DNA of 64,000 nt from Devosia neptuniae (lineage in GTDB: Bacteria; Pseudomonadota; Alphaproteobacteria; Rhizobiales; Devosiaceae): positions 1,240,001 through 1,304,000 of the forward strand of contig NZ_CP104965.1 of the NCBI RefSeq assembly GCF_025452235.1, given 5' to 3'. This document shows positions 1 through 64,000 of the stretch, in pieces. The position numbers and the translations under genes are program-made. The notes beneath the pieces are model-generated. The model did no database searches. It had not been told where the DNA came from and saw nothing but the letters and a program-made list of their open reading frames with translations. Numbering within the stretch: position 1 is the first letter of the stretch; the number at the start of each line of letters is the position of its first letter.

Positions 1-57
1 AGCGCCCGCTACATGCATGACAAGGAGATCAGACGCTATGAGCAAGGACAAACTTAA
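1..57 (+). CDS. BrnT-family toxin, C-terminal fragment (runs off the left edge)
   Basis: Only the last 18 codons are in the window, in frame 1, ending at TAA 55-57. The fragment SARYMHDKEIRRYEQGQT matches the usual BrnT ending (S-A-R, a basic stretch, then R-Y-E). It resembles the end of the complete BrnT at 36606, which has ISARAANKDERKRYE. BrnT toxins are small RelE-like ribonucleases neutralised by BrnA. The reading frame overlaps the next gene's start at 38, the same toxin-then-antitoxin overlap as at 36877. Only the C-terminus is visible, so the family call rests on that and on the neighbour. Confidence 0.55.
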   Translation, partial: SARYMHDKEIRRYEQGQT

Positions 58-310
58 GGCCATGCCGGTGCTATCGCGCGACGCAGAGGCGGAAGCCTTT
101 GTCGAGACGGCAGATCTCAGCGAATACGATCTATCCGGCTTCAAGCCAACACGTTTCGAATTTGAAAAGAAGGCGGCGGCGCTCAATATGCGCATTCCGC
201 AATCCTTGCTCGACGCCCTCAAGGACCGGGCGGCCACCAAGGGCGTACCATTCACGCGCTACGTGCGCATGTTGATCGAGCGGGATCTGGCAGAGGCATC
301 CAAGCGCTGA
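38..310 (+). CDS. BrnA/CopG-like antitoxin (ribbon-helix-helix)
   Basis: This 90-aa protein is the probable antitoxin partner of the truncated BrnT. Its C-terminal third (MRIPQSLLDALKDRAATKGV onward) reads as a ribbon-helix-helix DNA-binding fold: a short strand followed by two helices. The N-terminal half is acidic and probably wraps the toxin. The start at 38 is preferred over the in-frame ATG at 17 because AAGGAG lies at 22-27. Such antitoxins usually repress their own operon. It differs clearly from the second BrnA at 36877, so the two modules are not recent duplicates. Confidence 0.7.
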   Translation: MSKDKLKAMPVLSRDAEAEAFVETADLSEYDLSGFKPTRFEFEKKAAALNMRIPQSLLDALKDRAATKGVPFTRYVRMLIERDLAEASKR

Positions 311-332
311 CGCGCCTGGCTGAATGACAAAG

Positions 333-379
333 GGAAGGCCCTCCTCACCCGGCCCGACCTCCCCAAGGGAGAGGTGAAG
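333..379. repeat. Partial RIME-like intergenic palindrome
   Basis: This short intergenic stretch contains the near-palindrome ACCTCCCCAAGGGAGAGGT (about 358-376), flanked by CCTCACCCGG. The wording resembles one half of the larger palindromic element at 41703-41824, which has CCTCTCCCCTTGTGGGAGAGG-type arms and GGGTGAGGGGG. It sits between two converging genes, as expected for rhizobial intergenic mosaic elements. It may also act as a terminator-like hairpin. Family membership is by eye. Confidence 0.5.
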
Positions 380-381
380 GG

Positions 382-1410
382 TTAGATCTTGACCTTTTCG
401 TAGTGCGAGGGATCGGCCTTGAACGAGGTGGGGTCGGCAAGGCTGGCGTCGCGGTCAAATTGGCCGTGTTTGCGGAAGCGGTACATGTAGGTGGGCAGGA
501 TAGTATCCATGGAGGTGGGCGCGATGCCGATGCCGGCCAGGGTGCGCTTTTCCTTGATGGCGGTTTCGGACACTACATTGTCGACGCCCAGCAGATCGAC
601 CCGGTCGGCGGTCAGCAGCGGGGGGAAGGGCAGGACGGCGAGCGGGGCGGCCAGCACCTTGGCAAAGCCGGGCGACAGCGTCAGCAGCGAATTCTTGCGG
701 CCGGCTTCGCGCAGGATGCGCTGCAACAGGGCACGGTGGGTTTCCACAATCGGCCCCCCCAGTTCGTAAATCCGGCCGGTCTTGAGCTCGCCCTCGGCGG
801 CCTTGGCAAAAGCCTGGGCGACATCGCCGACATAGACGGGCTGGAAGCGCGTGTCGCCTCCGATCAGCGGCAGGGCCGGGAAGAGCCGGGACAGGCCGCC
901 CATGAGATTGAAGAAGCTGTCGTCGCGGCCAAACATGATGGAGGGCCGGAAAATGACGGCATTGGGGAAGGCCGCAAGCACGGCGGCTTCGCCCTCGAGC
1001 TTGGAGCTGGCATAGGCGCTGACCGCGGCGGCCTGGTCGGCGCCGAGCGCCGACATATGCACCAGGGCTTCGGCGCCTGCGGCCTTGGCGGCAGCGGCAA
1101 TCAGCCCAGCCCCCTCGGTATGGACCGCCCGGAAGGTCTGGGCCCCGCGTTCATAGCCGATGCCCGTCAGATTGATGACGATATCGGCCTTGGCGACGGC
1201 GCGGACGATGGACGCCTGGTTCCGCACATTGGCCTGGATGGGCAGGATCTGGCCGACCATGCCCAGGGTCTTGAGGTGTCCGGCCAGGTCCGGCCGGCGC
1301 ACGGCGACGCGGATGCGATGGCCCTTATCGGCCAGCAATTGCACGATCTGGGTTCCCACGAAGCCGGAACCGCCAAAGATGGTGACGAGTTTGGGTTCGA
1401 TCCTGTCCAT
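382..1410 (-). CDS. NAD(P)-binding, complex I NDUFA9-like atypical SDR
   Basis: This 342-aa protein of the atypical short-chain dehydrogenase type starts with a Rossmann dinucleotide loop, GGSGFVGTQIV, at about residues 12-22. Such proteins are annotated as the complex I NDUFA9 subunit family or as NAD-dependent epimerase-like; in mitochondria NDUFA9 is an accessory subunit of NADH dehydrogenase. I chose the ATG at 1410 (MDRIEPKL) over the upstream ATG at 1449. The extra 13 residues are Arg-rich and unconserved-looking, and a GGAG lies just upstream of 1410. The gene converges on the antitoxin gene. Substrate and exact role cannot be told from sequence. Confidence 0.8.
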   Translation of the reverse strand: MDRIEPKLVTIFGGSGFVGTQIVQLLADKGHRIRVAVRRPDLAGHLKTLGMVGQILPIQANVRNQASIVRAVAKADIVINLTGIGYERGAQTFRAVHTEGAGLIAAAAKAAGAEALVHMSALGADQAAAVSAYASSKLEGEAAVLAAFPNAVIFRPSIMFGRDDSFFNLMGGLSRLFPALPLIGGDTRFQPVYVGDVAQAFAKAAEGELKTGRIYELGGPIVETHRALLQRILREAGRKNSLLTLSPGFAKVLAAPLAVLPFPPLLTADRVDLLGVDNVVSETAIKEKRTLAGIGIAPTSMDTILPTYMYRFRKHGQFDRDASLADPTSFKADPSHYEKVKI

Positions 1411-1568
1411 GCAAAAGCTCCGGCAAATGGCGCGAGGGGCGCGCGGCAAGTTGGCTCGGGTTCTAGCGCAGGCAAGGCGTGGCTGTCGAGGGCATCGAGC
1501 GCGGAACGGGCTTGACTCCGGGCCCGGTATGTTCTTGGTTTGTTCGAAACAGCTGAGGAGATTTTGTC

Positions 1569-1931
1569 ATGAGCGAAGCCAGAATGTATCACGGGCAATG
1601 CCATTGCGGCGCCGTGCGGTTTACCGCCAATACCGCGCTTGACGGGCTGATGGATTGCAATTGCTCGCGTTGCCGGCGGCTGGGCTGGATTTTGCAGCCG
1701 GTGCCGGCGGACGAATTCGTCTTGCTGAGCGGGGCGGACAAGCTGGTCCCCTATCACTTCAATACCGATAGAATCGATCATCTGTTCTGCAGCCAGTGCG
1801 GCATCGAATCGTTTGCGCGCGGAGAAGATGGGAGTGGCAAAGCCACGGTCATGATCAATGTGAACTGCCTCGACGATGCCCCGGCAGTGGACCGCAACAC
1901 GATCAGGCACTGGGACGGCGCGAACTTTTGA
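1569..1931 (+). CDS. GFA/CENP-V family zinc protein
   Basis: This 120-aa protein has the cysteine pattern of the glutathione-dependent formaldehyde-activating (GFA/CENP-V) family. GQCHCGAVRF comes near residues 9-18, then CNCSRC near 34-39 and FCSQCG near 77-82; these bind zinc. Family members are small beta-rich proteins, and a few catalyse S-hydroxymethylglutathione formation, but most have no proven function. AGGAG lies 7-12 bases before the ATG. The gene stands alone between the divergent NDUFA9-like gene and tRNA-Leu. Confidence 0.85.
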   Translation: MSEARMYHGQCHCGAVRFTANTALDGLMDCNCSRCRRLGWILQPVPADEFVLLSGADKLVPYHFNTDRIDHLFCSQCGIESFARGEDGSGKATVMINVNCLDDAPAVDRNTIRHWDGANF

Positions 1932-1950
1932 GGGTAGCTGCGAAAGCCCG

Positions 1951-1979
1951 TTGACAAGCGTCGGCTTGCACCCTAGTTA
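1951..1979 (+). promoter_or_regulatory. Sigma-70 type promoter of tRNA-Leu
   Basis: The -35 box TTGACA (1951-1956, perfect) and the -10 box TAGTTA (1974-1979) are separated by 17 bases. The tRNA begins at 1991, so the predicted start lies a few bases upstream of the mature 5' end. Confidence 0.75.
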
Positions 1980-1990
1980 CACCGCCACTT

Positions 1991-2075
1991 GCCCAGATGG
2001 CGGAATTGGTAGACGCGCACGGTTCAGGTCCGTGTACCGCAAGGTGTGGAAGTTCGAGTCTTCTTCTGGGCACCA
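1991..2075 (+). tRNA. tRNA-Leu (anticodon CAG)
   Basis: The cloverleaf is readable. Acceptor GCCCAGA (1991-1997) pairs with TCTGGGC (2065-2071), followed by discriminator A and an encoded CCA (2073-2075). The anticodon stem CACGG/CCGTG encloses the loop TTCAGGT, with anticodon CAG at 2025-2027, so it reads CUG. The T-arm contains GTTCGAGTC. The extra length between anticodon and T arms (CCGCAAGGTGTGG region) fits a class II tRNA-Leu. Confidence 0.97.
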
Positions 2076-2080
2076 AGTTT

Positions 2081-2124
2081 AAGCGCCGGTCACGACGGAA
2101 GTCGTGGCCGGCGCTTCGCTTTTC
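2081..2124 (+). terminator. Stem-loop terminator after tRNA-Leu
   Basis: A 16-bp stem pairs 2081-2096 with 2101-2116 (one T-G pair), closed by a GGAA tetraloop and followed by CGCTTTT. It sits six bases after the tRNA CCA end and ahead of the RNase D gene. Confidence 0.7.
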
Positions 2125-2194
2125 CGGGAGCCGCCTTTCCAATGCCCTCTTGCTGTGCCAAGAGGAACGGAACGCGCAATTTTCGAGACGTCCC

Positions 2195-2809
2195 ATGGCC
2201 ATAAGACTGCATCGCGGCGATCTGCTTGACCTTTCCCGCTATGGCAGGGAAGTCGCCATCGACACCGAAACCATGGGCCTTGATCCCCATCGTGACCGGC
2301 TCTGCGTGATCCAGCTGTCGCCCGGCGATGGCAGCGCCGATGTGGTGCAAATCCCCCAGGGCAGCAATGAGGCGCCCAATCTGGTCAAGCTGCTGGGCGA
2401 CCCTGCCGTCACCAAGATTTTCCACTATGCGCGCTTTGACGTAGCCGTGCTCAAGAACCGCTTTGGCGTGGTGACCGGGCCGATCTATTGCACCAAGATC
2501 GCGTCCAAGCTGGTGCGGACCTATACCGACCGGCATGGGTTGAAGGATCTGGTGCGTGAACTGCTCAATGTGGACCTGTCCAAGCAGCAGCAGAGCTCGG
2601 ACTGGGGCGCGGACAAGCTGAGCGACGCGCAGCTCGATTATGCGGCCTCCGACGTGCTCTATCTGCATGATCTGAAGCGGCATCTCGATCGCATGCTGCA
2701 GCGCGAAAACCGCACCGAGCTGGCCCGGCAATGCTTTGATTTCCTCAAGACGCGGTGCGAGCTTGATCTATTGGGCTGGGACGAAACCGATATTTTCGCC
2801 CATAGCTGA
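2195..2809 (+). CDS. rnd: Ribonuclease D (exonuclease domain only)
   Basis: This 204-aa DEDDy 3'-5' exoribonuclease trims the 3' ends of tRNA precursors. D23 and E25 lie in AIDTETMGLD, a further acidic residue in FHYARFDVAVL, and the terminal Tyr/Asp motif in LDYAASDVLYLHDL. E. coli RNase D is about 375 aa with two HRDC domains; this one stops after the nuclease domain, like the short alphaproteobacterial form. The start at 2195 is chosen because an upstream reading would run through the tRNA. It follows tRNA-Leu directly and leads into lptC. Confidence 0.88.
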   Translation: MAIRLHRGDLLDLSRYGREVAIDTETMGLDPHRDRLCVIQLSPGDGSADVVQIPQGSNEAPNLVKLLGDPAVTKIFHYARFDVAVLKNRFGVVTGPIYCTKIASKLVRTYTDRHGLKDLVRELLNVDLSKQQQSSDWGADKLSDAQLDYAASDVLYLHDLKRHLDRMLQRENRTELARQCFDFLKTRCELDLLGWDETDIFAHS

Positions 2810-2825
2810 GAGCCAAGGGGTTGCG

Positions 2826-3464
2826 ATGACAATCCATATCGACGCACCGGAACGGCTGGCTACCTATCGGCGCCTGGTGCGGCGCAACCGGATCGTGTCG
2901 ATCCTGCGCATCGGCGTGCCGGCTTTGGGGGCGCTGACCCTGGTGCTGCTGGCCGGGCAGATCTATCTGTCCAGCATCGGCGCCCGCTTCGGCGTCGGCC
3001 AGATCTCGGTGACGCGCGACGGGGTTTCGGTGGATGCTCCCGAATATGCCGGGCTGCTCGAGGATGGCGCCGCCTATCGCGTCACGGCCAGCGCGGCGCG
3101 GGCGGCGATGAACGCCACCGACCGGATCGAATTGAGCGATGCCGTGCTCGAAGTGGACCGCACCAGCGGCGTGTCGATGCGCGCCAGCTCGGACGCGGCG
3201 CTGCTCGATACCACCAACCAAATAGTCTTTATCGATGGGGTGGCCCATTTCACCGACACGACCGGCACCACGGGCGTGTTCGAGCAATCGGAATTCGACT
3301 GGACCCGATCGGTGCTGACCGCCAAGGGCCCAGTGAGCATTAATTATTCCGACGGCAGCGATATCAAGGCCGCCGGCATGGTCTATGATGCCAAACAGCA
3401 GACCTGGACATTTACCAGGGCCATCGTCACCCTGCCTTCGACCCCTGGAGAAACCATCCCATGA
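2826..3464 (+). CDS. lptC: LPS export protein LptC
   Basis: This 212-aa inner-membrane protein hands lipopolysaccharide from the LptB2FG transporter to periplasmic LptA. One membrane anchor (about residues 27-47, IGVPALGALTLVLLAGQIYL) follows a basic N-terminus, and the rest is the periplasmic LptC beta-jellyroll. Identification also rests on position: the stop overlaps the lptA start (ATGA at 3461-3464) and lptB follows. The start at 2826 follows the RNase D stop by 16 bases. LptC sequences diverge widely, so the neighbourhood is strong support. Confidence 0.88.
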   Translation: MTIHIDAPERLATYRRLVRRNRIVSILRIGVPALGALTLVLLAGQIYLSSIGARFGVGQISVTRDGVSVDAPEYAGLLEDGAAYRVTASAARAAMNATDRIELSDAVLEVDRTSGVSMRASSDAALLDTTNQIVFIDGVAHFTDTTGTTGVFEQSEFDWTRSVLTAKGPVSINYSDGSDIKAAGMVYDAKQQTWTFTRAIVTLPSTPGETIP

Positions 3465-3913
3465 TGCCGCGCCTCCTGCTTGCCATGAGCTTGCTGTTGC
3501 TGGCCAGTCCGGCCTGGGCGCAGCAAAAGGTTGAGATCACCGCCGACAAGTTCACCATCGAGGAAACCAAGCGGGAAGCCGTGTTCGACGGCAATGTGGT
3601 GGTCAAGCACCCCACGGTGACCGTGTGGGCGCCCCATGTCGTGGCTATCTATGGCGAAGGCGGCACCAATGACATCAAGAGCTTCGAGGCCACCGGCGAC
3701 GTCAAGCTGGAGACCAAGGACCAGACCGCGACCGGCCAGCGCGCCGTCTTCACCCCCTCCGATCAATTGCTGCGGCTGACCGGCAATGTGGTGGTGATCA
3801 ATTCGGGCGGCACGGTCAATTCGAGCGAATTGGTGGTGAACCTTGAAACCAATGTGTCGACCTTTTCCAGCACTGGCGGCGGGCGGGTGACCGGGGTCTT
3901 CAACTCGCAATGA
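3461..3913 (+). CDS. lptA: LPS transport periplasmic protein LptA (OstA domain)
   Basis: This 150-aa protein forms the periplasmic bridge that carries LPS to the outer membrane. A signal peptide ends at about residue 20 (LLLASPAWA, then QQ). The mature part is a single OstA/LptA domain with the typical line ITADKFTIEETKREAVFDGN and a second repeat around RAVFTPSDQLLRLTGNV. Its ATG overlaps the lptC stop and its own stop overlaps the lptB ATG (3910-3913), implying translational coupling of all three. Confidence 0.92.
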   Translation: MMPRLLLAMSLLLLASPAWAQQKVEITADKFTIEETKREAVFDGNVVVKHPTVTVWAPHVVAIYGEGGTNDIKSFEATGDVKLETKDQTATGQRAVFTPSDQLLRLTGNVVVINSGGTVNSSELVVNLETNVSTFSSTGGGRVTGVFNSQ

Positions 3914-4668
3914 ATGATGAAGCGGCAAAATCACGGGTCGACCAGACCGGCTGGCTCGTAGCGCATAGCCTGGCCAAGAGCTTTGGCAAGCGCAGCGTGG
4001 TGCGTGACGTATCGCTGGCGGTGCGACGCGGCGAGGCTGTGGGGCTGCTGGGGCCCAATGGCGCGGGCAAGACCACGGTTTTCACCATGATCATGGGGCT
4101 GGTAAAGCCCGATAGCGGTGATATCCGGCTCGATGGCAGGCCGATTACCCATTTACCGCTGTTCCAGCGCGGGCAATTGGGCATTGGCTATCTGCCGCAG
4201 GAGCCCTCGATTTTCCGCGGGCTCAGCGTCGCCGGCAATATCATGGCGGTGCTGGAAAACCACGTGAAGGGCAAGGCGGCGCGCCAGGCGCGGCTAGAAT
4301 CCCTGCTCGAGGAATTTTCCATCCAGCACCTGGCCAAGGCCAATGCATTAGCCTTGTCGGGCGGGGAGCGCCGGCGCGTCGAAATCGCCCGGGCGCTGGC
4401 CGCTGATCCGGTTTTCATGCTGCTCGACGAACCCTTTGCGGGCGTCGACCCGATCGCGGTGGCCGAGGTCAAGGCGCTGGTCAAGCAATTGACCCGCCGC
4501 GGCATTGGCGTGCTGATCACCGACCATGCGGTGCGTGAAACGCTGGGCCTGGTCGACCGCGCCTATGTCATCCATGGCGGCAAGGTGATGATCCAGGGGC
4601 GGCCCGAAACCATCAGCGCCGACCCCGATGCGCGCCGGGTCTATCTGGGCGAGAATTTCGAGATCTAG
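3910..4668 (+). CDS. lptB: LPS export ABC transporter ATPase LptB
   Basis: This 252-aa cytoplasmic ATPase powers LPS extraction with LptF/LptG. Walker A is GPNGAGKTT (48-56), the signature is LSGGERRR, and Walker B is VFMLLDEPFAGVDP followed by the H-loop ITDHAVRE. LptB normally lies directly before rpoN in proteobacteria, as here. The final RRVYLGENFEI is the typical LptB C-terminal ending. Translation is coupled to lptA by a 4-base overlap. Confidence 0.95.
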   Translation: MNDEAAKSRVDQTGWLVAHSLAKSFGKRSVVRDVSLAVRRGEAVGLLGPNGAGKTTVFTMIMGLVKPDSGDIRLDGRPITHLPLFQRGQLGIGYLPQEPSIFRGLSVAGNIMAVLENHVKGKAARQARLESLLEEFSIQHLAKANALALSGGERRRVEIARALAADPVFMLLDEPFAGVDPIAVAEVKALVKQLTRRGIGVLITDHAVRETLGLVDRAYVIHGGKVMIQGRPETISADPDARRVYLGENFEI

Positions 4669-4682
4669 CCGCGGCCCGGCAC

Positions 4683-4699
4683 TTGGCACGGAACTTGCC
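4683..4699 (+). promoter_or_regulatory. Sigma-54 (-24/-12) promoter upstream of rpoN
   Basis: TTGGCACG (4683-4690), four bases, then TTGCC gives the invariant GG (4685-4686) and GC (4697-4698) separated by exactly 10 bases. This matches the consensus TGGCACG-N4-TTGC. It lies between the lptB stop and the rpoN ATG at 4791, so transcription would begin near 4711 and read only rpoN. No enhancer-binding site was identified. Confidence 0.75.
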
Positions 4700-4790
4700 C
4701 TATCGCTTGCCCCGTGCCGCGAAATGAGGCATGGTGCCGCCGGGAAGTGGCCAGAAACGGCCAGGATTTTTGCGTTTCAGGGACGGATGG

Positions 4791-6301
4791 ATGGCACTTT
4801 CGCCGCGGCTCGAATTTCGGCAGGCTCAAAGCCTGACGCTGACGCCGCAATTGATGCAGTCGATCCGGCTGCTGCAATTGAGCCATCTGGAACTCAACGA
4901 TTTCGTCGATGCCGAATTGCTGCGCAATCCCCTGCTCGAGCGCGAGGATGGGGCCGAGCCGGGCGACGCCGAACCCGCGGAAGTGCCCGAGCGCACCACC
5001 GAAATCAGCGCCTATGAAGATACCGTGGAGCGGGGCGAGCGCATCCAGGATGCCGGCTCGATTGCCGATGGCTATGACACGGCGGTCGAGAATGTGTTTC
5101 CCGACCAGGCGGCGCAGGACCAGTTGATTCCCACCAGCCGGCTCGACCGCAATGGGGCTAGCGAAGGTGGGGACGCGCCCGATATCGATCAATTCGTCGC
5201 CTCACGGCCCTTGCTCTCCGAGCATCTGGAGGCCCAGGCCAATCTGATCCTGCGCATGCCGGCGGACCGGATGATTGCGCGCCATCTGATCGATAACCTC
5301 AACGAGGCCGGATATCTGGCGGTCGAACTCGACAGCATTGCCGAATTGCTGGGGGCCGAACTGGCCGATGTGGAGGCGGTGCTGGGGGCCTTGCAGGGCT
5401 GTGACCCGGTGGGGGTATTTGCCCGTACCGTGCCGGAATGCCTTGCCATGCAATTGCGCGAGCGTGACCGGCTCGACCCGATGATGCAGGCGCTGCTCGA
5501 CAATATCGGGCTTCTGGCCGAGCATAATGTGGCGGGGCTATTGCGTGCAGTGGGCTGCGATCGCGAGGACCTGGCCGACATGCTGGGCGAAATCCGCCGG
5601 CTCGATCCCAAGCCTGGGCTGGCCTTTGACAGCGGGCCGATCGAAGCGGTGGTGCCTGATGTGTTCGTGCGGCCGGGGCCGGATGGCGCCTGGCAGATCG
5701 AGCTCAATACCGAAGTGCTGCCGCGCGTGCTGGTCAATCGCGTCTATTATACCAGCGTCACCAAAAAGACCCGCGAGCCCAGCGAAAAGGCGTTCCTGTC
5801 CGATTGCCTCGCCACCGCCAATTGGCTGACCAAGAGTCTGGACCAACGGGCGCAGACGATTTTGAAAGTGGCGGCGGAAATCGTGCGGCAGCAGGATCAG
5901 TTCCTGGTGCATGGCATCGCCCATTTGCGGCCGATGACGCTCAAAATGGTGGCCGAAACCATCGACATGCATGAATCGACCGTCAGCCGGGTGACCTCGA
6001 ACAAATATATCGCTACGCCACGCGGCCTGTTCGAGATGAAATATTTCTTCACCACCGCGATTGCCTCGAGCGTTGGCGGGGGGATCACTCGGCCGAGGCG
6101 GTGCGCCACCGCATCCGCCAATTGATCGAGGCCGAGGCGATCACCGACGTGCTCTCGGACGACACCATTGCCGAGCTGCTGCACAAGGAGCAGGGGATCG
6201 AGCTGGCCCGGCGCACTGTCGCCAAATACCGGGAGGGCATGAATATTCCCTCCTCGGTGATCCGCCGCCGGCAGAAGAAGAATCTGGAGCATGCCGGCTA
6301 A
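4791..6301 (+). pseudogene. rpoN: RNA polymerase sigma-54 factor RpoN, frameshifted in a G run
   Basis: The start at 4791 gives the classical N-terminus MALSPRLEFRQAQSLTLTPQ with the Gln-rich activator-interacting region. The core-binding region and the HTH (VAETIDMHESTVSRVTSNKY) follow. The frame breaks at the G6 run 6078-6083 and stops at 6123-6125. The remainder continues in another frame, VRHRIRQLIEAEAITDVLSD and so on, and contains the intact RpoN box ARRTVAKYRE that reads the -24 element. One extra G restores a single product of about 503 aa, the normal length. As printed, the product lacks the RpoN box and would not recognise promoters. A one-base sequencing or assembly error is the main alternative to a true mutation. 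The order lptB-rpoN is conserved; hpf and ptsN, usually next, are absent here. Confidence 0.9.
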
Positions 6302-6401
6302 GTAGCCTTTGCGATTGCCCAATATGGGGCGGAGCCCCTATGGTTCCTGTGGGCAAAAGTGGGACGAATCGCGCGCCTGCTGCCACCGGATTTGAGTGTG
6401 C

Positions 6402-8102
6402 ATGAGCAAGGCGGCGGAAACCAAGACGATCCACACCCGGTCTGGATCCCGCTCGATCATATTCTATCTGCTGGTGCTGGCCTTTGCCGGCGTCGTGCCG
6501 AGCTTTCTGTTCGCCGGCATCCTGATCCAGCGCAATCAGGCGGCGCAGGAAAGCACTGTCGAAACCCTGATCGTGGCGACGTCGCGCTCCATCGTGCAGG
6601 CCATGGAACGCGAAATCGCCGCCAATATCACCACCTTGCGCGTGCTGGCCGCCTCCCCTGCCCTGCGCGCCGGCGATTATCGCAGCTTTTACGATGCCAG
6701 TGTCGTGGCGCTGGCCGGCACCAATGCCAATCTATTCATCGTCAATCCCGATTTCAGCACCTTTGCCAGCACGCGCGAGCCATTCGACAGCCCGCCCAGA
6801 ACCACCAATGACATACCCTCCAGCGAGCGCGCCTTTGCCGGCACCGAACCGGTGGTCACCGACCTGGTGTTTGGCGCGGTGTCGCGGCAATGGGTCTACA
6901 ATATCCTCTTGCCGGTCGATCTGGGGCCGGAGGGCACCAAGCTCATCGCGCTCAACCAGCCTGCCAGCAATTTCGCCGGCGCGCTGTCGGCCAATAGCCT
7001 GCCCCAGGGCTGGAACACGGCCCTGCTCGACAATGAGGGCCGGATCATCGCCGCCACGCCCGGGGTGGGCGAAGCGGGCGAGGATTTTACCCCGTTCAAC
7101 GCCATGGCGCAGGCCTTCTCGCTGGGCTGGCAGCATCTGGATACCAATCAGGGCGCCGCTTTGGGCGTGATCCAGCGCTCGGTCACCACCGGCTGGCGGC
7201 TGGTGGCCTGGGCGCCGGTGTCGAGCATTTCCCAGCCCTTGCTCATTGCCGTGCTGATGCTGATCGCCGGCGGCATCGTGCTGCTGGGGCTGATCCTGGC
7301 AGCCCTGTTCTGGGGCAGCAAGCGCATCGGCAGCTCGGTGCGGGGTCTGGCACGGGATGCACGGCGGCTGGGCGCGGGCGAGCCGGTGGTGGCCAAGCCC
7401 TATCCGGTCTCGGAAATTGCCGAAGTGTCCGAGGCGCTGGAACAGGCTTCCGAGGTCCGCCAGGCGGCCGAGCGCGAGGTGCGGTTCCTGCTGCGCGAAC
7501 TGGCGCATCGCTCCAAGAACCAGATGACCGTGATTGCCGCGATGGCCAAGCAGACCGCCCGCGGCGCCACTGACCTGCCCAGCTATGTGCAAGCCTTCGA
7601 GCGGCGCATTCTGGGATTGGCCCGCTCCACCGACCTGTTGCTCACCCATGGCACGGCCGGCGTGCTGCTGGGTGAATTGATCGAACACCATATCGAGCCG
7701 TTCCGCCCGGTTACGGCCGGAAGGGTGCAGATTGCCGGCCCCGCCGTGCGGCTCAATGGCCAGGCGGCGCAGACCCTGGGCATGGCGGTGCATGAACTGG
7801 CCACCAATGCGGTCAAATACGGCGCCTTTCTCGATGACGAAGGGCATTTGTCGGTGACCTGGCAAAGGGACGGCGAACGGCTCGAGCTAGTCTGGCGGGA
7901 AACCCTTGTCAGGACGCTGGAGGCGAGCGAGCGCAGCGGCTTTGGCACCACGGTGCTCAAATCCATGGTCGGGCGGGCGCTGAATGCCGAGGTCGAGCGG
8001 ATCTATCACGCCGATGGGCTGGAGTGGCGCTTCGCAATTCCGCTCGCGGGCATCGATCCGGCGCTGGCCCCTGCCCCCGCCGACGAGCCTGATTCGGAAT
8101 AA
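6402..8102 (+). CDS. Membrane sensor histidine kinase, HWE family
   Basis: This 566-aa protein has a first membrane helix at about 22-42, a periplasmic sensor region of about 240 residues, a second helix near 280-305 and a HAMP-like linker. The kinase domain is HWE-type: phospho-acceptor [16 protein letters not shown] (His about 369), N-box [13 protein letters not shown], the diagnostic Trp-X-Glu in LELVWRE, and G-box [15 protein letters not shown]. The periplasmic part may be a Cache-like ligand-binding domain, which is uncertain. HWE kinases often feed PhyR-type general stress signalling, but no response regulator gene is adjacent. ATG 6402 is preferred; a GTG lies two codons upstream. It follows rpoN by about 100 bases. 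Confidence 0.85.
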
Positions 8103-8238
8103 ATTCTGGCGTTATCCCCCGCTTTGCCCTATATGCAGCCCCAAGTTCGGCGCCTTTGCGGGCACCGGGCGTCAATGGCCCTGCCTGGACGACATCCCGG
8201 CCGGGGCGACCCAATCCTCCTTTGAAAGGATATTTCCG

Positions 8239-8508
8239 ATGTCGATTACGCCCGAGCGCAAGACTGCTCTGATCCAGGAATACGCAACCAAGCCGAACGA
8301 TACGGGCTCGCCCGAAGTGCAGGTTGCCATCCTCTCCGAGCGCATTGCCAACCTCACCGAGCACTTCAAGGATCACGGCAAGGACAACCATTCCCGCCGC
8401 GGCCTGCTCAAGCTCGTTTCGACCCGTCGCAGCCTGCTTGACTATGTCAAGAAGATTGACGACGCCCGTTACAAGACCTTGATCGAAAAGCTCGGCCTGC
8501 GCCGCTAA
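8239..8508 (+). CDS. rpsO: 30S ribosomal protein S15
   Basis: The 89-aa length equals the family norm. The start [20 protein letters not shown] and the 16S-binding core ([20 protein letters not shown]) are characteristic. S15 binds the three-way junction of 16S rRNA and nucleates platform assembly. GAAAGGA lies at 8224-8230 ahead of the ATG. It precedes pnp as in most proteobacteria, but the usual upstream truB is missing; the HWE kinase gene is there instead. Confidence 0.97.
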
Positions 8509-8524
8509 GCGCAGCTTTGAACTT

Positions 8525-8553
8525 GCGAATGCGGGAGCCAGTTCCGCATTCGC
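8525..8553 (+). terminator. Perfect 10-bp stem-loop in the rpsO-pnp spacer
   Basis: GCGAATGCGG (8525-8534) pairs perfectly with CCGCATTCGC (8544-8553) around a 9-base loop, 16 bases after the rpsO stop. No T-run follows, so it is either a weak or factor-assisted terminator or a processing hairpin. The 319-base spacer up to pnp holds no other gene that I can support. In E. coli the same spacer carries RNase III sites used for pnp autoregulation. Confidence 0.6.
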
Positions 8554-8827
8554 CTTGCCGCCATTCCGACCCGTTTACCGGGAGAGCGGAATGGGGCGCC
8601 AGCGTAGACCGGCAAGTGCCGGAGCATGGCAGGATTATTGGCCGCTTCCCCGGGGAGCTGCTTGTTGTCTTGCCCATGTTTCGTCCTAGCCAGCCGTAAC
8701 AGTGCCTGATTTTGAGCCTTTTGCGCACATGGGGTGCGTTGGAGGTGCGGGCACACCGGATGAGTTCGCGGGGTTTAGCTACGCGCCCCGCGTTCCCGCT
8801 CAGCCGGCAGAATGGAAAGACGATACA

Positions 8828-10969
8828 ATGACGACCATCAATTTCGACCACCATAAAGTCGAGCTCAACTGGGGCGGCCAGCCCCTGACGCTCGAAACCG
8901 GCAAGATTGCCCGCCAGGCCGATGGCGCCGTGCTCGCCACCCTGGGTGAAACCGTGCTGCTGGCGACCGTTGTCAGCGCCAAGTCACCCAAGCCGGGCAT
9001 CGACTTCTTCCCGCTGACTGTCAACTACCAGGAAAAATATTTTGCCGCCGGCAAGATCCCCGGTGGTTACTTCAAGCGCGAAGGCCGCCCGACCGAAGCC
9101 GAAACGCTGACCAGCCGCCTGATCGACCGTCCGATCCGCCCCCTGTTCCCCGATGGCTACAAGAACGAGACCCAGGTCATCGTGACCGTGCTCCAGCATG
9201 ACATGGAGAACAATCCGGACGTGCTGGCCATGGTCGCAGCCTCGGCTGCCCTGACCATTTCGGGCGTTCCCTTCATGGGCCCGATCGGCGCTGCCCGCGT
9301 TGGTTATGTCGATGGCGAATATGTCCTCAACCTGCCCGTCGACCGCCGCGCCGACAGCAAGCTCGACCTGGTCATGGCCGGCACTGCCGACGCCGTGCTG
9401 ATGGTTGAATCCGAAGCCAAGGAACTCAGCGAAGAAGTCATGCTGGGCGCCGTGATGTTCGGCCATGCCGAGAGCCGCAAGGTGATCGACGCCATCATCA
9501 AGCTGGCTGAACTCGCCGCCAAGGATGCCCGCGATTTCGAGCCGGAAGATCATTCCGCCATCGAAACCGAAATGCTGGGCGTCGTCGAAGCCGACCTGCG
9601 TGCAGCCTACAAGCTGACCAAGAAGGAAGAGCGCTACGCTGCCGTCGACGCCGTCAAGGCCGTTGCCAAGGCACACTTTGCCGCTCGCGTCGAAGCCGGT
9701 GAACTCTCGGCCGAAGACGTTGGCGCGGTGTTCAAGCACCTGCAGGCCAAGGTCGTGCGCTGGAACGTGCTCGACACCGGCCTGCGTATCGATGGCCGTG
9801 ATCTTTCGACCGTCCGCCCGATCGTTTCCGAAGTCGGCGTCCTGCCCCGCACCCATGGTTCGGCGCTGTTCACCCGCGGGGAAACCCAGGCGCTGGTCGT
9901 GGCGACCCTCGGCACCGGCGAAGACGAGCAATATATCGACTCGCTCGAAGGCACCCAGAAGCAGAACTTCCTGCTGCACTACAACTTCCCTCCCTATTCG
10001 GTGGGTGAAGCTGGCCGCATGGGTTCGCCCGGCCGTCGCGAAATCGGCCATGGCAAGCTGGCCTGGCGCGCGATCAACCCGATCCGTCCCTCGGTGGAAG
10101 AATTCCCCTATACGATCCGTATCGTGTCCGAGATCACCGAATCCAATGGTTCGTCCTCGATGGCAACCGTCTGCGGCACTTCGCTCGCACTGATGGATGC
10201 CGGCGTGCCGCTGGCGCGCCCCGTCGCCGGTATCGCCATGGGCCTGATCCTCGAAGGCGAAAAGTTCGCCGTGCTGAGCGATATCCTGGGTGACGAAGAT
10301 CACCTGGGCGACATGGACTTCAAGGTGGCGGGTACCGATCAGGGTATCACGAGCCTGCAGATGGACATCAAGATCGCCGGCATTACCGAGCAGATCATGC
10401 AGATCGCGCTGGGTCAGGCCAAGGACGGCCGTATCCACATCCTGGGCGAAATGGCCAAAGCCATCACCGCGTCCCGTTCGGAAGTGGGCGAGTTCGCTCC
10501 GCGCATCGAGACCATCAAGATCCCGACCGAAAAGATCCGTGAAGTGATCGGCACCGGCGGCAAGGTGATCCGCGAGATCGTCGAAAAGACCGGCGCCAAG
10601 ATCAATATCGACGACGATGGCACGATCAAGATTGCCTCCAGCGACGGCGCGCAGATCGATGCAGCCATCAAGTGGATCAAGTCGATCACCGACGAAGCCG
10701 AAGTGGGCGCCATCTATCAGGGCACAGTCGTCAAGACCGCCGATTTCGGCGCTTTCGTCAACTTCTTCGGCGCCAAGGATGGCCTGGTGCATATCTCCCA
10801 GCTGGCCGACCAGCGCGTTGCCAAGACCACCGACGTGGTCAAGGAAGGCGACAAGGTCTGGGTCAAGCTGCTCGGCTTTGACGAGCGCGGCAAGGTCCGC
10901 CTCTCCATGAAGGTTGTCGATCAGGCAACCGGCAAGGAAATCAAGTCCGAAGAAGCCGCCGCCGAATAA
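8828..10969 (+). CDS. pnp: Polyribonucleotide nucleotidyltransferase (PNPase)
   Basis: This 713-aa phosphorolytic 3'-5' exoribonuclease is part of RNA turnover complexes. Two RNase PH domains (about 1-210 and 300-540) flank an all-helical linker. A KH domain ([20 protein letters not shown], near 560) and a C-terminal S1 domain ([20 protein letters not shown], near 625) follow. The start at 8828 ([17 protein letters not shown]) is chosen over an in-frame TTG/GTG extension because GGAAAG lies 8-13 bases upstream and the extension is unlike PNPase. A strong terminator follows. Confidence 0.97.
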
Positions 10970-10993
10970 TCCGGCTGGCTACACCATTGACGG

Positions 10994-11025
10994 AAGGCCC
11001 GGGTTTTCCGGGCCTTTTCGTTTTT
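10994..11025 (+). terminator. Intrinsic terminator of pnp
   Basis: The stem AAGGCCCGG (10994-11002) pairs with CCGGGCCTT (11008-11016) and runs into TTTTCGTTTTT. It lies 25 bases after the pnp stop. Confidence 0.9.
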
Positions 11026-11075
11026 GTGGTAACTTTGCAACAAGCATAAGTGCTTCACTTTCCTGCGAGGAACCG

Positions 11076-11153
11076 ATGGCCTTGCATCCCGTTCGGCAAG
11101 TGATGCTTTCCTGCACTATGCAAGTCCGCTTTGGCTGCATAGGTCATTGCTAA
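11076..11153 (+). CDS. Possible 25-codon small ORF with strong ribosome site
   Basis: ATG 11076 is preceded by GCGAGGAACCG, one of the better Shine-Dalgarno matches in the area, and reads 25 codons to TAA 11151-11153. The peptide has three Cys residues (MALHPVRQVMLSCTMQVRFG start). It lies between the pnp terminator and the L,D-transpeptidase gene, 34 bases before that start. It may be a leader peptide, a real microprotein or chance. No family is recognised. Confidence 0.25.
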   Translation: MALHPVRQVMLSCTMQVRFGCIGHC

Positions 11154-11187
11154 CTCAACCTAATTGCGTCGTCCCATAGGATTCGCT

Positions 11188-11832
11188 GTGCTCAATCGCC
11201 GTTTGTTCATGATCGGTATGCCCCTCGCTCTGGCCGCCTGCACCACCTCGCGTGCGCCGGTGGTCGAAGAACCCCGTATCGATCCCTATTACCAGGCCAT
11301 GTATGGCGCCGTGTATAACGAGCCCTTCCCCATCGCCGCCATGGATCTGCGCCGTGTCGACCCGCAATGGTGGCGCCAGGAAGTGCCCTACACCACCTCC
11401 GAGCCGGTCGGCACCATCGTTGTCGATACCCCGGCCCGCTTCCTCTATCTGGTGCTCGAAGGCGGCCGTGCGCTGCGCTACGGCATCGGCGTGGGCAAGA
11501 CCGAGGCCCTGGTGTTCCGCGGCACCGCCACGATCGGCCGCAAGGCCCAGTGGCCACGCTGGACACCCACCCAGTCCATGATCAAGCGCGAACCCGACCG
11601 CTATGGCCCCTATGCCGGCGGCATGGAAGGCGGCCCGACCAACCCGCTGGGTCCGCGCGCGCTTTATCTCTACAAGAACGGCCAGGACACGCTGTTCCGC
11701 CTGCATGGCACGACCGAGCCCTACACCATCGGCACCAATGTTTCCTCGGGCTGTATCCGCCTGATGAACCAGGACATTCTGGACCTCTATGCCCGCGTGC
11801 CCACCGGCACCCGCGTCGTGGTGATCAACTAG
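11188..11832 (+). CDS. L,D-transpeptidase (YkuD domain), probable lipoprotein
   Basis: This 214-aa enzyme makes 3-3 peptidoglycan cross-links or anchors proteins to murein. The catalytic signature is HGT (His about 172) followed by TNVSSGCIRLMN with the nucleophilic Cys near 189. The N-terminus has two arginines, a hydrophobic core and a lipobox LAAC, suggesting a lipid-anchored periplasmic protein. I chose GTG 11188 because AGGA lies six bases upstream; ATG 11209 would still leave most of the export signal. The gene is monocistronic, with a strong terminator about 110 bases downstream. Confidence 0.9.
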   Translation: MLNRRLFMIGMPLALAACTTSRAPVVEEPRIDPYYQAMYGAVYNEPFPIAAMDLRRVDPQWWRQEVPYTTSEPVGTIVVDTPARFLYLVLEGGRALRYGIGVGKTEALVFRGTATIGRKAQWPRWTPTQSMIKREPDRYGPYAGGMEGGPTNPLGPRALYLYKNGQDTLFRLHGTTEPYTIGTNVSSGCIRLMNQDILDLYARVPTGTRVVVIN

Positions 11833-11940
11833 AACGCCAGCCCTCGGGCCATTATCGCGACAGCGGGGATCCTTGTTTCGGAATCCGTAGTCACCGAAAA
11901 AAAGATTGCCGCTGCCGCGACAATGGCCCGGAAATTTCAG

Positions 11941-11977
11941 AAAGACCCAGCTTGCAAGAGCTGGGTCTTTTGGTTTT
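11941..11977 (+). terminator. Intrinsic terminator downstream of the L,D-transpeptidase
   Basis: A 12-bp perfect stem AAAGACCCAGCT (11941-11952) / AGCTGGGTCTTT (11959-11970) with a 6-base loop is followed by TGGTTTTT. The arms also end in T/A runs, so it could work in both directions. Confidence 0.85.
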
Positions 11978-12067
11978 TGGGCTTTGATTTGTAAGGGAAG
12001 GCTTGGACCTTCGGGCTAATGCGCGGGTTTTCCGAGCCACTAGGGCTGAGTTCACACCGCTCCGCAC

Positions 12068-12149
12068 CGTCATTGCCCGGCTCGTCCGCGCAATCCATGC
12101 CACAGCGCGCGCGGCGCGATGGATTACCCGGGCGAGCCGGGTAATGACG
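12068..12149. repeat. Long imperfect intergenic palindrome (REP-like)
   Basis: The left arm 12068-12098 (CGTCATTGCCCGGCTCGTCC...) and right arm 12119-12149 (...CGAGCCGGGTAATGACG) are 31-base reverse complements with a few mismatches, around a 20-base GC-rich centre. It lies in the 450-base gap between two converging genes, which otherwise holds only the terminator at 11941. The CATTACCCGGC-type core resembles palindromic repeats scattered through alphaproteobacterial genomes. Copy number cannot be judged from one window. Confidence 0.6.
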
Positions 12150-12282
12150 ATGGAACGGAAATTGGTGACGGCACAGGCGCCCCTGTTGGTGCGTGCGTCC
12201 TCACTTGGGTCTGCGGCCCGCCAACGCAGCGCCAGGTCCACGGCGGACCGTCGCAAAGGCGCGAACCCCTACGGCGTTACTC

Positions 12283-12825
12283 CTAAAGGATGCTCAACGC
12301 CCCGCCTTCAAGCGCTATGGCCATTGGCAGGGTCAGCGAGCGCCAGAAGGGTAGCGGCGCAATACCGGTGGTGCGGGCGAGATAGAGCGTCAGCGCGGTG
12401 CCGTGGGTGACCAGCGCGATCGTGCCGCGGCTTTGCTTCGTGCTGCGTTCCACGGCGGCCGAGAAGCGCGAGAAGACTTGGTCGGCCGTCTCCTCGCCGA
12501 AGGTCAGTTCATCGGGTTGCGCAAAGAAGCGGGCGATGCCGGCCTCGAATTCGGGGCGCGGTAGATAGCCGGTGTTGGCGCGCTCATGCTCGCGCAGGTC
12601 GCGGTCCAGTTCGAGCGGCAATTGCAGGGTGGAGGCGATCGCCTCGGCGGTTTGGCGGGCCTTTGGCTCGTCGCTGGAGATGACGGCGTCTACTCCATGA
12701 CCAACCAGCCGTTCGGCAAGCGCCTTGGCCGCCGCGTGGCCCTCGGCACTGAGCACCCAATCACGGGCCGGCACCGTCGGATCGATCTGCGGCGTGCTGT
12801 GCCGGATGAGGATCAGCTTGGTCAT
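12283..12825 (-). CDS. Histidine phosphatase family protein
   Basis: This 180-aa protein is of the phosphoglycerate-mutase/SixA superfamily. The catalytic His lies in LILIRHSTP (RHG is replaced by RHS), the acidic/His partner in LREHERAN and the second His in VTHGTALTLYLA. Members dephosphorylate small metabolites or proteins, and the substrate is unknown here. ATG 12825 is chosen; ATG 12834, three codons upstream, is equally readable and neither has a clear ribosome site. It follows infB on the same strand, in the place where rbfA-truB would be expected. Confidence 0.82.
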   Translation of the reverse strand: MTKLILIRHSTPQIDPTVPARDWVLSAEGHAAAKALAERLVGHGVDAVISSDEPKARQTAEAIASTLQLPLELDRDLREHERANTGYLPRPEFEAGIARFFAQPDELTFGEETADQVFSRFSAAVERSTKQSRGTIALVTHGTALTLYLARTTGIAPLPFWRSLTLPMAIALEGGALSIL

Positions 12826-12843
12826 GGGTGCCATTCTAAATGA

Positions 12844-12873
12844 CAAAGGGCGCGGTTTGCACCGCGCCCTTTG
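12844..12873 (-). terminator. 13-bp stem-loop after infB
   Basis: CAAAGGGCGCGGT (12844-12856) is perfectly complementary to ACCGCGCCCTTTG (12861-12873) with a 4-base loop. It lies 24 bases after the infB stop. The downstream T-tract on the minus strand is weak (TCATTT), so termination may be partial. Confidence 0.65.
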
Positions 12874-12896
12874 CAAAATCCTGCCTGCCGATCGGC

Positions 12897-15737
12897 TTAC
12901 AGCGTGCGCTGCACCGTCTCGACGCGGAAGCATTCGATGACGTCGCCAGCGCGCATGTCTTCGTAATTCTCGAAGGCCATGCCGCATTCCTGGCCGGTCT
13001 GGACTTCCTTGACTTCGTCCTTGAAGCGCTTGAGCGTCTTGAGCTTGCCTTCGTGGATAACGACGTTGTCGCGGATCAGGCGCACGCCGGCACCGCGTTC
13101 GACGATGCCCTCGGTAATCCGGCAACCGGCAACCTTGCCGACCTTGGTGATCGAGAAGACTTCCAGGATTTCGGCATTGCCGATGAAGGTCTCGCGCCGC
13201 TCTGGCTTGAGCAGGCCCGACATGGCCGCCTTCACGTCATCCACGAGGTCGTAGATGATGTTGTAATAGCGGATTTCGATACCGTCGCGGGTGGCAAGAT
13301 CGGTGGCCTGCTTGTTGGCACGCACGTTGAAGCCGATGACGATGGCGTTCGAGGCCGAAGCCAGGGTCACGTCGGATTCGGTGATACCGCCCACGCCGCT
13401 CATCAGGATCTGCGCCGACACTTCATCGGTCGAAAGCTTGTTGAGCGAAGCGACGATCGCTTCGACCGAACCCTGCACGTCGCCCTTGATGATCAGCGGG
13501 AACTTGGAGATGCCGGCGATCTTAAGCTGATTCATCATCTGCTCGAGGCTCGTTGCACCGCCGCCGGCCGTCTTTTCACGGATAGCGCGCTGACGATATT
13601 CGGTGACTTCGCGGGCCCGGGCTTCGGTCTCGACGACCGAGAACCGGTCGCCAGCCGAGGGCACGCCGGTAAAGCCAAGCACTTCCACCGGAATGGAGGG
13701 GCCGGCTTCCTTGACCTGCTCGCCCTTGTCGTTGATCAGGGCACGCACGCGGGCAAATTCGGTACCGGCGACGAGAATGTCGCCAATAGCCAGAGTACCG
13801 CGCTGCACGAGGACGGTCGCAACCGCACCGCGACCGCGATCAAGCTTGGCTTCGATGACCAGGCCTTCGGCACGGCCATCGCGGGCCACGCGCAGCTCCA
13901 GCACTTCGGCCTGCAGCAAGATGGTTTCGAGCAGCTTGTCCAGACCCGCCTGGGTCTTGGCCGACACTTCCACGTCCAGCACGTCGCCGCCCATGGATTC
14001 CACGAACACTTCATGCTGCAGCAGCTCGGTGCGAACGCGGGTCGGATTGGCTTCGGGCTTATCCATCTTGTTGATGGCCACGATGATCGGAACCCCGGCC
14101 GCCTTAGCATGCTTGATGGATTCGATGGTCTGCGGCATCACGCCGTCATCGGCTGCCACGACCAGAACCGCGATATCGGTCGCCTGGGCGCCACGGGCAC
14201 GCATGGCGGTGAACGCCTCGTGGCCCGGGGTATCAAGGAAGGTGATCTTGTTGCCGTTCTTTTCGACCTGGTAAGCGCCGATATGCTGGGTGATGCCACC
14301 GGCTTCGCCCGAGACCACATTGGCTTCGCGGATCGCGTCGAGCAGGCTGGTCTTGCCGTGGTCGACGTGACCCATAATGGTCACGACCGGCGCGCGATCG
14401 GTCAGATCCTCGGCCTTGTCGTCGGCGGGGATGTCATAGAGGCCTTCTTCCACGTCGGCATCGGAGACGCGCTTGACCGTATGGCCCAGCTCGGCTGCGA
14501 TCAGCTCGGCGGTGTCGGCGTCGATGACGTCGTTGATGGTGGCCATCGTGCCCTGTGCCATCAGCATCTTGATGACGGTGACAGAGCGTTCGGCCATGCG
14601 GTTGGCCAATTCGGCAACGGTGATGGCCTCCGGAATGACCACTTCACGGCTGAGCTTGGGTGCAACCTGCTGGTTGCGGCCCATCTTCTTGTCGCGGCGG
14701 CGGCGCATGGCGGCCAGGGACGGACCCTTGTCGCGATCGCTCTCGGTACCGGCATTGGTCACCGTCAGGCGGCCACGCGCATTGGCTTCCTCGCCAACGC
14801 GACGGGTCGGACGCTCTGGCGTCGCACGCGAAGCGCGGCGGGCGTTTTCCAGTTCGGCTTCGGTCGTCGGACGCGCGGAAGGCGAACCGGTACGAACCTT
14901 GCGGCCATCAGCTTCATTGGGGCCGGCCGGCGGCACATTGCCGATCGGGGCCATGCCGGCACCAGCCGGACGGCGTTCACCGGCCGGGCGACCGGCAGTG
15001 CCCGACGGACGCGCGCCAGGAGCACCCGGACGGGCACCGGCGGCACCGGGACGAATCAGTGCATTGGCGCCGCGTTCGCTTTCGGGGCGGGTATTGCTGG
15101 GGCGCTCGACCCGCGGCGGACGCGGCGGCTGGCCAGGACGGCCGGCGACGACGCGCACGCTGGACGGGCCGGCATTGCGCTGGCTGGCCGGGGTCACCGG
15201 CTCGGCGGGCTCTGCCGGCGCCTGCGGAGCGGCGGCCTGTTCGGGCTGCGCTTCCGCCACCGGTGCCGGAGCTTCGACCGGGCTGGCCTCGGGCTCGGCA
15301 GCCTGACGGCGCTCTTCTTCCTGGCGGGCGGCTTCTTCGCGAATCTGGCGGCGGCGCGCATCGTCCTCGATGCGGCGGGCCTCTTCAGCCGCAAAGCGCT
15401 CGCGATCCTCAGCCTGGCGGGCGCCGGCAAGAGCCAGTGCCTGGCGCCGGGCTTCGGCTTCAGCCGCGCTCAGGCCAAGTGGCGCACGCTGCTGGGCAGC
15501 GGGACGGCTCTGCTGTGGGCGCTGACCCTGGGAGGGGACAGACGATTGCGGGCGCTGCGGCGCGCCGGAGGGAGCACCGGGCGTCGGTACGCGGCGGGTG
15601 CGCTTTTCGACGACCACTGTGCTGCGCGACGGTGCACGCGACATGCCGGGGCGATTGCCCAGGCCCGGGCCGCCCTTGAGTGTCAGCGTCTTCTTGGCGC
15701 CAGTGTCGTCCGTGCGCTTGTCGTCGTTATCAGCCAT
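12897..15737 (-). CDS. infB: Translation initiation factor IF-2
   Basis: This 946-aa GTPase brings fMet-tRNA to the 30S subunit. A long low-complexity Pro/Ala/Arg/Glu-rich N-terminus (about 1-350) includes a charged segment rich in EEARR. The IF2_N domain follows ([20 protein letters not shown]), then the G domain with Walker A GHVDHGKT near residue 450, DTPGHEAF and NKMD, then the C-terminal tRNA-binding domains. ATG 15737 ([11 protein letters not shown]) has GAGAAG just upstream and is preferred over ATG 15755. It is the last core gene of rimP-nusA-ylxR-infB. Confidence 0.97.
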
Positions 15738-15751
15738 ACTTCTCGCGTCTC

Positions 15752-16432
15752 TCAAACTTGTCCGTTCGGCAAAAGGTCACCGTCAACCGCATGGCGGCCG
15801 GTGCCTTCATCCGTCGGTTTGGCGGTATAAAGGGCCAGTCTTCGGGCCTTTTCTACCGCCGCTTGGGCTGCCGCCCCTCTCGTTAGGGCAGCATGTATCA
15901 CATTTTCGAGTCCAAGTGCCAAACCCAATTGCTCAGAACTAAGCAATTCGAAATGGGGCACCTCAAAGCCCGAAATTCCCTCCTCGCGGGCCGCATGGTG
16001 CAGGGCCTTAAGCGGACCCACCATCTTGCTGCGCCCATCGGCGGAGGCATCGCTCGCGGTGATCAGCGCAATCAGCTTGCCCGTATCGAGCAAGCCGCGC
16101 ACCTTCATCGCGCCGCTGATGAATTGCCCGGCCTTTCTGGCCATGCTGAGCGCGCCAAGATAGCGCTGCACCAGCCGCAATTCCGTCAGCCCGGCAAGAT
16201 CCTCGGGCAAAACAACCTCGGTCTTGAGGCTGCGCGCGAAGACCTTCTTCTTGACCGCCTCGGCCACCGCATCGCGGCTGAGGCTGATCCATACGCCCCG
16301 ACCTTCGGCCTTCGCCTCGGTATCGGGCACCAGCACCCCATCGGGGCCGAGCACGAAGCGGATCAACTCCGCTACCGGCTTTTCGGCCCTGGTGAGGGCA
16401 CACATGCGGCTCGTTTCTTCGCGCTGGGCCAT
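15752..16432 (-). CDS. YlxR plus L7Ae-like RNA-binding protein
   Basis: This 226-aa protein joins two RNA-binding domains. An N-terminal YlxR/DUF448 domain has [19 protein letters not shown] and GRGVWISLS; an L7Ae-like C-terminal domain begins near residue 92 ([19 protein letters not shown]). This fusion is the standard alphaproteobacterial form and always lies between nusA and infB. It is thought to bind ribosomal or other structured RNA; the precise role is not settled. Gaps are 23 bases to nusA and 14 to infB, consistent with one transcript. Confidence 0.9.
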
Positions 16433-16455
16433 CTTGCCCTCCCGCTCGGAACCGA

Positions 16456-18054
16456 TCAGGCCGTGGCCTCGTCGGTGAATTCACCTTCGTCGGCGGCCGG
16501 CAGGTCCTCGGCATTGATCCAGCCAGCCTTGATACGGGCCTGCAGGATCATGTCTTCGGCTTCCTCGCGGGACACGGGGAAATCCTTGAACGTGCCTTCG
16601 AAGCGCTTGGTCTCGCCGTCCTTGCGTTCGGACCAGCCCACCAGATCGTCGGCGGCGCAACCGGCGAAATCTTCCACCGTCTTGACGCCGTCCTTGCCCA
16701 GGGCAACCAGCATGGACGCATTGAGCCCGGCAATCTCGTAGAGCTCGTCCTCGACACCCAGCGCCTTGCGCTCTTCGTCGAACGCGCGGTCGATCTCGGC
16801 CAGATATTCGACGGCGCGGTTCTGGATTTCGCCAGCCGTTTCTTCGTCGAAGCCTTCGATCGAGGCGATTTCATTGGGTTCGATATAGGCCAGTTCCTCG
16901 ACCGAGGAGAAGCCTTCCGAAGCCAATAGTTGGGCAACCATCTCGTCAACATCAAGGGCATTCATGAACAAAGTCGAGCGTTCGGTGAATTCCTTCTGAC
17001 GGCGTTCGCTCTCTTCCTGCTCGGTCAGGATGTCGATATCCCAGCCGATCAGCTGCGAAGCAAGGCGCACATTCTGGCCGCGGCGGCCGATGGCCAGCGA
17101 GAGCTGTTCATCGGGAACCACGACTTCGATGCGCTCGGCCTGCTCGTCCAGCACCACCTTGGCCACATCGGCCGGCTGCAGGGCGGAAACGACCAGATCG
17201 GCAATGGTGTCGGTCCAGGGAATGATGTCGATCTTTTCGCCCTGCAATTCGGCAACCACGGCCTGCACGCGGCTACCGCGCATACCAACGCAAGCGCCGA
17301 CGGGATCGATCGAGCTATCCGAAGAGGTCACGGCAATCTTGGCGCGCGAACCCGGATCGCGGGCGATCGAGCGGATGGTGATCACACCATCATAGATTTC
17401 GGGCACTTCCTGCATGAACAGCTTGGCCATGAACTGCGGATGGGTGCGGCTCAGGAAAATCTGCGGCCCGCGCTGTTCGCGGCGCACGTCATAGACATAG
17501 GCACGCACACGATCGCCATAGCGGAACATTTCGCGCGGGATCAGCTCGTCGCGACGGATGATGGCTTCACCACGGCCCAGATCGACGATGACATTGCCAT
17601 ATTCGACGCGCTTGACGCTCCCGTTGACGATCTCGCCAATGCGGCCGAAATATTCTTCATACATGCGGTCGCGCTCGGCATCGCGCACCTTCTGCACGAT
17701 AACCTGCTTGGCCGACTGGGCGGCGATACGGCCGAATTCCATCGGCGGCAGCGGCTCGGTCAGGAAATCGCCGACCTTGGCTTCGGGTGACTTGAGCTGG
17801 GCAGTCTCCAGATCAACCTGGCGGCTGGTTTCCTCGACCTGGTCGACGATTTCGAGCAGACGCCACATGCGGGTCTCGCCCGAACGCGGATTGATCTCGA
17901 CCTTGATCTCGGTTTCGGCGCCATAGCGACCCTTGGCAGCCTTTTCCATGGCGTCCTGCATCGCCTCGATCACGACCATGCGGTCGATCGACTTTTCACG
18001 GGCAACGGCATCTGCGATCTGCAAAAGCTCGAGGCGGTTCGCGCTGACTGCCAT
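16456..18054 (-). CDS. nusA: Transcription termination/antitermination protein NusA
   Basis: This 532-aa RNA polymerase-binding factor has an N-terminal domain (1-125), S1 domain (about 130-200), two KH domains ([35 protein letters not shown]) and two C-terminal acidic/HhH repeats ([40 protein letters not shown]). The rimP stop and nusA ATG are directly adjacent (TAAATG) with GGAG 10 bases before, so translation is probably coupled. The NusA product could act on the hairpin in its own operon leader at 18691-18726. Confidence 0.97.
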
Positions 18055-18678
18055 TTAATGTGTCTCCTTGGAGATATCTTCGTCGTCATTGGCGGCGATT
18101 TCGACCGTTTCGGTCTCGTCGTCGTCGATCGGGTGGAGTTCCTGGTCGAGCCGCGCCTTTTCCATGAGGGCGTCGGTCATCACCAATTTGGCGTCGGCCA
18201 GGGTGGTAAAGAGCAGGCGGTGGTCGGGATCGGTCCCGGCCGGTGCATCGGGCAGGGTGATGGTCACCGCCTCGGCATCGGTCGCCTTGATGAAGCCGCG
18301 ATAACGCTTGCGGCCATTGATCATGTCGGAAAGCTCGATCTTGGCTTCGTGCCCGATATGGGCTTCGAAGTCGCGACGGCGCACCAGCGGCCGGTCGATG
18401 CCGGGCGAGCTGACTTCCAGATGATATTCGCGCTCGATCGGGTCTTCCACGTCGAGCACGGGGGAGAGGTCCTTGGAGAGCGCCTCGCAATCCATGATGG
18501 TGAAGCGAGCATGCTCGTCCTCCGCCATGATCTGCAGGGTGCAGCCATTTTCCTGGGTCACCTTGATGCGCACCAGCGCAAAGCCCAGGCCATTGGCCAC
18601 GGGCTCGACGATGCGGGCGATCCGGGCTTCCAGGCCCGTCTCCTTGATGTAGCGTTTCTCTGTAAGATCGAAACCCAT
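18055..18678 (-). CDS. rimP: Ribosome maturation factor RimP
   Basis: This 207-aa protein is needed for 30S subunit maturation. It shows the usual two domains: the N-terminal part with EVSSPGIDRPLVRRRDFEAH (about residues 88-107) and the C-terminal Sm-like part with EAKIELSDMINGRKRYRGFI. The acidic C-terminal tail is longer than in E. coli RimP (about 150 aa). GAAGGGA lies 6-12 bases before the ATG. It is the first gene of the operon and carries a structured leader. Confidence 0.95.
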   Translation of the reverse strand: MGFDLTEKRYIKETGLEARIARIVEPVANGLGFALVRIKVTQENGCTLQIMAEDEHARFTIMDCEALSKDLSPVLDVEDPIEREYHLEVSSPGIDRPLVRRRDFEAHIGHEAKIELSDMINGRKRYRGFIKATDAEAVTITLPDAPAGTDPDHRLLFTTLADAKLVMTDALMEKARLDQELHPIDDDETETVEIAANDDEDISKETH

Positions 18679-18690
18679 GGGTCCCTTCGG

Positions 18691-18726
18691 ATAATAAAAA
18701 AGAGCGGGGCCGGGCGGCTCCCACTC
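18691..18726 (-). terminator. Candidate attenuator hairpin in the rimP leader
   Basis: Read on the minus strand, GAGTGGGAGCC pairs with GGCCCCGCTC (one bulged A, one G-T pair) and is followed at once by TTTTTTATT. This is an intrinsic terminator ending only 12 bases before the rimP ATG, inside the transcript from the promoter at 18754-18782. Just upstream, CTCTGGC and GCAGAG can form a second hairpin sharing GAG with the terminator arm, a possible antiterminator. Confidence 0.6.
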
Positions 18727-18753
18727 TGCAAACTGCCAGAGATGTTGTTCGCC

Positions 18754-18782
18754 TATATAGCGCCGTTGACGCCATACCGCAA
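18754..18782 (-). promoter_or_regulatory. Predicted promoter of rimP-nusA-ylxR-infB
   Basis: On the minus strand, the -35 TTGCGG (18782-18777), 17 bases, and the -10 TATATA (18759-18754) give a start near 18747. That leaves a leader of about 69 bases before rimP. Confidence 0.6.
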
Positions 18783-19293
18783 GGGTGGGGAGGAGCGCTC
18801 CCGTTTCAACACGCCATATATAAGGTCGATCAAAGGCCGGCAGCTTCCTGGTCGCTCCGCGGCGGCGTCGTCATTGTGTCATGCAACGACCATAAGAGGC
18901 GTTCGCCGGGTCCGCCCAACCCCGCAAATGCTCCCGCAAGAGCCCTCGCCAGACAAAAAGTGAAATTTTTTCGATTTTTTATTGGTGGTGTTTTCGCGCG
19001 TTTTGAGAGCGATTTCGGCCCCAGAATTTTGGATTTTGCGGGCCCGTTTGAGAGCAGAATGGCCTGGCTCGAGCTGGCCCGAACCACCGCAAAGCCCCGC
19101 CATTGCTGATCGTGTCGCGGGGGAAACATGGTGGCGTGGAAGAAACCTAGTTACACCGGAAGCGCTTGATTTCCTTAGTAAAACCCTCTGAACGAGTTTT
19201 CGAATTTCAAGGGGCAAGCGCATAAATTTGAGGCCTTGTCGTTGTTCGACAATGGTCCCATTTCCAGGGTGTTCAAACGAAAGGAACACTAAA
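18783..19293. other. 511-base region without a supported gene, containing an AT-rich patch
   Basis: No reading frame here looks like a protein. A strongly AT-rich patch at about 18955-19000 (poly-A, poly-T and ATTTTTTCGATTTTTTATTG wording) stands out against GC-rich surroundings. It could be a curved or UP-like element for the divergent rimP promoter or for the small secreted-protein gene at 19294. A hairpin TTGTCG/CGACAA (19236-19252) lies about 40 bases before that gene. Nothing else is recognised. Confidence 0.5.
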
Positions 19294-19581
19294 ATGATCA
19301 AAAACACAATGCTTGCCCTGGTTGCCGCTGCTGGTCTCGTTGGCGTGGCTCTCCCCACTTATGCCAGCGATTCGCTGACCTCCTCGTTCTCCTCGCATGA
19401 CAATGGCGGCTACAGCACCTGGGACGCTCAGGTTGACGTTGCCAAGCTGCGCGAAAAGGGCATCAATGCCGTCTCTGCTGAAGACTGGAATGGCTATGTG
19501 CGTGCCTTCGTCTCCGACGAATCCGGCAAGCAGACCATGAAGTATTTCGACCGCGACACCCTGGCACCGGTTAACCTGTAA
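19294..19581 (+). CDS. Small secreted protein, PepSY-like
   Basis: This 95-aa protein has a clear signal peptide (basic MIKN start, hydrophobic core, ALPTYA cleavage before SDS, about residue 24). The mature part ends in EDWNGYVRAFVSDESGKQTM and KYFDRDTLAPV. Similar short periplasmic alphaproteobacterial proteins share this W-G-Y-V-R...FD-DTL pattern, which resembles a minimal PepSY fold. The function is unknown. AAAGGAAC lies 8-15 bases upstream of the ATG. It converges on hxlR and may be capped by the hairpin at 19601-19626. Confidence 0.75.
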   Translation: MIKNTMLALVAAAGLVGVALPTYASDSLTSSFSSHDNGGYSTWDAQVDVAKLREKGINAVSAEDWNGYVRAFVSDESGKQTMKYFDRDTLAPVNL

Positions 19582-19600
19582 CCGTGCCGGTTCTGCTCCA

Positions 19601-19626
19601 GGCGCCGCCGGATTGCCGGCGACGCC
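19601..19626. terminator. Hairpin between converging genes
   Basis: CGCCGG (19606-19611) and CCGGCG (19616-19621) enclose ATTG, with outer GGCG/CGCC extending the stem across one mismatch. There is no T-run, so activity as a terminator is doubtful. Confidence 0.35.
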
Positions 19627-19636
19627 CGGATAACTC

Positions 19637-20023
19637 TCAGCTGCTGGAGATCAGCCTTATGGCTGGATCACCGGCGGCCGAGTCGAAACGATGCCGGGCC
19701 GCCTCCACCGCCACGCGGTTGCGGGCGGCAAACTGGCGCCAGCCATCGGCCAGCTCCAGAAATTCGCGGCCCAGATTGGTCAATTCATAATCGACCCGCG
19801 GCGGAATGGTGGGAAAGATGGTACGCGAGACGAAACCGTCGCGCTCCAGTTCGCGCAGGGTGACGGTCAGCGTCTTCTGCGATATCTCGCCAATGCCACG
19901 CCGCAATTCGCTGAAGCGCCGCGTTTCGCTGCGCAATTGCATGACCACGACCAGGGTCCATTTGCCCGGCTTGACCACAAGCCGATCGTGATCGACCCCA
20001 TGGCTGGCAGATAATGCTGACAT
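19637..20023 (-). CDS. HxlR-family winged-helix transcriptional regulator
   Basis: This 128-aa regulator has the HxlR/DUF24 line GKWTLVVVMQLRSETRRFSE at about 20-39, then LRRGIGEISQKTLTVTLREL, the recognition region, and DGFVSR...PPRVDYELT, the wing. HxlR proteins often sense electrophiles or redox stress through an N-terminal Cys just before the GKW segment; no Cys is present here, so a different signal is likely. It has no obvious target gene next to it; it separates trmB from rimP, which are usually neighbours. Confidence 0.88.
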   Translation of the reverse strand: MSALSASHGVDHDRLVVKPGKWTLVVVMQLRSETRRFSELRRGIGEISQKTLTVTLRELERDGFVSRTIFPTIPPRVDYELTNLGREFLELADGWRQFAARNRVAVEAARHRFDSAAGDPAIRLISSS

Positions 20024-20155
20024 GACGAAACCTCGCTGACGCTGGCGGAACTTCGCATATGGGGCTGAATCCGGCCGGTTCTAGGTCAGTGTTCGATTAA
20101 ACTTTGACATGGCAGCTATTCAGCCTGTTCGCTTGCAGCGAACGATCAATTGGTG

Positions 20156-20860
20156 TCAACGCCGCGGAAAGCTGAAATAGAAGCTCATCATCCGCCCCTC
20201 GCGTCGGGCTTTTTGCTCGTAGCGCGTCGCCTGCCAGCCTTCGTAAGGCTCGTGCCAGCCGCCCGGCCGTTCGGGCAGGAAGGCGAAATCGGGCGAGCGC
20301 ACGATATGGGCCAGCGTCCAATTGGCGTAATCCTCGATATCACTGGCGAAATGAAACAGCCCGCCCGGCCGGATCACCCGTGCCAGCTCTTTCAGTGTCG
20401 TCGGCGAAACAAAACGGCGCTTGTGGTGGCGTGTCTTGGGCCAGGGATCGGGATAGAGCAGATAGATTTCGTCGATCGAAGCGTCCGGCAATTCGAACAG
20501 CAGCTTGAGCGCATCGTCGGTGAAGAGGCGGATATTGTTCAGGTTCTCGGCCGCAATGGTCTGCACCATCTTGCCAATGCCGCCGGTAAATACCTCGCAG
20601 CCGATATAGCCAGTCCGGGGGTGGCGGCTGGCTTCCAGCGCCAGATGCTCGCCACCGCCATAGCCGATCTCGATGATGAGTTTTTCCGCCTGCGGAAACA
20701 GGCTCCTCGGATCGAGCTTGCCGTCGAGCTTGATCTCGAGATCGGGCAGGGTGGCGTCGAACACCGCCTGCTGGCCCCCATGCAGCTTCTTGCCGGAGCG
20801 GCGGCCAAAAAAGGCACGGGGTTCACCCGAGCGGGTTTTGGGAAGCTGATGGTCGGTCAT
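20156..20860 (-). CDS. trmB: tRNA (guanine-N7)-methyltransferase
   Basis: This 234-aa enzyme makes m7G46 in the tRNA variable loop. The SAM-binding motif is IEIGYGGGEHLALEAS (about 63-78), and the family signature YPDPWPKTRHHKRRF follows near residue 137. ATG 20860 gives the usual short N-terminus; the longer frame to 20932 would read through the terminator hairpin of metK. It follows metK with an 85-base gap holding that hairpin, plus a TTGACG that may be part of its own promoter. Confidence 0.95.
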   Translation of the reverse strand: MTDHQLPKTRSGEPRAFFGRRSGKKLHGGQQAVFDATLPDLEIKLDGKLDPRSLFPQAEKLIIEIGYGGGEHLALEASRHPRTGYIGCEVFTGGIGKMVQTIAAENLNNIRLFTDDALKLLFELPDASIDEIYLLYPDPWPKTRHHKRRFVSPTTLKELARVIRPGGLFHFASDIEDYANWTLAHIVRSPDFAFLPERPGGWHEPYEGWQATRYEQKARREGRMMSFYFSFPRR

Positions 20861-20875
20861 TGCGGCTACCGTCAA

Positions 20876-20916
20876 GGAAAACAGGGCTCCCCCGCTTTCG
20901 CGGGGAATAGCCCTGT
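20876..20916 (-). terminator. Terminator between metK and trmB
   Basis: ACAGGGCT (20881-20888) pairs with AGCCCTGT (20909-20916); an inner CCCCGC/GCGGGG extends the stem. On the minus strand it runs into TTTTCC. It lies 30 bases after metK and about 20 bases before the trmB ATG, so it may reduce read-through into trmB. Confidence 0.75.
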
Positions 20917-20945
20917 CGTTAGCACAAGCCAATAGCGGCTGCAGA

Positions 20946-22202
20946 TTATTTCACTGCGGCCTTGAGGGCGGCGACCAGATCGGTCTTTTCCCAAGAGAAG
21001 CTGCCGTCGCGACCCGCCTTGCGGCCGAAATGGCCATAGGCTGACGTCTTGGCATAGATGGGCTTGTTGAGATCGAGATGGGTGCGGATGCCGCGCGGGG
21101 TCAGGTCCATGACCTTGGCCAGCGCCAGTTCCACCACTGCCTCGTCCACCTTGCCGGTGCCGTGCAGGTCGACATAGATCGAAAGCGGCTGCGCCACGCC
21201 GATGGCGTAGCTGAGCTGGATGGTGGCGCGATCGGCCAGGCCGGCGGCCACCACATTCTTGGCCAGATAGCGCGCCGCATAGGCCGCCGAGCGGTCCACC
21301 TTGGTCGGATCTTTGCCCGAAAATGCGCCGCCGCCATGCGGGGCCGCGCCACCATAGGTATCCACGATAATCTTGCGGCCGGTCAGTCCCGCATCGCCAT
21401 CGGGACCGCCCACGACGAATTTGCCGGTCGGATTGACGTGCCACACCGTGGCCTCATCGATCCAGCCATCGGGCAGGGCCTCGCGAATATAGGGCTCGAC
21501 GATGACGCGCACATCGGCCGAAGTCAGGCTCTCGTCCAGATGCTGGGTCGAGAGCACGATCTGGGTGACGCCCACTGGCTTGCCATCGACATAACGCACG
21601 GTGACCTGGCTCTTGGCATCGGGCCCGAGCTTGCCGGCCGGACCGTGATTGGCCTTGCGCGCCGTGGTCAGGGTCTCGAGAATCTTGTGCGCGTAATAGA
21701 TCGGGGCGGGGAGCAGTTCGGGCGTCTCGCGGCTGGCATAGCCGAACATGATGCCCTGATCGCCTGCGCCGACATCCTTATTGCCCGATTCGTCGACGCC
21801 CTGCGCGATATCGGCCGATTGGCCATGCAGCAGCACGTCGATCTTGGCAGTCTTCCAGTGGAAGCCGGATTGCTCATAGCCGATGGCGCGGATCGCCTTG
21901 CGGGCGGTGGACTTGAACTTGGACGGGTTCACCACCGGATTGCCGGCAGCGTCCTTGAGGATGGCGCCATCCTTGCCCTTCTTGAGCAGGGTTTCGGGCA
22001 CGCGCACTTCACCGGCAATGATGACGCGATTGGTGGTGGCCAGCGTTTCGCAGGCGATACGGACCTGGGAGGGGTCCATGCCGGCCTTCTTGGCCTCGCG
22101 GAACACCAGATCGACGATTTCGTCGGAGATGCGATCGCAGACCTTGTCGGGATGACCTTCGGACACCGATTCCGAAGTGAAGAGATAAGACGACCGCGCC
22201 AC
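20946..22202 (-). CDS. metK: S-adenosylmethionine synthetase
   Basis: This 418-aa enzyme forms SAM from ATP and Met. It shows the standard start [20 protein letters not shown], the signature [12 protein letters not shown] and the P-loop-like [22 protein letters not shown] 22202 is chosen because GAGGATAGT lies directly upstream and yields the usual N-terminus; ATG 22262 would add 20 unconserved residues. It is slightly longer than the E. coli enzyme (384 aa), as in other alphaproteobacteria. It lies between lnt and trmB. No SAM riboswitch was recognised in the 143-base leader. Confidence 0.96.
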
Positions 22203-22345
22203 ACTATCCTCGAATCTGTCGAAAACTGCCAAAAATGAGCTATTCGGGCTGGTTTTTGACACTTGGACGACGCGCGGTCAAGCGGATATAAAGAAAGCTT
22301 GATATGTCTGGGCCATTGCAAGCGGAATGGTTTGGCGCGTCTCGC

Positions 22346-23962
22346 CTAGCTGGTCCGCCGCTTGCGGCCCCGGCGCGACACTGCCAGCGAAACCAGCAGC
22401 CCAGCCGCCAGCACGATCAGCAGCGGCCAATAGCGCACCTGCGAAAAAACCGTGCCAGCCAGCCGCTGATCGGGACGCACATCGAGCGCCGCCATCTGCA
22501 TAGGGGCCAACTCGGCGGTGATGCGGCCCAGCGGGTCGGTGGCAAAGGTGAGGCCCGAATTGGCGGCGCGGATCAGACTCATACCCTCTTCGACGGCTCG
22601 GACCCGGGCGTGATGGGCATGCTGGGCCGGACCGATCGAGCCATCGAACCAGGCGTCATTGGTGATGTTGAGGATATATTGCGCGCCCGCCGTATCACCC
22701 AGATCACCGGAAAACAGGATTTCGTAGCAGATCAGCGCCAGGAATTTTGGGGTATTGGGCAGGCTCATCAGCCGCCGCCTTGCATCCCCATGCCCCCAGC
22801 CTTCGGCGCCCGGCACGAATTGCTTGATGCCCAACCGGCCGAAGAATTCCTGGAACGGCAGGAATTCGCCGAACGGCACCAGATGGGATTTGTCATAGGA
22901 GGCCACCACTTCGCCATTGCTGTCGATGGCGAGCAGGGAATTGAACGGCTGGCCGGCGCTTTTGGCATCGCCCGGCTCATATTGCTGGCGCGGCGCCCCG
23001 GCCAGCAGCATGGCCCCATCGGGCAGCATGCGGGCAATGCGTGCCAAGGCGTCAGGATAGGTCGAAAGGAAGAAGGGCAAGCTCGATTCGGGCCAGACCA
23101 GATGGGTGATATCGGCCAGGCCCTGGTCTTGCGGGCTCATCCGCATGTCCGACAGCATGATCAACCGATCGATCAGCGCCACCGGATCGGCATTGCCCCA
23201 GTCGGCATGCTCATAGACCATGGGCTGCACCAGCCGCATCGACACATCCTGGCGCGGCGTCGCAGTGGTGCCGGCCAGCCGATTGTAGCCATAGCCCAGT
23301 TGCGCCGCGATGACGCCCAGGGCGAGAAAGAACGGTAAGAGCCGCCGGCTGAGCGGACGATTATCAGCGGGCCAAATCAGCGCCGGCGTCATGGCCAGCA
23401 GTGCCGCGACAAACGTCAGCCCATAGATCCCAATCACCGAGGTGATCTGCATCATCTCGTCATTGGGCGTCAGCGCATAGCCGAGCAGGTCAAAGGGAAA
23501 GCCGGTCAGCACATGGCCGCGCGCCCATTCGGCAATGGTCACGAAGGTGGCCAGCGTCACGATCCGCCAGGGGCCATGGCTCCACAACAGATGCGCCAGC
23601 GCGCTGCCGACACCCCAGAAAAACGCGATCAGAGCCGCCAGCGCCAGTATGGCAAACGGCATCAGCGCGATCATCACGCCACCATCGACGAAAAAGGCCG
23701 CGCCCAGCCAGTGGAAGGCGACGGTGAAATAGCCCCAGCCAAAGGCAAAGCCGATGCTGAAGGCCGGGCCGAACAGAAGCCGCAGCCCGCTCTTGCGCTC
23801 GGCGCCATCGAGGCACCAGACCCAGATGGGGAAGGCGACGAACAGCGCGGGAACGACAAAGAGCGGCGGGATGGAGAGGCCGGCCAAAGCGCCCGCCACC
23901 ACCAGCAGCAGGAAACGCCGCCAGCCATGGCTGAGCATTGCGGTCTCGGCCAGCCAGGTCAT
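22346..23962 (-). CDS. lnt: Apolipoprotein N-acyltransferase
   Basis: This 538-aa inner-membrane enzyme adds the third acyl chain to lipoproteins. Several N-terminal membrane helices (about 15-230) precede a nitrilase-type periplasmic domain. The catalytic triad is visible: E292 in WPESSLPFF, K358 in YDKSHLVPFGEF and C412 in ICYEILF. Spacing matches the E. coli triad. A last helix lies near the C-terminus. It precedes metK as in other Hyphomicrobiales, although the usual upstream ybeY-corC genes are replaced by the divergent tsaB operon. Confidence 0.95.
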   Translation of the reverse strand: MTWLAETAMLSHGWRRFLLLVVAGALAGLSIPPLFVVPALFVAFPIWVWCLDGAERKSGLRLLFGPAFSIGFAFGWGYFTVAFHWLGAAFFVDGGVMIALMPFAILALAALIAFFWGVGSALAHLLWSHGPWRIVTLATFVTIAEWARGHVLTGFPFDLLGYALTPNDEMMQITSVIGIYGLTFVAALLAMTPALIWPADNRPLSRRLLPFFLALGVIAAQLGYGYNRLAGTTATPRQDVSMRLVQPMVYEHADWGNADPVALIDRLIMLSDMRMSPQDQGLADITHLVWPESSLPFFLSTYPDALARIARMLPDGAMLLAGAPRQQYEPGDAKSAGQPFNSLLAIDSNGEVVASYDKSHLVPFGEFLPFQEFFGRLGIKQFVPGAEGWGHGDARRRLMSLPNTPKFLALICYEILFSGDLGDTAGAQYILNITNDAWFDGSIGPAQHAHHARVRAVEEGMSLIRAANSGLTFATDPLGRITAELAPMQMAALDVRPDQRLAGTVFSQVRYWPLLIVLAAGLLVSLAVSRRGRKRRTS

Positions 23963-24075
23963 CGGAACGCTGTCATCGAATCAGGGCGCATAGGGGCAAG
24001 CTGGCGATGTCGGCCTGGACAGTCAATGTTGTCCTCTCAGTCGACAATCCCCTGCCATGGCGCTAGAGCGGTGGC

Positions 24076-24687
24076 ATGAGTGCTCTGCCTATCACCCTTG
24101 CCATCGACACAGCCGCGCCGCGCCTGCAATTGGCGCTGCTGCTGGCCGATGGCACAGCCGATATTTCCGTGGACGAAATCGCCACCGGCCACGCCGAATT
24201 GATCTTCGAGCGGATCGCGACGCTGCTGGCGCGCAATGGCATTGGCTATCCCGATCTGCGGCGCGTCGTGACGACGACCGGCCCCGGCTCGTTCACCGGC
24301 CTGCGCATCGGCCTGTCGGCGGCGCGGGGCATTGGGCTGGCGCGCGATATTCCGGTGATCGGCGTACCCAGTCTTTTGGCCCTCTCATTGGCCGGAACGG
24401 GCGCGCTCACCGTGTTGCTCGATGCGCGGCGCGACGAAGCCTATTTCCAGATTTTTTCGGCCCCCGGCGTGCCGGAGAGTGGACCGCAATTGCTGCCCAT
24501 GGCCGTGGCGCAACAATCCGTGCCAAAAAGTTCGATGCTCCTCACCACGCCGTTTGTCGATATCGCCGCCGTCGCCCGCTATGGCGCCATTGCCGATCCG
24601 CTTGCTCATGCGCCCGAGGCTGCCTATGTGCGCGACGCCGATGCCAAGCCGCAAACGGCCGCGCGGATCGAAAGGCTCAAGTCATGA
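24076..24687 (+). CDS. tsaB: tRNA t6A biosynthesis protein TsaB
   Basis: This 203-aa ASKHA-fold scaffold works with TsaD and TsaE to make N6-threonylcarbamoyl-A37. Typical lines are LAIDTAAPRLQLAL at the N-terminus and the motif TTTGPGSFTGLRIGLSAARG near residues 72-91, followed by VLLDARRDEAYFQIF. Its stop overlaps the rimI ATG (24684-24687). It heads the tsaB-rimI-fur-plsC cluster. Confidence 0.95.
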   Translation: MSALPITLAIDTAAPRLQLALLLADGTADISVDEIATGHAELIFERIATLLARNGIGYPDLRRVVTTTGPGSFTGLRIGLSAARGIGLARDIPVIGVPSLLALSLAGTGALTVLLDARRDEAYFQIFSAPGVPESGPQLLPMAVAQQSVPKSSMLLTTPFVDIAAVARYGAIADPLAHAPEAAYVRDADAKPQTAARIERLKS

Positions 24688-25163
24688 TGAAGCTCTGGAT
24701 GGCGCCGCAGGGCCTGCATATCGAGCCCGGCCAGACCCGAGATGCCGATGATCTGGCGCGTATTCACAAGGCCGGCTTTTATCGCGGCTGGCCGCGCGAA
24801 GAATTTTTGTCCTTTTTGTCCGAAGGCGCCACTCCGGTCTATGTCGCCTGCGACGCCAAACGCCGCATTGCCGGCTTTGCGCTGATCCGCATCGCCGCCG
24901 ATGAAGCCGAATTGCTGACCATTGCGGTGGGCCCGAAATGGCGCGGCAAGAAGGTGGGGCAGGCGCTGCTGCGCGCCGCCTTCGAGGATTTGCGCATGAG
25001 CCCGGCGCGGCGCATGTTCCTCGAGGTCGACGAGCAGAACGCCCCGGCCGTGCGGCTTTATGGCAAGGAAGGTTTTGCCACTATTTCCAGCCGCAGAGGC
25101 TATTATCCGCGGCCCGATGGCAGCGCGGCAACCGCGCTTGTCATGGCGCGCGATCTTGGATAA
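24684..25163 (+). CDS. rimI: GNAT acetyltransferase, RimI-like
   Basis: This 159-aa GCN5-related N-acetyltransferase has the acetyl-CoA loop VGPKWRGKKVGQALL and the motif B region FLEVDEQNAPAVRLYGKEGF typical of RimI. RimI acetylates the N-terminal Ala of ribosomal protein S18, but specificity cannot be proven from sequence. ATG 24684 overlaps the tsaB stop; a second ATG is the next codon. The tsaB-rimI pairing is conserved. Confidence 0.88.
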   Translation: MMKLWMAPQGLHIEPGQTRDADDLARIHKAGFYRGWPREEFLSFLSEGATPVYVACDAKRRIAGFALIRIAADEAELLTIAVGPKWRGKKVGQALLRAAFEDLRMSPARRMFLEVDEQNAPAVRLYGKEGFATISSRRGYYPRPDGSAATALVMARDLG

Positions 25164-25196
25164 CCCCGAAACGGGCCGACCAGCGGAGCATTTGGC

Positions 25197-25637
25197 ATGA
25201 GCAAGACCCAAACCGATCCTACGCTGGAAGAAGCCTGCGTTGCCAAGGGCATGCGCATGACCGACCAGCGCCGGGTCATCGCCCGGGTGATCGAGGATTC
25301 CAGCGATCATCCCGATGTCGAAGAGCTCTATCGTCGCGCCTCGGCGATCGACGATCGCATTTCACTCTCCACCGTCTATCGCACCGTCAACCTGTTCGAG
25401 GAAGCGGGCCTCGTCACCAAGCACGATTTCAAGGATGGCCGCGCGCGGTTCGAGCTGATCCCCGACGAGCACCACGACCATCTGATCGATATCCGCTCCG
25501 GCACGGTCATCGAGTTCCGCAACGAGGAAATCGAGGCCATCCAGGACGTCATCGCCAAACGCCTGGGCTATCGGCTGGTCGATCATCGACTCGAACTCTA
25601 TGCCGTGCCGGTGGAGGGCAAGGATAAGGCCAAATGA
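25197..25637 (+). CDS. fur: Fur-family metalloregulator (Fur/Mur type)
   Basis: This 146-aa winged-helix repressor has DNA-binding helices around MTDQRRVIARVIED...ISLSTVYRTVNLF. The metal ligands EHHDHLID lie at residues 91-98. The C-terminal Cys-X2-Cys zinc site of E. coli Fur is absent, as in rhizobial Fur/Mur, which responds mainly to manganese. In this order (after tsaB-rimI) it is the fur/mur ortholog rather than irr. Its stop overlaps the plsC start (25634-25637). Confidence 0.9.
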   Translation: MSKTQTDPTLEEACVAKGMRMTDQRRVIARVIEDSSDHPDVEELYRRASAIDDRISLSTVYRTVNLFEEAGLVTKHDFKDGRARFELIPDEHHDHLIDIRSGTVIEFRNEEIEAIQDVIAKRLGYRLVDHRLELYAVPVEGKDKAK

Positions 25638-26437
25638 TCTTTCGCGTGCTGTTCTTCGTCTTCGTTCTCGTGCCGGTGATGATCGTGGTTATCCCGCTGC
25701 AGGCTTTGATCAACGCGCTCAAGCTGCCGTTCTGGAACGTCCTGCCGCGGCTGTTTCATCGTATCGGCTGCTTGTTCCTCGGGCTGCGGGTCGAGGTGAT
25801 CGGCCAGCCGGCGACCGGGCGGGCGACGCTGCTGGTGGCCAACCATATTTCGTGGACCGACATTGTTGCCGTCGGCTCGGTGGCCGATGTCACCTTTGTT
25901 GCCAAGCGCGAAGTGGGCGACTGGCCCTTTATCGGCATGATGGCGCGGCTGCAAAAGACCATTTTCGTCGACCGCACCCGCCGCTCCGATGCCGGCCGCA
26001 CGGCGCAGGAAATGGGCACGCATATGGCTGACGGAAATGCCGTGCTGCTGTTTGCCGAGGGCCAGTCCGATATCGGCACCCATGTGCTGCCGTTTCGCTC
26101 GGCCCTGGTGGGCGCGGCGCAACATGCCATGATCGAAGCCGGCGCCAATGACGTGCTGATCCAGCCGCTGACCATCGCCTATACCAGGCTCCAGGGGCTG
26201 CCGGTTAGCCGCAACGAGCGTTCGCTGATCGCCTGGATCAAGTCCAAGTCAGTCAAGCAGAATATCCGTGAAATCCTGGGTGGCCCCATCAAGGACGTAA
26301 CGGTGGCGTTCGGTACCCCCATTCCGCTGGGCGAGAATGACAATCGCAAGCAGGTAACCAAGCAGGCCGAGGATCAGGTGCGGACCATGCTGGTGGCGCT
26401 CAATCGCGGCCATAAGCTGCCGGCACGCGCCGCCTGA
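25634..26437 (+). CDS. plsC: 1-acyl-sn-glycerol-3-phosphate acyltransferase
   Basis: This 267-aa membrane-associated enzyme makes phosphatidic acid. The catalytic H71-X4-D76 lies in NHISWTD, and the acceptor-binding motif, usually FPEGTRS, is LFAEGQSDIG here. A hydrophobic N-terminal segment (about 1-27) anchors it. A related ornithine-lipid acyltransferase (OlsA) cannot be excluded. Translational overlap with fur is conserved in Hyphomicrobiales, where miaB usually follows; here miaB is absent. Confidence 0.9.
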   Translation: MIFRVLFFVFVLVPVMIVVIPLQALINALKLPFWNVLPRLFHRIGCLFLGLRVEVIGQPATGRATLLVANHISWTDIVAVGSVADVTFVAKREVGDWPFIGMMARLQKTIFVDRTRRSDAGRTAQEMGTHMADGNAVLLFAEGQSDIGTHVLPFRSALVGAAQHAMIEAGANDVLIQPLTIAYTRLQGLPVSRNERSLIAWIKSKSVKQNIREILGGPIKDVTVAFGTPIPLGENDNRKQVTKQAEDQVRTMLVALNRGHKLPARAA

Positions 26438-26492
26438 GAGGCGATCGATAAAACGCGACGGATTAAGCCTAACGTCAGGCTGCGCTTGGGCG

Positions 26493-26507
26493 TTAACTCC
26501 GCGTTAG
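26493..26507 (+). promoter_or_regulatory. Candidate CtrA-binding site
   Basis: TTAA (26493-26496), seven bases, then TTAG (26504-26507) differs by one base from the CtrA full site TTAA-N7-TTAA. It lies 15 bases upstream of ATG 26522 and within a larger inverted repeat (GGCGTTA 26489-26495 / TAACGCC 26511-26517). This is a pattern match only. Confidence 0.35.
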
Positions 26508-26521
26508 CTATAACGCCGTCC

Positions 26522-26782
26522 ATGATGATGGATGTGCAAATCGCCTGGCAGTTGTTGGCAATCTGGGCAATCGTGCTGAGCACGATCGCCTGGTTCGTGC
26601 GCGACGAGCGCCGGCTGGAAGAGGAAATGGTGCTGGCCCGTGCGGCCCGCTATTATGCGCATGTGCCCAAGCGCCAAAGCATTCGGCCCGAACCCATCCC
26701 ATTGCCTAAGCTGCGCTCTGGGCCCATCCGCCACAGTGATCGGGCCTATTTTGAGCGAGTTCTGGGCATCGAGCCACGCTAG
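26522..26782 (+). CDS. Small single-span membrane protein, function unknown
   Basis: This 86-aa frame starts at one of three consecutive ATGs (26522, 26525, 26528). One membrane helix (about residues 5-25, IAWQLLAIWAIVLSTIAWFV) is followed by a charged, Arg/Glu-rich then Pro-rich cytoplasmic tail. No family is recognised. The possible CtrA site upstream and the helix support a real gene, but there is no strong ribosome site. Its last four bases overlap the end of the converging gene. Confidence 0.5.
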   Translation: MMMDVQIAWQLLAIWAIVLSTIAWFVRDERRLEEEMVLARAARYYAHVPKRQSIRPEPIPLPKLRSGPIRHSDRAYFERVLGIEPR

Positions 26783-27039
26783 CTCGCCACACCCACTTCC
26801 AGCTGTGACTTGAGCCGGGCCACGATATCGGCTGCCTTGAGCATCAGCGCCATGTCGATATCGGCGTCGCTGGCATCGGCGGGCAGGTCGGCCCACACGG
26901 CAATCGATAAATCATGGGTCTGTTCGCGCCCATCGCGGGTTTCACTCAGCACCGCGCGGACGCGTCCGGTGGTGCGTCCGGCCAGCCGCGGATGCGCCGC
27001 CCGGCTTTGCACTTCGATGTCGATCAGTTGAAAAGTCAT
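26779..27039 (-). CDS. Conserved-looking hypothetical protein, 86 aa
   Basis: ATG 27039 begins MTFQLIDIEVQSRAAHPRLA, preferred over upstream starts that would add a non-protein-like stretch. The N-terminal half reads as beta-strands with basic residues and the C-terminal half as an amphipathic helix (ALMLKAADIVARLKSQLEV). It has no signal peptide, membrane segment or recognised domain. It converges on the small membrane protein gene and is separate from pncB, whose stop lies about 130 bases away. Confidence 0.5.
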   Translation of the reverse strand: MTFQLIDIEVQSRAAHPRLAGRTTGRVRAVLSETRDGREQTHDLSIAVWADLPADASDADIDMALMLKAADIVARLKSQLEVGVAS

Positions 27040-27167
27040 ACCGGCCCCGAGAGGAGCCCCCATGCAAACGGTAATAGCGGATGGTTCACGGCGGGTTAAT
27101 CGCCATGGCATGGACTAGCCGATTCTCCACCGCTTTTGCGGGCAGGCTGTTCACTTTTTAGGCGAAT

Positions 27168-28478
27168 TCACACCTTGACGGCGTGCAGCGCCATGCCGGC
27201 GTCACCAAAAATGCTGAGATAACGGGCAATCTCTTCCGGCGTGCCGGTGGCCTTGGCCGGATTGTCCGAAAGCTTCACTGCCGGGCGGCCATTGGCCTCG
27301 CTGACCTTGGCGACGATGGAGATCGGATCGAGCCCCGGATTGGGGCCATCAGGCGCGCAACCCTCGAAATCATTGGTGAGGTTGGTGCCCCAGCCAAAGG
27401 TCATCCGCACGCGGCCGTCGAAATGCAGATAGGCTTCCTCGATCATGTCGACATCGAGCCCGTCGGAAAAGATCAGCAGCTTGTCACGCGGATCGCGACC
27501 GCGGCTCTGCCACCAGGCAATGATCTTTTCCCCGCCCTCGATGGCCGGGGCGCTGTCGGGCCGGAACCCGGTCCAGTCGGCCACCCAATCGGGCGCATTC
27601 TTCAAAAAACTGTCGGTGCCGAAGGCATCGGGCAGCACGATCTTGAGATTGCCGCCATAATAGCTCTCCCAATCCTGCAGCACCTGATAGGGCGCTGCCT
27701 TGAGCGCCTCGTCGGTCTGGGCGAGGGCGGCCAGCACCATGGGCAGTTCATGGGCATTGGTGCCCAAAGCTTCCAGATCATTGTCCATGGCCAGTTTGAC
27801 ATTGGACGTGCCGGTAAAGGCCTCGCCAATGCCTTCCTTGAGCGCCTCGACGCACCAGCGCTGCCAGAGGAAGGAATGGCGCCGCCGCGTGCCGAAATCG
27901 GAAATCTTGAGATCCGGCAGCTTTTGCAGCCGCTCGACCTTTTCCCACATCTTGGCCTTGGCGCGGGCATAGAGCACGTCCAGCGCAAACGGCCCATAAT
28001 TCTTCAGCGCCGCGCGCGAACGCAGTTCGTTGATAATGGCGAGCGCGGGGATTTCCCACATAGAGGTCTCGACCCAGAGCCCGGGAAATTCCAGCACGAA
28101 TTGCCCATCGCGCTGTTCCAGCCGGTATTCGGGCAGGCGGAACTCTTCCAGCCATTTGAGGAAGGCCGGCTCGAAAATCTGCTTGGACCCGTAAAAACTG
28201 TTACCGGCCAGCCAGATCATTTCCTTTTTGGTGAAGCGCAACGTGCGGCAATGATCGAGCTGGGCGCGTAATTCCTCGATATCGATCTCCTGCGCCAGCT
28301 TCACCGATCTGGTGCGGTTGATCAGCGAGAAGCTGGCATTGACCCGTGGGTAAAGCCCCCAGATCATCTGCAACATCAAGAGCTTATAGAAATCGGTGTC
28401 GAGCAGGCTGCGCACGATGGGGTCGAGCTTCCAGGTGTGATTATACACCCGCCGGGCAATATCGGTATACGTCGCCAT
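27168..28478 (-). CDS. pncB: Nicotinate phosphoribosyltransferase
   Basis: This 436-aa enzyme of the Preiss-Handler NAD salvage pathway joins nicotinate and PRPP. Recognisable segments are [20 protein letters not shown] at the N-terminus, FLQR-like [29 protein letters not shown] and the C-terminal [11 protein letters not shown]. Length is normal for the bacterial enzyme. It stands as a single gene; no NrtR or other repressor gene is adjacent. Confidence 0.95.
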
Positions 28479-28574
28479 GGCTCGTGGCCCCCCAATGCGC
28501 GGCTGGCCTTGTAGCGCGCGCGGCCGGGGATGGAAAGGCGGCGATGGGCAAAGCCGTCCAGTTGCCCCCGGCGA

Positions 28575-29717
28575 TCAATCCCCGAACTGGAACCGCTCGA
28601 ACCGCCCCAATGCGTCGTCGATCGGGGCTTTGGCCTCCGCCCCGGCATCCTCGAGCCAAGTCCAGTTCTGGATCAGCAGCTTGCCCGCCGCCCGGTCTGC
28701 CTTGAGATCCACCGCCGCGACGATGCGGTCCCCGACCAGCACGGGCAGGGCGAAATAGCCCAGCTTGCGCTTGGCCGCTGGCACATAGGCCTCGAACAAA
28801 TGCTCATAGCCAAAGAACAGCTTGAGCCGCTTGCGCTGGATGATCAGCGGGTCGAAGGGCGACAGGACATGGGTGAGCTCCGGCGGCGCCACGCGTTCTT
28901 GGGCCAGGGTTTCGGGCGCGGCCCAATGCTCGGCCTTGTCGTGGCCTTCGATATGCACTGGCACCAGCAATTTGCGCCGCACCCGGCTCTCGACCAGTTC
29001 GCGTACCGCCTTTTTGCGCGGTGCATCCAGATGACAGACCGAATCGAGGCTCACCATGCCCTGGCTGCGCAGCGCGCGATCCAAGAGATAAGCAGTGATC
29101 TGCCGCTCGGTCGCGGGCTTGGGCGGCTTGTCCCAGCCGAAATGGCGTCCGATCAGGTCATAGGTCTTGACCATGCCCTGCCGCGTGCCGATCGTCACCA
29201 GCCCCTGGAAGAACATCATTTCCAGCACGCGCTTGCTGGGCTTGCGGCTGGCCCAGGGATGATCCTTGTCGACCAGCTCATCATCGCCGATATCGCGAAT
29301 CGAGAGCGGTCCCTCATCGCGCAGGCGCTTGGCCATTTTGCGGATTTCGAGCGGCGTCACCGAGCCGAACCAGCGGCTGGGCGTCTGCCGATATTGCTTC
29401 ATCGCCGGCAGGAAGAACCGCAGGTCCGCCACCGGCACATAGCTCAGCGCATGGGTCCAATATTCAAAAATCGATTTATCGACCGATTGCGCCTGCGCCA
29501 GATGGGCGCGGGCATAACCGGGCAGGCGCGACCACAGGATATGATGGTGGCAGCGCTCGATGACATTGATGGTGTCGATCTGCACATAGCCCAGATGCGC
29601 AATGGCTTTCAGCACCGCCGCCGGTCCCGCGCCAAACGGGGCCGCAGTGTCGAGGCGCTGCGCGCTCAACCAGATATGGCGGGCATGATCGGGCGACAGG
29701 GCACGGGATTTCGGCAA
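28575..29717 (-). CDS. AlkZ/YcaQ-like winged-helix DNA glycosylase
   Basis: This protein of about 380 aa belongs to the HTH_42 / YcaQ family, whose E. coli members unhook interstrand crosslinks or excise bulky lesions. The catalytic Q-X-D is QID (about residues 46-48) in LGYVQIDTINVIERCHHHIL, followed by the family's LWSRLPGY. Further conserved pieces are LLSPFDPLIIQRKRLKLFF-like and FFGYEHLFEAY. The start is uncertain: no ATG fits, and TTG at 29717 or 29732 are candidates without clear ribosome sites. It is divergent from dmeR. Confidence 0.85.
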   Translation of the reverse strand: MPKSRALSPDHARHIWLSAQRLDTAAPFGAGPAAVLKAIAHLGYVQIDTINVIERCHHHILWSRLPGYARAHLAQAQSVDKSIFEYWTHALSYVPVADLRFFLPAMKQYRQTPSRWFGSVTPLEIRKMAKRLRDEGPLSIRDIGDDELVDKDHPWASRKPSKRVLEMMFFQGLVTIGTRQGMVKTYDLIGRHFGWDKPPKPATERQITAYLLDRALRSQGMVSLDSVCHLDAPRKKAVRELVESRVRRKLLVPVHIEGHDKAEHWAAPETLAQERVAPPELTHVLSPFDPLIIQRKRLKLFFGYEHLFEAYVPAAKRKLGYFALPVLVGDRIVAAVDLKADRAAGKLLIQNWTWLEDAGAEAKAPIDDALGRFERFQFGD

Positions 29718-29803
29718 GTGGCGACTCGGCAAAGGGGTTTTGTCGGAAACAAACCTAGAACGGCGCAAAGGTCTCCGCCACCCGCTTTCGCCTACCTTGC
29801 CAA

Positions 29804-29822
29804 TATCCCCTCCAGGGGGATA
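29804..29822 (+). promoter_or_regulatory. Probable DmeR operator upstream of dmeRF
   Basis: TATCCCC (29804-29810) and GGGGATA (29816-29822) form an inverted repeat around TCCAG. G/C-tract arms flanked by AT are typical of CsoR/RcnR-family operators. It ends 10 bases before the dmeR ATG, in the ribosome-site region, where bound repressor would block transcription. Confidence 0.65.
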
Positions 29823-29832
29823 GGATAAGCTC

Positions 29833-30099
29833 ATGAGCCATATCGATGATCCACAAATCCACGCCCGTCTCCGCCGCGCCGAGGGGCATTTGAGCAAGGT
29901 GGTCAAAATGGTCGCCGAAGGCCAGGACGGCCTGGCCATTGCCCAGCAGATGTCAGCGGTGATCAGTGCGCTCGAAAAGGCCAAGCAATTGATCATCATC
30001 GACCATATCGACCATCACCTGGCCGATAGCGACGCGCCCCTGCCGCCCGAAATCAAATCGCGGCTCGCCGTGTTCCGCGAAATCACCAAATATCTCTGA
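29833..30099 (+). CDS. dmeR: CsoR/RcnR-family metal-responsive repressor, DmeR-like
   Basis: This 88-aa all-helical repressor belongs to the DUF156 (CsoR/RcnR/FrmR) family. Hand alignment to E. coli RcnR places the metal-ligand Cys35 at Gly33 here, and the whole protein contains no Cys. His3 is kept and IIIDHIDHHL supplies His58, 61 and 62. It therefore probably senses Ni/Co or similar through His/N-terminal ligands, if at all. It precedes dmeF by 10 bases, the arrangement known from Rhizobium leguminosarum dmeRF. The DmeR name rests largely on that context. Confidence 0.8.
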   Translation: MSHIDDPQIHARLRRAEGHLSKVVKMVAEGQDGLAIAQQMSAVISALEKAKQLIIIDHIDHHLADSDAPLPPEIKSRLAVFREITKYL

Positions 30100-30109
30100 G
30101 TATCGTCCG

Positions 30110-31057
30110 ATGAGCCTTGCTGACCAAACCCACGACCACGTCTTTCTCGGCGCGGATCACGATCGCAATGCGCGGCGCACTTTTTGGGTCATCCTGCTGA
30201 CTGCCGCCATGATGGTCGCCGAAATCGCCGCCGGCGCGGCCTTTGGTTCACTGGCCCTATTGGCCGACGGGTTTCACATGGCCACGCATGCCGGAGCGCT
30301 CGCCATTGCCGCCGGCGCCTATCTTTATGCCCGCCGCCACGCTCATGATCCCCGCTATAGCTTCGGCACCGGCAAGGTCGGGGAATTGGCCGGCTTTGCC
30401 AGCGCGGTGATTTTGGGCGGGGTGGCGCTGCTCATTGCCTATGAATGCGTGCTGCGCCTGTTGCAGCCTGCCCCGATCCGGTTCGATGAAGCCATCGCGG
30501 TCGCCGTGCTGGGGCTCGTGGTCAATATCGTCAGCGTTTTCCTGCTGCATGATTCGAGCGGCCATCAGCACCACGACCACCACGCGCATGATGAGCACGA
30601 CCATGATCACGAGGCTGATCACCATCATCATGATCACGGACGTGATTCCAATCTGCGCGCGGCCTATCTGCATGTGCTGGCCGATGCATTGACCTCTGTT
30701 CTGGCTATTGTCGGCTTGGTGGCCGGCCGCAGTTTCGGCTGGCTCTGGATGGACCCGCTGGTGGGTCTGGTCGGCGCTGCCGTCATTGCGCGCTGGTCGT
30801 GGATGTTGATCCGTCAGTCCTCGGCAACGCTGCTCGACACGGTGCCCGACCAGGCCATGGCAAAAAAAGTACGCACCAATATCGAATCGGCCGGCGACAC
30901 GGTGACCGACCTCCACTTCTGGCGCCTGGGTCCCGGCCATGCCGGACTGATCGTTTCGGTGCTGACCCCAACCGCGCATGACGCCGACTGGTACAAGCAG
31001 CGCCTCGCCGGCCTTGCCGGGCTATCCCATGTCACGGTGGAAGTGATGCGGCGTTAG
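30110..31057 (+). CDS. dmeF: Cation diffusion facilitator, DmeF-like Ni/Co exporter
   Basis: This 315-aa inner-membrane metal/proton antiporter has six predicted helices. Metal-site residues lie in LLADGFHMATHAGALA (helix 2) and HVLADALTSVLAIVG (helix 5). A very His-rich cytoplasmic loop (about residues 145-180, many HHDH/HDHD repeats) lies between helices 4 and 5. The start MSLADQTHDHVFLGADHDRN is typical of DmeF. A small cytoplasmic C-terminal domain follows. It is co-transcribed with dmeR. Substrate (Co/Ni rather than Zn) is inferred from the family. Confidence 0.9.
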   Translation: MSLADQTHDHVFLGADHDRNARRTFWVILLTAAMMVAEIAAGAAFGSLALLADGFHMATHAGALAIAAGAYLYARRHAHDPRYSFGTGKVGELAGFASAVILGGVALLIAYECVLRLLQPAPIRFDEAIAVAVLGLVVNIVSVFLLHDSSGHQHHDHHAHDEHDHDHEADHHHHDHGRDSNLRAAYLHVLADALTSVLAIVGLVAGRSFGWLWMDPLVGLVGAAVIARWSWMLIRQSSATLLDTVPDQAMAKKVRTNIESAGDTVTDLHFWRLGPGHAGLIVSVLTPTAHDADWYKQRLAGLAGLSHVTVEVMRR

Positions 31058-31145
31058 AGCCGCTGAGCCGGGCCCCGAATATTCTCTCAGTGCTGGGCTG
31101 ATCCTCAAGGGACCTGCCAGTGCGATGCGGAACAATTTCAGGAAA

Positions 31146-31221
<76 letters not shown>

Positions 31222-31266
31222 ATTTTGGTGGGTTCCAGAAGGGCTAACCCGTCCGGAGCGAGGCGG

Positions 31267-31295
31267 AACCTATTGGATGATCCGCCCCCATGCAA
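31267..31295 (-). promoter_or_regulatory. Predicted tRNA-Ala promoter
   Basis: On the minus strand, -35 TTGCAT (31295-31290), 17 bases, and -10 TAGGTT (31272-31267) place the start about 40 bases before the mature tRNA. Confidence 0.45.
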
Positions 31296-31319
31296 GTGCC
31301 TATTTGACACTTTTTTGTC

Positions 31320-31346
31320 CCGCCGGATTTTTTATGAATCCGGCGG
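31320..31346. terminator. 10-bp stem-loop between the FYDLN gene and tRNA-Ala
   Basis: CCGCCGGATT (31320-31329) pairs with AATCCGGCGG (31337-31346). It lies 16 bases after the stop at 31362. No T-run follows on the minus strand, so termination strength is uncertain. Confidence 0.5.
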
Positions 31347-31361
31347 AAAAGTGGTTTGAAA

Positions 31362-31766
31362 TCAGCGGTCTTCGTCGCCGCCGACATCGAAGCCGAGCTC
31401 GTCGTCTTCGTCCTCGTCTTCCTCGAGGAAGACGTCGGCATCGTCATCGCCGAGTTCTTCGTCGACTTCGACATCGTCGGTATCGGGAATGGCCTCGTCG
31501 CCGGATTCTTCGGCATCGGCATCTTCCAGGGAGACGATTTCGGGCGCTGCGACGTCCTCGACTTCCTCTTCTTCCTCGACCTCATCCTCGTCATCCACCT
31601 TGCGGGCGGTGGCGGGGGAGGGCTTGCCGACCAGCAGCTGCTCGAAATACGAGCGCGGATAGCTCTTGCCGGTATAGGGCGAGACGATTGGGTCCATGTT
31701 GAGGTCGTAGAACTTCTTCCCGGTATCGGGATCGGTCCGCTTGGTGCCGCGTTCGGAACTGGCCAT
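31362..31766 (-). CDS. FYDLN-acid family protein (TIGR02300)
   Basis: This 134-aa protein starts with GTKRTDPDTGKKFYDLNMDP, the signature of the family, followed by an extremely acidic Asp/Glu-rich tail (about residues 58-134). The N-terminal part in relatives resembles a degenerate zinc ribbon; the Cys residues are missing here. Function is unknown. The family is restricted to alphaproteobacteria and nearly always lies divergent from aroA next to tRNA-Ala. GAGGAAC lies ahead of ATG 31766. Confidence 0.9.
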   Translation of the reverse strand: MASSERGTKRTDPDTGKKFYDLNMDPIVSPYTGKSYPRSYFEQLLVGKPSPATARKVDDEDEVEEEEEVEDVAAPEIVSLEDADAEESGDEAIPDTDDVEVDEELGDDDADVFLEEDEDEDDELGFDVGGDEDR

Positions 31767-31945
31767 CGATGTTCCTCGTGGGGATTGGGTTTGCGGGGGG
31801 CAGGTGCCGCCGCTTCGGTCAGTCCGGTTATGGGCAAACCAGGCCCCTGTCAAACCGAAAATGCGGGCGCGACGGCGGCCGGCCATCTCGGCGGTGGCTT
31901 CGGGCGGCTGGGCCATGCTAAACCCGCCCCGCCGCAAACCAGCCC

Positions 31946-33295
31946 ATGGCCGCCATGCCCGACGCCGATCCGCACGCCAAACCGCTCTCCGCCCAGCGCG
32001 CTGCCCCGCTTTCCGGGCGCTTTTCCACCCCCGGCGACAAGGCGATTTCCCATCGCGCGCTGATCCTGGGGGCGCTGGCCGTCGGCCGCACGCGCATCGA
32101 AGGCCTGCTGGCGGCCGAGGACGTGCTGTCCACAGCAAACGCTCTGCGCGCGCTGGGTGCGGTCGTGGATCTGCATGAGGGCGGCTGCGATGTGCATGGT
32201 CTGGGGATCAATGGCTTGCTCGCGCCGGCCACGCCGCTCGATTTCGGCAATGCCGGCACGGGCGTGCGCCTGATGCTGGGTGTGCTGGCGCCCTATCGCT
32301 TCATCAGCCATTTAACCGGCGGGCCGACCTTGACCCGGCGACCGATGCAGCCTTTGCTCGATGCGCTGGCTGTTACAGGCATGAGCGTATTGGAGAGCGA
32401 TGACGGGCATCTGCCCATCGCCATTCAGGGACCGCTGGCCCCCGCCCCGATCCGCTACACCATGAAGGCGCCGTCCGAGCAGATCAAATCGGCGCTGCTG
32501 CTGGCGGGTCTTGCCAGCCCTGGCACCACGACCATCATCGAGCCGGTGCCGACTGGCGATCATACCGAGAAGCTGCTGGCCGATTTCGGTGCGCAGATTT
32601 CGACGGTTCTTGACGAAGCCGGCGCCGCGACCATCACGCTGGTGGGGCTGCCCGAACTCAAGCCGCGCCGCGTCATCGTGCCGGGCGACCCATCTTCGGC
32701 CGCCTATGCCATTGTCGCGGCACTGATCGTACCCGGCTCCGATCTCGTGATCGAAAATGTGCTGATCAATCCCAACCGCACCGGGCTGATCGATACCTTG
32801 CTCGAAATGGGCGGCGATATCGCCTTCATCAACCAGCGCGAGGCCGGGGGCGAGCATGTCGCCGATCTGCGCGTCCGCTCCTCGCGACTGCGGGGTGTGC
32901 ATGTAACGGCCGACCATGCCGGTGCCATGCTCGACGATATTCCGGCCTTGGCGATCGCTGCGGCCTATGCCGATGGCTCAACGATGATCGAAGGCATTGC
33001 CGCCCTGCGCGAGCAGGAATGCGATCGTCTGGCGGTAACGGCAGCTGGGCTCGCCGCCAATGGCGTTGAATGCCTTGAAGGCCGCGATCAATTGCTGGTC
33101 AAGGGCGTCGGCGCCGTGCCGGGTGGCGGGCAGGTCGACACCCACCACGATCACCGCATCGCCATGAGCTTTCTGGTGTTGGGGCTGGCCAGCAAGGCGC
33201 CTGTCACCATTGATGATGCGCGGCCCATCGCCGCCAGCTTCCCCGGCTTCGTCACCGCATTGAGCGCGGTCGGCGCCAGCTTTTCGGCGGGGTAG
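31946..33295 (+). CDS. aroA: 3-phosphoshikimate 1-carboxyvinyltransferase (EPSP synthase, class II)
   Basis: This 449-aa enzyme is step six of the shikimate pathway. Key segments are PGDKAISHRALILG, the PEP loop LDFGNAGTGVRLM (101-106 region), LTRRPMQPLL, PGDPSSAAYAIVAALIVPGS and HHDHRIAMSFLVLGL. The overall wording is close to class II enzymes such as CP4, but CP4's Ala100 is Gly104 here, so the glyphosate-tolerance residue is missing. ATG 31946 is used; ATG 31955 is also possible. It is followed by cmk and rpsA. Confidence 0.95.
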   Translation: MAAMPDADPHAKPLSAQRAAPLSGRFSTPGDKAISHRALILGALAVGRTRIEGLLAAEDVLSTANALRALGAVVDLHEGGCDVHGLGINGLLAPATPLDFGNAGTGVRLMLGVLAPYRFISHLTGGPTLTRRPMQPLLDALAVTGMSVLESDDGHLPIAIQGPLAPAPIRYTMKAPSEQIKSALLLAGLASPGTTTIIEPVPTGDHTEKLLADFGAQISTVLDEAGAATITLVGLPELKPRRVIVPGDPSSAAYAIVAALIVPGSDLVIENVLINPNRTGLIDTLLEMGGDIAFINQREAGGEHVADLRVRSSRLRGVHVTADHAGAMLDDIPALAIAAAYADGSTMIEGIAALREQECDRLAVTAAGLAANGVECLEGRDQLLVKGVGAVPGGGQVDTHHDHRIAMSFLVLGLASKAPVTIDDARPIAASFPGFVTALSAVGASFSAG

Positions 33296-33402
33296 GGCGC
33301 TGGCCGGCCGCGGCAGGAGGATTTCTACCGATTGCCGGTTCTTTTCGGCCGGTGATTATGCCAAAGCCAATAGGCACAAACGCGCATGCAAGGGGAGCTG
33401 CC

Positions 33403-34044
33403 ATGATCATTGCCGTTGACGGACCCGCCGCCTCCGGCAAGGGCACGCTGGCCTCGGGCCTTGCCCGCCATTATGGCCTGCCGCATCTCGATACCGGTCT
33501 GCTCTATCGCGCTGTCGGCCGCGCCGTGTCCGATTGGGAAGACCAGCCCGGCTTCGAAGATGCCGCCATTGCCGCTGCGCGGGCGCTCGACGCCAGTCAT
33601 CTGGCCGATGTCACTGAGTTGACCTCGGCCCGTTCGGGCGTACTCGCCAGCAAGGTCGCCGTGATCGGGCCGGTGCGGGCGGCTCTATTCGATTATCAGC
33701 GCAATTTTGCGACCCAGCCCGGCGGCGCCGTGCTCGATGGGCGCGATATCGGCACCAATATCTGCCCCGATGCCGATGTGAAACTGTTCATCCAGGCCGA
33801 TTCCAAGGCCCGCATGGAGCGCCGCGCCCGCCAGCTGGAATCGCGCGGCTTGGAGGTTGATCGCTACGCCCTCTATCACCAGATAGAAGAGCGGGACGCC
33901 CGCGACATGGCCAATCCCAATGGCGGATTCTATAAAGCTGACGACGCGCACTTGCTCGATACGACGCTTCTCGATATAGAGGCCGCACTCCGCGCAGCCA
34001 TCGCGATTGTCGAAACGACCATGGCGCACAAGGCAAAGCTCTAG
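33403..34044 (+). CDS. cmk: Cytidylate kinase
   Basis: This 213-aa kinase phosphorylates CMP/dCMP. The P-loop GPAASGKGT spans 7-15; GLLYRAVG and the GRDIGTNICPDADVKLF substrate region follow, then RRARQLESRG in the lid. ATG 33403 is chosen because AGGGGAG lies 5-12 bases upstream; the longer frame to 33352 is not cmk-like. The aroA-cmk-rpsA order is conserved. Confidence 0.95.
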   Translation: MIIAVDGPAASGKGTLASGLARHYGLPHLDTGLLYRAVGRAVSDWEDQPGFEDAAIAAARALDASHLADVTELTSARSGVLASKVAVIGPVRAALFDYQRNFATQPGGAVLDGRDIGTNICPDADVKLFIQADSKARMERRARQLESRGLEVDRYALYHQIEERDARDMANPNGGFYKADDAHLLDTTLLDIEAALRAAIAIVETTMAHKAKL

Positions 34045-34045
34045 A

Positions 34046-34088
34046 GGTCACTCAGCAAAAGTTGCAGACTTTTGCGGTTCGAGTGACC
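34046..34088 (+). promoter_or_regulatory. Two-part hairpin between cmk and rpsA
   Basis: GGTCACTC (34046-34053) pairs with GAGTGACC (34081-34088), and inside it GCAAAAG (34055-34061) pairs with CTTTTGC (34069-34075). It begins two bases after the cmk stop and lies in the 218-base spacer before rpsA. There is no T-run directly after it. It could be a factor-aided terminator or a control element for rpsA; nothing else was recognised in this spacer. Confidence 0.5.
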
Positions 34089-34262
34089 GTCTTCTAGTCA
34101 GCTTTAATTTCCTCCTTGCGTGTTTCGGTCCCGCCAATCAGCCAAGCTTTGGTCCGGAAACATACCCAATAGACATCGATCAGGCGCTCGCGCGCCGGCA
34201 TTTTGCATTTGCGGAATGGCGGGTTTCCGGTCTCAACCTCAAGCCCCCGGTGCACTGGAGAT

Positions 34263-35984
34263 ATGAATTTGGCACAGCAAACTGTGACGAAAGAAGATTT
34301 TGAATCCCTGCTGATGGACTCGTTCATCGACAACGAACCCCTTGAGGGCGCCGTTGTTAAGGGCACCGTGGTCGCGATCGAAAAGGATCTGGCGATCATC
34401 GACGTTGGTCTGAAGACCGAAGGGCGCATCGCGCTCAAGGAATTCGGCCAGGCCGGCCGTGACGGCACCATCCAGGTTGGCTCGATCGTCGAGGTCTATG
34501 TTGACCGCGTCGAAAACGCTGCCGGTGAAGCCGTGCTGTCGCGCGAGAAGGCCCGCCGCGAAGAGAGCTGGGTCAAGCTCGAAGAAATGTACAACAACAA
34601 TGAGCGCGTTGAAGGCACCATCTTCAACCAGGTCAAGGGTGGTTTCACCGTCGACCTCGAAGGCGCCATTGCCTTCCTGCCCCGTTCGCAGGTCGATATC
34701 CGCCCAATCCGCGATATCGCGCCGCTCATGAACGTGCCGCAGCCGTTCCAGATTCTGAAGATGGACAAGCGCCGCGGCAATATCGTCGTGTCGCGTCGTG
34801 CCATTCTCGAAGAATCGCGCGCCGAACAGCGTTCGGAAATCGTCCAGCAGCTCGAAGAGGGCCAGGTTGTCGACGGCGTGGTCAAGAACATCACCGATTA
34901 CGGTGCGTTCGTTGATCTCGGCGGTATTGACGGCCTGCTGCACGTCACCGACATCGCATGGCGCCGGGTGAACCACCCGTCCGAAGTGCTGACGATCGGC
35001 GAGACCATCAAGGTCCAGATCGTTCGCATCAACCACGAGAGCCACCGTATCTCGCTCGGCATGAAGCAGCTTCAGGCCGATCCGTGGGATGGCATCGAAG
35101 CCAAGTATCCGATCGAGGCCAAGTTCACCGGCCGCGTGACCAACATCACCGATTATGGTGCGTTCGTCGAACTGGAGCCGGGCATTGAAGGCCTGATCCA
35201 CGTTTCGGAAATGAGCTGGACCAAGAAGAACGTTCACCCCGGCAAGATCGTCTCGACCTCCCAGGAAGTCGAAGTCGTCGTGCTCGAGGTCGATCCCGAC
35301 AAGCGCCGTATTTCGCTCGGTCTCAAGCAGACCCTGCAGAATCCGTGGGAATCCTTCGCCGAGAAGTTCCCCGTCGGCTCCGTCATCGAAGGCGAAGTCA
35401 AGAACAAGACCGAATTCGGCCTGTTCATCGGCCTCGACGGCGATGTGGACGGCATGGTTCACCTGTCCGATCTGGATTGGCAGAAGTCGGGCGAAGTGGC
35501 CCTGGAAGACTACAACCGCGGTGACATGGTTTCGGCCAAGGTCCTCGATGTTGACGTCGAAAAGGAACGCATCAGCCTGGGCATCAAGCAGCTCTCCGCT
35601 GGCGAAGCTTCGGCTGCCTCGGGCGACACTGCTGGCGAAGCCGGCGGCATCCGCAAGGGCGCTGTCGTCACCGGCACCGTGATCGAAGTCAACGATGGGG
35701 GCATTGAAGTCCGTATCGCCGACAGCGAGCTGACAGCCTTCATCCGTCGTGCTGACCTCAGCCGCGATCGCAACGACCAGCGTCCCGAGCGTTTCAGCAA
35801 GGGCGAAAAGGTCGACGCACGCGTCACCCAGTACGATCGCAAGACGTCCCGCATCCAGCTGTCCATCAAGGCGCTCGAAATCGCCGAGGAAAAGGAAGCT
35901 GTCGCCAATTACGGTTCGTCCGATTCGGGCGCTTCGCTCGGCGACATCCTGGGCGCTGCGCTCAAGGGCCGCGACGAGAAGTAA
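34263..35984 (+). CDS. rpsA: 30S ribosomal protein S1
   Basis: This 573-aa mRNA-binding ribosomal protein shows six S1 repeats, each beginning with a V-X-G-X-V line: EGAVVKGTVVAIEKDLAI, ERVEGTIFNQVKGGFTVDL, VVDGVVKNITDYGAFVDLGG, EAKFTGRVTNITDYGAFVEL, VIEGEVKNKTEFGLFIGLDG and GAVVTGTVIEVNDGGIEVRI. ATG 34263 is preferred because GGAG ends two bases upstream, though spacing is tight; the upstream ATG 34203 gives unrelated residues. A strong terminator follows. Confidence 0.96.
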   Translation: MNLAQQTVTKEDFESLLMDSFIDNEPLEGAVVKGTVVAIEKDLAIIDVGLKTEGRIALKEFGQAGRDGTIQVGSIVEVYVDRVENAAGEAVLSREKARREESWVKLEEMYNNNERVEGTIFNQVKGGFTVDLEGAIAFLPRSQVDIRPIRDIAPLMNVPQPFQILKMDKRRGNIVVSRRAILEESRAEQRSEIVQQLEEGQVVDGVVKNITDYGAFVDLGGIDGLLHVTDIAWRRVNHPSEVLTIGETIKVQIVRINHESHRISLGMKQLQADPWDGIEAKYPIEAKFTGRVTNITDYGAFVELEPGIEGLIHVSEMSWTKKNVHPGKIVSTSQEVEVVVLEVDPDKRRISLGLKQTLQNPWESFAEKFPVGSVIEGEVKNKTEFGLFIGLDGDVDGMVHLSDLDWQKSGEVALEDYNRGDMVSAKVLDVDVEKERISLGIKQLSAGEASAASGDTAGEAGGIRKGAVVTGTVIEVNDGGIEVRIADSELTAFIRRADLSRDRNDQRPERFSKGEKVDARVTQYDRKTSRIQLSIKALEIAEEKEAVANYGSSDSGASLGDILGAALKGRDEK

Positions 35985-36011
35985 TTCGTCCTAGCTTTGC
36001 AAATCTGCAGG

Positions 36012-36043
36012 GGCCCGCACTTCACAGTGCGGGCCTTTTGCCT
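36012..36043 (+). terminator. Intrinsic terminator of rpsA
   Basis: The 10-bp perfect stem GGCCCGCACT (36012-36021) / AGTGCGGGCC (36026-36035), loop TCAC, is followed by TTTTGCCTTT. It lies 27 bases after the rpsA stop and just before the GNAT gene. Confidence 0.9.
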
Positions 36044-36055
36044 TTAAGAAGCCCC

Positions 36056-36559
36056 ATGACACAAGCAATGCACTGGCGGCCCCTGACCACACTCGATCTG
36101 CCCGTGGTCGAAGCGATCGCTGAAAAAGTGCATCCCGGCTTTCCCGAGGACCTGGCGGTGTTCGCCGAACGCCAGCAACTCTATCCCGATGGCACGCGCC
36201 TGCTCGAACTCGATGGCGTCCCCTCGGGTTATATTCTCTCCCATCCCTGGCGCTTCAAATCCCTGCCCGCGCTCAATGCGCTGCTGGGTGCGATTCCGCC
36301 TGATGCCGATACCTATTATCTCCACGACCTGGCCCTGCTCCCCGCGGCCCGCGGCACGGGCGCTGCCGCCATGATCATCGGCGACATCCAGCGCCACGCC
36401 CGTGCGCAAGGCTTTGCCAATATGAGCCTGGTCGCGGTCAACGGCTCGATCCCGTTCTGGACCAAACACGGCTTTCGGCCTTTCCCGGCCCCCGAACTGG
36501 CTGAAAAGCTGCTGAGCTATGAGGACGCGGCTCGGTTCATGGTCAAGCGGCTTGTGTAG
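36056..36559 (+). CDS. GNAT family N-acetyltransferase
   Basis: This 167-aa protein has a GNAT core: YYLHDLALLPAARGTGAAAM (beta4 and acetyl-CoA loop, about 80-99) and MSLVAVNGSIPFWTKHGFRP (beta5 and helix 4). The substrate is unknown. ATG 36056 is preferred; a TTG at 36038 lies inside the rpsA terminator. Its stop overlaps the first half-site of the brnTA operator, so the toxin-antitoxin module starts right at its end. Confidence 0.85.
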   Translation: MTQAMHWRPLTTLDLPVVEAIAEKVHPGFPEDLAVFAERQQLYPDGTRLLELDGVPSGYILSHPWRFKSLPALNALLGAIPPDADTYYLHDLALLPAARGTGAAAMIIGDIQRHARAQGFANMSLVAVNGSIPFWTKHGFRPFPAPELAEKLLSYEDAARFMVKRLV

Positions 36560-36578
36560 TTACAAAATTGTAGTTACA
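36555..36578 (+). promoter_or_regulatory. Candidate BrnA operator: two TGTAGTTACA repeats
   Basis: TGTAGTTACA occurs at 36555-36564 and again at 36569-36578, 14 bases apart. Each is a perfect TGTA-N2-TACA palindrome. The pair sits 28 bases before the brnT start, where autorepression by the antitoxin would act. The spacing suggests two dimers on the same DNA region. Confidence 0.55.
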
Positions 36579-36605
36579 TTTGGGTAGACGCGGAGGGGGC
36601 AACGC

Positions 36606-36905
36606 GTGGAATTTGAGTGGGATGACGACAAGAACCGCAGCAACAAGATCAAACATGGGCTCCGTTTTGAAACGGCGATTGAGGTTTTTGACGATCCGTT
36701 CGAGCTGACCGAGTTCGACCAGTTTGTTGACGGGGAGGAGCGCTGGAAGACGCTCGGCTCCTGGCAGCAGGGATGGACGGTGCTCGTTGTGATTCATGTC
36801 GAACGGCATCGGGATAATGTCTCGACTGTCCGGATAATATCGGCGCGAGCGGCCAATAAGGATGAAAGGAAGCGTTATGAGCGAAACCGAGGGAAAGACC
36901 GTTAG
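36606..36905 (+). CDS. brnT: BrnT-family toxin
   Basis: This 99-aa RelE-like ribonuclease toxin has the typical N-terminus MEFEWDDDKNRSNKIKHGLR followed by FETAIEVFDDP and the ending VRIISARAANKDERKRYE. BrnT cleaves RNA and is inhibited by BrnA in a 2:2 complex. The start is GTG 36606 with GGAGGGGG 8 bases upstream. The last 29 bases overlap brnA. The module sits between the GNAT gene and sppA, where the rpsA-sppA neighbourhood is otherwise conserved, so it was probably acquired. Confidence 0.93.
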   Translation: MEFEWDDDKNRSNKIKHGLRFETAIEVFDDPFELTEFDQFVDGEERWKTLGSWQQGWTVLVVIHVERHRDNVSTVRIISARAANKDERKRYERNRGKDR

Positions 36906-37209
36906 ATACACGCGCAAGCCGCTGACCCAGGATCAGATCGACGAACTCAACGCATTGGCAGATCGTCCCGATAGCGAGATCGATTTCTCCGATATTCCCG
37001 AACTTGATGATGAGTTCTTCAAAAATGCCAAGCGGGGCATGATGTATCGTCTGGTGAAGCAGCAGACTACGCTCCGCCTCGACGCCGACATTCTCGACTG
37101 GTTCAAGCGCCATGCCAAGGACGGCAAGGGTTACCAAACCGACATCAACAAAGCGCTGCGGGCCTATGTGACGGCGCAGGAAAAACGGGCGCAGAAGAAG
37201 GCCGGCTGA
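36877..37209 (+). CDS. brnA: BrnA antitoxin
   Basis: This 110-aa antitoxin has a flexible acidic N-terminal half (PDSEIDFSDIPELDDEFF) for toxin binding and a C-terminal ribbon-helix-helix (QTTLRLDADILDWFKRHAKD, then KGYQTDINKALRAYV) matching BrnA_antitoxin. ATG 36877 is used because GAAAGGAAG lies directly upstream; an in-frame ATG at 36862 is less well placed. It overlaps brnT, which implies coupled translation, and probably represses the pair through the repeats at 36555-36578. Confidence 0.92.
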   Translation: MSETEGKTVRYTRKPLTQDQIDELNALADRPDSEIDFSDIPELDDEFFKNAKRGMMYRLVKQQTTLRLDADILDWFKRHAKDGKGYQTDINKALRAYVTAQEKRAQKKAG

Positions 37210-37272
37210 TCCTGTCTTGCCAAGCCTGTCGCTGCTCGCTACCCCTTCGGTCACTCAACCTGCGAGGCGACG

Positions 37273-38238
37273 ATGAGTGATCAGCCTATCGAAGAGCCAT
37301 CCCATCCCGTTAATCCGCATGAGGTCATTGCCGCCGAGACCTATCGGCGCTCGCGGGGGTTCTGGCGCATTCTGGCTTTTGTGGCGTTGGCCATTGCCAT
37401 TCTGGCCCTGGCCGGCCGCTTTGCCCTCTCTAATGCCCCGGTGGGCGAACACATCGCCCGCGTGGTGATCGATGGCACCATCGCCACCGATCCGACGCGT
37501 CTCAAGCTGATCGAGGAATTGGCCGAGGATGACAGCGTCAAGGCGGTGGTCGTTGCCATCAATTCGCCGGGCGGCACCACGGCGGGCGGCGAGGAGCTCT
37601 ACGAAGCGCTCGGCCAGTTGCGGGCCAAAAAGCCGGTCGTTGCGGTGATCAAGGAATTGGGCGCCTCGGCGGCCTATATGGCTGCCATCGGCACCGATCA
37701 GATATTTGCCCGGCGTCTCTCCATCGTCGGCTCGATCGGCGTGCTTTACCAGCATATCAATGCCGGCAAGCTGCTCGACACGATCGGGGTCGATCTCGAC
37801 AAAGTCGCCTCCGGTCCCCTCAAGGCCGAGCCCGATTATGACGAGCCCATGGTAGGCGACGTGCGCGCCTCGATCGGGGCCCTGGTCGATGACAGCTTTC
37901 AGTGGTTTGTCGATATCGTCGCCGAGCGGCGCAATCTGGCCCGGCCGGTGGCGCTGGGTCTGGCCGATGGCCGGATCATGAGCGGTCGGGTGGGTGTCGA
38001 AACGGGCCTGATCGATGCGGTTGGCGGCGAATTGGAAGCGCAGGCCTGGCTTGAGGCCGAACGCGACGTGCCCAAGGACCTGCAAATCGTCACTGCCTGG
38101 CCGCTGGAAAGCCCCAGCTTGGGCTGGATTGGCACTTTTTTGGGCGGACAAGCCCTTGCAGCGCTTGGTTTGCCTGCGAATGGGGCCATCACGCTTGACG
38201 GGCTGGTCTCGCTTTGGCAGGTTGGCGCAGCCTCGTGA
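37273..38238 (+). CDS. sppA: Signal peptide peptidase SppA (short form)
   Basis: This 321-aa membrane-anchored serine protease (S49 family) clears signal peptides. One N-terminal helix lies at about 32-50. The nucleophile is S132 in [12 protein letters not shown] and the general base K184 in [30 protein letters not shown] is the conserved upstream segment. It has one S49 domain, unlike the double-domain E. coli enzyme. It normally follows rpsA; brnTA and a GNAT gene intervene here. Confidence 0.94.
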
Positions 38239-38275
38239 CCCACGGAGCGCAGCGGCCTCATACCCGGAGCCAAGG

Positions 38276-38557
38276 ATGATCAAGTCGGAACTCGTCGAGA
38301 AACTGGCGGCGGAAAATCCGCATCTGTTCCAGCGTGATATCGAAAATATCGTCAATGCCATCCTCGATGAGATCGGGGACGCCATGGCGCGGGGCGACCG
38401 CGTCGAGTTGCGCGGCTTTGGCGCCTTTTCGGTCAAGAACCGTCCGGCCCGCGTCGGGCGCAACCCGCGCACCGGCGAGCAGGTCGATGTTGGCGAGAAA
38501 TACGTGCCGCAATTCAAGGCGGGCAAGGAAATCCGCGAGCGGCTCAACCGCTCGTAA
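38276..38557 (+). CDS. ihfB: Integration host factor subunit beta
   Basis: This 93-aa DNA-bending protein forms a heterodimer with IhfA. The HU/IHF signature is [20 protein letters not shown] (about 46-65), with the Pro-tipped arm, and starts [27 protein letters not shown] overlaps the start region, so the ribosome site is close. IHF helps sigma-54 promoters by bending DNA, relevant to the promoter at 4683. It lies in sppA-ihfB-lapA-trpF. Confidence 0.95.
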
Positions 38558-38587
38558 CCGGGCAAGCGGCCCCAAGGCAAAGCGAGT

Positions 38588-38953
38588 ATGCTCAACAAGA
38601 TTGTCGGCTGGCTGGTCCTGGTGCCGCTTTGTTTGGTGCTGATTGTCTTTGCCCTGGCCAATCGGCAATTCGTGATCGTCAATTTCAATCCCTTCGTGCC
38701 GGTCGAGCAATTGGCGACGCCCGGCTATGGCGTGCCGCTATTCGTGGTGCTCTATGTGGTGCTGCTGGTGGGCGTGCTCTTGGGTGGCATTGCCACCTGG
38801 TTTGCCCAGGGCCAGCACCGCCAGCGCGAGCGCCATTGGCGCCGCGAGGCCCATATGCTCAATAGCGAGCTCGAATCTGTGCGCAAAAGCCAGGGCCAAT
38901 CGCCAGCCGGCGGGCCGCTGAGCGACGTCGATGACCTTTTGGAGCTCCGCTGA
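38588..38953 (+). CDS. lapA: LapA-domain (DUF1049) membrane protein
   Basis: This 121-aa protein has two membrane helices (about 7-25 and 50-68) separated by the LapA line LANRQFVIVNFNPFVPVEQL, then a cytoplasmic charged tail with a coiled-coil-like HRQRERHWRREAHMLNSELE. E. coli LapA works with LapB in LPS assembly control; no lapB is adjacent here. It is standard between ihfB and trpF in this order. Its stop lies 7 bases before the trpF ATG. Confidence 0.85.
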   Translation: MLNKIVGWLVLVPLCLVLIVFALANRQFVIVNFNPFVPVEQLATPGYGVPLFVVLYVVLLVGVLLGGIATWFAQGQHRQRERHWRREAHMLNSELESVRKSQGQSPAGGPLSDVDDLLELR

Positions 38954-38960
38954 GCAACCC

Positions 38961-39608
38961 ATGGCCGACCCCCTGATCATTAAAATCTGCGGCATCAAGA
39001 CCCCCGAAATGCTGGACGTCACCATAGCGGCTGGGGCCGACATGGTGGGCTTCATGCATTTTCCGCGTTCGCCCCGCCATGTCTCCATCGAGGACATCGC
39101 AACGCTGATTTCGGCAGCCCGTGGGCGAGTGGAAACCTGCGTGGTCCTGGTCAATCCCGACAATAGTACGGTAGCCGAAGTGGCGGCTTTGGGACCCGAC
39201 TGGATCCAACTGCACGGCCCCGAGACACCGCATCGTGTCGCGGCCATCCGCGCCGAGGCGGGCGTCGAAATCATGAAGGCGGTGCCCATTGGTTCGGCCG
39301 AAGATGTGGCGCAGGTGACCGGCTTCCTCGAGGTTGCCGACCGCATTCTGGTCGATGCCAAGCCGCCTAAAGGCGCCGATCGGCCCGGTGGATTGGGTGA
39401 AACCTTCGACTGGTCCCTGCTCAAGGCGCTTGACCCGTCCATCCCCTTCATGCTTTCGGGTGGCCTGACGCCGCAAACCGTGGCCGACGCCATCACGACC
39501 GTGCGCCCCTTTGGGGTCGACGTGTCCTCCGGCGTCGAATCGGCGCCCGGCGTCAAGGACAAGCGGCTGGTCGAAGCGTTCATTCGGAACGCCCGGGCAG
39601 CCGGCTAA
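38961..39608 (+). CDS. trpF: Phosphoribosylanthranilate isomerase
   Basis: This 215-aa TIM-barrel enzyme is the third step of Trp synthesis. The catalytic Cys lies in IKICGIKTPEML (C10). VDAKPPKGADRPGGLGETFD and PFMLSGGLTPQTVADAI form the phosphate site, and VDVSSGVESAPGVKDKRLV is the typical ending. ATG 38961 avoids the overlap with lapA of the longer frame. It heads trpFBA; trpCDE lie elsewhere. Confidence 0.96.
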   Translation: MADPLIIKICGIKTPEMLDVTIAAGADMVGFMHFPRSPRHVSIEDIATLISAARGRVETCVVLVNPDNSTVAEVAALGPDWIQLHGPETPHRVAAIRAEAGVEIMKAVPIGSAEDVAQVTGFLEVADRILVDAKPPKGADRPGGLGETFDWSLLKALDPSIPFMLSGGLTPQTVADAITTVRPFGVDVSSGVESAPGVKDKRLVEAFIRNARAAG

Positions 39609-39665
39609 CACGGCGCGTTGACAGACCCACCTGCTGGCCTGTCGAGTTGCATCGAGAGGACCATC

Positions 39666-40877
39666 ATGGACGGCATCAATTCCCTGCGCAACGGCCCGGA
39701 CGAGCATGGCCGTTTCGGGCTCTATGGCGGCCGTTTCGTCGCTGAAACCCTGATGCCGCTGATCCTTGATCTGGAGCAGCAATACCGCGCCGCCAAGATT
39801 GACCCTGCCTATCAGGCCGAACTCAAGGACCTGGCGGTCCACTATACCGGCCGGCCCAGCCCGCTTTATTTCGCCAAGCGCCTCACCGAGCATCTGGGCG
39901 GTGCCAAGGTCTGGTTCAAGCGTGAAGAGCTCAACCATACCGGCTCCCACAAGATCAATAATTGCCTGGGCCAGATCCTGCTGGCCAAGCGCATGGGCAA
40001 GACCCGCATCATCGCCGAAACCGGCGCCGGCCAGCATGGCGTGGCGACGGCCACGGTCTGTGCCAAATTCGATCTGCCCTGCACCATTTTCATGGGCGCC
40101 ACCGACGTCGAGCGGCAAAAGCCCAATGTGTTGCGCATGAAAATGCTGGGCGCCGAAGTGCGTCCGGTCACCGCTGGCGCCGGCACGCTCAAGGACGCCA
40201 TGAACGAGGCGCTGCGCGACTGGGTCACCAATGTCGACACCACCTATTACCTGATCGGCACTGCCGCCGGCCCGCATCCCTATCCCGAAATGGTGCGCGA
40301 TTTCCAATCGGTGATCGGCACCGAGCTCAAGGAGCAGTTCCAGGAAGCCGAAGGCAAGCTGCCCGACGCGATCGTTGCCTGTGTCGGGGGCGGCTCCAAC
40401 GCCATCGGCACCTTCCACGCGTTTCTCGACAATCCGGAAGTCGCCATCTATGGCGCCGAAGCGGGCGGGCATGGCGTCGATGTCGAAAACGGCCACGCCG
40501 CCTCCATGACCGGCGGTTCCCCCGGCGTGCTGCATGGCAACCGCACTTATCTGCTGCAAGACAAGGATGGCCAGATACTGGAAGGCCACTCCATCTCCGC
40601 CGGCCTCGACTATCCCGGCGTCGGCCCGGAACATTCATTCCTGCACGATACCAAGCGCGTCACCTATGTGCCCATTACCGACAATGAAGCGCTCGCCGCC
40701 TTCCAGCTCTGCACCCGCATGGAAGGCATCATCCCTGCGCTCGAATCCGCGCATGGCCTGGCCGAAGTCATCAAGCTGGCCCCGACCATGAGCAAGGATC
40801 AGTCCGTGGTGCTGTGCCTCTCCGGGCGCGGCGACAAGGATGTCGAAAGCGTCGGCAATTATCTGGGACTGCTCTAG
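39666..40877 (+). CDS. trpB: Tryptophan synthase beta subunit
   Basis: This 403-aa PLP enzyme condenses indole and serine. The PLP lysine is K96 in [11 protein letters not shown]; the phosphate loop is [12 protein letters not shown], and [14 protein letters not shown] binds the substrate carboxylate. GAGAGGACCATC precedes ATG 39666; the longer frame to 39618 is unrelated. The trpA ATG follows the stop after two bases, consistent with equimolar synthesis. Confidence 0.97.
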
Positions 40878-40879
40878 CC

Positions 40880-41701
40880 ATGTCGCGTATTGAAAAGCGT
40901 TTCGCCGAACTCAAGGCCCAGAACCGTCCGGCTCTGGTGACCTTTGTCATGGGCGGCGATCCGGACCTGGCCACCAGCCAGGCCATTTTCGAGGCCCTGC
41001 CGCAGGCCGGCGCCGATGTGATCGAATTGGGCATGCCCTTTTCCGATCCCATGGCCGATGGCGTTGCCATCCAGCTTGGTGGTCAGCGGGCGCTTGCCGC
41101 CGGGCAGACCTTGCGCGGCGTGCTCGGCATGGTCGAGGATTTCCGCCGCAAGGACGAAACTACCCCGGTGGTGCTGATGGGCTATTACAATCCCATCTAC
41201 ATTTTCGGCGTCGATAAATTCGTCGCCGCCGCCAAGGATGCGGGCGTTGATGGTCTCATCATCGTCGATCTGCCGCCCGAGGAAGACGAAGAACTCTGCA
41301 TTCCCGCCCTCAAGGCCGGCATCAATTTCATCCGTCTCACCACGCCCACCACCGATGACAAGCGCCTGCCTGCCGTGCTCAAAAACACGTCGGGCTTTGT
41401 CTATTATGTCTCGATGAACGGCATTACCGGCGCCGCCATCAAGTCGCGTGGCGCGGTGGGCGAGGCCGTCGATCGCATCAAGGGCCATACCGACCTGCCC
41501 GTCGCGGTCGGCTTCGGCATCAAGACCGCCGAAGACGCTGCCGAAATCGGGAAGCATGCCGATGGCATCGTGGTGGGCACCGTGCTGGTCGATGCGGTGG
41601 GCAAGTCGCTGGTCGATGGCAAGGCGACTGACCAGACCGTCAGTGCTGTCCGCGATATCGTGGCAAGCCTGGCCGCCGGCGTGAAGCGGGCGCGGGCCTG
41701 A
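40880..41701 (+). CDS. trpA: Tryptophan synthase alpha subunit
   Basis: This 273-aa TIM-barrel subunit releases indole from indole-3-glycerol phosphate. Catalytic E49 ([11 protein letters not shown]) and D60 (MADG) are in their canonical positions. [20 protein letters not shown] provides the phosphate site. It forms a complex with TrpB, encoded two bases upstream. A palindromic intergenic repeat follows directly after the stop. Confidence 0.96.
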
Positions 41702-41702
41702 T

Positions 41703-41824
41703 CTTCTTCCCTCTCCCCTTGTGGGAGAGGGTGCCCGAAGGGCGGGTGAGGGGGTCTCTCCCCATCGCTGACCCCTCATCCGGCGCTGCGCGCCACCTTC
41801 TCCCACAAGGGGAGAAGGAAGAAG
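41703..41824. repeat. RIME-like long palindromic intergenic repeat
   Basis: The 5' part CTTCTTCCCTCTCCCCTTGT and the 3' part ACAAGGGGAGAAGGAAGAAG are inverted copies about 120 bases apart. Inside lie two smaller palindromes: GGGTGCCCGAAGGGCGGGTG on the left and CCGGCGCTGCGCGCCACC on the right. This layout matches the double-palindrome RIME-type elements of rhizobia. It lies between trpA and accD, where it may end or stabilise the trp message. Confidence 0.7.
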
Positions 41825-41936
41825 CCAGCCAGCTTATCCCCACCCCCGCTTTGCCATGCCGCGCCAGCCCTGATAATAATCGCCACAATTGATCATTACG
41901 TCCTGTCCCGACAGGACATCCGATAAGGCCGCCGCC

Positions 41937-42911
41937 ATGAACTGGATCGACAATTTCGTCCGCCCCAAAATCCGCTCCTTCCTCTCCAACAAGCGCGAGA
42001 CGCCGGAGAATTTGTGGGTGAAGGACCCTGAGTCCGGCGAGATGGTGTTCTATCGCGATCTCGAGGCCAATCAGTGGGTGGTGCCCAATTCGGGCTATCA
42101 CATGAAGATCAAGCCGGCTGACCGCCTGGCGACCTTCTTTGACGAAGGCAAATACGATCTCGTGCCGGTGCCCGCCGTGCCGGTCGATCCGCTCAAATTC
42201 CGCGACCAGAAGCGCTATACCGACCGGCTCAAGGAAAGCCGCGCCAAGACCGGCTATGATGACAGCGTCATCGTCGCCACCGGCAAGCTCTATGATCGCG
42301 ACACCACGGTTGCCGTGCAGGATTTCGATTTCATCGGCGGCTCGCTCGGCATGGCAGCCGGGCAGGGCATCATCACCGGACTTGAAACCGCCGTCACCCG
42401 CAAGACCCCCTTTGTGCTGTTCGTCGCCTCCGGCGGCGCCCGCATGCAGGAAGGCATCTTCTCGCTGATGCAGATGCCGCGCACCACCGTTGCCGTGCTG
42501 CGCCTGCGCGAAGCGGGCCTGCCTTTCTTTGTGGTCTTCACCGATCCCACTACCGGCGGCGTCACCGCCTCCTATGCCATGCTGGGCGATGTGCATCTGG
42601 CCGAGCCGGGCGCCCGGATCGGCTTTGCCGGCGCCCGCATTATCGAGCAGACCATCCGCGAAAAGCTGCCCAAGGGCTTCCAGCGCTCCGAATATCTGCA
42701 TGAGCATGGCATGGTCGACATGGTCGTCCACCGCCACAATCTGCGTTCCACCATCGGTTCGCTCGCCGGCATCCTGACCCGCGCCGAGCCGACTGCCGAA
42801 TTGACCGGCACCGCGCCGGCCCTGCCCGCCGTCAGCCTGCGTGATGCGGCGATTGCCGCCGAAGGCGATGATGGCGATCTGGCCGCGCCCAGCGCCGCCC
42901 ACGCCGAATAA
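41937..42911 (+). CDS. accD: Acetyl-CoA carboxylase carboxyltransferase subunit beta
   Basis: This 324-aa subunit, with AccA, transfers CO2 from biotin to acetyl-CoA in the first step of fatty-acid synthesis. The crotonase-fold core is clear ([28 protein letters not shown]-type [36 protein letters not shown]). The N-terminal zinc ribbon of E. coli AccD has no Cys at all here: the region reads [20 protein letters not shown] then VVPNSGYHM. Loss of this site is common in the order. ATG 41937 gives the typical start [12 protein letters not shown]. Confidence 0.96.
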
Positions 42912-42930
42912 CTTTGGCATTTAAGTTTGA

Positions 42931-42962
42931 AAGGGCCGGTCCATGGCGACCGGCCTTTTTTT
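42931..42962 (+). terminator. Intrinsic terminator of accD
   Basis: GGCCGGTC (42934-42941) and GACCGGCC (42948-42955) enclose a 6-base loop and run into seven Ts (42956-42962). It separates accD from queF, so queF and folC need their own promoter. Confidence 0.92.
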
Positions 42963-43029
42963 ATGCGCCGCGAGCGTCTATTCGAGGACCCGCGCAGGTC
43001 TGTGTTGCCTGTCCGCAGGAGAAACCTTG

Positions 43030-43488
43030 ATGTCCGATAGTCTCAATCTCACCCAGCTTGGCCAGAATTCCGGCATTCCCGCCTCCCCCGAGGCGGCGAT
43101 CCTCGAACGCGTGCCCAATCCGCAAGCCGACACCAATTACGTGTCCCGCTTCACCGCGCCCGAATTCACCTCGCTCTGCCCGGTGACCGGCCAGCCCGAT
43201 TTCGCCCATCTGGTCATCGACTATGTGCCCGGCGATTGGCTGGTCGAATCCAAATCGCTCAAGCTCTATCTGACCTCGTTCCGCAATCACGGCGCCTTTC
43301 ACGAGGATTGCACCGTCTCGATCGGCCGCCGGCTGGTGGCGCTGCTTGACCCCCGCTGGCTGCGCATCGGGGGCTATTGGTATCCGCGCGGCGGCATTCC
43401 CATCGATGTGTTCTGGCAGACCGGCACCCCGCCCGATGGCATCTGGCTGCCCGATACCGGCGTGCCCTCCTATCGCGGCCGCGGCTAG
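43030..43488 (+). CDS. queF: NADPH-dependent 7-cyano-7-deazaguanine reductase
   Basis: This 152-aa enzyme reduces preQ0 to preQ1 in queuosine synthesis. The nucleophile is C50 in [15 protein letters not shown], with D57, and the NADPH/substrate line [20 protein letters not shown] follows. It is the short YkvM-type form. AGGAGA lies 9-14 bases before ATG 43030. It sits between accD and folC, which are usually adjacent, so it is an insertion into a conserved block. No preQ1 riboswitch was seen upstream. Confidence 0.95.
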
Positions 43489-43566
43489 CCCACGCCGCCC
43501 TTGAGGCCCAGCCCGACCCATTGTACACCGGCCCGGCTGATCCCGTGCCGCAATTGAGTCCGCCCC

Positions 43567-44859
43567 ATGTCCCGTACCGACGCCATCCTAAAGCGCCTTT
43601 CGGTGCTGCATCCCAAGCTGATCGATCTCAGCCTGGAGCGGCTCAATCGCCTGCTCGAGGAATTGGGCCGCCCGCATGACCGGATGCCGCCGGTCATCCA
43701 TGTCGCCGGCACCAATGGCAAGGGTTCCACCATCGCCTATCTGCGGGCCATGCTGGAAGCCGCGGGCAAGTCGGTGCATGTCTATACCTCGCCCCATCTG
43801 GTGCGCTTTAACGAGCGCATTCGGCTGGCCGGCAAGCTGGTGTCCACCCGCCGGCTCAATGAAGTGCTGGAGCGGGTCGAACAGGTCAATGCCGGCCAAC
43901 CCATCACCTATTTCGAGGTGACCACCGCGGCCGCCTTCGTGCTGTTTTCCGAGATCAAGGCGGATTATCTGCTGCTCGAAGTGGGCATGGGCGGCACCTA
44001 TGACACGACCAATGTGGTCGAACACCCGCTGGGCATCATCATTACCCCGGTCGATCTCGACCACATGGCGTTCCTCGGCAATACGATCGGCAAGATTGCG
44101 GTCGAAAAAGCCAATATCATGAAGCGCGGCGCGCTTGCGGTGGTCGCCCGGCAGGCCGATGAGGGGCTGGCCTCGATCAATCGCGTCGCCGCAAAGCTGG
44201 GTGTCGTGCCCTTTGTCGGCGGGCAGGATTTCGACGCTTTCGCTCAGGATGGGCGCCTGATCTATCAGGATGAAGCAGGCTTGCTCGATCTGCCGCCGCC
44301 CAAGCTGGTGGGCAATCATCAATTCGAAAATGCCGGCGTCGCCATCGCCGCCATCCGCCATTTCGGCCTGCCGGTCGATGAATCCGCCATTGCCAAGGGA
44401 TTGGGCGATGTCAACTGGCCGGCGCGGCTCTCCCCGGTCGCCGGCAAGCTGCGCGATCTGCTCGGCCCCGGCGCCGAACTCTGGCTCGATGGCGGCCACA
44501 ATGCCCATGGCACCCGCGCCCTCGCCCGGGCGCTGGCCGATATGGAGCGGGCCCGCCCCACGCCGCTGGTACTGATCATGGGCATGATGAACACCCGCTC
44601 GCCCAGCGCGGTGCTGGCGCCCTTTGCCGGCATGGCCGAGCGCATCATCACGCTCACCATTCCCGGCGAGACCAATGCTCATGACGCTGGTTACATTGCC
44701 GACGAGGCTAACAAGGCCGGGTTCAATGCGACGCCCGCGCGATCGATCCAGGCAGCGCTCAAATCAGCCGCCACGACGCCAAATGCCCGGGTGGTGATCT
44801 CGGGTTCGCTCTATCTGGCGGGGCAGGTGTTGCTCAAGAACGGGACGTTCCCGGAGTAA
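43567..44859 (+). CDS. folC: Bifunctional folylpolyglutamate/dihydrofolate synthase
   Basis: This 430-aa Mur-ligase-like ATPase adds glutamate to folates. The P-loop is HVAGTNGKGSTIAYL (about 50-64), with YTSPHLVRFNERIRL, the family signature, and WLDGGHNAHGTRALAR in the C-terminal domain. Length is normal. It follows queF by 78 bases and converges on the GH3 gene. The accD-folC association is conserved apart from queF. Confidence 0.95.
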   Translation: MSRTDAILKRLSVLHPKLIDLSLERLNRLLEELGRPHDRMPPVIHVAGTNGKGSTIAYLRAMLEAAGKSVHVYTSPHLVRFNERIRLAGKLVSTRRLNEVLERVEQVNAGQPITYFEVTTAAAFVLFSEIKADYLLLEVGMGGTYDTTNVVEHPLGIIITPVDLDHMAFLGNTIGKIAVEKANIMKRGALAVVARQADEGLASINRVAAKLGVVPFVGGQDFDAFAQDGRLIYQDEAGLLDLPPPKLVGNHQFENAGVAIAAIRHFGLPVDESAIAKGLGDVNWPARLSPVAGKLRDLLGPGAELWLDGGHNAHGTRALARALADMERARPTPLVLIMGMMNTRSPSAVLAPFAGMAERIITLTIPGETNAHDAGYIADEANKAGFNATPARSIQAALKSAATTPNARVVISGSLYLAGQVLLKNGTFPE

Positions 44860-44873
44860 GCTGCAGCCCCGCC

Positions 44874-46544
44874 TCAATACTTGCCCTGCTCGCTGCCGCA
44901 GAACGGGTCTACCGGGCTCGTTCCAGCGAATTCCGTACGGCCCATGAGCGCCTCGACAACAGCTGCCTGTAGCGCCTCGCTGGAGCCATAGGCGTTGACA
45001 TAGGTGGGTACGCGCGGCGCGTCGTAGAGGTAGTAGGGGTAGCCGAAGCTGATCATCAGCGTGGGCAGGTCGTGCCAATAGCGCGCCATGCCGTCGAAGA
45101 CGCTGCCGGTGAGCTTGACCCAATCGAGGAAAATGCGGCTGCGCGTCAGCACGGTTTCCTCGGCAAAGAGATAGAGCACGAGGTCAAAATCCTTGGGGCT
45201 GACGCTCATGCCGGGCTCGAACAGGGTGACGGAGAAACCCTCGCGATCCAGCCGCTCCGGCACGCTGAGCGGCAATGGCTGCGGCACGAAGGGAATGATC
45301 GCCCCACCGGAAAACACCAGTACGCGCTTGTGCCTGGCCGGTGACAGCGGCAGCAGTCCGGCCACGTCCTTGACCAGGGTCGGCACCCGCTTGTGCACAG
45401 CTTCGGCGGTAATTCGATTGGCCTGGCTGCCCACCACCTGCTGGGCAGCGGCAAGGCTGGGCAGGGTGGGATTGCGATGCAGTCCCAGCGCGGCCTTGAG
45501 TCCCAGCACCCGTGTCACCGCTTCGTCCACGCGCTCCTGGCTCAACCGGCCGTCGGCCACGGCTTTGACCAGCCGCATCAGATCGGCATTGGGATCGTCC
45601 GAAAAGAGGATCACGTCGCAGCCGGCAATGATCACCTCGGGCAGGACACTGTCGCGCGGCCCCCAATCGCCCATGCCAGCCATGGGTGTAGCGTCGGAAA
45701 CGATGAGGCCGTTGAACCCCAGCTCGCGCCGCAACAGATCCTCGTTCAAAATCCGGCTCAGCGAAGCCGGCCGATAGGCCTCGGCGCCCGCATCGGGATC
45801 AAGCGCCCGCACAAAGGCGGGGAAGGCGATATGGGCGGACATCACGCTCATTACACCCGCCTTGATGGCGGCGCGGTAGAGCCGGCCGAAATTGCTCTCC
45901 CAAGCCTTCATGGTCAGCGGATTGACCGTGGTCACCAGATGCTGGTCACGATCGTCATAGCCTTCGCCGGGCCAATGCTTGACCGTAGCGGCGACGCCAT
46001 TGGCCTGGAAGGCGGCGATCTGGGCCAGCGCATGGCGCTCGATGCGGTCCACATCGCTGCCATAGGAGCGGGTGCCCACGATGGCGCTGCGGAAGGCCGC
46101 ATTGATATCGATGACGGGGGTAAAGCTCCAATTGAGCCCCACGGCATGGGCTTCCTGCGCCATGATGGTGGAAATGGCGGTGGTCGCTTCCACATCGTCC
46201 ACCGCCGCCAGCCCCAGCGGATTGGGCACGGGCGTGCCGAAGGGCAGGCTCATGCGGCTGCCTTCGAGATCGGCGCTGACCAGCATGGGCACGGCGCCGA
46301 TGCCGTTGAGGCCCTGCGCCAATGTCACTTCGCTAGCGAGATCGCCCGAATAGACCCTGGTAATGCCGCCGGGCTTGAAGGCGCGCAATTGCTCGAGCAC
46401 CTCGCCGGGCTCGCCCCGCGCCAAGAGCACGAAGAGCTGGGCCAGCTTGTCGCGCGGGGTCAGGCCGTCGCGGGTGGCATGCACCCACGCCATGGCTTCG
46501 TCGTCGAGATTGAACGGGGCAGCAGCGAGATCGACAGGGGCCAC
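44874..46544 (-). CDS. Glycoside hydrolase family 3 protein, NagZ-related
   Basis: This 556-aa GH3 protein has a TIM-barrel domain with the NagZ-type KH(W)PGEG motif (189-195, KHWPGEGYDDRDQH) and the nucleophile D284 in GLIVSDATPMAG. A C-terminal alpha/beta domain (about 380-556) follows, as in two-domain beta-N-acetylglucosaminidases. There is no signal peptide, so a cytoplasmic role in muropeptide or chitobiose breakdown is plausible. The start MAPVDLAAAPFNL at 46544 is plausible. It lies downstream of the thioredoxin genes. Substrate is inferred from family only. Confidence 0.85.
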   Translation of the reverse strand: MAPVDLAAAPFNLDDEAMAWVHATRDGLTPRDKLAQLFVLLARGEPGEVLEQLRAFKPGGITRVYSGDLASEVTLAQGLNGIGAVPMLVSADLEGSRMSLPFGTPVPNPLGLAAVDDVEATTAISTIMAQEAHAVGLNWSFTPVIDINAAFRSAIVGTRSYGSDVDRIERHALAQIAAFQANGVAATVKHWPGEGYDDRDQHLVTTVNPLTMKAWESNFGRLYRAAIKAGVMSVMSAHIAFPAFVRALDPDAGAEAYRPASLSRILNEDLLRRELGFNGLIVSDATPMAGMGDWGPRDSVLPEVIIAGCDVILFSDDPNADLMRLVKAVADGRLSQERVDEAVTRVLGLKAALGLHRNPTLPSLAAAQQVVGSQANRITAEAVHKRVPTLVKDVAGLLPLSPARHKRVLVFSGGAIIPFVPQPLPLSVPERLDREGFSVTLFEPGMSVSPKDFDLVLYLFAEETVLTRSRIFLDWVKLTGSVFDGMARYWHDLPTLMISFGYPYYLYDAPRVPTYVNAYGSSEALQAAVVEALMGRTEFAGTSPVDPFCGSEQGKY

Positions 46545-46606
46545 AGACCTCTCCTCCCAAGTCTTCTTATGGGGGAGAGACTATCAGGCCCGGTGATATC
46601 AGCCAA

Positions 46607-46930
46607 TCAGGCGGCGTGGCTCTCCAGCCACTTGATCAGCTGCGCGCGCGACTGGCCGGCGCCCACTTTCACATCGGTCGGCTGGCCGTCCTTGAACACG
46701 ATCATCGTGGGCATGGCACGCACATGATATTGCGTCACGGTGCTGGGATTGCTGTCGACGTCGAGCTTGACGATCTTGACCTTGCCGGCCAGATCGAGCG
46801 CGACCTGTTCCAGGATCGGGTCCATCGCCTTGCAGGGACCACACCATTCCGCCCAGAAATCCACCAGCACCGGCTCGCTGGAATTCAGCACTTCGGCGGC
46901 AAAGTTGGCATCGGTAACGTGGTGGGCCAT
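46607..46930 (-). CDS. Thioredoxin, second copy
   Basis: This 107-aa thioredoxin has the active site WCGPC (C30, C33) and the cis-Pro loop in VRAMPTMIVF. It is the same length as the neighbour at 47104 and about 64 per cent identical by hand count (69 of 107), so it is a tandem duplicate. Residues around the active site differ (CKAMDP here, CRAIAP in the other), which may shift redox potential or partners. GGAGACGATC precedes ATG 46930; ATG 46942 is an alternative. The neighbour's terminator separates them. Confidence 0.93.
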   Translation of the reverse strand: MAHHVTDANFAAEVLNSSEPVLVDFWAEWCGPCKAMDPILEQVALDLAGKVKIVKLDVDSNPSTVTQYHVRAMPTMIVFKDGQPTDVKVGAGQSRAQLIKWLESHAA

Positions 46931-47043
46931 GATCGTCTCCATCGGTAAAGGACGATGAATACTATAGAGAGTCGGCCGCCATGGAAAGGCATACAAAATG
47001 TAGTGCGCACCGGGGCGAGGAAAGTCTTTGCGCGGGCGATGTC

Positions 47044-47080
47044 ACAAACAAAAACACCGCCGGGTCGCCCCAGCGGTGTT
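47044..47080 (-). terminator. Intrinsic terminator of trxA
   Basis: AACACCGC (47080-47073 on the minus strand) pairs with GCGGTGTT (47060-47053), then TTTGTTTG. It lies about 23 bases after the trxA stop and before the second thioredoxin gene. Confidence 0.8.
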
Positions 47081-47103
47081 CTGCAATTCTTGAATGGACG
47101 GTC

Positions 47104-47427
47104 TTAGGCCGCGTGGCCTTCGAGCCACTTGGTCAGGCCGGCCTTGGGCGTGCCCGCGCCGATCTTCATGTCGGCAGCTTCCCCGCCCTTGAACAGGATC
47201 ATGGTGGGGATGGAGCGAACGCCGTATTTGACGGTGGTGGAGGGGTTTTCGTCGATGTTCAGCTTGACGATCTTGACCTTGCCGGCCAGTTCGCTCGAAA
47301 GCTCATCGAGCACAGGTGCGATCGCGCGGCACGGCCCGCACCACTCCGCCCAGAAATCCACGAGAACGGGCTCTTTGGAGTTAAGGACTTCCTCGCCAAA
47401 ATTGGCGTCGGAAACGTGTGTAGTCAT
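47104..47427 (-). CDS. trxA: Thioredoxin 1
   Basis: This 107-aa canonical thioredoxin reads [20 protein letters not shown] (C30, C33) and [13 protein letters not shown] with the cis-Pro. It reduces ribonucleotide reductase, PAPS reductase and other disulfides in the cytoplasm. It follows addA by about 80 bases, as is standard in Hyphomicrobiales, so this copy is the ancestral one. A strong terminator follows it. Confidence 0.96.
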
Positions 47428-47509
47428 GGGTTAAGTTGCCTTTTGGTTGAAAGCGGTGGTCTCATTGCTCCCAAAGCTGGTGAGAGTCCAGCCTTGCTGC
47501 AAGCCTGCG

Positions 47510-50500
47510 TCACTGCAAGGTGAAGCCCCCGGTCGCTGCGCGAAGGTGATCAGACGGCAAAATCATCAACGATTCCAATCCAGTCCACAGGATGGCCGCC
47601 TCGACGGAATGGCCCGGGAAGAGCTGGTCTGCAACCAGCGCATACAGGCCCAATTGCGTCAAATACGGCTCCGGCACGTCCTCCGGGCCGCCGGGCACCG
47701 ACATGTCGGATTTGTAGTCGATCACCAATAGCCTTGAGTCGTCAATGACCAGCCGATCGATCCGCCCAGCCAGCCGGATGGGGGTGCCATCGCGTTGCGC
47801 CGCCACCGAAAACGGTACTTCCGCCCGGCTATTGGCGGCAAATAGCGGGGCCAGGTCGGGCTTTGTCAGGATCGACACGGCCTTGGCCCCGATCCGGGCA
47901 TGCTGGTCGGGTGCTTCGGGCCATAAAGCGGCCAGCGCCTTGGGCACCACGGCCGGCCACAGGCTCGGCTCCACCCGGCCCAGATGCTGCAACAGGGCAT
48001 GCAGCGCAATGCCTTCCTTGCGCGCCGCTTCGGCATCGCGCAGCTGTTCGGCCAGGCTATCGAGAGCCACGGCTGGCGCCACATGGCTGCGGGCCGACGA
48101 GGGGGCAACCAGTTTTGCCACCTTGGGCGCCGGCACCGCCGCAAAGGCCTGGGGCAGGCTGGCAGCGGCGGGCGTTTCGACCAGCCGCTTGACCGGTTGC
48201 GGCGCCTCCCGGTCGCGCGGATAGATCAGCGCGGTCTCGCGGCCATCCCCGTCGAGCACGATTTCGGCGTCCGCGCGGAGCGCTCGCTCGATGGCCTGAT
48301 ACCAGGTGCCCTCGAGCTGCCGTTCGGGTTTTGCCGAGGGGGTCAGCGCACCGGTGACGTAGAGTTCGTCTTCGGCCCGGGTCATGGCGACATAGAGCCG
48401 GCGCCAATATTCCTTGGCTAGGTTGGCCTCGACCTGGCTCTTTACCCCAAGGCTGCCCGGCACATGGTTCTTGCTGCCCGAGGCATGTACCAGCAGCGGG
48501 CCGGGCGCCTCGGTCAACAGGTAAACCGGCCGATTGACCTGATTGCCCTGCGGCTTGCTCGCCGCATCGGCCAGGATAACGATTGGGGCCTCGAGCCCCT
48601 TGGCGCCATGCACCGTCATCACCCGCACGCCATTGCCGGCCTCGGCCAGCTCGCGCTTTATCGAGGCCGCGCTTTGCCGCATGGCGACGACAAAGCCCTG
48701 CAGCGATGGCTGCGCCCCCTGCTCATGAGCCAGCGCCAGTTCCAGCAATTCGGCGAAGACCTCGTCTACTTCCTCGCCCAGCCGGGCGTGAAAGCGCCGC
48801 AGCCCGCCCTCGGCGTAGAGCACCTGGGTCAGGAATTCGAATGGTCGCTCGAAATCCAGTTCGCCGCGCCAGCGCGACAGGGCCCGATAGGCCTCGGCAC
48901 AGCCCGGCGTGGTCGCGGTTTCCAGCGCCTGCCACAGCGTGCGGCCTTTCTCGCGCGGCTGGGCCAGCGCGAACAGCTCCTCCTCCCCGATGTCGAACAA
49001 AGGCGAGCGCAGCAGCGCGGCCAATTGCAAGCTATCGGCCGGATTGAGCAGCACATCGCACAGCGCCAAGAGATCCAGCACCGCGATATGGTCGGACACG
49101 GCCAGCCGGTCGGCGCCGGGCGTCGGCAATCCCGCCTGCCGCAGCGCGCGGATCACCTCCTGGAACACCGCCCCGCGCGATTGCACCAAGATCAGCACGT
49201 CATTGGGCCGCACCGGGCGGCCGCGATTGGTCAGCGGCCGCTTGGTGTCGATCCAGCCCTTGATTTCCCGCGCAATGCGCTCGGCGACCTGACGCGGCGC
49301 AGTTTTTTCGCCGCCCTCGGCCGGCTCTGTCGGCCATTCCCCGGCATCACCTGCCGAAGTGGCCTGTTGCAGTGGCGGCCACAAGCACACGCTGCCGCCC
49401 TTGGTGGGTCGGCTGGTGTCGTGATGCACCTTCTCGCTTTCGAGCAGCGCGTCCTGGATATTGGGATCGTCGCTGACCTTGTCTACCGCCGCCAGCACTT
49501 CGGGCAGGGTGCGAAAGCTCATATGCAGCCGCAGCGGCAGGAAGGGCACCTCAACCTCGGCAGCGCGGCGACGGAACAGCTCGCCGGTCGCGCCAAACAG
49601 GGTCGGCTCGGCCCCCTGGAACGAATAGATCGACTGTTTCTGGTCGCCCACTGCGAACAACGAGCGCAGCCGCGTCACGTCACCGGCGCCATTGAAGAAT
49701 TCGTCGGCAATGGCCCGCACCACCCGCCATTGCTCGGGATTGGTATCCTGGCTTTCATCGACCAGGATATGATCGATGCCGGTATCGAGCTTGTACTGCA
49801 CCCAAGGCCCGGCATCGGGATTTTCCAGCAGGTCACCCAGCTTTTCAACCAGATCGTCGAAATCGAGCAGCGAGCGCGCGCGTTTGTGCGCCTGATAGCG
49901 GGAGGCAATCAGCGCCACCACGTCAAGCAGCGCCTCGCTGCGTTCGACCAGCAGTGCCGTGCTGAGCGCATCGACCAGCGCCGTAACACGGGCCTGCTCG
50001 GCTTCGAGCAAGGTCACGATATCGGGGCGGTCCGCCTGCTGCTTGGCGGTCAGCAGCTTGCGGGCCGTGCCCTTGTCGGTGAGGAAGGCCGTGCGCAAGG
50101 TGCCGCCATCGATCGCATCGGGGTCCAGCCGTGCCAGCAGATCCACGAAGCGATTGTTGCCGCTGGGATCGCCGCCGAACAGCCGCACGATCTCCCTGAT
50201 CCCCTCCGGCGTCAGCAGGCTTTGCTCGACCAATTGCCGCTGCAGCCCGGCCGAACTCTCCCCACTATGCCCCACCAGCTGGCGCAGATTGGCCTTGGCG
50301 CGCGGGATGTCGGCCAGCACTGCCTTGAGCTTGCGCCCATCACCCAGCGCCAATTCGATGGCGTCACTTAGCGCAAAGTCGCTGAGCAGGCCGAACAGCG
50401 TCTCGACCGCTGCCGTCGCGCCCTCGCCGCGCAGGCCTTGCGCCAGCACGGCCTCGCGCGTCTGCGTCAGCAGCTGGATGCGTTCCTCATCCTCGATCAC

Positions 50501-50953
50501 CTTGAAATCGAAGGGCACGCCCGCTTCGAGCGGAAAGCGATGCAGCACCGATTCGCAGAAGGCGTGGATGGTGACGATCTTGAGCCCGCCCGGCGTCTCC
50601 AGCGCCTGGGCAAACAGGGTCCGCGCCCGCTCGACCAGCGCGGGCCGATAGGCATTGGCTTCGATCTCCTTGAGCTCCCGCACCAGTTCGGGCTCGGGCA
50701 GGGTGGCCCAGCGGGCCAGTTCCCGCGCCAGCCGGCCGCGCATTTCGGCCGCCGCCGCCTTGGTATAGGTGAGGCACAGGATGGATTGTGGTGTAGCTCC
50801 GGCCAGCAGCAGCCGCAGCACGCGCCGGGTCAACACAAAAGTCTTGCCCGAGCCAGCATTGGCCGACACCCAGATCGACAGGTTCGGGTCCGCTGCTTTT
50901 GCCTGATTGGTGCGGGTCTCTGGGGAAATGACGGGTTTACCGCGCTCGCTCAA
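47510..50953 (-). CDS. addA: Double-strand break repair helicase AddA
   Basis: This 1147-aa UvrD-type helicase/nuclease of the AddAB (RecBCD-equivalent) complex has Walker A SANAGSGKTFVLTRR (about 30-44), helicase motifs IDHILVDESQDTNPEQWRV and VMTVHGAKGLEAPIVIL, and a C-terminal RecB-type nuclease site LLVIDYKSDMS. I chose TTG 50953 because it overlaps the addB stop as TTGA and has AGGAGG 7 bases upstream; the ATG at 50989 has neither advantage. Translation is coupled to addB. Confidence 0.95.
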   Translation of the reverse strand: MSERGKPVISPETRTNQAKAADPNLSIWVSANAGSGKTFVLTRRVLRLLLAGATPQSILCLTYTKAAAAEMRGRLARELARWATLPEPELVRELKEIEANAYRPALVERARTLFAQALETPGGLKIVTIHAFCESVLHRFPLEAGVPFDFKVIEDEERIQLLTQTREAVLAQGLRGEGATAAVETLFGLLSDFALSDAIELALGDGRKLKAVLADIPRAKANLRQLVGHSGESSAGLQRQLVEQSLLTPEGIREIVRLFGGDPSGNNRFVDLLARLDPDAIDGGTLRTAFLTDKGTARKLLTAKQQADRPDIVTLLEAEQARVTALVDALSTALLVERSEALLDVVALIASRYQAHKRARSLLDFDDLVEKLGDLLENPDAGPWVQYKLDTGIDHILVDESQDTNPEQWRVVRAIADEFFNGAGDVTRLRSLFAVGDQKQSIYSFQGAEPTLFGATGELFRRRAAEVEVPFLPLRLHMSFRTLPEVLAAVDKVSDDPNIQDALLESEKVHHDTSRPTKGGSVCLWPPLQQATSAGDAGEWPTEPAEGGEKTAPRQVAERIAREIKGWIDTKRPLTNRGRPVRPNDVLILVQSRGAVFQEVIRALRQAGLPTPGADRLAVSDHIAVLDLLALCDVLLNPADSLQLAALLRSPLFDIGEEELFALAQPREKGRTLWQALETATTPGCAEAYRALSRWRGELDFERPFEFLTQVLYAEGGLRRFHARLGEEVDEVFAELLELALAHEQGAQPSLQGFVVAMRQSAASIKRELAEAGNGVRVMTVHGAKGLEAPIVILADAASKPQGNQVNRPVYLLTEAPGPLLVHASGSKNHVPGSLGVKSQVEANLAKEYWRRLYVAMTRAEDELYVTGALTPSAKPERQLEGTWYQAIERALRADAEIVLDGDGRETALIYPRDREAPQPVKRLVETPAAASLPQAFAAVPAPKVAKLVAPSSARSHVAPAVALDSLAEQLRDAEAARKEGIALHALLQHLGRVEPSLWPAVVPKALAALWPEAPDQHARIGAKAVSILTKPDLAPLFAANSRAEVPFSVAAQRDGTPIRLAGRIDRLVIDDSRLLVIDYKSDMSVPGGPEDVPEPYLTQLGLYALVADQLFPGHSVEAAILWTGLESLMILPSDHLRAATGGFTLQ

Positions 50954-53900
50954 AAGCCGTCCTCCTCGTCTTCGTCCACCGCGGTCCACTCGTCGACCCG
51001 CGCCAGATGGTCATAGGCGCCGGGGAACCGTTGCGTCTTGAGCGGCAGGATACGGGCCGGCATGGGCATCTGGTTGAACAGGAAAAAATCCACATGGCGC
51101 TGCATGCGCTCGGCAATATCCTGCGCCGCACTCATGATGGTGTGGCCCTCGCCCAGCGAAAAATCCTTGGGGCTGAAGGCCTCGGGCCCCAGCCCAACCT
51201 TGATATAGGTCAGTCGCGACGTGTCGGCCGGCGGCACGCCCGCCATGGCGCCCGCGCGCGCCATCTGCGCCTCGAGCAGCATTTGCGGCGCCTCGAACGC
51301 CTTCATTGCCCCCGGCGTGGGGAGCGAGCCGGTCTTGAAGTCGAGGATCTGCAAGGTGCCGTCGAGCATTTCATCGACCCGGTCGGCCCGCCCCTTGAGG
51401 GTAAAACCGGTGGGCAGCGGCCACAGCCCCGCGATCTCGGCATGGCGCCGCAAGACCTCGACATTGCGGGCGCGCTCGAAATCGAGGAATTGCCGCGCCG
51501 CCGTCTCGAAGCGCCGGATCCAGATGTCACGCCGCTCAGCAATGCCTTCGAGCCCCGAAAAGGCCTCCACCGCGAATTGCCGCAACAGCGCGGCGGCATT
51601 GGCGACCATCACGTCATGCCCCTCCTCGACAAAGCGGGCGAGGATGTCGTGGATAATGGTGCCGCGCTCGCGCGCCTCGGGTGTTTCGCCCAGCGCGTCG
51701 AGCGGTCGCAGCCGGAGCACATGCTTGGCATAAATGTCATAGGGCGAGCGCATCAGCGTTTCGATCTCGGTGACCGAGAGCTGGCGCGGCCGGGTCTCGA
51801 CCGGCGGATTGGGCGCCGGCCGCGTAGCGGCGCGGGTTTCCGTCACCGCATCGAGCCGCCGCGCCTGTTCGAGCCACACCGCGCCGCGCTTTTGCCAGGC
51901 CGCCACATTGTCCTCGCCGGCAAAGGCCTCCAGCCGCTGCACCAGCCGCGAGGGCAAAGCGGGGCTGGTGCCGATGCGGCCGGAAAGGGCGATGATGATG
52001 CTGTCATTGCCCAGGCCCTGGGCAAAGTCATGCGCGGCCAGCCCCTGCCGCCGCTCGGGCGGTTCGAGCCCCGCCGCCAGCCGCATGCCCCGGCTGAGCC
52101 AGGGGCCGGGATCGGCCGCTTCGGGCCACTTATCCTCGTTGAGCGCGCACAGAATCAGCAGGTCCGGATTCATCAGGCGGGCTTCGATCTGCCCCCAGAT
52201 GGCGATATCGGTGCGGCGCTCCTCGCGCGTCCGCACCTGGAACCCCGCCATCAACGCAGCCAAGACGCTATCGAGCCCGATGGGCGGAAAATTATGGCCC
52301 TCTCCGGCCTGCGCCGCCATCTGGCTGGCCCAATCGGCCAGTTCCGCGCGGCCGGGAATCTCGGCGCCGTCAGCCACCGCCTCAAAAGCCCTGCAGATCG
52401 CGGCAGCCAATGCGCTCGCCGTGATCCGGCGCTCGCCCAGCAGGGCCAGCAGCGGCGCCAGTGCCGTCTCGATACGGCCGAACAGCGCCTCGATGGCCTC
52501 GGCTTGTCGTGCATTCAGCCGCTTGGCCACATGGGGCGTCACCTCGACGACATTAGCCGCCAGCAGGGCACGCAGGCCCGCCAACCCCGGATTTGGCCGC
52601 TGCCCCCGCAACAGGCCCAGTTCGATATCGTCGGCCAACCGGGCAATATCGGAGCGGGCCATGCCGAAGCGGGCGGCGCGATGGCGCAGCAGGGCCATCA
52701 TGTCCACCGGCGCACAATTGCCCGCAGCCAGGGTCAGGATTTGCCGCAGCAGCCGGCCTGCCGGGGATTGGAACAGCGGCGCGCCCGCCGCATCATCCAC
52801 TTCGATGGCGAAGCGCTTGAGCTCGGCGGCGATGCGACGGGCCAGATTGCGGTCAGGGGTGACGATGCCCACGCTCTTGCCGCCAGCCAGGGCCTGCCGC
52901 GCCGCCAGCGCCACGGCGCGGCCTTCCTCGTCCTCATTGCGGGCCGCGATGATGGACAGACCATCGCAGGCCATGCCGATTTCGAGCTGGGTCAGGCGTT
53001 GCTCGGGCCAGCGCGCCGTATCCTTGGTCAGCGCCAGCGCGCGATTGACCAGAATGGTGCGCAGGTTGTTGCTCTGGCCCAGTTCGGTCACCGCCTCCAC
53101 CGTCGCCCCCAGCAGCCGCAGCAGCCGCGCCAGGCCATATTGCGGATGGCCATGGGGATTGTTGGCTGTATCGAGCAATGCCGCGTAATCGGCCTCGCTC
53201 ATGCTGCAATCGAGCCCCGGCAGCACTACCGCCCCGCGCGGCAGTTGGTGAATGGCCTTGAGCAGCCGCGCAGTAGCAGGGATCGATCCGGTGGAGCCTG
53301 CCGCGATCACCGGCCGGTCGCCCCAGAGCAAAGGCGCCGCCGCTGCCTGCCGGTCGAGCCGCAGGCCGCGCAATCTCATGCCGTCTTCGAGCCCCTTGGC
53401 CGCCAGCCGCTCGGGCCAGTAGCTGAGCGCGATGTCGAGAAAGGTCAGCGTCTGCTGCCAATAGGCGCCCAGTTCACCCGCCAGTTCGGGCACGATGGCA
53501 CGGATATCGGCGGCGCTGCGTTCTTCGGTCAGCAGGTCATCGATCAACGCGCCCAGTGACTCGGCCATGGAAAGGATTTCGGCGGCCGTGGGCGGGCTGG
53601 AAAACGCCTGCCGCCCAGCCGGCGTTTCCGCCCAGGCCGCCACCAATTGCGACAGCACCAGCCGCCGTTCCAGCGCAGTGGTTATGGGAGGGGTCGCGGC
53701 GACATCGAAGGGCGGCAAGAACGGCTCTTCGTCGGCTGTCTCGCCGCCAAAGGTGCGAATGTCGGGCAATAGGCCCGTGCCGCGCCGGGCAAATTCATCG
53801 GCCAAAACCTGCTTGGCCCGCCGTGTGGGCACGACAATGGTGACATCGCTCAGCCAGAACGGGTTATTGGCGCGGTCCCACCCGCCCAGCAGCGTGCCAT

Positions 53901-53964
53901 CCATCACCCGCTCAGCCAGCGTGGCGAGAAACCGCTCATGCGGCGGTATGGAATATAGGCTCAT
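50950..53964 (-). CDS. addB: Double-strand break repair protein AddB
   Basis: This 1004-aa partner of AddA has an N-terminal helicase-like region (SIPPHERFLATLAERVMDGT start; DVTIVVPTRRAKQVLADEFA) that is probably inactive for unwinding and reads Chi-like sites. The C-terminal RecB-type nuclease has LQILDFKTGSLPTPG and FEAPQMLLEAQMA. Obvious Fe-S cysteine spacing was not seen. ATG 53964 overlaps the preceding gene's stop (ATGA), and its own stop overlaps the addA start, making a coupled three-gene unit. Confidence 0.95.
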   Translation of the reverse strand: MSLYSIPPHERFLATLAERVMDGTLLGGWDRANNPFWLSDVTIVVPTRRAKQVLADEFARRGTGLLPDIRTFGGETADEEPFLPPFDVAATPPITTALERRLVLSQLVAAWAETPAGRQAFSSPPTAAEILSMAESLGALIDDLLTEERSAADIRAIVPELAGELGAYWQQTLTFLDIALSYWPERLAAKGLEDGMRLRGLRLDRQAAAAPLLWGDRPVIAAGSTGSIPATARLLKAIHQLPRGAVVLPGLDCSMSEADYAALLDTANNPHGHPQYGLARLLRLLGATVEAVTELGQSNNLRTILVNRALALTKDTARWPEQRLTQLEIGMACDGLSIIAARNEDEEGRAVALAARQALAGGKSVGIVTPDRNLARRIAAELKRFAIEVDDAAGAPLFQSPAGRLLRQILTLAAGNCAPVDMMALLRHRAARFGMARSDIARLADDIELGLLRGQRPNPGLAGLRALLAANVVEVTPHVAKRLNARQAEAIEALFGRIETALAPLLALLGERRITASALAAAICRAFEAVADGAEIPGRAELADWASQMAAQAGEGHNFPPIGLDSVLAALMAGFQVRTREERRTDIAIWGQIEARLMNPDLLILCALNEDKWPEAADPGPWLSRGMRLAAGLEPPERRQGLAAHDFAQGLGNDSIIIALSGRIGTSPALPSRLVQRLEAFAGEDNVAAWQKRGAVWLEQARRLDAVTETRAATRPAPNPPVETRPRQLSVTEIETLMRSPYDIYAKHVLRLRPLDALGETPEARERGTIIHDILARFVEEGHDVMVANAAALLRQFAVEAFSGLEGIAERRDIWIRRFETAARQFLDFERARNVEVLRRHAEIAGLWPLPTGFTLKGRADRVDEMLDGTLQILDFKTGSLPTPGAMKAFEAPQMLLEAQMARAGAMAGVPPADTSRLTYIKVGLGPEAFSPKDFSLGEGHTIMSAAQDIAERMQRHVDFFLFNQMPMPARILPLKTQRFPGAYDHLARVDEWTAVDEDEEDGF

Positions 53965-54653
53965 CGCGCCAAAAGCCGTTCGGTCTCGGCCAGCGCCTGG
54001 GGATCGCCCACATGATACCAATCGGCGTCCAGCGCCACGCCAAACAGGGCTTCGCGCTCCAGCGCCGCTTCGAAAATATCGTTCAGCGAAAACGCCCCGT
54101 CGGCAGCGTCGGCGAACCAGCTTTTGCCCAGCAGCGCCACCCCACCGTAAATCACCGGGGCGCCATAGTCGCGGGTGATCCGCCCCATGGGGTCGAGGCA
54201 AAAATCGTGGCTGCGATCAAATCCGGTCGCCCGCCGCGGGTGTACGCACAGCAGCACCACGGCCTCGTCTTCAGCCTCGAACCGCCCGATCATCCGCCCC
54301 AGCGGCTGGTCCTGCCCCTCCGGCCAGAAGGCGTCGGTATTCATCACGAAAATCGGGTCCGAATGCAGCATGGGCAGCGCCCGCTTGATGCCGCCCCCAG
54401 TTCCCAGCAGATCATCCTCGCGGCTGACCTTGAGCAGCCCGCCGAAATGGGCCAGCAGCTGATCGGCCCGATAATGGGCATTGGCGACAAAGCGCTTGGC
54501 GCCCTCGGCTCGCGCATTGGCCATGATCCGCTCGATCAGCGGCACGCCCAGCACCGGCACCAGCGGCTTGGGCACGCTGTCGGTCAAGGGCCGCAGCCGC
54601 GTGCCCAGGCCCGCCGCCAGCAGCATCACATCGGGGAATCGGGGTTCACTCAT
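53961..54653 (-). CDS. Nucleotidyltransferase, MurU-like
   Basis: This 230-aa GT-A fold NTP transferase has the nucleotide loop MLLAAGLGTRLRPLTDSVPK (about 9-28) and FVMNTDAFWPEG with the metal-binding Asp. Alphaproteobacterial relatives next to addB resemble MurU, which makes UDP-MurNAc from MurNAc-1-P in peptidoglycan recycling. The usual partner kinase amgK and tsaE are not beside it. Its stop overlaps the addB start. The substrate is inferred from context. Confidence 0.85.
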   Translation of the reverse strand: MSEPRFPDVMLLAAGLGTRLRPLTDSVPKPLVPVLGVPLIERIMANARAEGAKRFVANAHYRADQLLAHFGGLLKVSREDDLLGTGGGIKRALPMLHSDPIFVMNTDAFWPEGQDQPLGRMIGRFEAEDEAVVLLCVHPRRATGFDRSHDFCLDPMGRITRDYGAPVIYGGVALLGKSWFADAADGAFSLNDIFEAALEREALFGVALDADWYHVGDPQALAETERLLAR

Positions 54654-54693
54654 GGCCGGATTTGAATGGTTCCCCCCGCTTTGTCCAGCGCCC

Positions 54694-57120
54694 CTATGCC
54701 CGCAGCACCCCGCCACTCGCCTTGGTCACCGCCGCCACCACGGACGCGGAGACCTTGTCGATTTCCTCGTCTGTCAGCGTCTTGTCCAGAGGCTGCAATG
54801 TCACTTCGATAGCGACCGACTTTTTGCCCTCGCCCACATGGCTGCCTTCGAACACGTCGAACACGCTCACATCGCGGATCAGCCCCTTGTCGGCCCCGCG
54901 GGCCGCCTTCAGAATCGTCGCGGCCGTCACGCCCCGATCGACCACAAAGGCGAAATCGCGCGATAGTGGCATCTGTCCCGACAGCGTCAGCGCCGGCTTG
55001 GTCTTGGTCGCCTTCTTGCGCGCTTCGGGCAGGGCATCCAGATCAAGTTCGAATCCCGAGACCGGCCCTTCGATATCGAGCTCGGCCGCCCAGGCCGGGT
55101 GCAATTCGCCAAACCAGCCCAGGGTCACCTTGGGGTTGAGCGCAATACGTCCGCCGCGGCCGGGATGGCTCCAGGGCGCCGGCTCGGCAAAAATCTGCAC
55201 CTTGTCGATATCGACACCCAAGGCATCGAGCACAGCACCGAGATCGGCCTTGGCGTCGAACACGCCCACCGGCTCGGCCTTGCCGCTCCAATGGCGGCCG
55301 GCGCCGCTCAGCTTGGCGGTGCCGGTGCGAATGCCGGTGGCATAAGTGTGCTGCCCGTCCGGCGTGTCGCTCAGGAACACCTGGCCGACCTCGAACAGCG
55401 CCAGATCGCTTGTACCGCGATTGGCATTGCGCCGCGCCGCCGCCAGCAGCCCCGGCAGCAAGGAAGGCCGCATGTCGGTCATGTCCGAGGCAATGGCATT
55501 GGCCAATTGCAGGCTTTCCTGCCCGCCGCCGAAGCGCACCGCCTCGGCATGGGGAATGAACGACCAGGTCACCGCTTCATCCAGCCCGCGCGCTGCCAGT
55601 GCCCGGCGAGCGATGCGGCGGCGGTTCTGGATGCTGGTCAGCATACGCTGCGCCACGTGGTTGAGCCGCGGCAGCGGCTCGACGGGCACATTGTCCACGC
55701 CCACCATGCGCATCACTTCTTCGACCAGGTCCGCCTTCTGCGTCACATCCGGCCGCCAGCTCGGCACGTTGACCGTCCGCGTCTCGCCCGTACCCGACAG
55801 CACGAAACCCAGCGACGTCAGGATCGCCTCGATCCGCTCCGCGCCAAGCTCCAGCCCGGTCAGGCGCTTGACCTCACCCAGCGGGAATTCAACAACGGTG
55901 TCGGGGAAGACATCCTCGCCCGAAATCGCCGGCTCCATCGGCTCGCCGCCGCACAGTTCGAGCACGAGGCGTGTCGCCAGTTCCAGCCCTGGCTCGGTCA
56001 GCGCCGGATCGACCGAGCGCTCCAGCCGATAGCGGGCATCCGAAACGATGCCGGTCTTGCGGCCGGTGCGGGCAATCAGTTCGGGGTCCCAGCTGGCGCA
56101 TTCCATGAAGACATTGGTGGTGCCCTCGGTCACGCTCGACCGAATGCCGCCCATCACACCGCCCAGGCACAGCGCGCCGATATCGTCGGCAATCACCGTC
56201 ATGGTCTCGTCCAGCGCATAGATCTTGTTGTCCAGCGCGTCGAAGGCTTCGCCGGGCTTGGCATTGCGCAGCAGTGGGGCGCCGGCAATCTTGTCGGCAT
56301 CATAGGCATGCAGCGGTCGGCCCCAGCCCAACGAGACCAGGTTGGTAATGTCGACAATGGCGTTGATCGGGCGCAGGCCCACGGCGCGCAGGCGCTGCTG
56401 CAGCCAATCGGGCGATGGTCCGTTCCTGACGCCCTTGATATAGCGCCCGCCAAATTTGCGGATCGCCTTGGGCTCGTCAGCCGAGAACAGCAGGGGCAGC
56501 GGCGCAATCGGGCTCTGGCCCTTGGATGGCACCGGCGACATATCCGTGGCTTTCAGCGTCCCCAGCCCGAATGCTGCCAAGTCCCGCGCCACGCCATAAA
56601 CCCCGGTGGCATCACCGCGATTGGGGGTGATGGCGATATCGAACACCACGCCATTGATCCCGGCATAGTCGACATACTTCTGGCCAATCGGGGCATCCGC
56701 CGGCAGCTCGATAATGCCGTCATGTTCGTTGGAAAGTTCGAGTTCGGCGGCCGAGCACAGCATGCCATTGGAGGGCGCGCCGCGGATGCTGACACCGGCC
56801 TTGAGCTCGAAATCCTTGCCCGGAATATAGGTACCGGGGAAAGCGAACACCGATTTCATCCCGGTCACGCAATTGGGCGCGCCGCAGACCACGTCGATCA
56901 ATTCGCCCGTACCCGCATCGACCTTGCAGATATTGAGGTGGTCGGAATTGGGATGGGGTTCGGACAGCACCACATGGGCCACGACAAAGGCCGAGAGCGC
57001 CTTGCCCTGGTTTTCGACGCCTTCCAGTTCCAGCCCGACCGAGGTCAGCGCCGTGCCGATCTCCTCCACCGTGGCGGTGGTGTCGAGATGCTCCTTGAGC
57101 CAATCGAGGGTGAATTTCAT
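54694..57120 (-). CDS. pheT: Phenylalanyl-tRNA synthetase beta subunit
   Basis: This 808-aa subunit has an N-terminal tRNA-binding domain (about 39-150, VVLSEPHPNSDHLNICKVDA), the B3/B4 editing domain, B5 domain, the catalytic-like core and the C-terminal ferredoxin-like anticodon-binding domain (PLSRDFAFVVDRGVTAATIL). Length is normal. It lies 12 bases after a small exonuclease gene which separates it from pheS. Confidence 0.97.
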   Translation of the reverse strand: MKFTLDWLKEHLDTTATVEEIGTALTSVGLELEGVENQGKALSAFVVAHVVLSEPHPNSDHLNICKVDAGTGELIDVVCGAPNCVTGMKSVFAFPGTYIPGKDFELKAGVSIRGAPSNGMLCSAAELELSNEHDGIIELPADAPIGQKYVDYAGINGVVFDIAITPNRGDATGVYGVARDLAAFGLGTLKATDMSPVPSKGQSPIAPLPLLFSADEPKAIRKFGGRYIKGVRNGPSPDWLQQRLRAVGLRPINAIVDITNLVSLGWGRPLHAYDADKIAGAPLLRNAKPGEAFDALDNKIYALDETMTVIADDIGALCLGGVMGGIRSSVTEGTTNVFMECASWDPELIARTGRKTGIVSDARYRLERSVDPALTEPGLELATRLVLELCGGEPMEPAISGEDVFPDTVVEFPLGEVKRLTGLELGAERIEAILTSLGFVLSGTGETRTVNVPSWRPDVTQKADLVEEVMRMVGVDNVPVEPLPRLNHVAQRMLTSIQNRRRIARRALAARGLDEAVTWSFIPHAEAVRFGGGQESLQLANAIASDMTDMRPSLLPGLLAAARRNANRGTSDLALFEVGQVFLSDTPDGQHTYATGIRTGTAKLSGAGRHWSGKAEPVGVFDAKADLGAVLDALGVDIDKVQIFAEPAPWSHPGRGGRIALNPKVTLGWFGELHPAWAAELDIEGPVSGFELDLDALPEARKKATKTKPALTLSGQMPLSRDFAFVVDRGVTAATILKAARGADKGLIRDVSVFDVFEGSHVGEGKKSVAIEVTLQPLDKTLTDEEIDKVSASVVAAVTKASGGVLRA

Positions 57121-57132
57121 TGTTTTGGCACC

Positions 57133-57765
57133 TTAGCGGAAATCGGACTTGCTGCCGGTGATCGGCGGCAGGGCACGGGAAATCTTGAACAATTCGACCA
57201 GCACATGGGCAAAGCCCCGCGCATCATCGATGGCTTTATGAGTATGGGCGATGTGGCCGTAAAATTCGGCCGGCAGCTTGCTCATGCCCCAATCGAGATA
57301 GGGCGCGCCGCGCAAAGTGCCGGCCATGGTGTAAAGGCACACCCCGCCGCCTTTGAAAATCTGCCGGCTCTTGAACGGCCCGCTCAGCACGCGCGTGCCG
57401 GCGAATTCGTCCAGGTAATGGTCCATCCACAGCCCGTCGAAAATCATCGGCGCAGCAACAAACACCTTTGGCCCCGGCAGGCTTTCCACCCAATCGGCAA
57501 AGCGCGGCATGACAACGGATGGTTCTTCGGCATTGGCAGTGGTTGCCGCCCAGGCCTCGGGCTGGGTCGCCCACCAGGCCATGGTCTGCTCATTGGTGGT
57601 CCGATCCGGCCGCTGCGTCAGCTGCGCCTCGAACTCGCCATGGCGCGTGCCATCGGCCTCGATGGCGACCGAAGCAAAACTCAGCATGGAATTATGCAGC
57701 GGCGTCGGCCCATCGCTTTCGATATCGGTGACGATGAAGATCGGATCGAGCGGAATGTCGCTCAT
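57133..57765 (-). CDS. DnaQ-like 3'-5' exonuclease inside the pheS-pheT operon
   Basis: This 210-aa exonuclease-fold protein has the first acidic pair in FIVTDIESDG (Asp/Glu near 14-16) and the late motif HTHKAIDDARGFAHVLVELF with His-X4-Asp, the DEDDh arrangement. It may act on RNA; relatives are called 3'-5' exoribonucleases. It begins one base after the pheS stop and ends 12 bases before pheT, so all three are co-transcribed. pheS and pheT are more usually adjacent. Confidence 0.85.
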   Translation of the reverse strand: MSDIPLDPIFIVTDIESDGPTPLHNSMLSFASVAIEADGTRHGEFEAQLTQRPDRTTNEQTMAWWATQPEAWAATTANAEEPSVVMPRFADWVESLPGPKVFVAAPMIFDGLWMDHYLDEFAGTRVLSGPFKSRQIFKGGGVCLYTMAGTLRGAPYLDWGMSKLPAEFYGHIAHTHKAIDDARGFAHVLVELFKISRALPPITGSKSDFR

Positions 57766-57766
57766 C

Positions 57767-58897
57767 TTAGCTGCTCAGCCCCCCGAACAGCGTCGGCAGG
57801 TCGAGCGGGCGGAAGCCGTAATGGTCGAGCCAGCGTTGGTCGGCGTCGAAGAAGGCGCGCAGATCGGGCATGCCGTATTTCAGCATGGCGATACGGTCGA
57901 TGCCCATGCCCCAGGCAAAGCCCTGATAGACGTCGGGATCGAGCCCCGCGTTGCGGATCACATTGGGATGCACCATGCCGCAGCCCAGGATTTCGAGCCA
58001 ATCGCTGCCTTCGCCGATCTTGACCTCATTGCCCGAGCGGTCGCATTGCACGTCCACTTCCATCGAGGGTTCGGTGAAGGGGAAGAAGCTGGGGCGGAAG
58101 CGCAGCGTCACGTTGGGCACTTCGAAATAGGCCTTGAGGAATTCCTCCAGCACCCAGCGCAGCTGTCCGATATGGCTCGACTTGTCGATCACCAGCCCCT
58201 CGACCTGATGGAACATCGGGGTATGGGTCTGGTCTGAGTCATTGCGATAGGTGCGGCCCGGCATCACCACGCGGATCGGCGGATCCATCGGCGGGGTCAG
58301 ATAGCTGGCGGCCGGCTTTTCATTGGTCCGCTGCATCACCCGCATCTGCACCGGCGAGGTGTGCGTGCGCAGCACTTTTTTGACGCCATCGGCGCCCGGC
58401 TTCATGAAGAAAGTGTCGTGCATTTCCCGGGCCGGATGGCCTTCGGGGAAATTGAGCGCGGTGAAGTTGAAATAATCGGTCTCGATATCGGGCCCTTCGG
58501 CGATCGAGAAGCCCATGTCCGAAAAGATCGCGGTGATCTCGTCAATGGTCTGGCTGATCGGATGGATGCGGCCGCGCGCCGTGGGTGCTGCGGGCAAGGG
58601 CAGGGTGATATCGACCGTTTCGGCCTTGAGCCGCGCGTCGAGCGCTGCCGCCTTGAGCGCGCCGCTCTTGGCTTCGATCAGCCCGGCAATCTCCTGCTTG
58701 AGCCCATTGATGGCCGGACCCGCGCTTTTGCGCTCGTCCGGGGCCATGGAGCCCAGCGATGCGAGGAGTGCGGAAACGCTGCCCTTCTTGCCCAGGGCCG
58801 CAACACGCACAGTGTCGAGCGCGGCATCGTCGCCGGCATTGGCAATGGCGGCCGAAAGTTCGGCGCGGAGGGTGTCGATCTGGCTATCGAGGGACAT
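57767..58897 (-). CDS. pheS: Phenylalanyl-tRNA synthetase alpha subunit
   Basis: This 376-aa class II synthetase subunit has an N-terminal coiled coil (about 1-85), then motif 1 near [14 protein letters not shown], motif 2 [19 protein letters not shown], motif 3 [19 protein letters not shown] and [16 protein letters not shown] 58897 begins [20 protein letters not shown]. It follows the rplT terminator, so it probably has its own promoter in the 110-base gap. No Phe-rich leader peptide was noticed. Confidence 0.97.
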
Positions 58898-58932
58898 CTA
58901 AGGAGCTTCCAAATGAACTGCGGGCGTTAGAC

Positions 58933-58979
58933 CAAAACAAAACGCCTCGCGCCAGCCCTTTCGGGGTAGCGCAAGGCGT
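58933..58979 (-). terminator. Intrinsic terminator of rpmI-rplT
   Basis: Minus strand: ACGCCTTGCGC (58979 side) pairs with GCGCGAGGCGT with one mismatch, and TTTTGTTTT follows. It lies about 29 bases after the rplT stop and ends shortly before pheS. Confidence 0.82.
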
Positions 58980-59007
58980 CAATTTGGGCCTCAGCGTAAG
59001 CGAGGTA

Positions 59008-59409
59008 TTAGGCGGAGACGCGCTCGTGGGTCGTCTTTTCGACGCCTTCGAGATACGCGAGTGCTGCCTTGGCCTTTTCGACCAGCACGCCGAACGCTTC
59101 GGGCTGGGTGATCGCGAGATCGCTCAGCACCTTGCGGTCGACGGCAACCTCAGCCTTGCTGAGGCCGTCGATAAATCGGCCATAGGTCAGGCCGTAATCG
59201 CGCACGGCAGCGTTGATACGCTGGATCCACAGGGCGCGGAAATTGCGCTTCTTGACGCGACGATCGCGATACGCGTACTGGCCGGCCTTTTCGACGGCCT
59301 GCTTGGCGATACGGATCGTAGACTTGCGGCGGCCATAATAGCCCTCCGCAGCCTTCAAAACTTTTTTGTGACGGGCGTGGTTGGTAACGCCTCTTTTAAC
59401 GCGTGACAT
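59008..59409 (-). CDS. rplT: 50S ribosomal protein L20
   Basis: This 133-aa protein begins [20 protein letters not shown] and contains [20 protein letters not shown] and [20 protein letters not shown], all standard for L20. It binds 23S rRNA domain I early in assembly and may autoregulate. It follows rpmI by 23 bases. The C-terminal tail is slightly longer than in E. coli (118 aa), normal for alphaproteobacteria. Confidence 0.97.
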
Positions 59410-59432
59410 GTGTCAGCTTCCTTTTCAGCGTT

Positions 59433-59633
59433 TTAGCGGTTGTACGGCATGTACCACTTGACCAGACCCTCGTCGCCCTTGGACAGGATCTTGGTGCCGC
59501 GGTTGGTGCGGATGTACTTTGCGTTGTGGTTGATCAAACGGTGACGCTTGCCTGCGACACCAGCCTTGACGCGACCGGTCGCTGTGAAACTGAAACGCTT
59601 TTTCGCGCCAGATTTCGTCTTCATCTTGGGCAT
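59433..59633 (-). CDS. rpmI: 50S ribosomal protein L35
   Basis: This 66-aa protein is [20 protein letters not shown] plus the typical [19 protein letters not shown] region. It is the first gene of rpmI-rplT here; infC, often upstream, is absent. A good promoter lies about 100 bases upstream, leaving a leader of roughly 90 bases that could hold an L20 control site. Confidence 0.97.
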
Positions 59634-59730
59634 TTTGCGGGTCCTTTAGAGTATTTGGATGGATTTGGGCCCATCGCATTCAAGAATCGCCACGGCATGC
59701 CTGTTGGCCGGGCGGTCCGGAGAAGTGGGC

Positions 59731-59759
59731 TCTATAGGGGGAAAGCCGGGGGAAGGCAA
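59731..59759 (-). promoter_or_regulatory. Predicted rpmI-rplT promoter
   Basis: Minus strand: -35 TTGCCT (59759-59754), 17 bases, -10 TATAGA (59736-59731). The start would be near 59724. It lies 12 bases after the end of the MFS gene. Confidence 0.55.
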
Positions 59760-59771
59760 GAGCCCGTTGCC

Positions 59772-61295
59772 TTACCCGTGGCTATTGGCCATTCCGCCCT
59801 TGGGCTCGCGATAATTGCGCAGGGCAATCAGCACCGTCACGGCCAGCACAGCGATCAGGCTGGCCGCGGTCAGCAAGACCGTGCCATGGGCGCTGGAAAA
59901 CGCCTCCCGCGCCGCCCGGGCCAGGGCATTCCCATTGGCGCCATCCAACCCATTGGCCGCCACCATCGCCTCGCCGATGGAGTGGCGGGCGCCTTCGGGC
60001 ACCAGCCCGGCCAGATTCTGCGGCACCACCATGCCGGCGCCATAGCTGGCCGCCAGCAGCACGCCGAAGAAGGTGATGCCCAGTCCCGCGCCCAGCTCGT
60101 AACCAGTGGCTTCGAGTGAGCCGGCGGCGCCCGCCTTCTCGGGTGGCGCACTGCCCATAATGGCGATGGATGAAGCCGTCAGCCCGATGCTGAGCGAGAG
60201 GCCCAGCAGGACCATAAAGACGATCACGCCCAGCCCCGGCTGATGGAAATCGCTCACGCCCAGCCCGGCCAATGCAGCAGCCGCCGCCGCCAGCGACAGC
60301 ACTGCCACCGCCCGCAGACCCAGACGATTGCTCAGATAGCCCGCCAGCGGCCCGCCCAGCGCCGAAGCGACCACCAGCGGCAGCATGAACAGCCCCGCCT
60401 CGAGCGGAGATTTGCCAACCACAAATTGCAGCTCCTGCGCAATGGTCAGCTCCACCCCGGCCAGCGAGCCGGACACCACCAGCGCGATAATCATGCCCAT
60501 GGAAAGGGCCGGCCGGGTGAAGAGGCTCAGATCCAGCATGGGCGAAGCCGCGGTCAATTGCTGGCGAGCAAACCAGAGCAGCAGGCCCAACCCGGCCACC
60601 AGCGTCGCGCCGGTCACCAGCGGCGAAGACCCCGCCTTGAACCCCGATTTGATGGCGTAGACACTGGCGATCAGACCGCCGATCAGGATCAGCGCCTGCC
60701 CAATGGTCCAATTGCCGCCGCCCCGTGGCTGGCGCCTGGGCACAGCAAAATAGGCCAGCGGCCATACCACCAGCATGATCGGCACATTGACCAGGAACAC
60801 CGAGCCCCACCAGAAATGCTCGAGCAGAACGCCGCCCGCCAGCGGCCCCAGAGCCGCGCCGGCCGAGCCCACTGTACCCCACAGGCCCAGCGCAATGGCG
60901 CGTTCGCGATCATCCTCGAAGGTCTGTCGGATGATGGCGAGAATGGAGGGCATGACCATGGAGGCGCCCAAAGCCAGGATAACCCGCGCGCCGATCAGTG
61001 CCATGGCATTGGGTGCAAAAGCGGCCAGCACCGAGGCGAGAATAAAGATCGCCAACCCAACCAGCATCATGCGGCGGTGACCGACCCGGTCGGCCAGCGT
61101 ACCCATTGGCACCAATAGCCCCGCCATCATCAGCGGATAGATATCGATGATCCACAAGATCTCGGTGCCGCTGGCGCCCAAAGCGAGCGTCAGCGATGGC
61201 ACGGCAATATGCAGGATCGTCATATCGACCACGATCGGCACGAAAGCCAGCATGACGGCGAGCAGGGTGAGCCAACGATTGGCGGGGCGAGACAT
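59772..61295 (-). CDS. MFS multidrug efflux transporter (DHA2, 14-helix type)
   Basis: This 507-aa permease has about 14 predicted helices. Motif A is GTLADRVGHRRMMLVG in loop 2-3 and the helix-5 motif C-like segment is GLWGTVGSAGAALGPLAGGV, both typical of EmrB/SmvA drug/proton antiporters. ATG 61295 is preferred because AGAGG lies upstream; the longer frame to 61898 crosses the divergent tetR gene. It is divergent from a TetR repressor gene, so it is probably induced by a ligand of that repressor. Confidence 0.92.
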   Translation of the reverse strand: MSRPANRWLTLLAVMLAFVPIVVDMTILHIAVPSLTLALGASGTEILWIIDIYPLMMAGLLVPMGTLADRVGHRRMMLVGLAIFILASVLAAFAPNAMALIGARVILALGASMVMPSILAIIRQTFEDDRERAIALGLWGTVGSAGAALGPLAGGVLLEHFWWGSVFLVNVPIMLVVWPLAYFAVPRRQPRGGGNWTIGQALILIGGLIASVYAIKSGFKAGSSPLVTGATLVAGLGLLLWFARQQLTAASPMLDLSLFTRPALSMGMIIALVVSGSLAGVELTIAQELQFVVGKSPLEAGLFMLPLVVASALGGPLAGYLSNRLGLRAVAVLSLAAAAAALAGLGVSDFHQPGLGVIVFMVLLGLSLSIGLTASSIAIMGSAPPEKAGAAGSLEATGYELGAGLGITFFGVLLAASYGAGMVVPQNLAGLVPEGARHSIGEAMVAANGLDGANGNALARAAREAFSSAHGTVLLTAASLIAVLAVTVLIALRNYREPKGGMANSHG

Positions 61296-61355
61296 CGAAA
61301 ACCTCTTTGCGCAAGGCGCGAATTTCATTGTTATAAGACAGGGCGTGATATATAT

Positions 61356-61367
61356 CCGTCCAGACGG
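61356..61367. promoter_or_regulatory. Candidate TetR operator between tetR and the MFS gene
   Basis: CCGTC-CA-GACGG (61356-61367) is a perfect inverted repeat with a two-base spacer, next to TATATAT and the tetR start. It is the most palindromic sequence in the 87-base divergent spacer. Confidence 0.5.
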
Positions 61368-61382
61368 TTTTAAAAGAGAGAA

Positions 61383-61928
61383 ATGATGGGCCGACGCCAG
61401 ACGATCGATCGCGGCACGATTCTGGATGCCGCCGAACAGGTGGTGCTGCGCGATGGCGCGGCCCATCTCACCATCGATGCGGTGGCGGCCGAGGCGGGGG
61501 TCAGCAAGGGCGGCGTGCTCTATGCCTATGCCAGCAAGGACATATTGATCGACGCCATGCTGGAGCGGGTCGTTGCCGTCTATGACAAGCTGGCCGAACA
61601 ATTCCTGGCCGAGGCCGGGGATCACTCCGAGCGCCACATCCTGGCTCATGTGCAGGCCAGCGCGGGCGCAGATCCCACCAGCGGTGGGCGGGCGGCCGCA
61701 CTGATGGCCAGCTTCATCCGCTCCCCGCAATTTCGCAGCAGCACGATCGATTATTATCGCGGGCTCTTTGCCCGCATCGATCCTGCAACCGAACGCGGCC
61801 GGCGCGCCCGCCTGGCGCTCCTCGCCGCCGAAGGCGCTTTCACGCTGCGGGGCTTTGGCTTGCATCCCTTCAGCGATGCCGAATGGCAGACCATCCACGA
61901 TGATATTATCGCGGTGCTGCTGAGCTGA
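61383..61928 (+). CDS. TetR/AcrR-family transcriptional repressor
   Basis: This 181-aa repressor has an N-terminal HTH (TILDAAEQVVLRDGAAHLTI, then VAAEAGVSKGGVLYAYASKD, about 12-53) and a variable helical ligand domain. The C-terminal part resembles TetR_C_37-type domains. ATG 61383 is used; ATG 61386 follows directly. Gene arrangement predicts control of the divergent MFS pump and of itself through the palindrome at 61356-61367. Confidence 0.92.
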   Translation: MMGRRQTIDRGTILDAAEQVVLRDGAAHLTIDAVAAEAGVSKGGVLYAYASKDILIDAMLERVVAVYDKLAEQFLAEAGDHSERHILAHVQASAGADPTSGGRAAALMASFIRSPQFRSSTIDYYRGLFARIDPATERGRRARLALLAAEGAFTLRGFGLHPFSDAEWQTIHDDIIAVLLS

Positions 61929-61951
61929 GGGGGTAACGGAGAGCCCGGATA

Positions 61952-62791
61952 TCAGCCCCGACCCAACATCGGCTCCAGATGATCCTCGAACAACAGTCCC
62001 GGCTGTGCCGCCAGCGCGTCGCCATAGAGCTTCTCCGCCTCAAGCGAAATGCGCAGGAACCGCGCGACTTCCACCGCGTCCGCTTCCGGCAGTCCGTAAT
62101 AGCCCGCCTCCACGCGGCCCAGAATCACGGTCTTGCTGGCGATCATTCCCGCCGCGACATTGGCGCCATTGCTCATCGAACTCGATCGCTTGATATAATC
62201 ATGCAGCGGCGTGCCCAGATGCCAGGATTGCGGCACCCCCCGATAGAGCTGCAGCAGCAATTCGAGATCGGTCATATTGCTGATGGTGGTATCATAGCGC
62301 CCGTCGGTGCACCGGCGGTCCCACACGATCATCGAATCCATCGAAAGGTTCAGCCATTTATGCGCCCCGGCCCGGACCAGCCGGTCCGGCCCCATTGCGA
62401 CATGGCGCAGATGCACGAAACTATCGCTCATCACATCGAGCGCCGTGCTGACAATGGCGTGATCGGCCAAAGCCGCCACGGCCAGCGCCAGTTTTTCCGG
62501 CTTGAAGCGGTCGTCGGCATCCAGAATCGCCACATAGGGCGCCGAGCTGGCCTCAAGCGCCAGATTGCGGGCCGCCGAGGCCCCGCCGCCCACCACGCCG
62601 CTCGAGAGCTGTAATATACGTTTATCGGCAATGCCCTGCCTGCCCAGCAATTCGGCATAGTCGACCCCGTCATCGCTGACGATCAGCAATTGGAAATGCG
62701 GATAGCTTTGCGCCAGCACGCTGGCAACGCTGGACCCGATTGTATCCTGGGCCCGATAGGCCGGCATGATCACGGCGACAGTTTCAGTCAT
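61952..62791 (-). CDS. Glycosyltransferase family 2
   Basis: This 279-aa GT-A glycosyltransferase starts with VAVIMPAYRAQDTIGSSVAS and has the nucleotide-sugar line SAARNLALEASSAPYVAILD with the metal-binding DADD (about 93-96). Acceptor and sugar are unknown. It has no membrane helix. It is divergent from hsp20 and not in a polysaccharide cluster; its end converges on tetR. Confidence 0.88.
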   Translation of the reverse strand: MTETVAVIMPAYRAQDTIGSSVASVLAQSYPHFQLLIVSDDGVDYAELLGRQGIADKRILQLSSGVVGGGASAARNLALEASSAPYVAILDADDRFKPEKLALAVAALADHAIVSTALDVMSDSFVHLRHVAMGPDRLVRAGAHKWLNLSMDSMIVWDRRCTDGRYDTTISNMTDLELLLQLYRGVPQSWHLGTPLHDYIKRSSSMSNGANVAAGMIASKTVILGRVEAGYYGLPEADAVEVARFLRISLEAEKLYGDALAAQPGLLFEDHLEPMLGRG

Positions 62792-62836
62792 TTGCGCGTC
62801 AGCATCCGTTCATAAACAGGACTGCATTATGCCGGA

Positions 62837-62865
62837 CTTGAACCGGGCAGGTCATTGTCCCATAT
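62837..62865 (+). promoter_or_regulatory. Sigma-32 heat-shock promoter of hsp20
   Basis: CTTGAA (62837-62842), 16 bases, CCCATAT (62859-62865) closely matches the RpoH consensus CTTGAA / CCCATNT. Transcription would start near 62872, giving a leader of about 67 bases ahead of hsp20. Confidence 0.75.
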
Positions 62866-62871
62866 CTTCGT

Positions 62872-62938
62872 CAGGCGCTGGATGCCACTCTCTTTGGGTC
62901 CTCTGCCAAGACGTTGCTTGTGACCAAGGACGGCGTAG
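62872..62938 (+). promoter_or_regulatory. ROSE-like RNA thermometer in the hsp20 leader
   Basis: The last hairpin pairs TTGCTTG (62914-62920) with CAAGGA (62925-62930), loop TGAC, burying the ribosome site AAGGA, with a G opposite G as in the ROSE U-U/C-G-C-U motif. Upstream, CTTTGG/CCAAG (62893-62910) and GGC/GCC (62874-62886) form further hairpins. The layout of stacked hairpins ending in UUGCU opposite the Shine-Dalgarno is the hallmark of rhizobial ROSE elements. No folding energies were calculated. Confidence 0.65.
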
Positions 62939-63358
62939 ATGTCGCGTATTTCGGTGTTTTCCGCCCCATTTCTCCTCGGCTTTGATGCCTTTGAGGAACG
63001 AGTTGATCGGCTGGCCAAGTCCGCCGACGGCTACCCGCCCTATAATATCGAGCGAACTCAAGATGATACGGGAACCGAACAGTTTCTCGTCTCCATCGCG
63101 GTCGCCGGTTTTGCGGTTGATGAGCTCGAAGTGATCGCCGAGGACAATCAGATCATTGTCCGTGGCCGGCAGAAGGATGAGGCTGGAAAGCAGTATCTGC
63201 ATCGCGGTATCGCCGCGCGGCAGTTCCAGCGTTCCTTCCTTCTTGCTGATGGCATGATCGTGAAAGATGCAACTTTAGGGCACGGTATGCTCGTTGTTGC
63301 TCTTGAGCGCCCGCAAGCGCCAAAGATCGCCCGACGTATCGACATTCGCTCAGTTTGA
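62939..63358 (+). CDS. Small heat-shock protein, Hsp20 family
   Basis: This 139-aa chaperone has an alpha-crystallin domain (about 32-125; YPPYNIERTQDD to GMLVVALERP). It starts MSRISVFSAPFLLGFDAFEE like IbpA/HspA of rhizobia. It prevents aggregation of unfolding proteins. AAGGA lies 8 bases before ATG 62939 and is predicted to be masked at low temperature. It is followed by DUF1150 after 15 bases, a conserved pairing. Confidence 0.95.
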   Translation: MSRISVFSAPFLLGFDAFEERVDRLAKSADGYPPYNIERTQDDTGTEQFLVSIAVAGFAVDELEVIAEDNQIIVRGRQKDEAGKQYLHRGIAARQFQRSFLLADGMIVKDATLGHGMLVVALERPQAPKIARRIDIRSV

Positions 63359-63373
63359 GGAAAGGGCCGACAA

Positions 63374-63661
63374 ATGTATGAAAAACGCAATGATGCGCCC
63401 GCTACGGACGCGCCCGTCCATCCCCTCAGGGGCTTGACCCCTGCCCAGTTCATGGCTCTGGGCGGCGATGCCGTCGTCTATGTGCGCCCGGTCGACGGGC
63501 AGACCCTTTCGACCATGATTGCGGACGCCCAGTTCGACGATGATGAACTCTACCAGCTGGTCATGTCGGCCGATGGAACGCCACTTCTCGTCACCGACAC
63601 GGAAGATGCCGTGGCTGATTGGCTGGGCGACAAGAATCTGGGCCTCGCCACGGTGCATTAG
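63374..63661 (+). CDS. DUF1150 family protein
   Basis: This 95-aa protein carries the DUF1150 pattern LTPAQFMALGGDAVVYVRPV and TPLLVTDTEDAVADWLGD. It is always associated with hsp20 in rhizobia; the function is unknown, possibly stress-related. It has no signal peptide or membrane span. It shares the heat-shock transcript and ends at a strong terminator that also serves the converging ptsN. Confidence 0.9.
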   Translation: MYEKRNDAPATDAPVHPLRGLTPAQFMALGGDAVVYVRPVDGQTLSTMIADAQFDDDELYQLVMSADGTPLLVTDTEDAVADWLGDKNLGLATVH

Positions 63662-63685
63662 CGCCGGGCCGTAGGCCAGCAAGCA

Positions 63686-63715
63686 AAAACCCCCGGAGAC
63701 GATCCGGGGGTTTTT
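63686..63715. terminator. Bidirectional terminator between DUF1150 and ptsN
   Basis: AAACCCCCGGA (63687-63697) pairs with TCCGGGGGTTT (63703-63713), flanked by an A-run on the left and a T-run on the right, so it can stop both converging transcripts. Confidence 0.88.
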
Positions 63716-63733
63716 CTATTCGGACTGGCCGTT

Positions 63734-64000
63734 TCAGGCGGCGTAATGGCCTTCGAGCGGGCTGGTCAGCAATTGATAGAGCCGGTGCGGATCATCGGTT
63801 CGCCGCAGATCGTCCACCACGCTTTCGGTGCGCAACAGGCGCGCCACCCGCGACAGGGCCTTGAGGTGGTCGGCGCCGGCCCCGGCAGGGGCCAGCAGCA
63901 TCATCACGATATCCACAGGCTGGTCATCGACCGCGTCGAACTCAATGGGATCGTCCAGCCGCGCGAACACGGCAGTGACCCCATCAAGGCCCGCAATCTT
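63734..64000 (-). CDS. ptsN: PTS IIA-like nitrogen regulatory protein PtsN, C-terminal part
   Basis: The visible 89 codons include ARLDDPIEFDAVDDQPVDIV and GADHLKALSRVARLLRTESV, then TDDPHRLYQLLTS, typical of the C-terminal half of EIIA-Ntr. The phosphorylated His lies beyond the right edge. PtsN regulates K+ uptake and metabolism through the PtsP-NPr relay. In relatives ptsN follows rpoN-hpf; here it converges on DUF1150-hsp20 at the opposite end of the window. Confidence 0.9.
   Translation of the reverse strand, partial: KIAGLDGVTAVFARLDDPIEFDAVDDQPVDIVMMLLAPAGAGADHLKALSRVARLLRTESVVDDLRRTDDPHRLYQLLTSPLEGHYAA

What the first reader, a model, noticed from the sequence alone, without database searches (positions are those of the whole stretch)
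6070..6125. rpoN broken by a one-base slip in a G6 run
The N-terminal frame of rpoN stops at 6123-6125, while the RpoN box ARRTVAKYRE lies intact in another frame at about 6200-6245. Adding one G to the run 6078-6083 restores a full 503-aa sigma-54. As printed, the protein lacks the part that reads -24 promoters. Either this strain has lost or phase-varies sigma-54, or the base is missing from the assembly.
Basis: seen in the sequence. Interest (0 to 1): 0.7.

Follow-up and report, generated by a model that had tools for sequence, protein, structure and literature searches.

The report
Probable assembly slip in rpoN
A soil bacterium's gene for the alternative sigma factor sigma-54 looks broken in the printed genome, but the same genome also shows genes broken that cells cannot live without, so the break is most likely a sequencing or assembly error.

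Summary
In this Devosia genome the only rpoN is read in two frames that change at the G tract 6078-6083. The first frame stops at 6123-6125; the RpoN box lies in the other at 6206-6235. A same-species genome (G067) has rpoN in one frame.

The main evidence is a control inside the same assembly. metG (the only MetRS gene found) and accC (the stand-alone biotin carboxylase beside accB) are also split by single-base length differences. A living cell needs both, so the assembly contains false breaks. Behind the break, rpoN differs from G067 only in synonymous codons (5 of 5).

Other tests point the same way but are weak. G/C tracts are shorter here in 9 of 80 cases and in G067 in 3 of 76 (P 0.13). 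A blind count of split genes gives 10 against 5 (P 0.30).

One result goes against it: two of six sigma-54 activator genes (flbD and a dctD-like gene) are broken too (P about 0.002 to 0.013). Real loss of the pathway is not excluded.

Noticed: a sigma-54 type promoter upstream of rpoN in many Devosia.

The parts
4684..4698 (+). sigma-54 type (-24/-12) promoter-like site upstream of rpoN
   Evidence: TGGCACGGAACTTGC; a site of the same pattern lies upstream of rpoN in 51 of 78 related loci; one of 19 matches to the pattern in this genome, against 6 for the reversed control
4731..6125 (+). rpoN, first frame: activator-interacting domain, core-binding domain and first part of the DNA-binding domain; ends at a premature TGA (likelier start at 4791)
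6078..6083 (+). G tract at which the reading frame changes; its length differs from that in the same-species genome G067
6084..6301 (+). rpoN, second frame: the rest of the DNA-binding domain, to the stop codon
   Evidence: Sigma54_DBD positions 97-160 at 6077-6271; stop read
6206..6235 (+). RpoN box ARRTVAKYRE, in the second frame
   Evidence: read from the sequence; the name and role of the box (reading the -24 element) are recalled and in the finding

Best explanation
The frame break in rpoN is most likely an uncorrected single-base length error of the assembly in a G tract, and the living strain makes a normal sigma-54. Shown: the break, the single copy, the intact gene in the same-species genome, and breaks of the same kind in two genes that cells need. 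Inferred: that this particular tract is one of the errors. No reads were available, and the sequencing method of this assembly is unknown to me.
For: (1) In the same assembly metG (contig C2 about 3,318,570) and accC (C2 about 3,267,895) are each split into two frames at a single-base length difference from G067. For metG, the other matches to the family are weaker and lie in frames of 898, 1004, 942 and 499 aa, which I take by recalled size for other class I synthetases. accC lies next to accB (TIGR00531 over its cut-off), and the other strong biotin carboxylase matches lie in frames of 696, 1194 and 1179 aa. The accC lesion is at a G/C tract, as in rpoN. That both genes are needed for life is established knowledge. 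(2) rpoN stays under selection: 41 of 51 differences from G067 lie in synonymous codons before the break, 5 of 5 after it. (3) 74 of 75 genus genomes have the domain, and only this one has it in two pieces. (4) Two other rpoN genes split by frame, at other places, are in records titled chromosome or complete genome (L103, L105). (5) Weak: G067's clean G/C tracts of six or more are shorter here in 9 of 80, the reverse 3 of 76 (P 0.13). (6) PMC12007338 (passages read) says errors in long reads are mostly short indels at homopolymers.
Against: Two of the six other sigma-54 activator-type genes are also broken at G/C tracts. Given rpoN, P is about 0.002 with 12 broken genes, 0.006 with 20 and 0.013 with 29. 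Of the six G/C-tract shortenings in coding sequence, three are in sigma-54 system genes. 70 of 80 G/C tracts agree with G067, so the error is no blanket one. A/T tracts show no excess (6 of 108 against 7 of 114). A blind count of split genes gives 10 here against 5 in G067, P 0.30. The metG lesion is not in a plain long homopolymer. The assembly scores 99.95% complete. No reads were seen.
Confidence: 0.8

Rival explanations
1. The strain has really lost sigma-54, recently, and activators that depend on it, FlbD (flagella) and a DctD-like response regulator, have begun to go with it.
For: rpoN, flbD and the dctD-like gene are all frame-broken here and intact in G067. The coincidence has P about 0.002 to 0.013 given rpoN.
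Against: Breaks of the same kind hit metG and accC, which cannot be real. Behind the break, differences from G067 lie in synonymous codons in rpoN 5 of 5, flbD 34 of 36, dctD-like 34 of 39, so no decay is visible. The other four activator genes have the same open-frame lengths as in G067, and the promoter-like site before rpoN is unchanged.
Confidence: 0.17
2. Slippage of ribosome or polymerase on the G tract makes some full-length sigma-54 from the printed gene (programmed or phase-variable).
For: A G tract lies at the point of change; the RNA behind it can fold (-31.6 kcal/mol).
Against: The fold is not unusual (z -1.15; 30 of 200 shuffles fold as well). 78 of 80 related loci read rpoN in one frame and none of the other two is split here. 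The tract is 2 to 5 bases in 78 of 80 loci, and six is short for a phase-variable poly-G tract (recalled).
Confidence: 0.03

Closest known systems
Gene-fragmenting single-base errors in long-read assemblies (for example PMC12007338, passages read)
   Same: Single-base length differences, many at homopolymers, that split conserved genes in a contiguous assembly of 2 contigs
   Different: The sequencing method here is not known to me; 70 of 80 G/C tracts agree with the sibling, and A/T tracts show no excess
Sigma-54 (RpoN)
   Same: AID, CBD and DBD with RpoN box; intact in G067
   Different: As printed, the DNA-binding domain is cut into two frames

Membership tests
Sigma-54 factor (RpoN) | AID, core-binding and DNA-binding domains over the Pfam cut-offs | tested here: met
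   all three found; the DBD is split over two frames
Sigma-54 factor (RpoN) | one continuous reading frame through the RpoN box | tested here: not met
   as printed, the frame ends at 6125 before the box; it is continuous in G067
Assembly indel artefact | single-base length difference at a homopolymer, absent from a sibling | tested here: met
Assembly indel artefact | genes needed for life broken in the same way in the same assembly | tested here: met
   metG and accC
Assembly indel artefact | breaks commoner here than in the sibling | tested here: inconclusive
   By inspection 12 against 1, but inspection was closer on this genome's side; blind rule 10 against 5, P 0.30; G/C tracts 9 of 80 against 3 of 76, P 0.13
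Assembly indel artefact | raw reads disagree with the printed tract | not testable with these tools
   no reads held
Phase-variable homopolymer gene | long tract, variable among relatives | tested here: not met
   six bases here; 2 to 5 in 78 of 80 loci and 7 in two
Phase-variable homopolymer gene | mixed tract lengths within one culture | not testable with these tools
   no reads held
Programmed frameshift gene | site and frame change conserved among relatives | tested here: not met
   78 of 80 related loci read rpoN in one frame, and none of the other two is split at this site

The most novel reading that the evidence does not exclude
This Devosia strain shows sigma-54 being dismantled, caught at its start: rpoN, the flagellar activator gene flbD and a dctD-like activator gene all lost by slips at G/C tracts, while the sigma-54 type promoter before rpoN and the other four activator genes are still intact.
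Probability: 0.16. Interest if true: 0.5.

Novelty: not a real feature. Interest (0 to 1): 0.15.

Why it matters
Taken at face value, the strain would be annotated as lacking sigma-54, FlbD and a DctD-like activator, which is probably wrong. The case shows a simple control: before believing a frame break in a regulator, look in the same assembly for the same kind of break in genes that cannot be lost. If the loss were real, it would be a rare view of a whole regulon starting to come apart.

Tried and rejected
Counting split genes. One search found 29 G067 genes split in this genome (903 of 935 had a match) and 25 genes of this genome split in G067 (960 of 1044 had a match). Many of these are over-long starts or antisense ORFs. 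By inspection I accept 12 here: 11 of the 29, plus accC, which came. I accept one in G067, a short-chain dehydrogenase at C2 about 3,217,062. That inspection was uneven: 15 places in this genome were aligned base by base, while the reverse list was judged from coordinates, and several of its 25 rows are pieces of genes broken here. A blind rule (every piece at least 20 aa and coding-like) gives 10 here and 5 in G067, P 0.30. It misses metG, accC and the 226-aa gene, and it takes in one case that I had rejected as antisense. So I do not rest on the asymmetry. One search tested 11 against 1 (P 0.006); I no longer use that figure.

Dropped from the count here: C2 3,267,679 (between two genes), 3,534,296, 3,325,880, 3,459,721, 2,035,505 and 1,582,725 (start or gene end uncertain). 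The RNA fold behind the tract neither helps nor harms. Few-contig against many-contig genomes with an interrupted rpoN frame gave 3 of 34 against 0 of 40, P 0.09 (hand count, tested), too weak to use.

Papers: three searches. Read as passages only: PMC12007338, PMC3538637 and PMC3616915 (the last not used). The search for papers holding both Devosia and rpoN listed one review, which I did not read. I have not shown that the promoter before rpoN is unreported. My confidence in the assembly error went down from 0.84 to 0.80 after the blind count.

Full report
What is there. The window lies in a genome of 4.72 Mb in two contigs, scored 99.95% complete. It is a Devosia, judged from the close named records. 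The contig of the same-species genome G067 that holds rpoN has 111,953 bases, the same length as record UCAU01000060.1, isolate AFS059704. The rpoN frame 4731-6125 carries the activator-interacting domain, the core-binding domain and positions 2-98 of the 160 of the DNA-binding domain. Positions 97-160 lie in the next frame at 6077-6271. The change falls at the G tract 6078-6083. The first frame stops at 6123-6125, the RpoN box is at 6206-6235, and the second frame ends at 6299-6301. No other rpoN was found in the genome.

Relatives. 74 of 75 genomes of the genus have the domain, and only this one has it in two pieces. G067 carries the gene in one frame and differs in tract length. Of the 80 best loci from named genome records (a capped list), 78 read rpoN in one frame. 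The other two, L105 (Devosia sp. A8/3-2, titled complete genome) and L103 (D. algicola, titled chromosome), are split elsewhere in the gene. At the tract position the longest G run is 2 to 5 bases in 78 of the 80 loci and 7 in two, L059 (the same-species record) and L128. In one search, G004 and G053, in 6 and 2 contigs and scored 90% and 84% complete, have short open frames (324 and 272 aa) around the domain; I did not follow these.

The control that decides. In the same assembly, metG is split into two frames (matches 1-66 and 58-390 of the family), and no other full match to that family exists. accC is split as well (matches 1-381 and 374-447 of TIGR00514). It is the gene next to accB (TIGR00531), and the remaining strong matches lie in much longer frames. 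Both breaks coincide with a single-base length difference from G067, in accC at a G/C tract. Cells cannot do without these genes (established knowledge). So this assembly contains false single-base breaks, and one in rpoN needs no other cause.

How common are breaks? In a first comparison of 652,874 aligned bases there are 248 indels, 180 of them single-base. In the enlarged sample (1.22 Mb here, 1.12 Mb of G067), 813 of the 903 matched G067 genes are at least 97% covered in one frame. By inspection I accept 12 frame-broken genes here: rpoN, flbD (NF050807 over cut-off), a dctD-like response regulator (NtrC/AtoC type; the name DctD is recalled), metG, accC, an ABC permease, a heparinase-like gene, a ROK family gene, a SorC/DeoR-like regulator, a malic enzyme, a 226-aa protein without family match and an autotransporter-like gene. 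I accept one in G067. Inspection was closer on this genome's side. A blind rule gives 10 against 5, P 0.30. The asymmetry is therefore only suggestive.

Tracts. Of 80 clean pairs of G067 G/C tracts of six or more, 70 are equal here, 9 shorter and 1 longer. In the reverse test 72 of 76 are equal, 3 shorter and 1 longer in G067. A/T tracts are even, with 6 of 108 and 7 of 114 shorter in the other genome. The G/C difference alone is not significant (P 0.13). By my reading of the ORFs, six of the nine shortenings are in coding sequence and all six break the frame; three of these are rpoN, flbD and the dctD-like gene.

Selection. Differences from G067 that lie in synonymous codons: rpoN 41 of 51 before and 5 of 5 after the break; flbD 18 of 19 and 34 of 36; dctD-like 22 of 22 and 34 of 39. 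The breaks are either very recent or not real.

Against this reading. Seven sigma-54 system genes are in the sample, rpoN and six genes with a strong PF00158 match, and three are broken. Given rpoN, the chance of two or more of the other six among the broken genes is about 0.002 if 12 of about 903 are broken, 0.006 if 20 and 0.013 if 29. I searched for activators before I knew of any other break. In G067 there is one G/C tract of six or more in each of rpoN, flbD and the dctD-like gene, and one near, though perhaps not in, a fourth activator. So these genes are not unusually rich in such tracts. I therefore keep real loss of the sigma-54 system at about 0.17.

A side result. A sigma-54 type site lies at 4684-4698, upstream of rpoN. 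The same pattern lies within 220 bases upstream of the second Met in 51 of 78 related loci (2 of 80 lacked upstream sequence). All 80 loci, both strands, hold 53 matches in total, and the flanks differ widely. It is missing in the Pelagibacterium, Maritalea, Parvibaculum and Methylobacterium loci and in two loci labelled Devosia (L114, L121). This points to autoregulation of rpoN in most Devosia. The kind is known: PMC3538637 (passages) cites negative autoregulation of rpoN in Rhizobium leguminosarum and NifA control of rpoN2 in R. etli.

Verdict. Most likely an assembly error, confidence 0.80. Ordinary, with a clear control; interest 0.15.

Noticed in passing
window 4684-4698: A sigma-54 type (-24/-12) promoter-like site upstream of rpoN, present in 51 of 78 related loci with varied flanks and absent from the Pelagibacterium, Maritalea, Parvibaculum and Methylobacterium loci examined: likely autoregulation of rpoN in most Devosia.
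   Followed up: partly
C2 about 2,132,030 (L049) and C2 about 3,538,442 (L046): flbD and a dctD-like activator gene are frame-broken at G/C tracts in this genome and intact in G067.
   Followed up: yes
C2 about 3,318,570 (L150) and C2 about 3,267,895 (L148): metG and accC are frame-broken in this assembly, evidence of false breaks.
   Followed up: yes
L105 (CP104974.1) and L103 (CP118246.1): rpoN is also split by frame, at other places, in two Devosia records titled complete genome or chromosome.
   Followed up: partly
window 4731-4793: The first ATG of rpoN is probably not the start: six of 80 related loci have a stop in the first 22 alignment columns, none later; the Met at 4791 is likelier.
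   Followed up: partly
window 6396-8102: An HWE histidine kinase gene follows rpoN; in many other bacteria rpoN is followed by hpf and ptsN (recalled).
   Followed up: no
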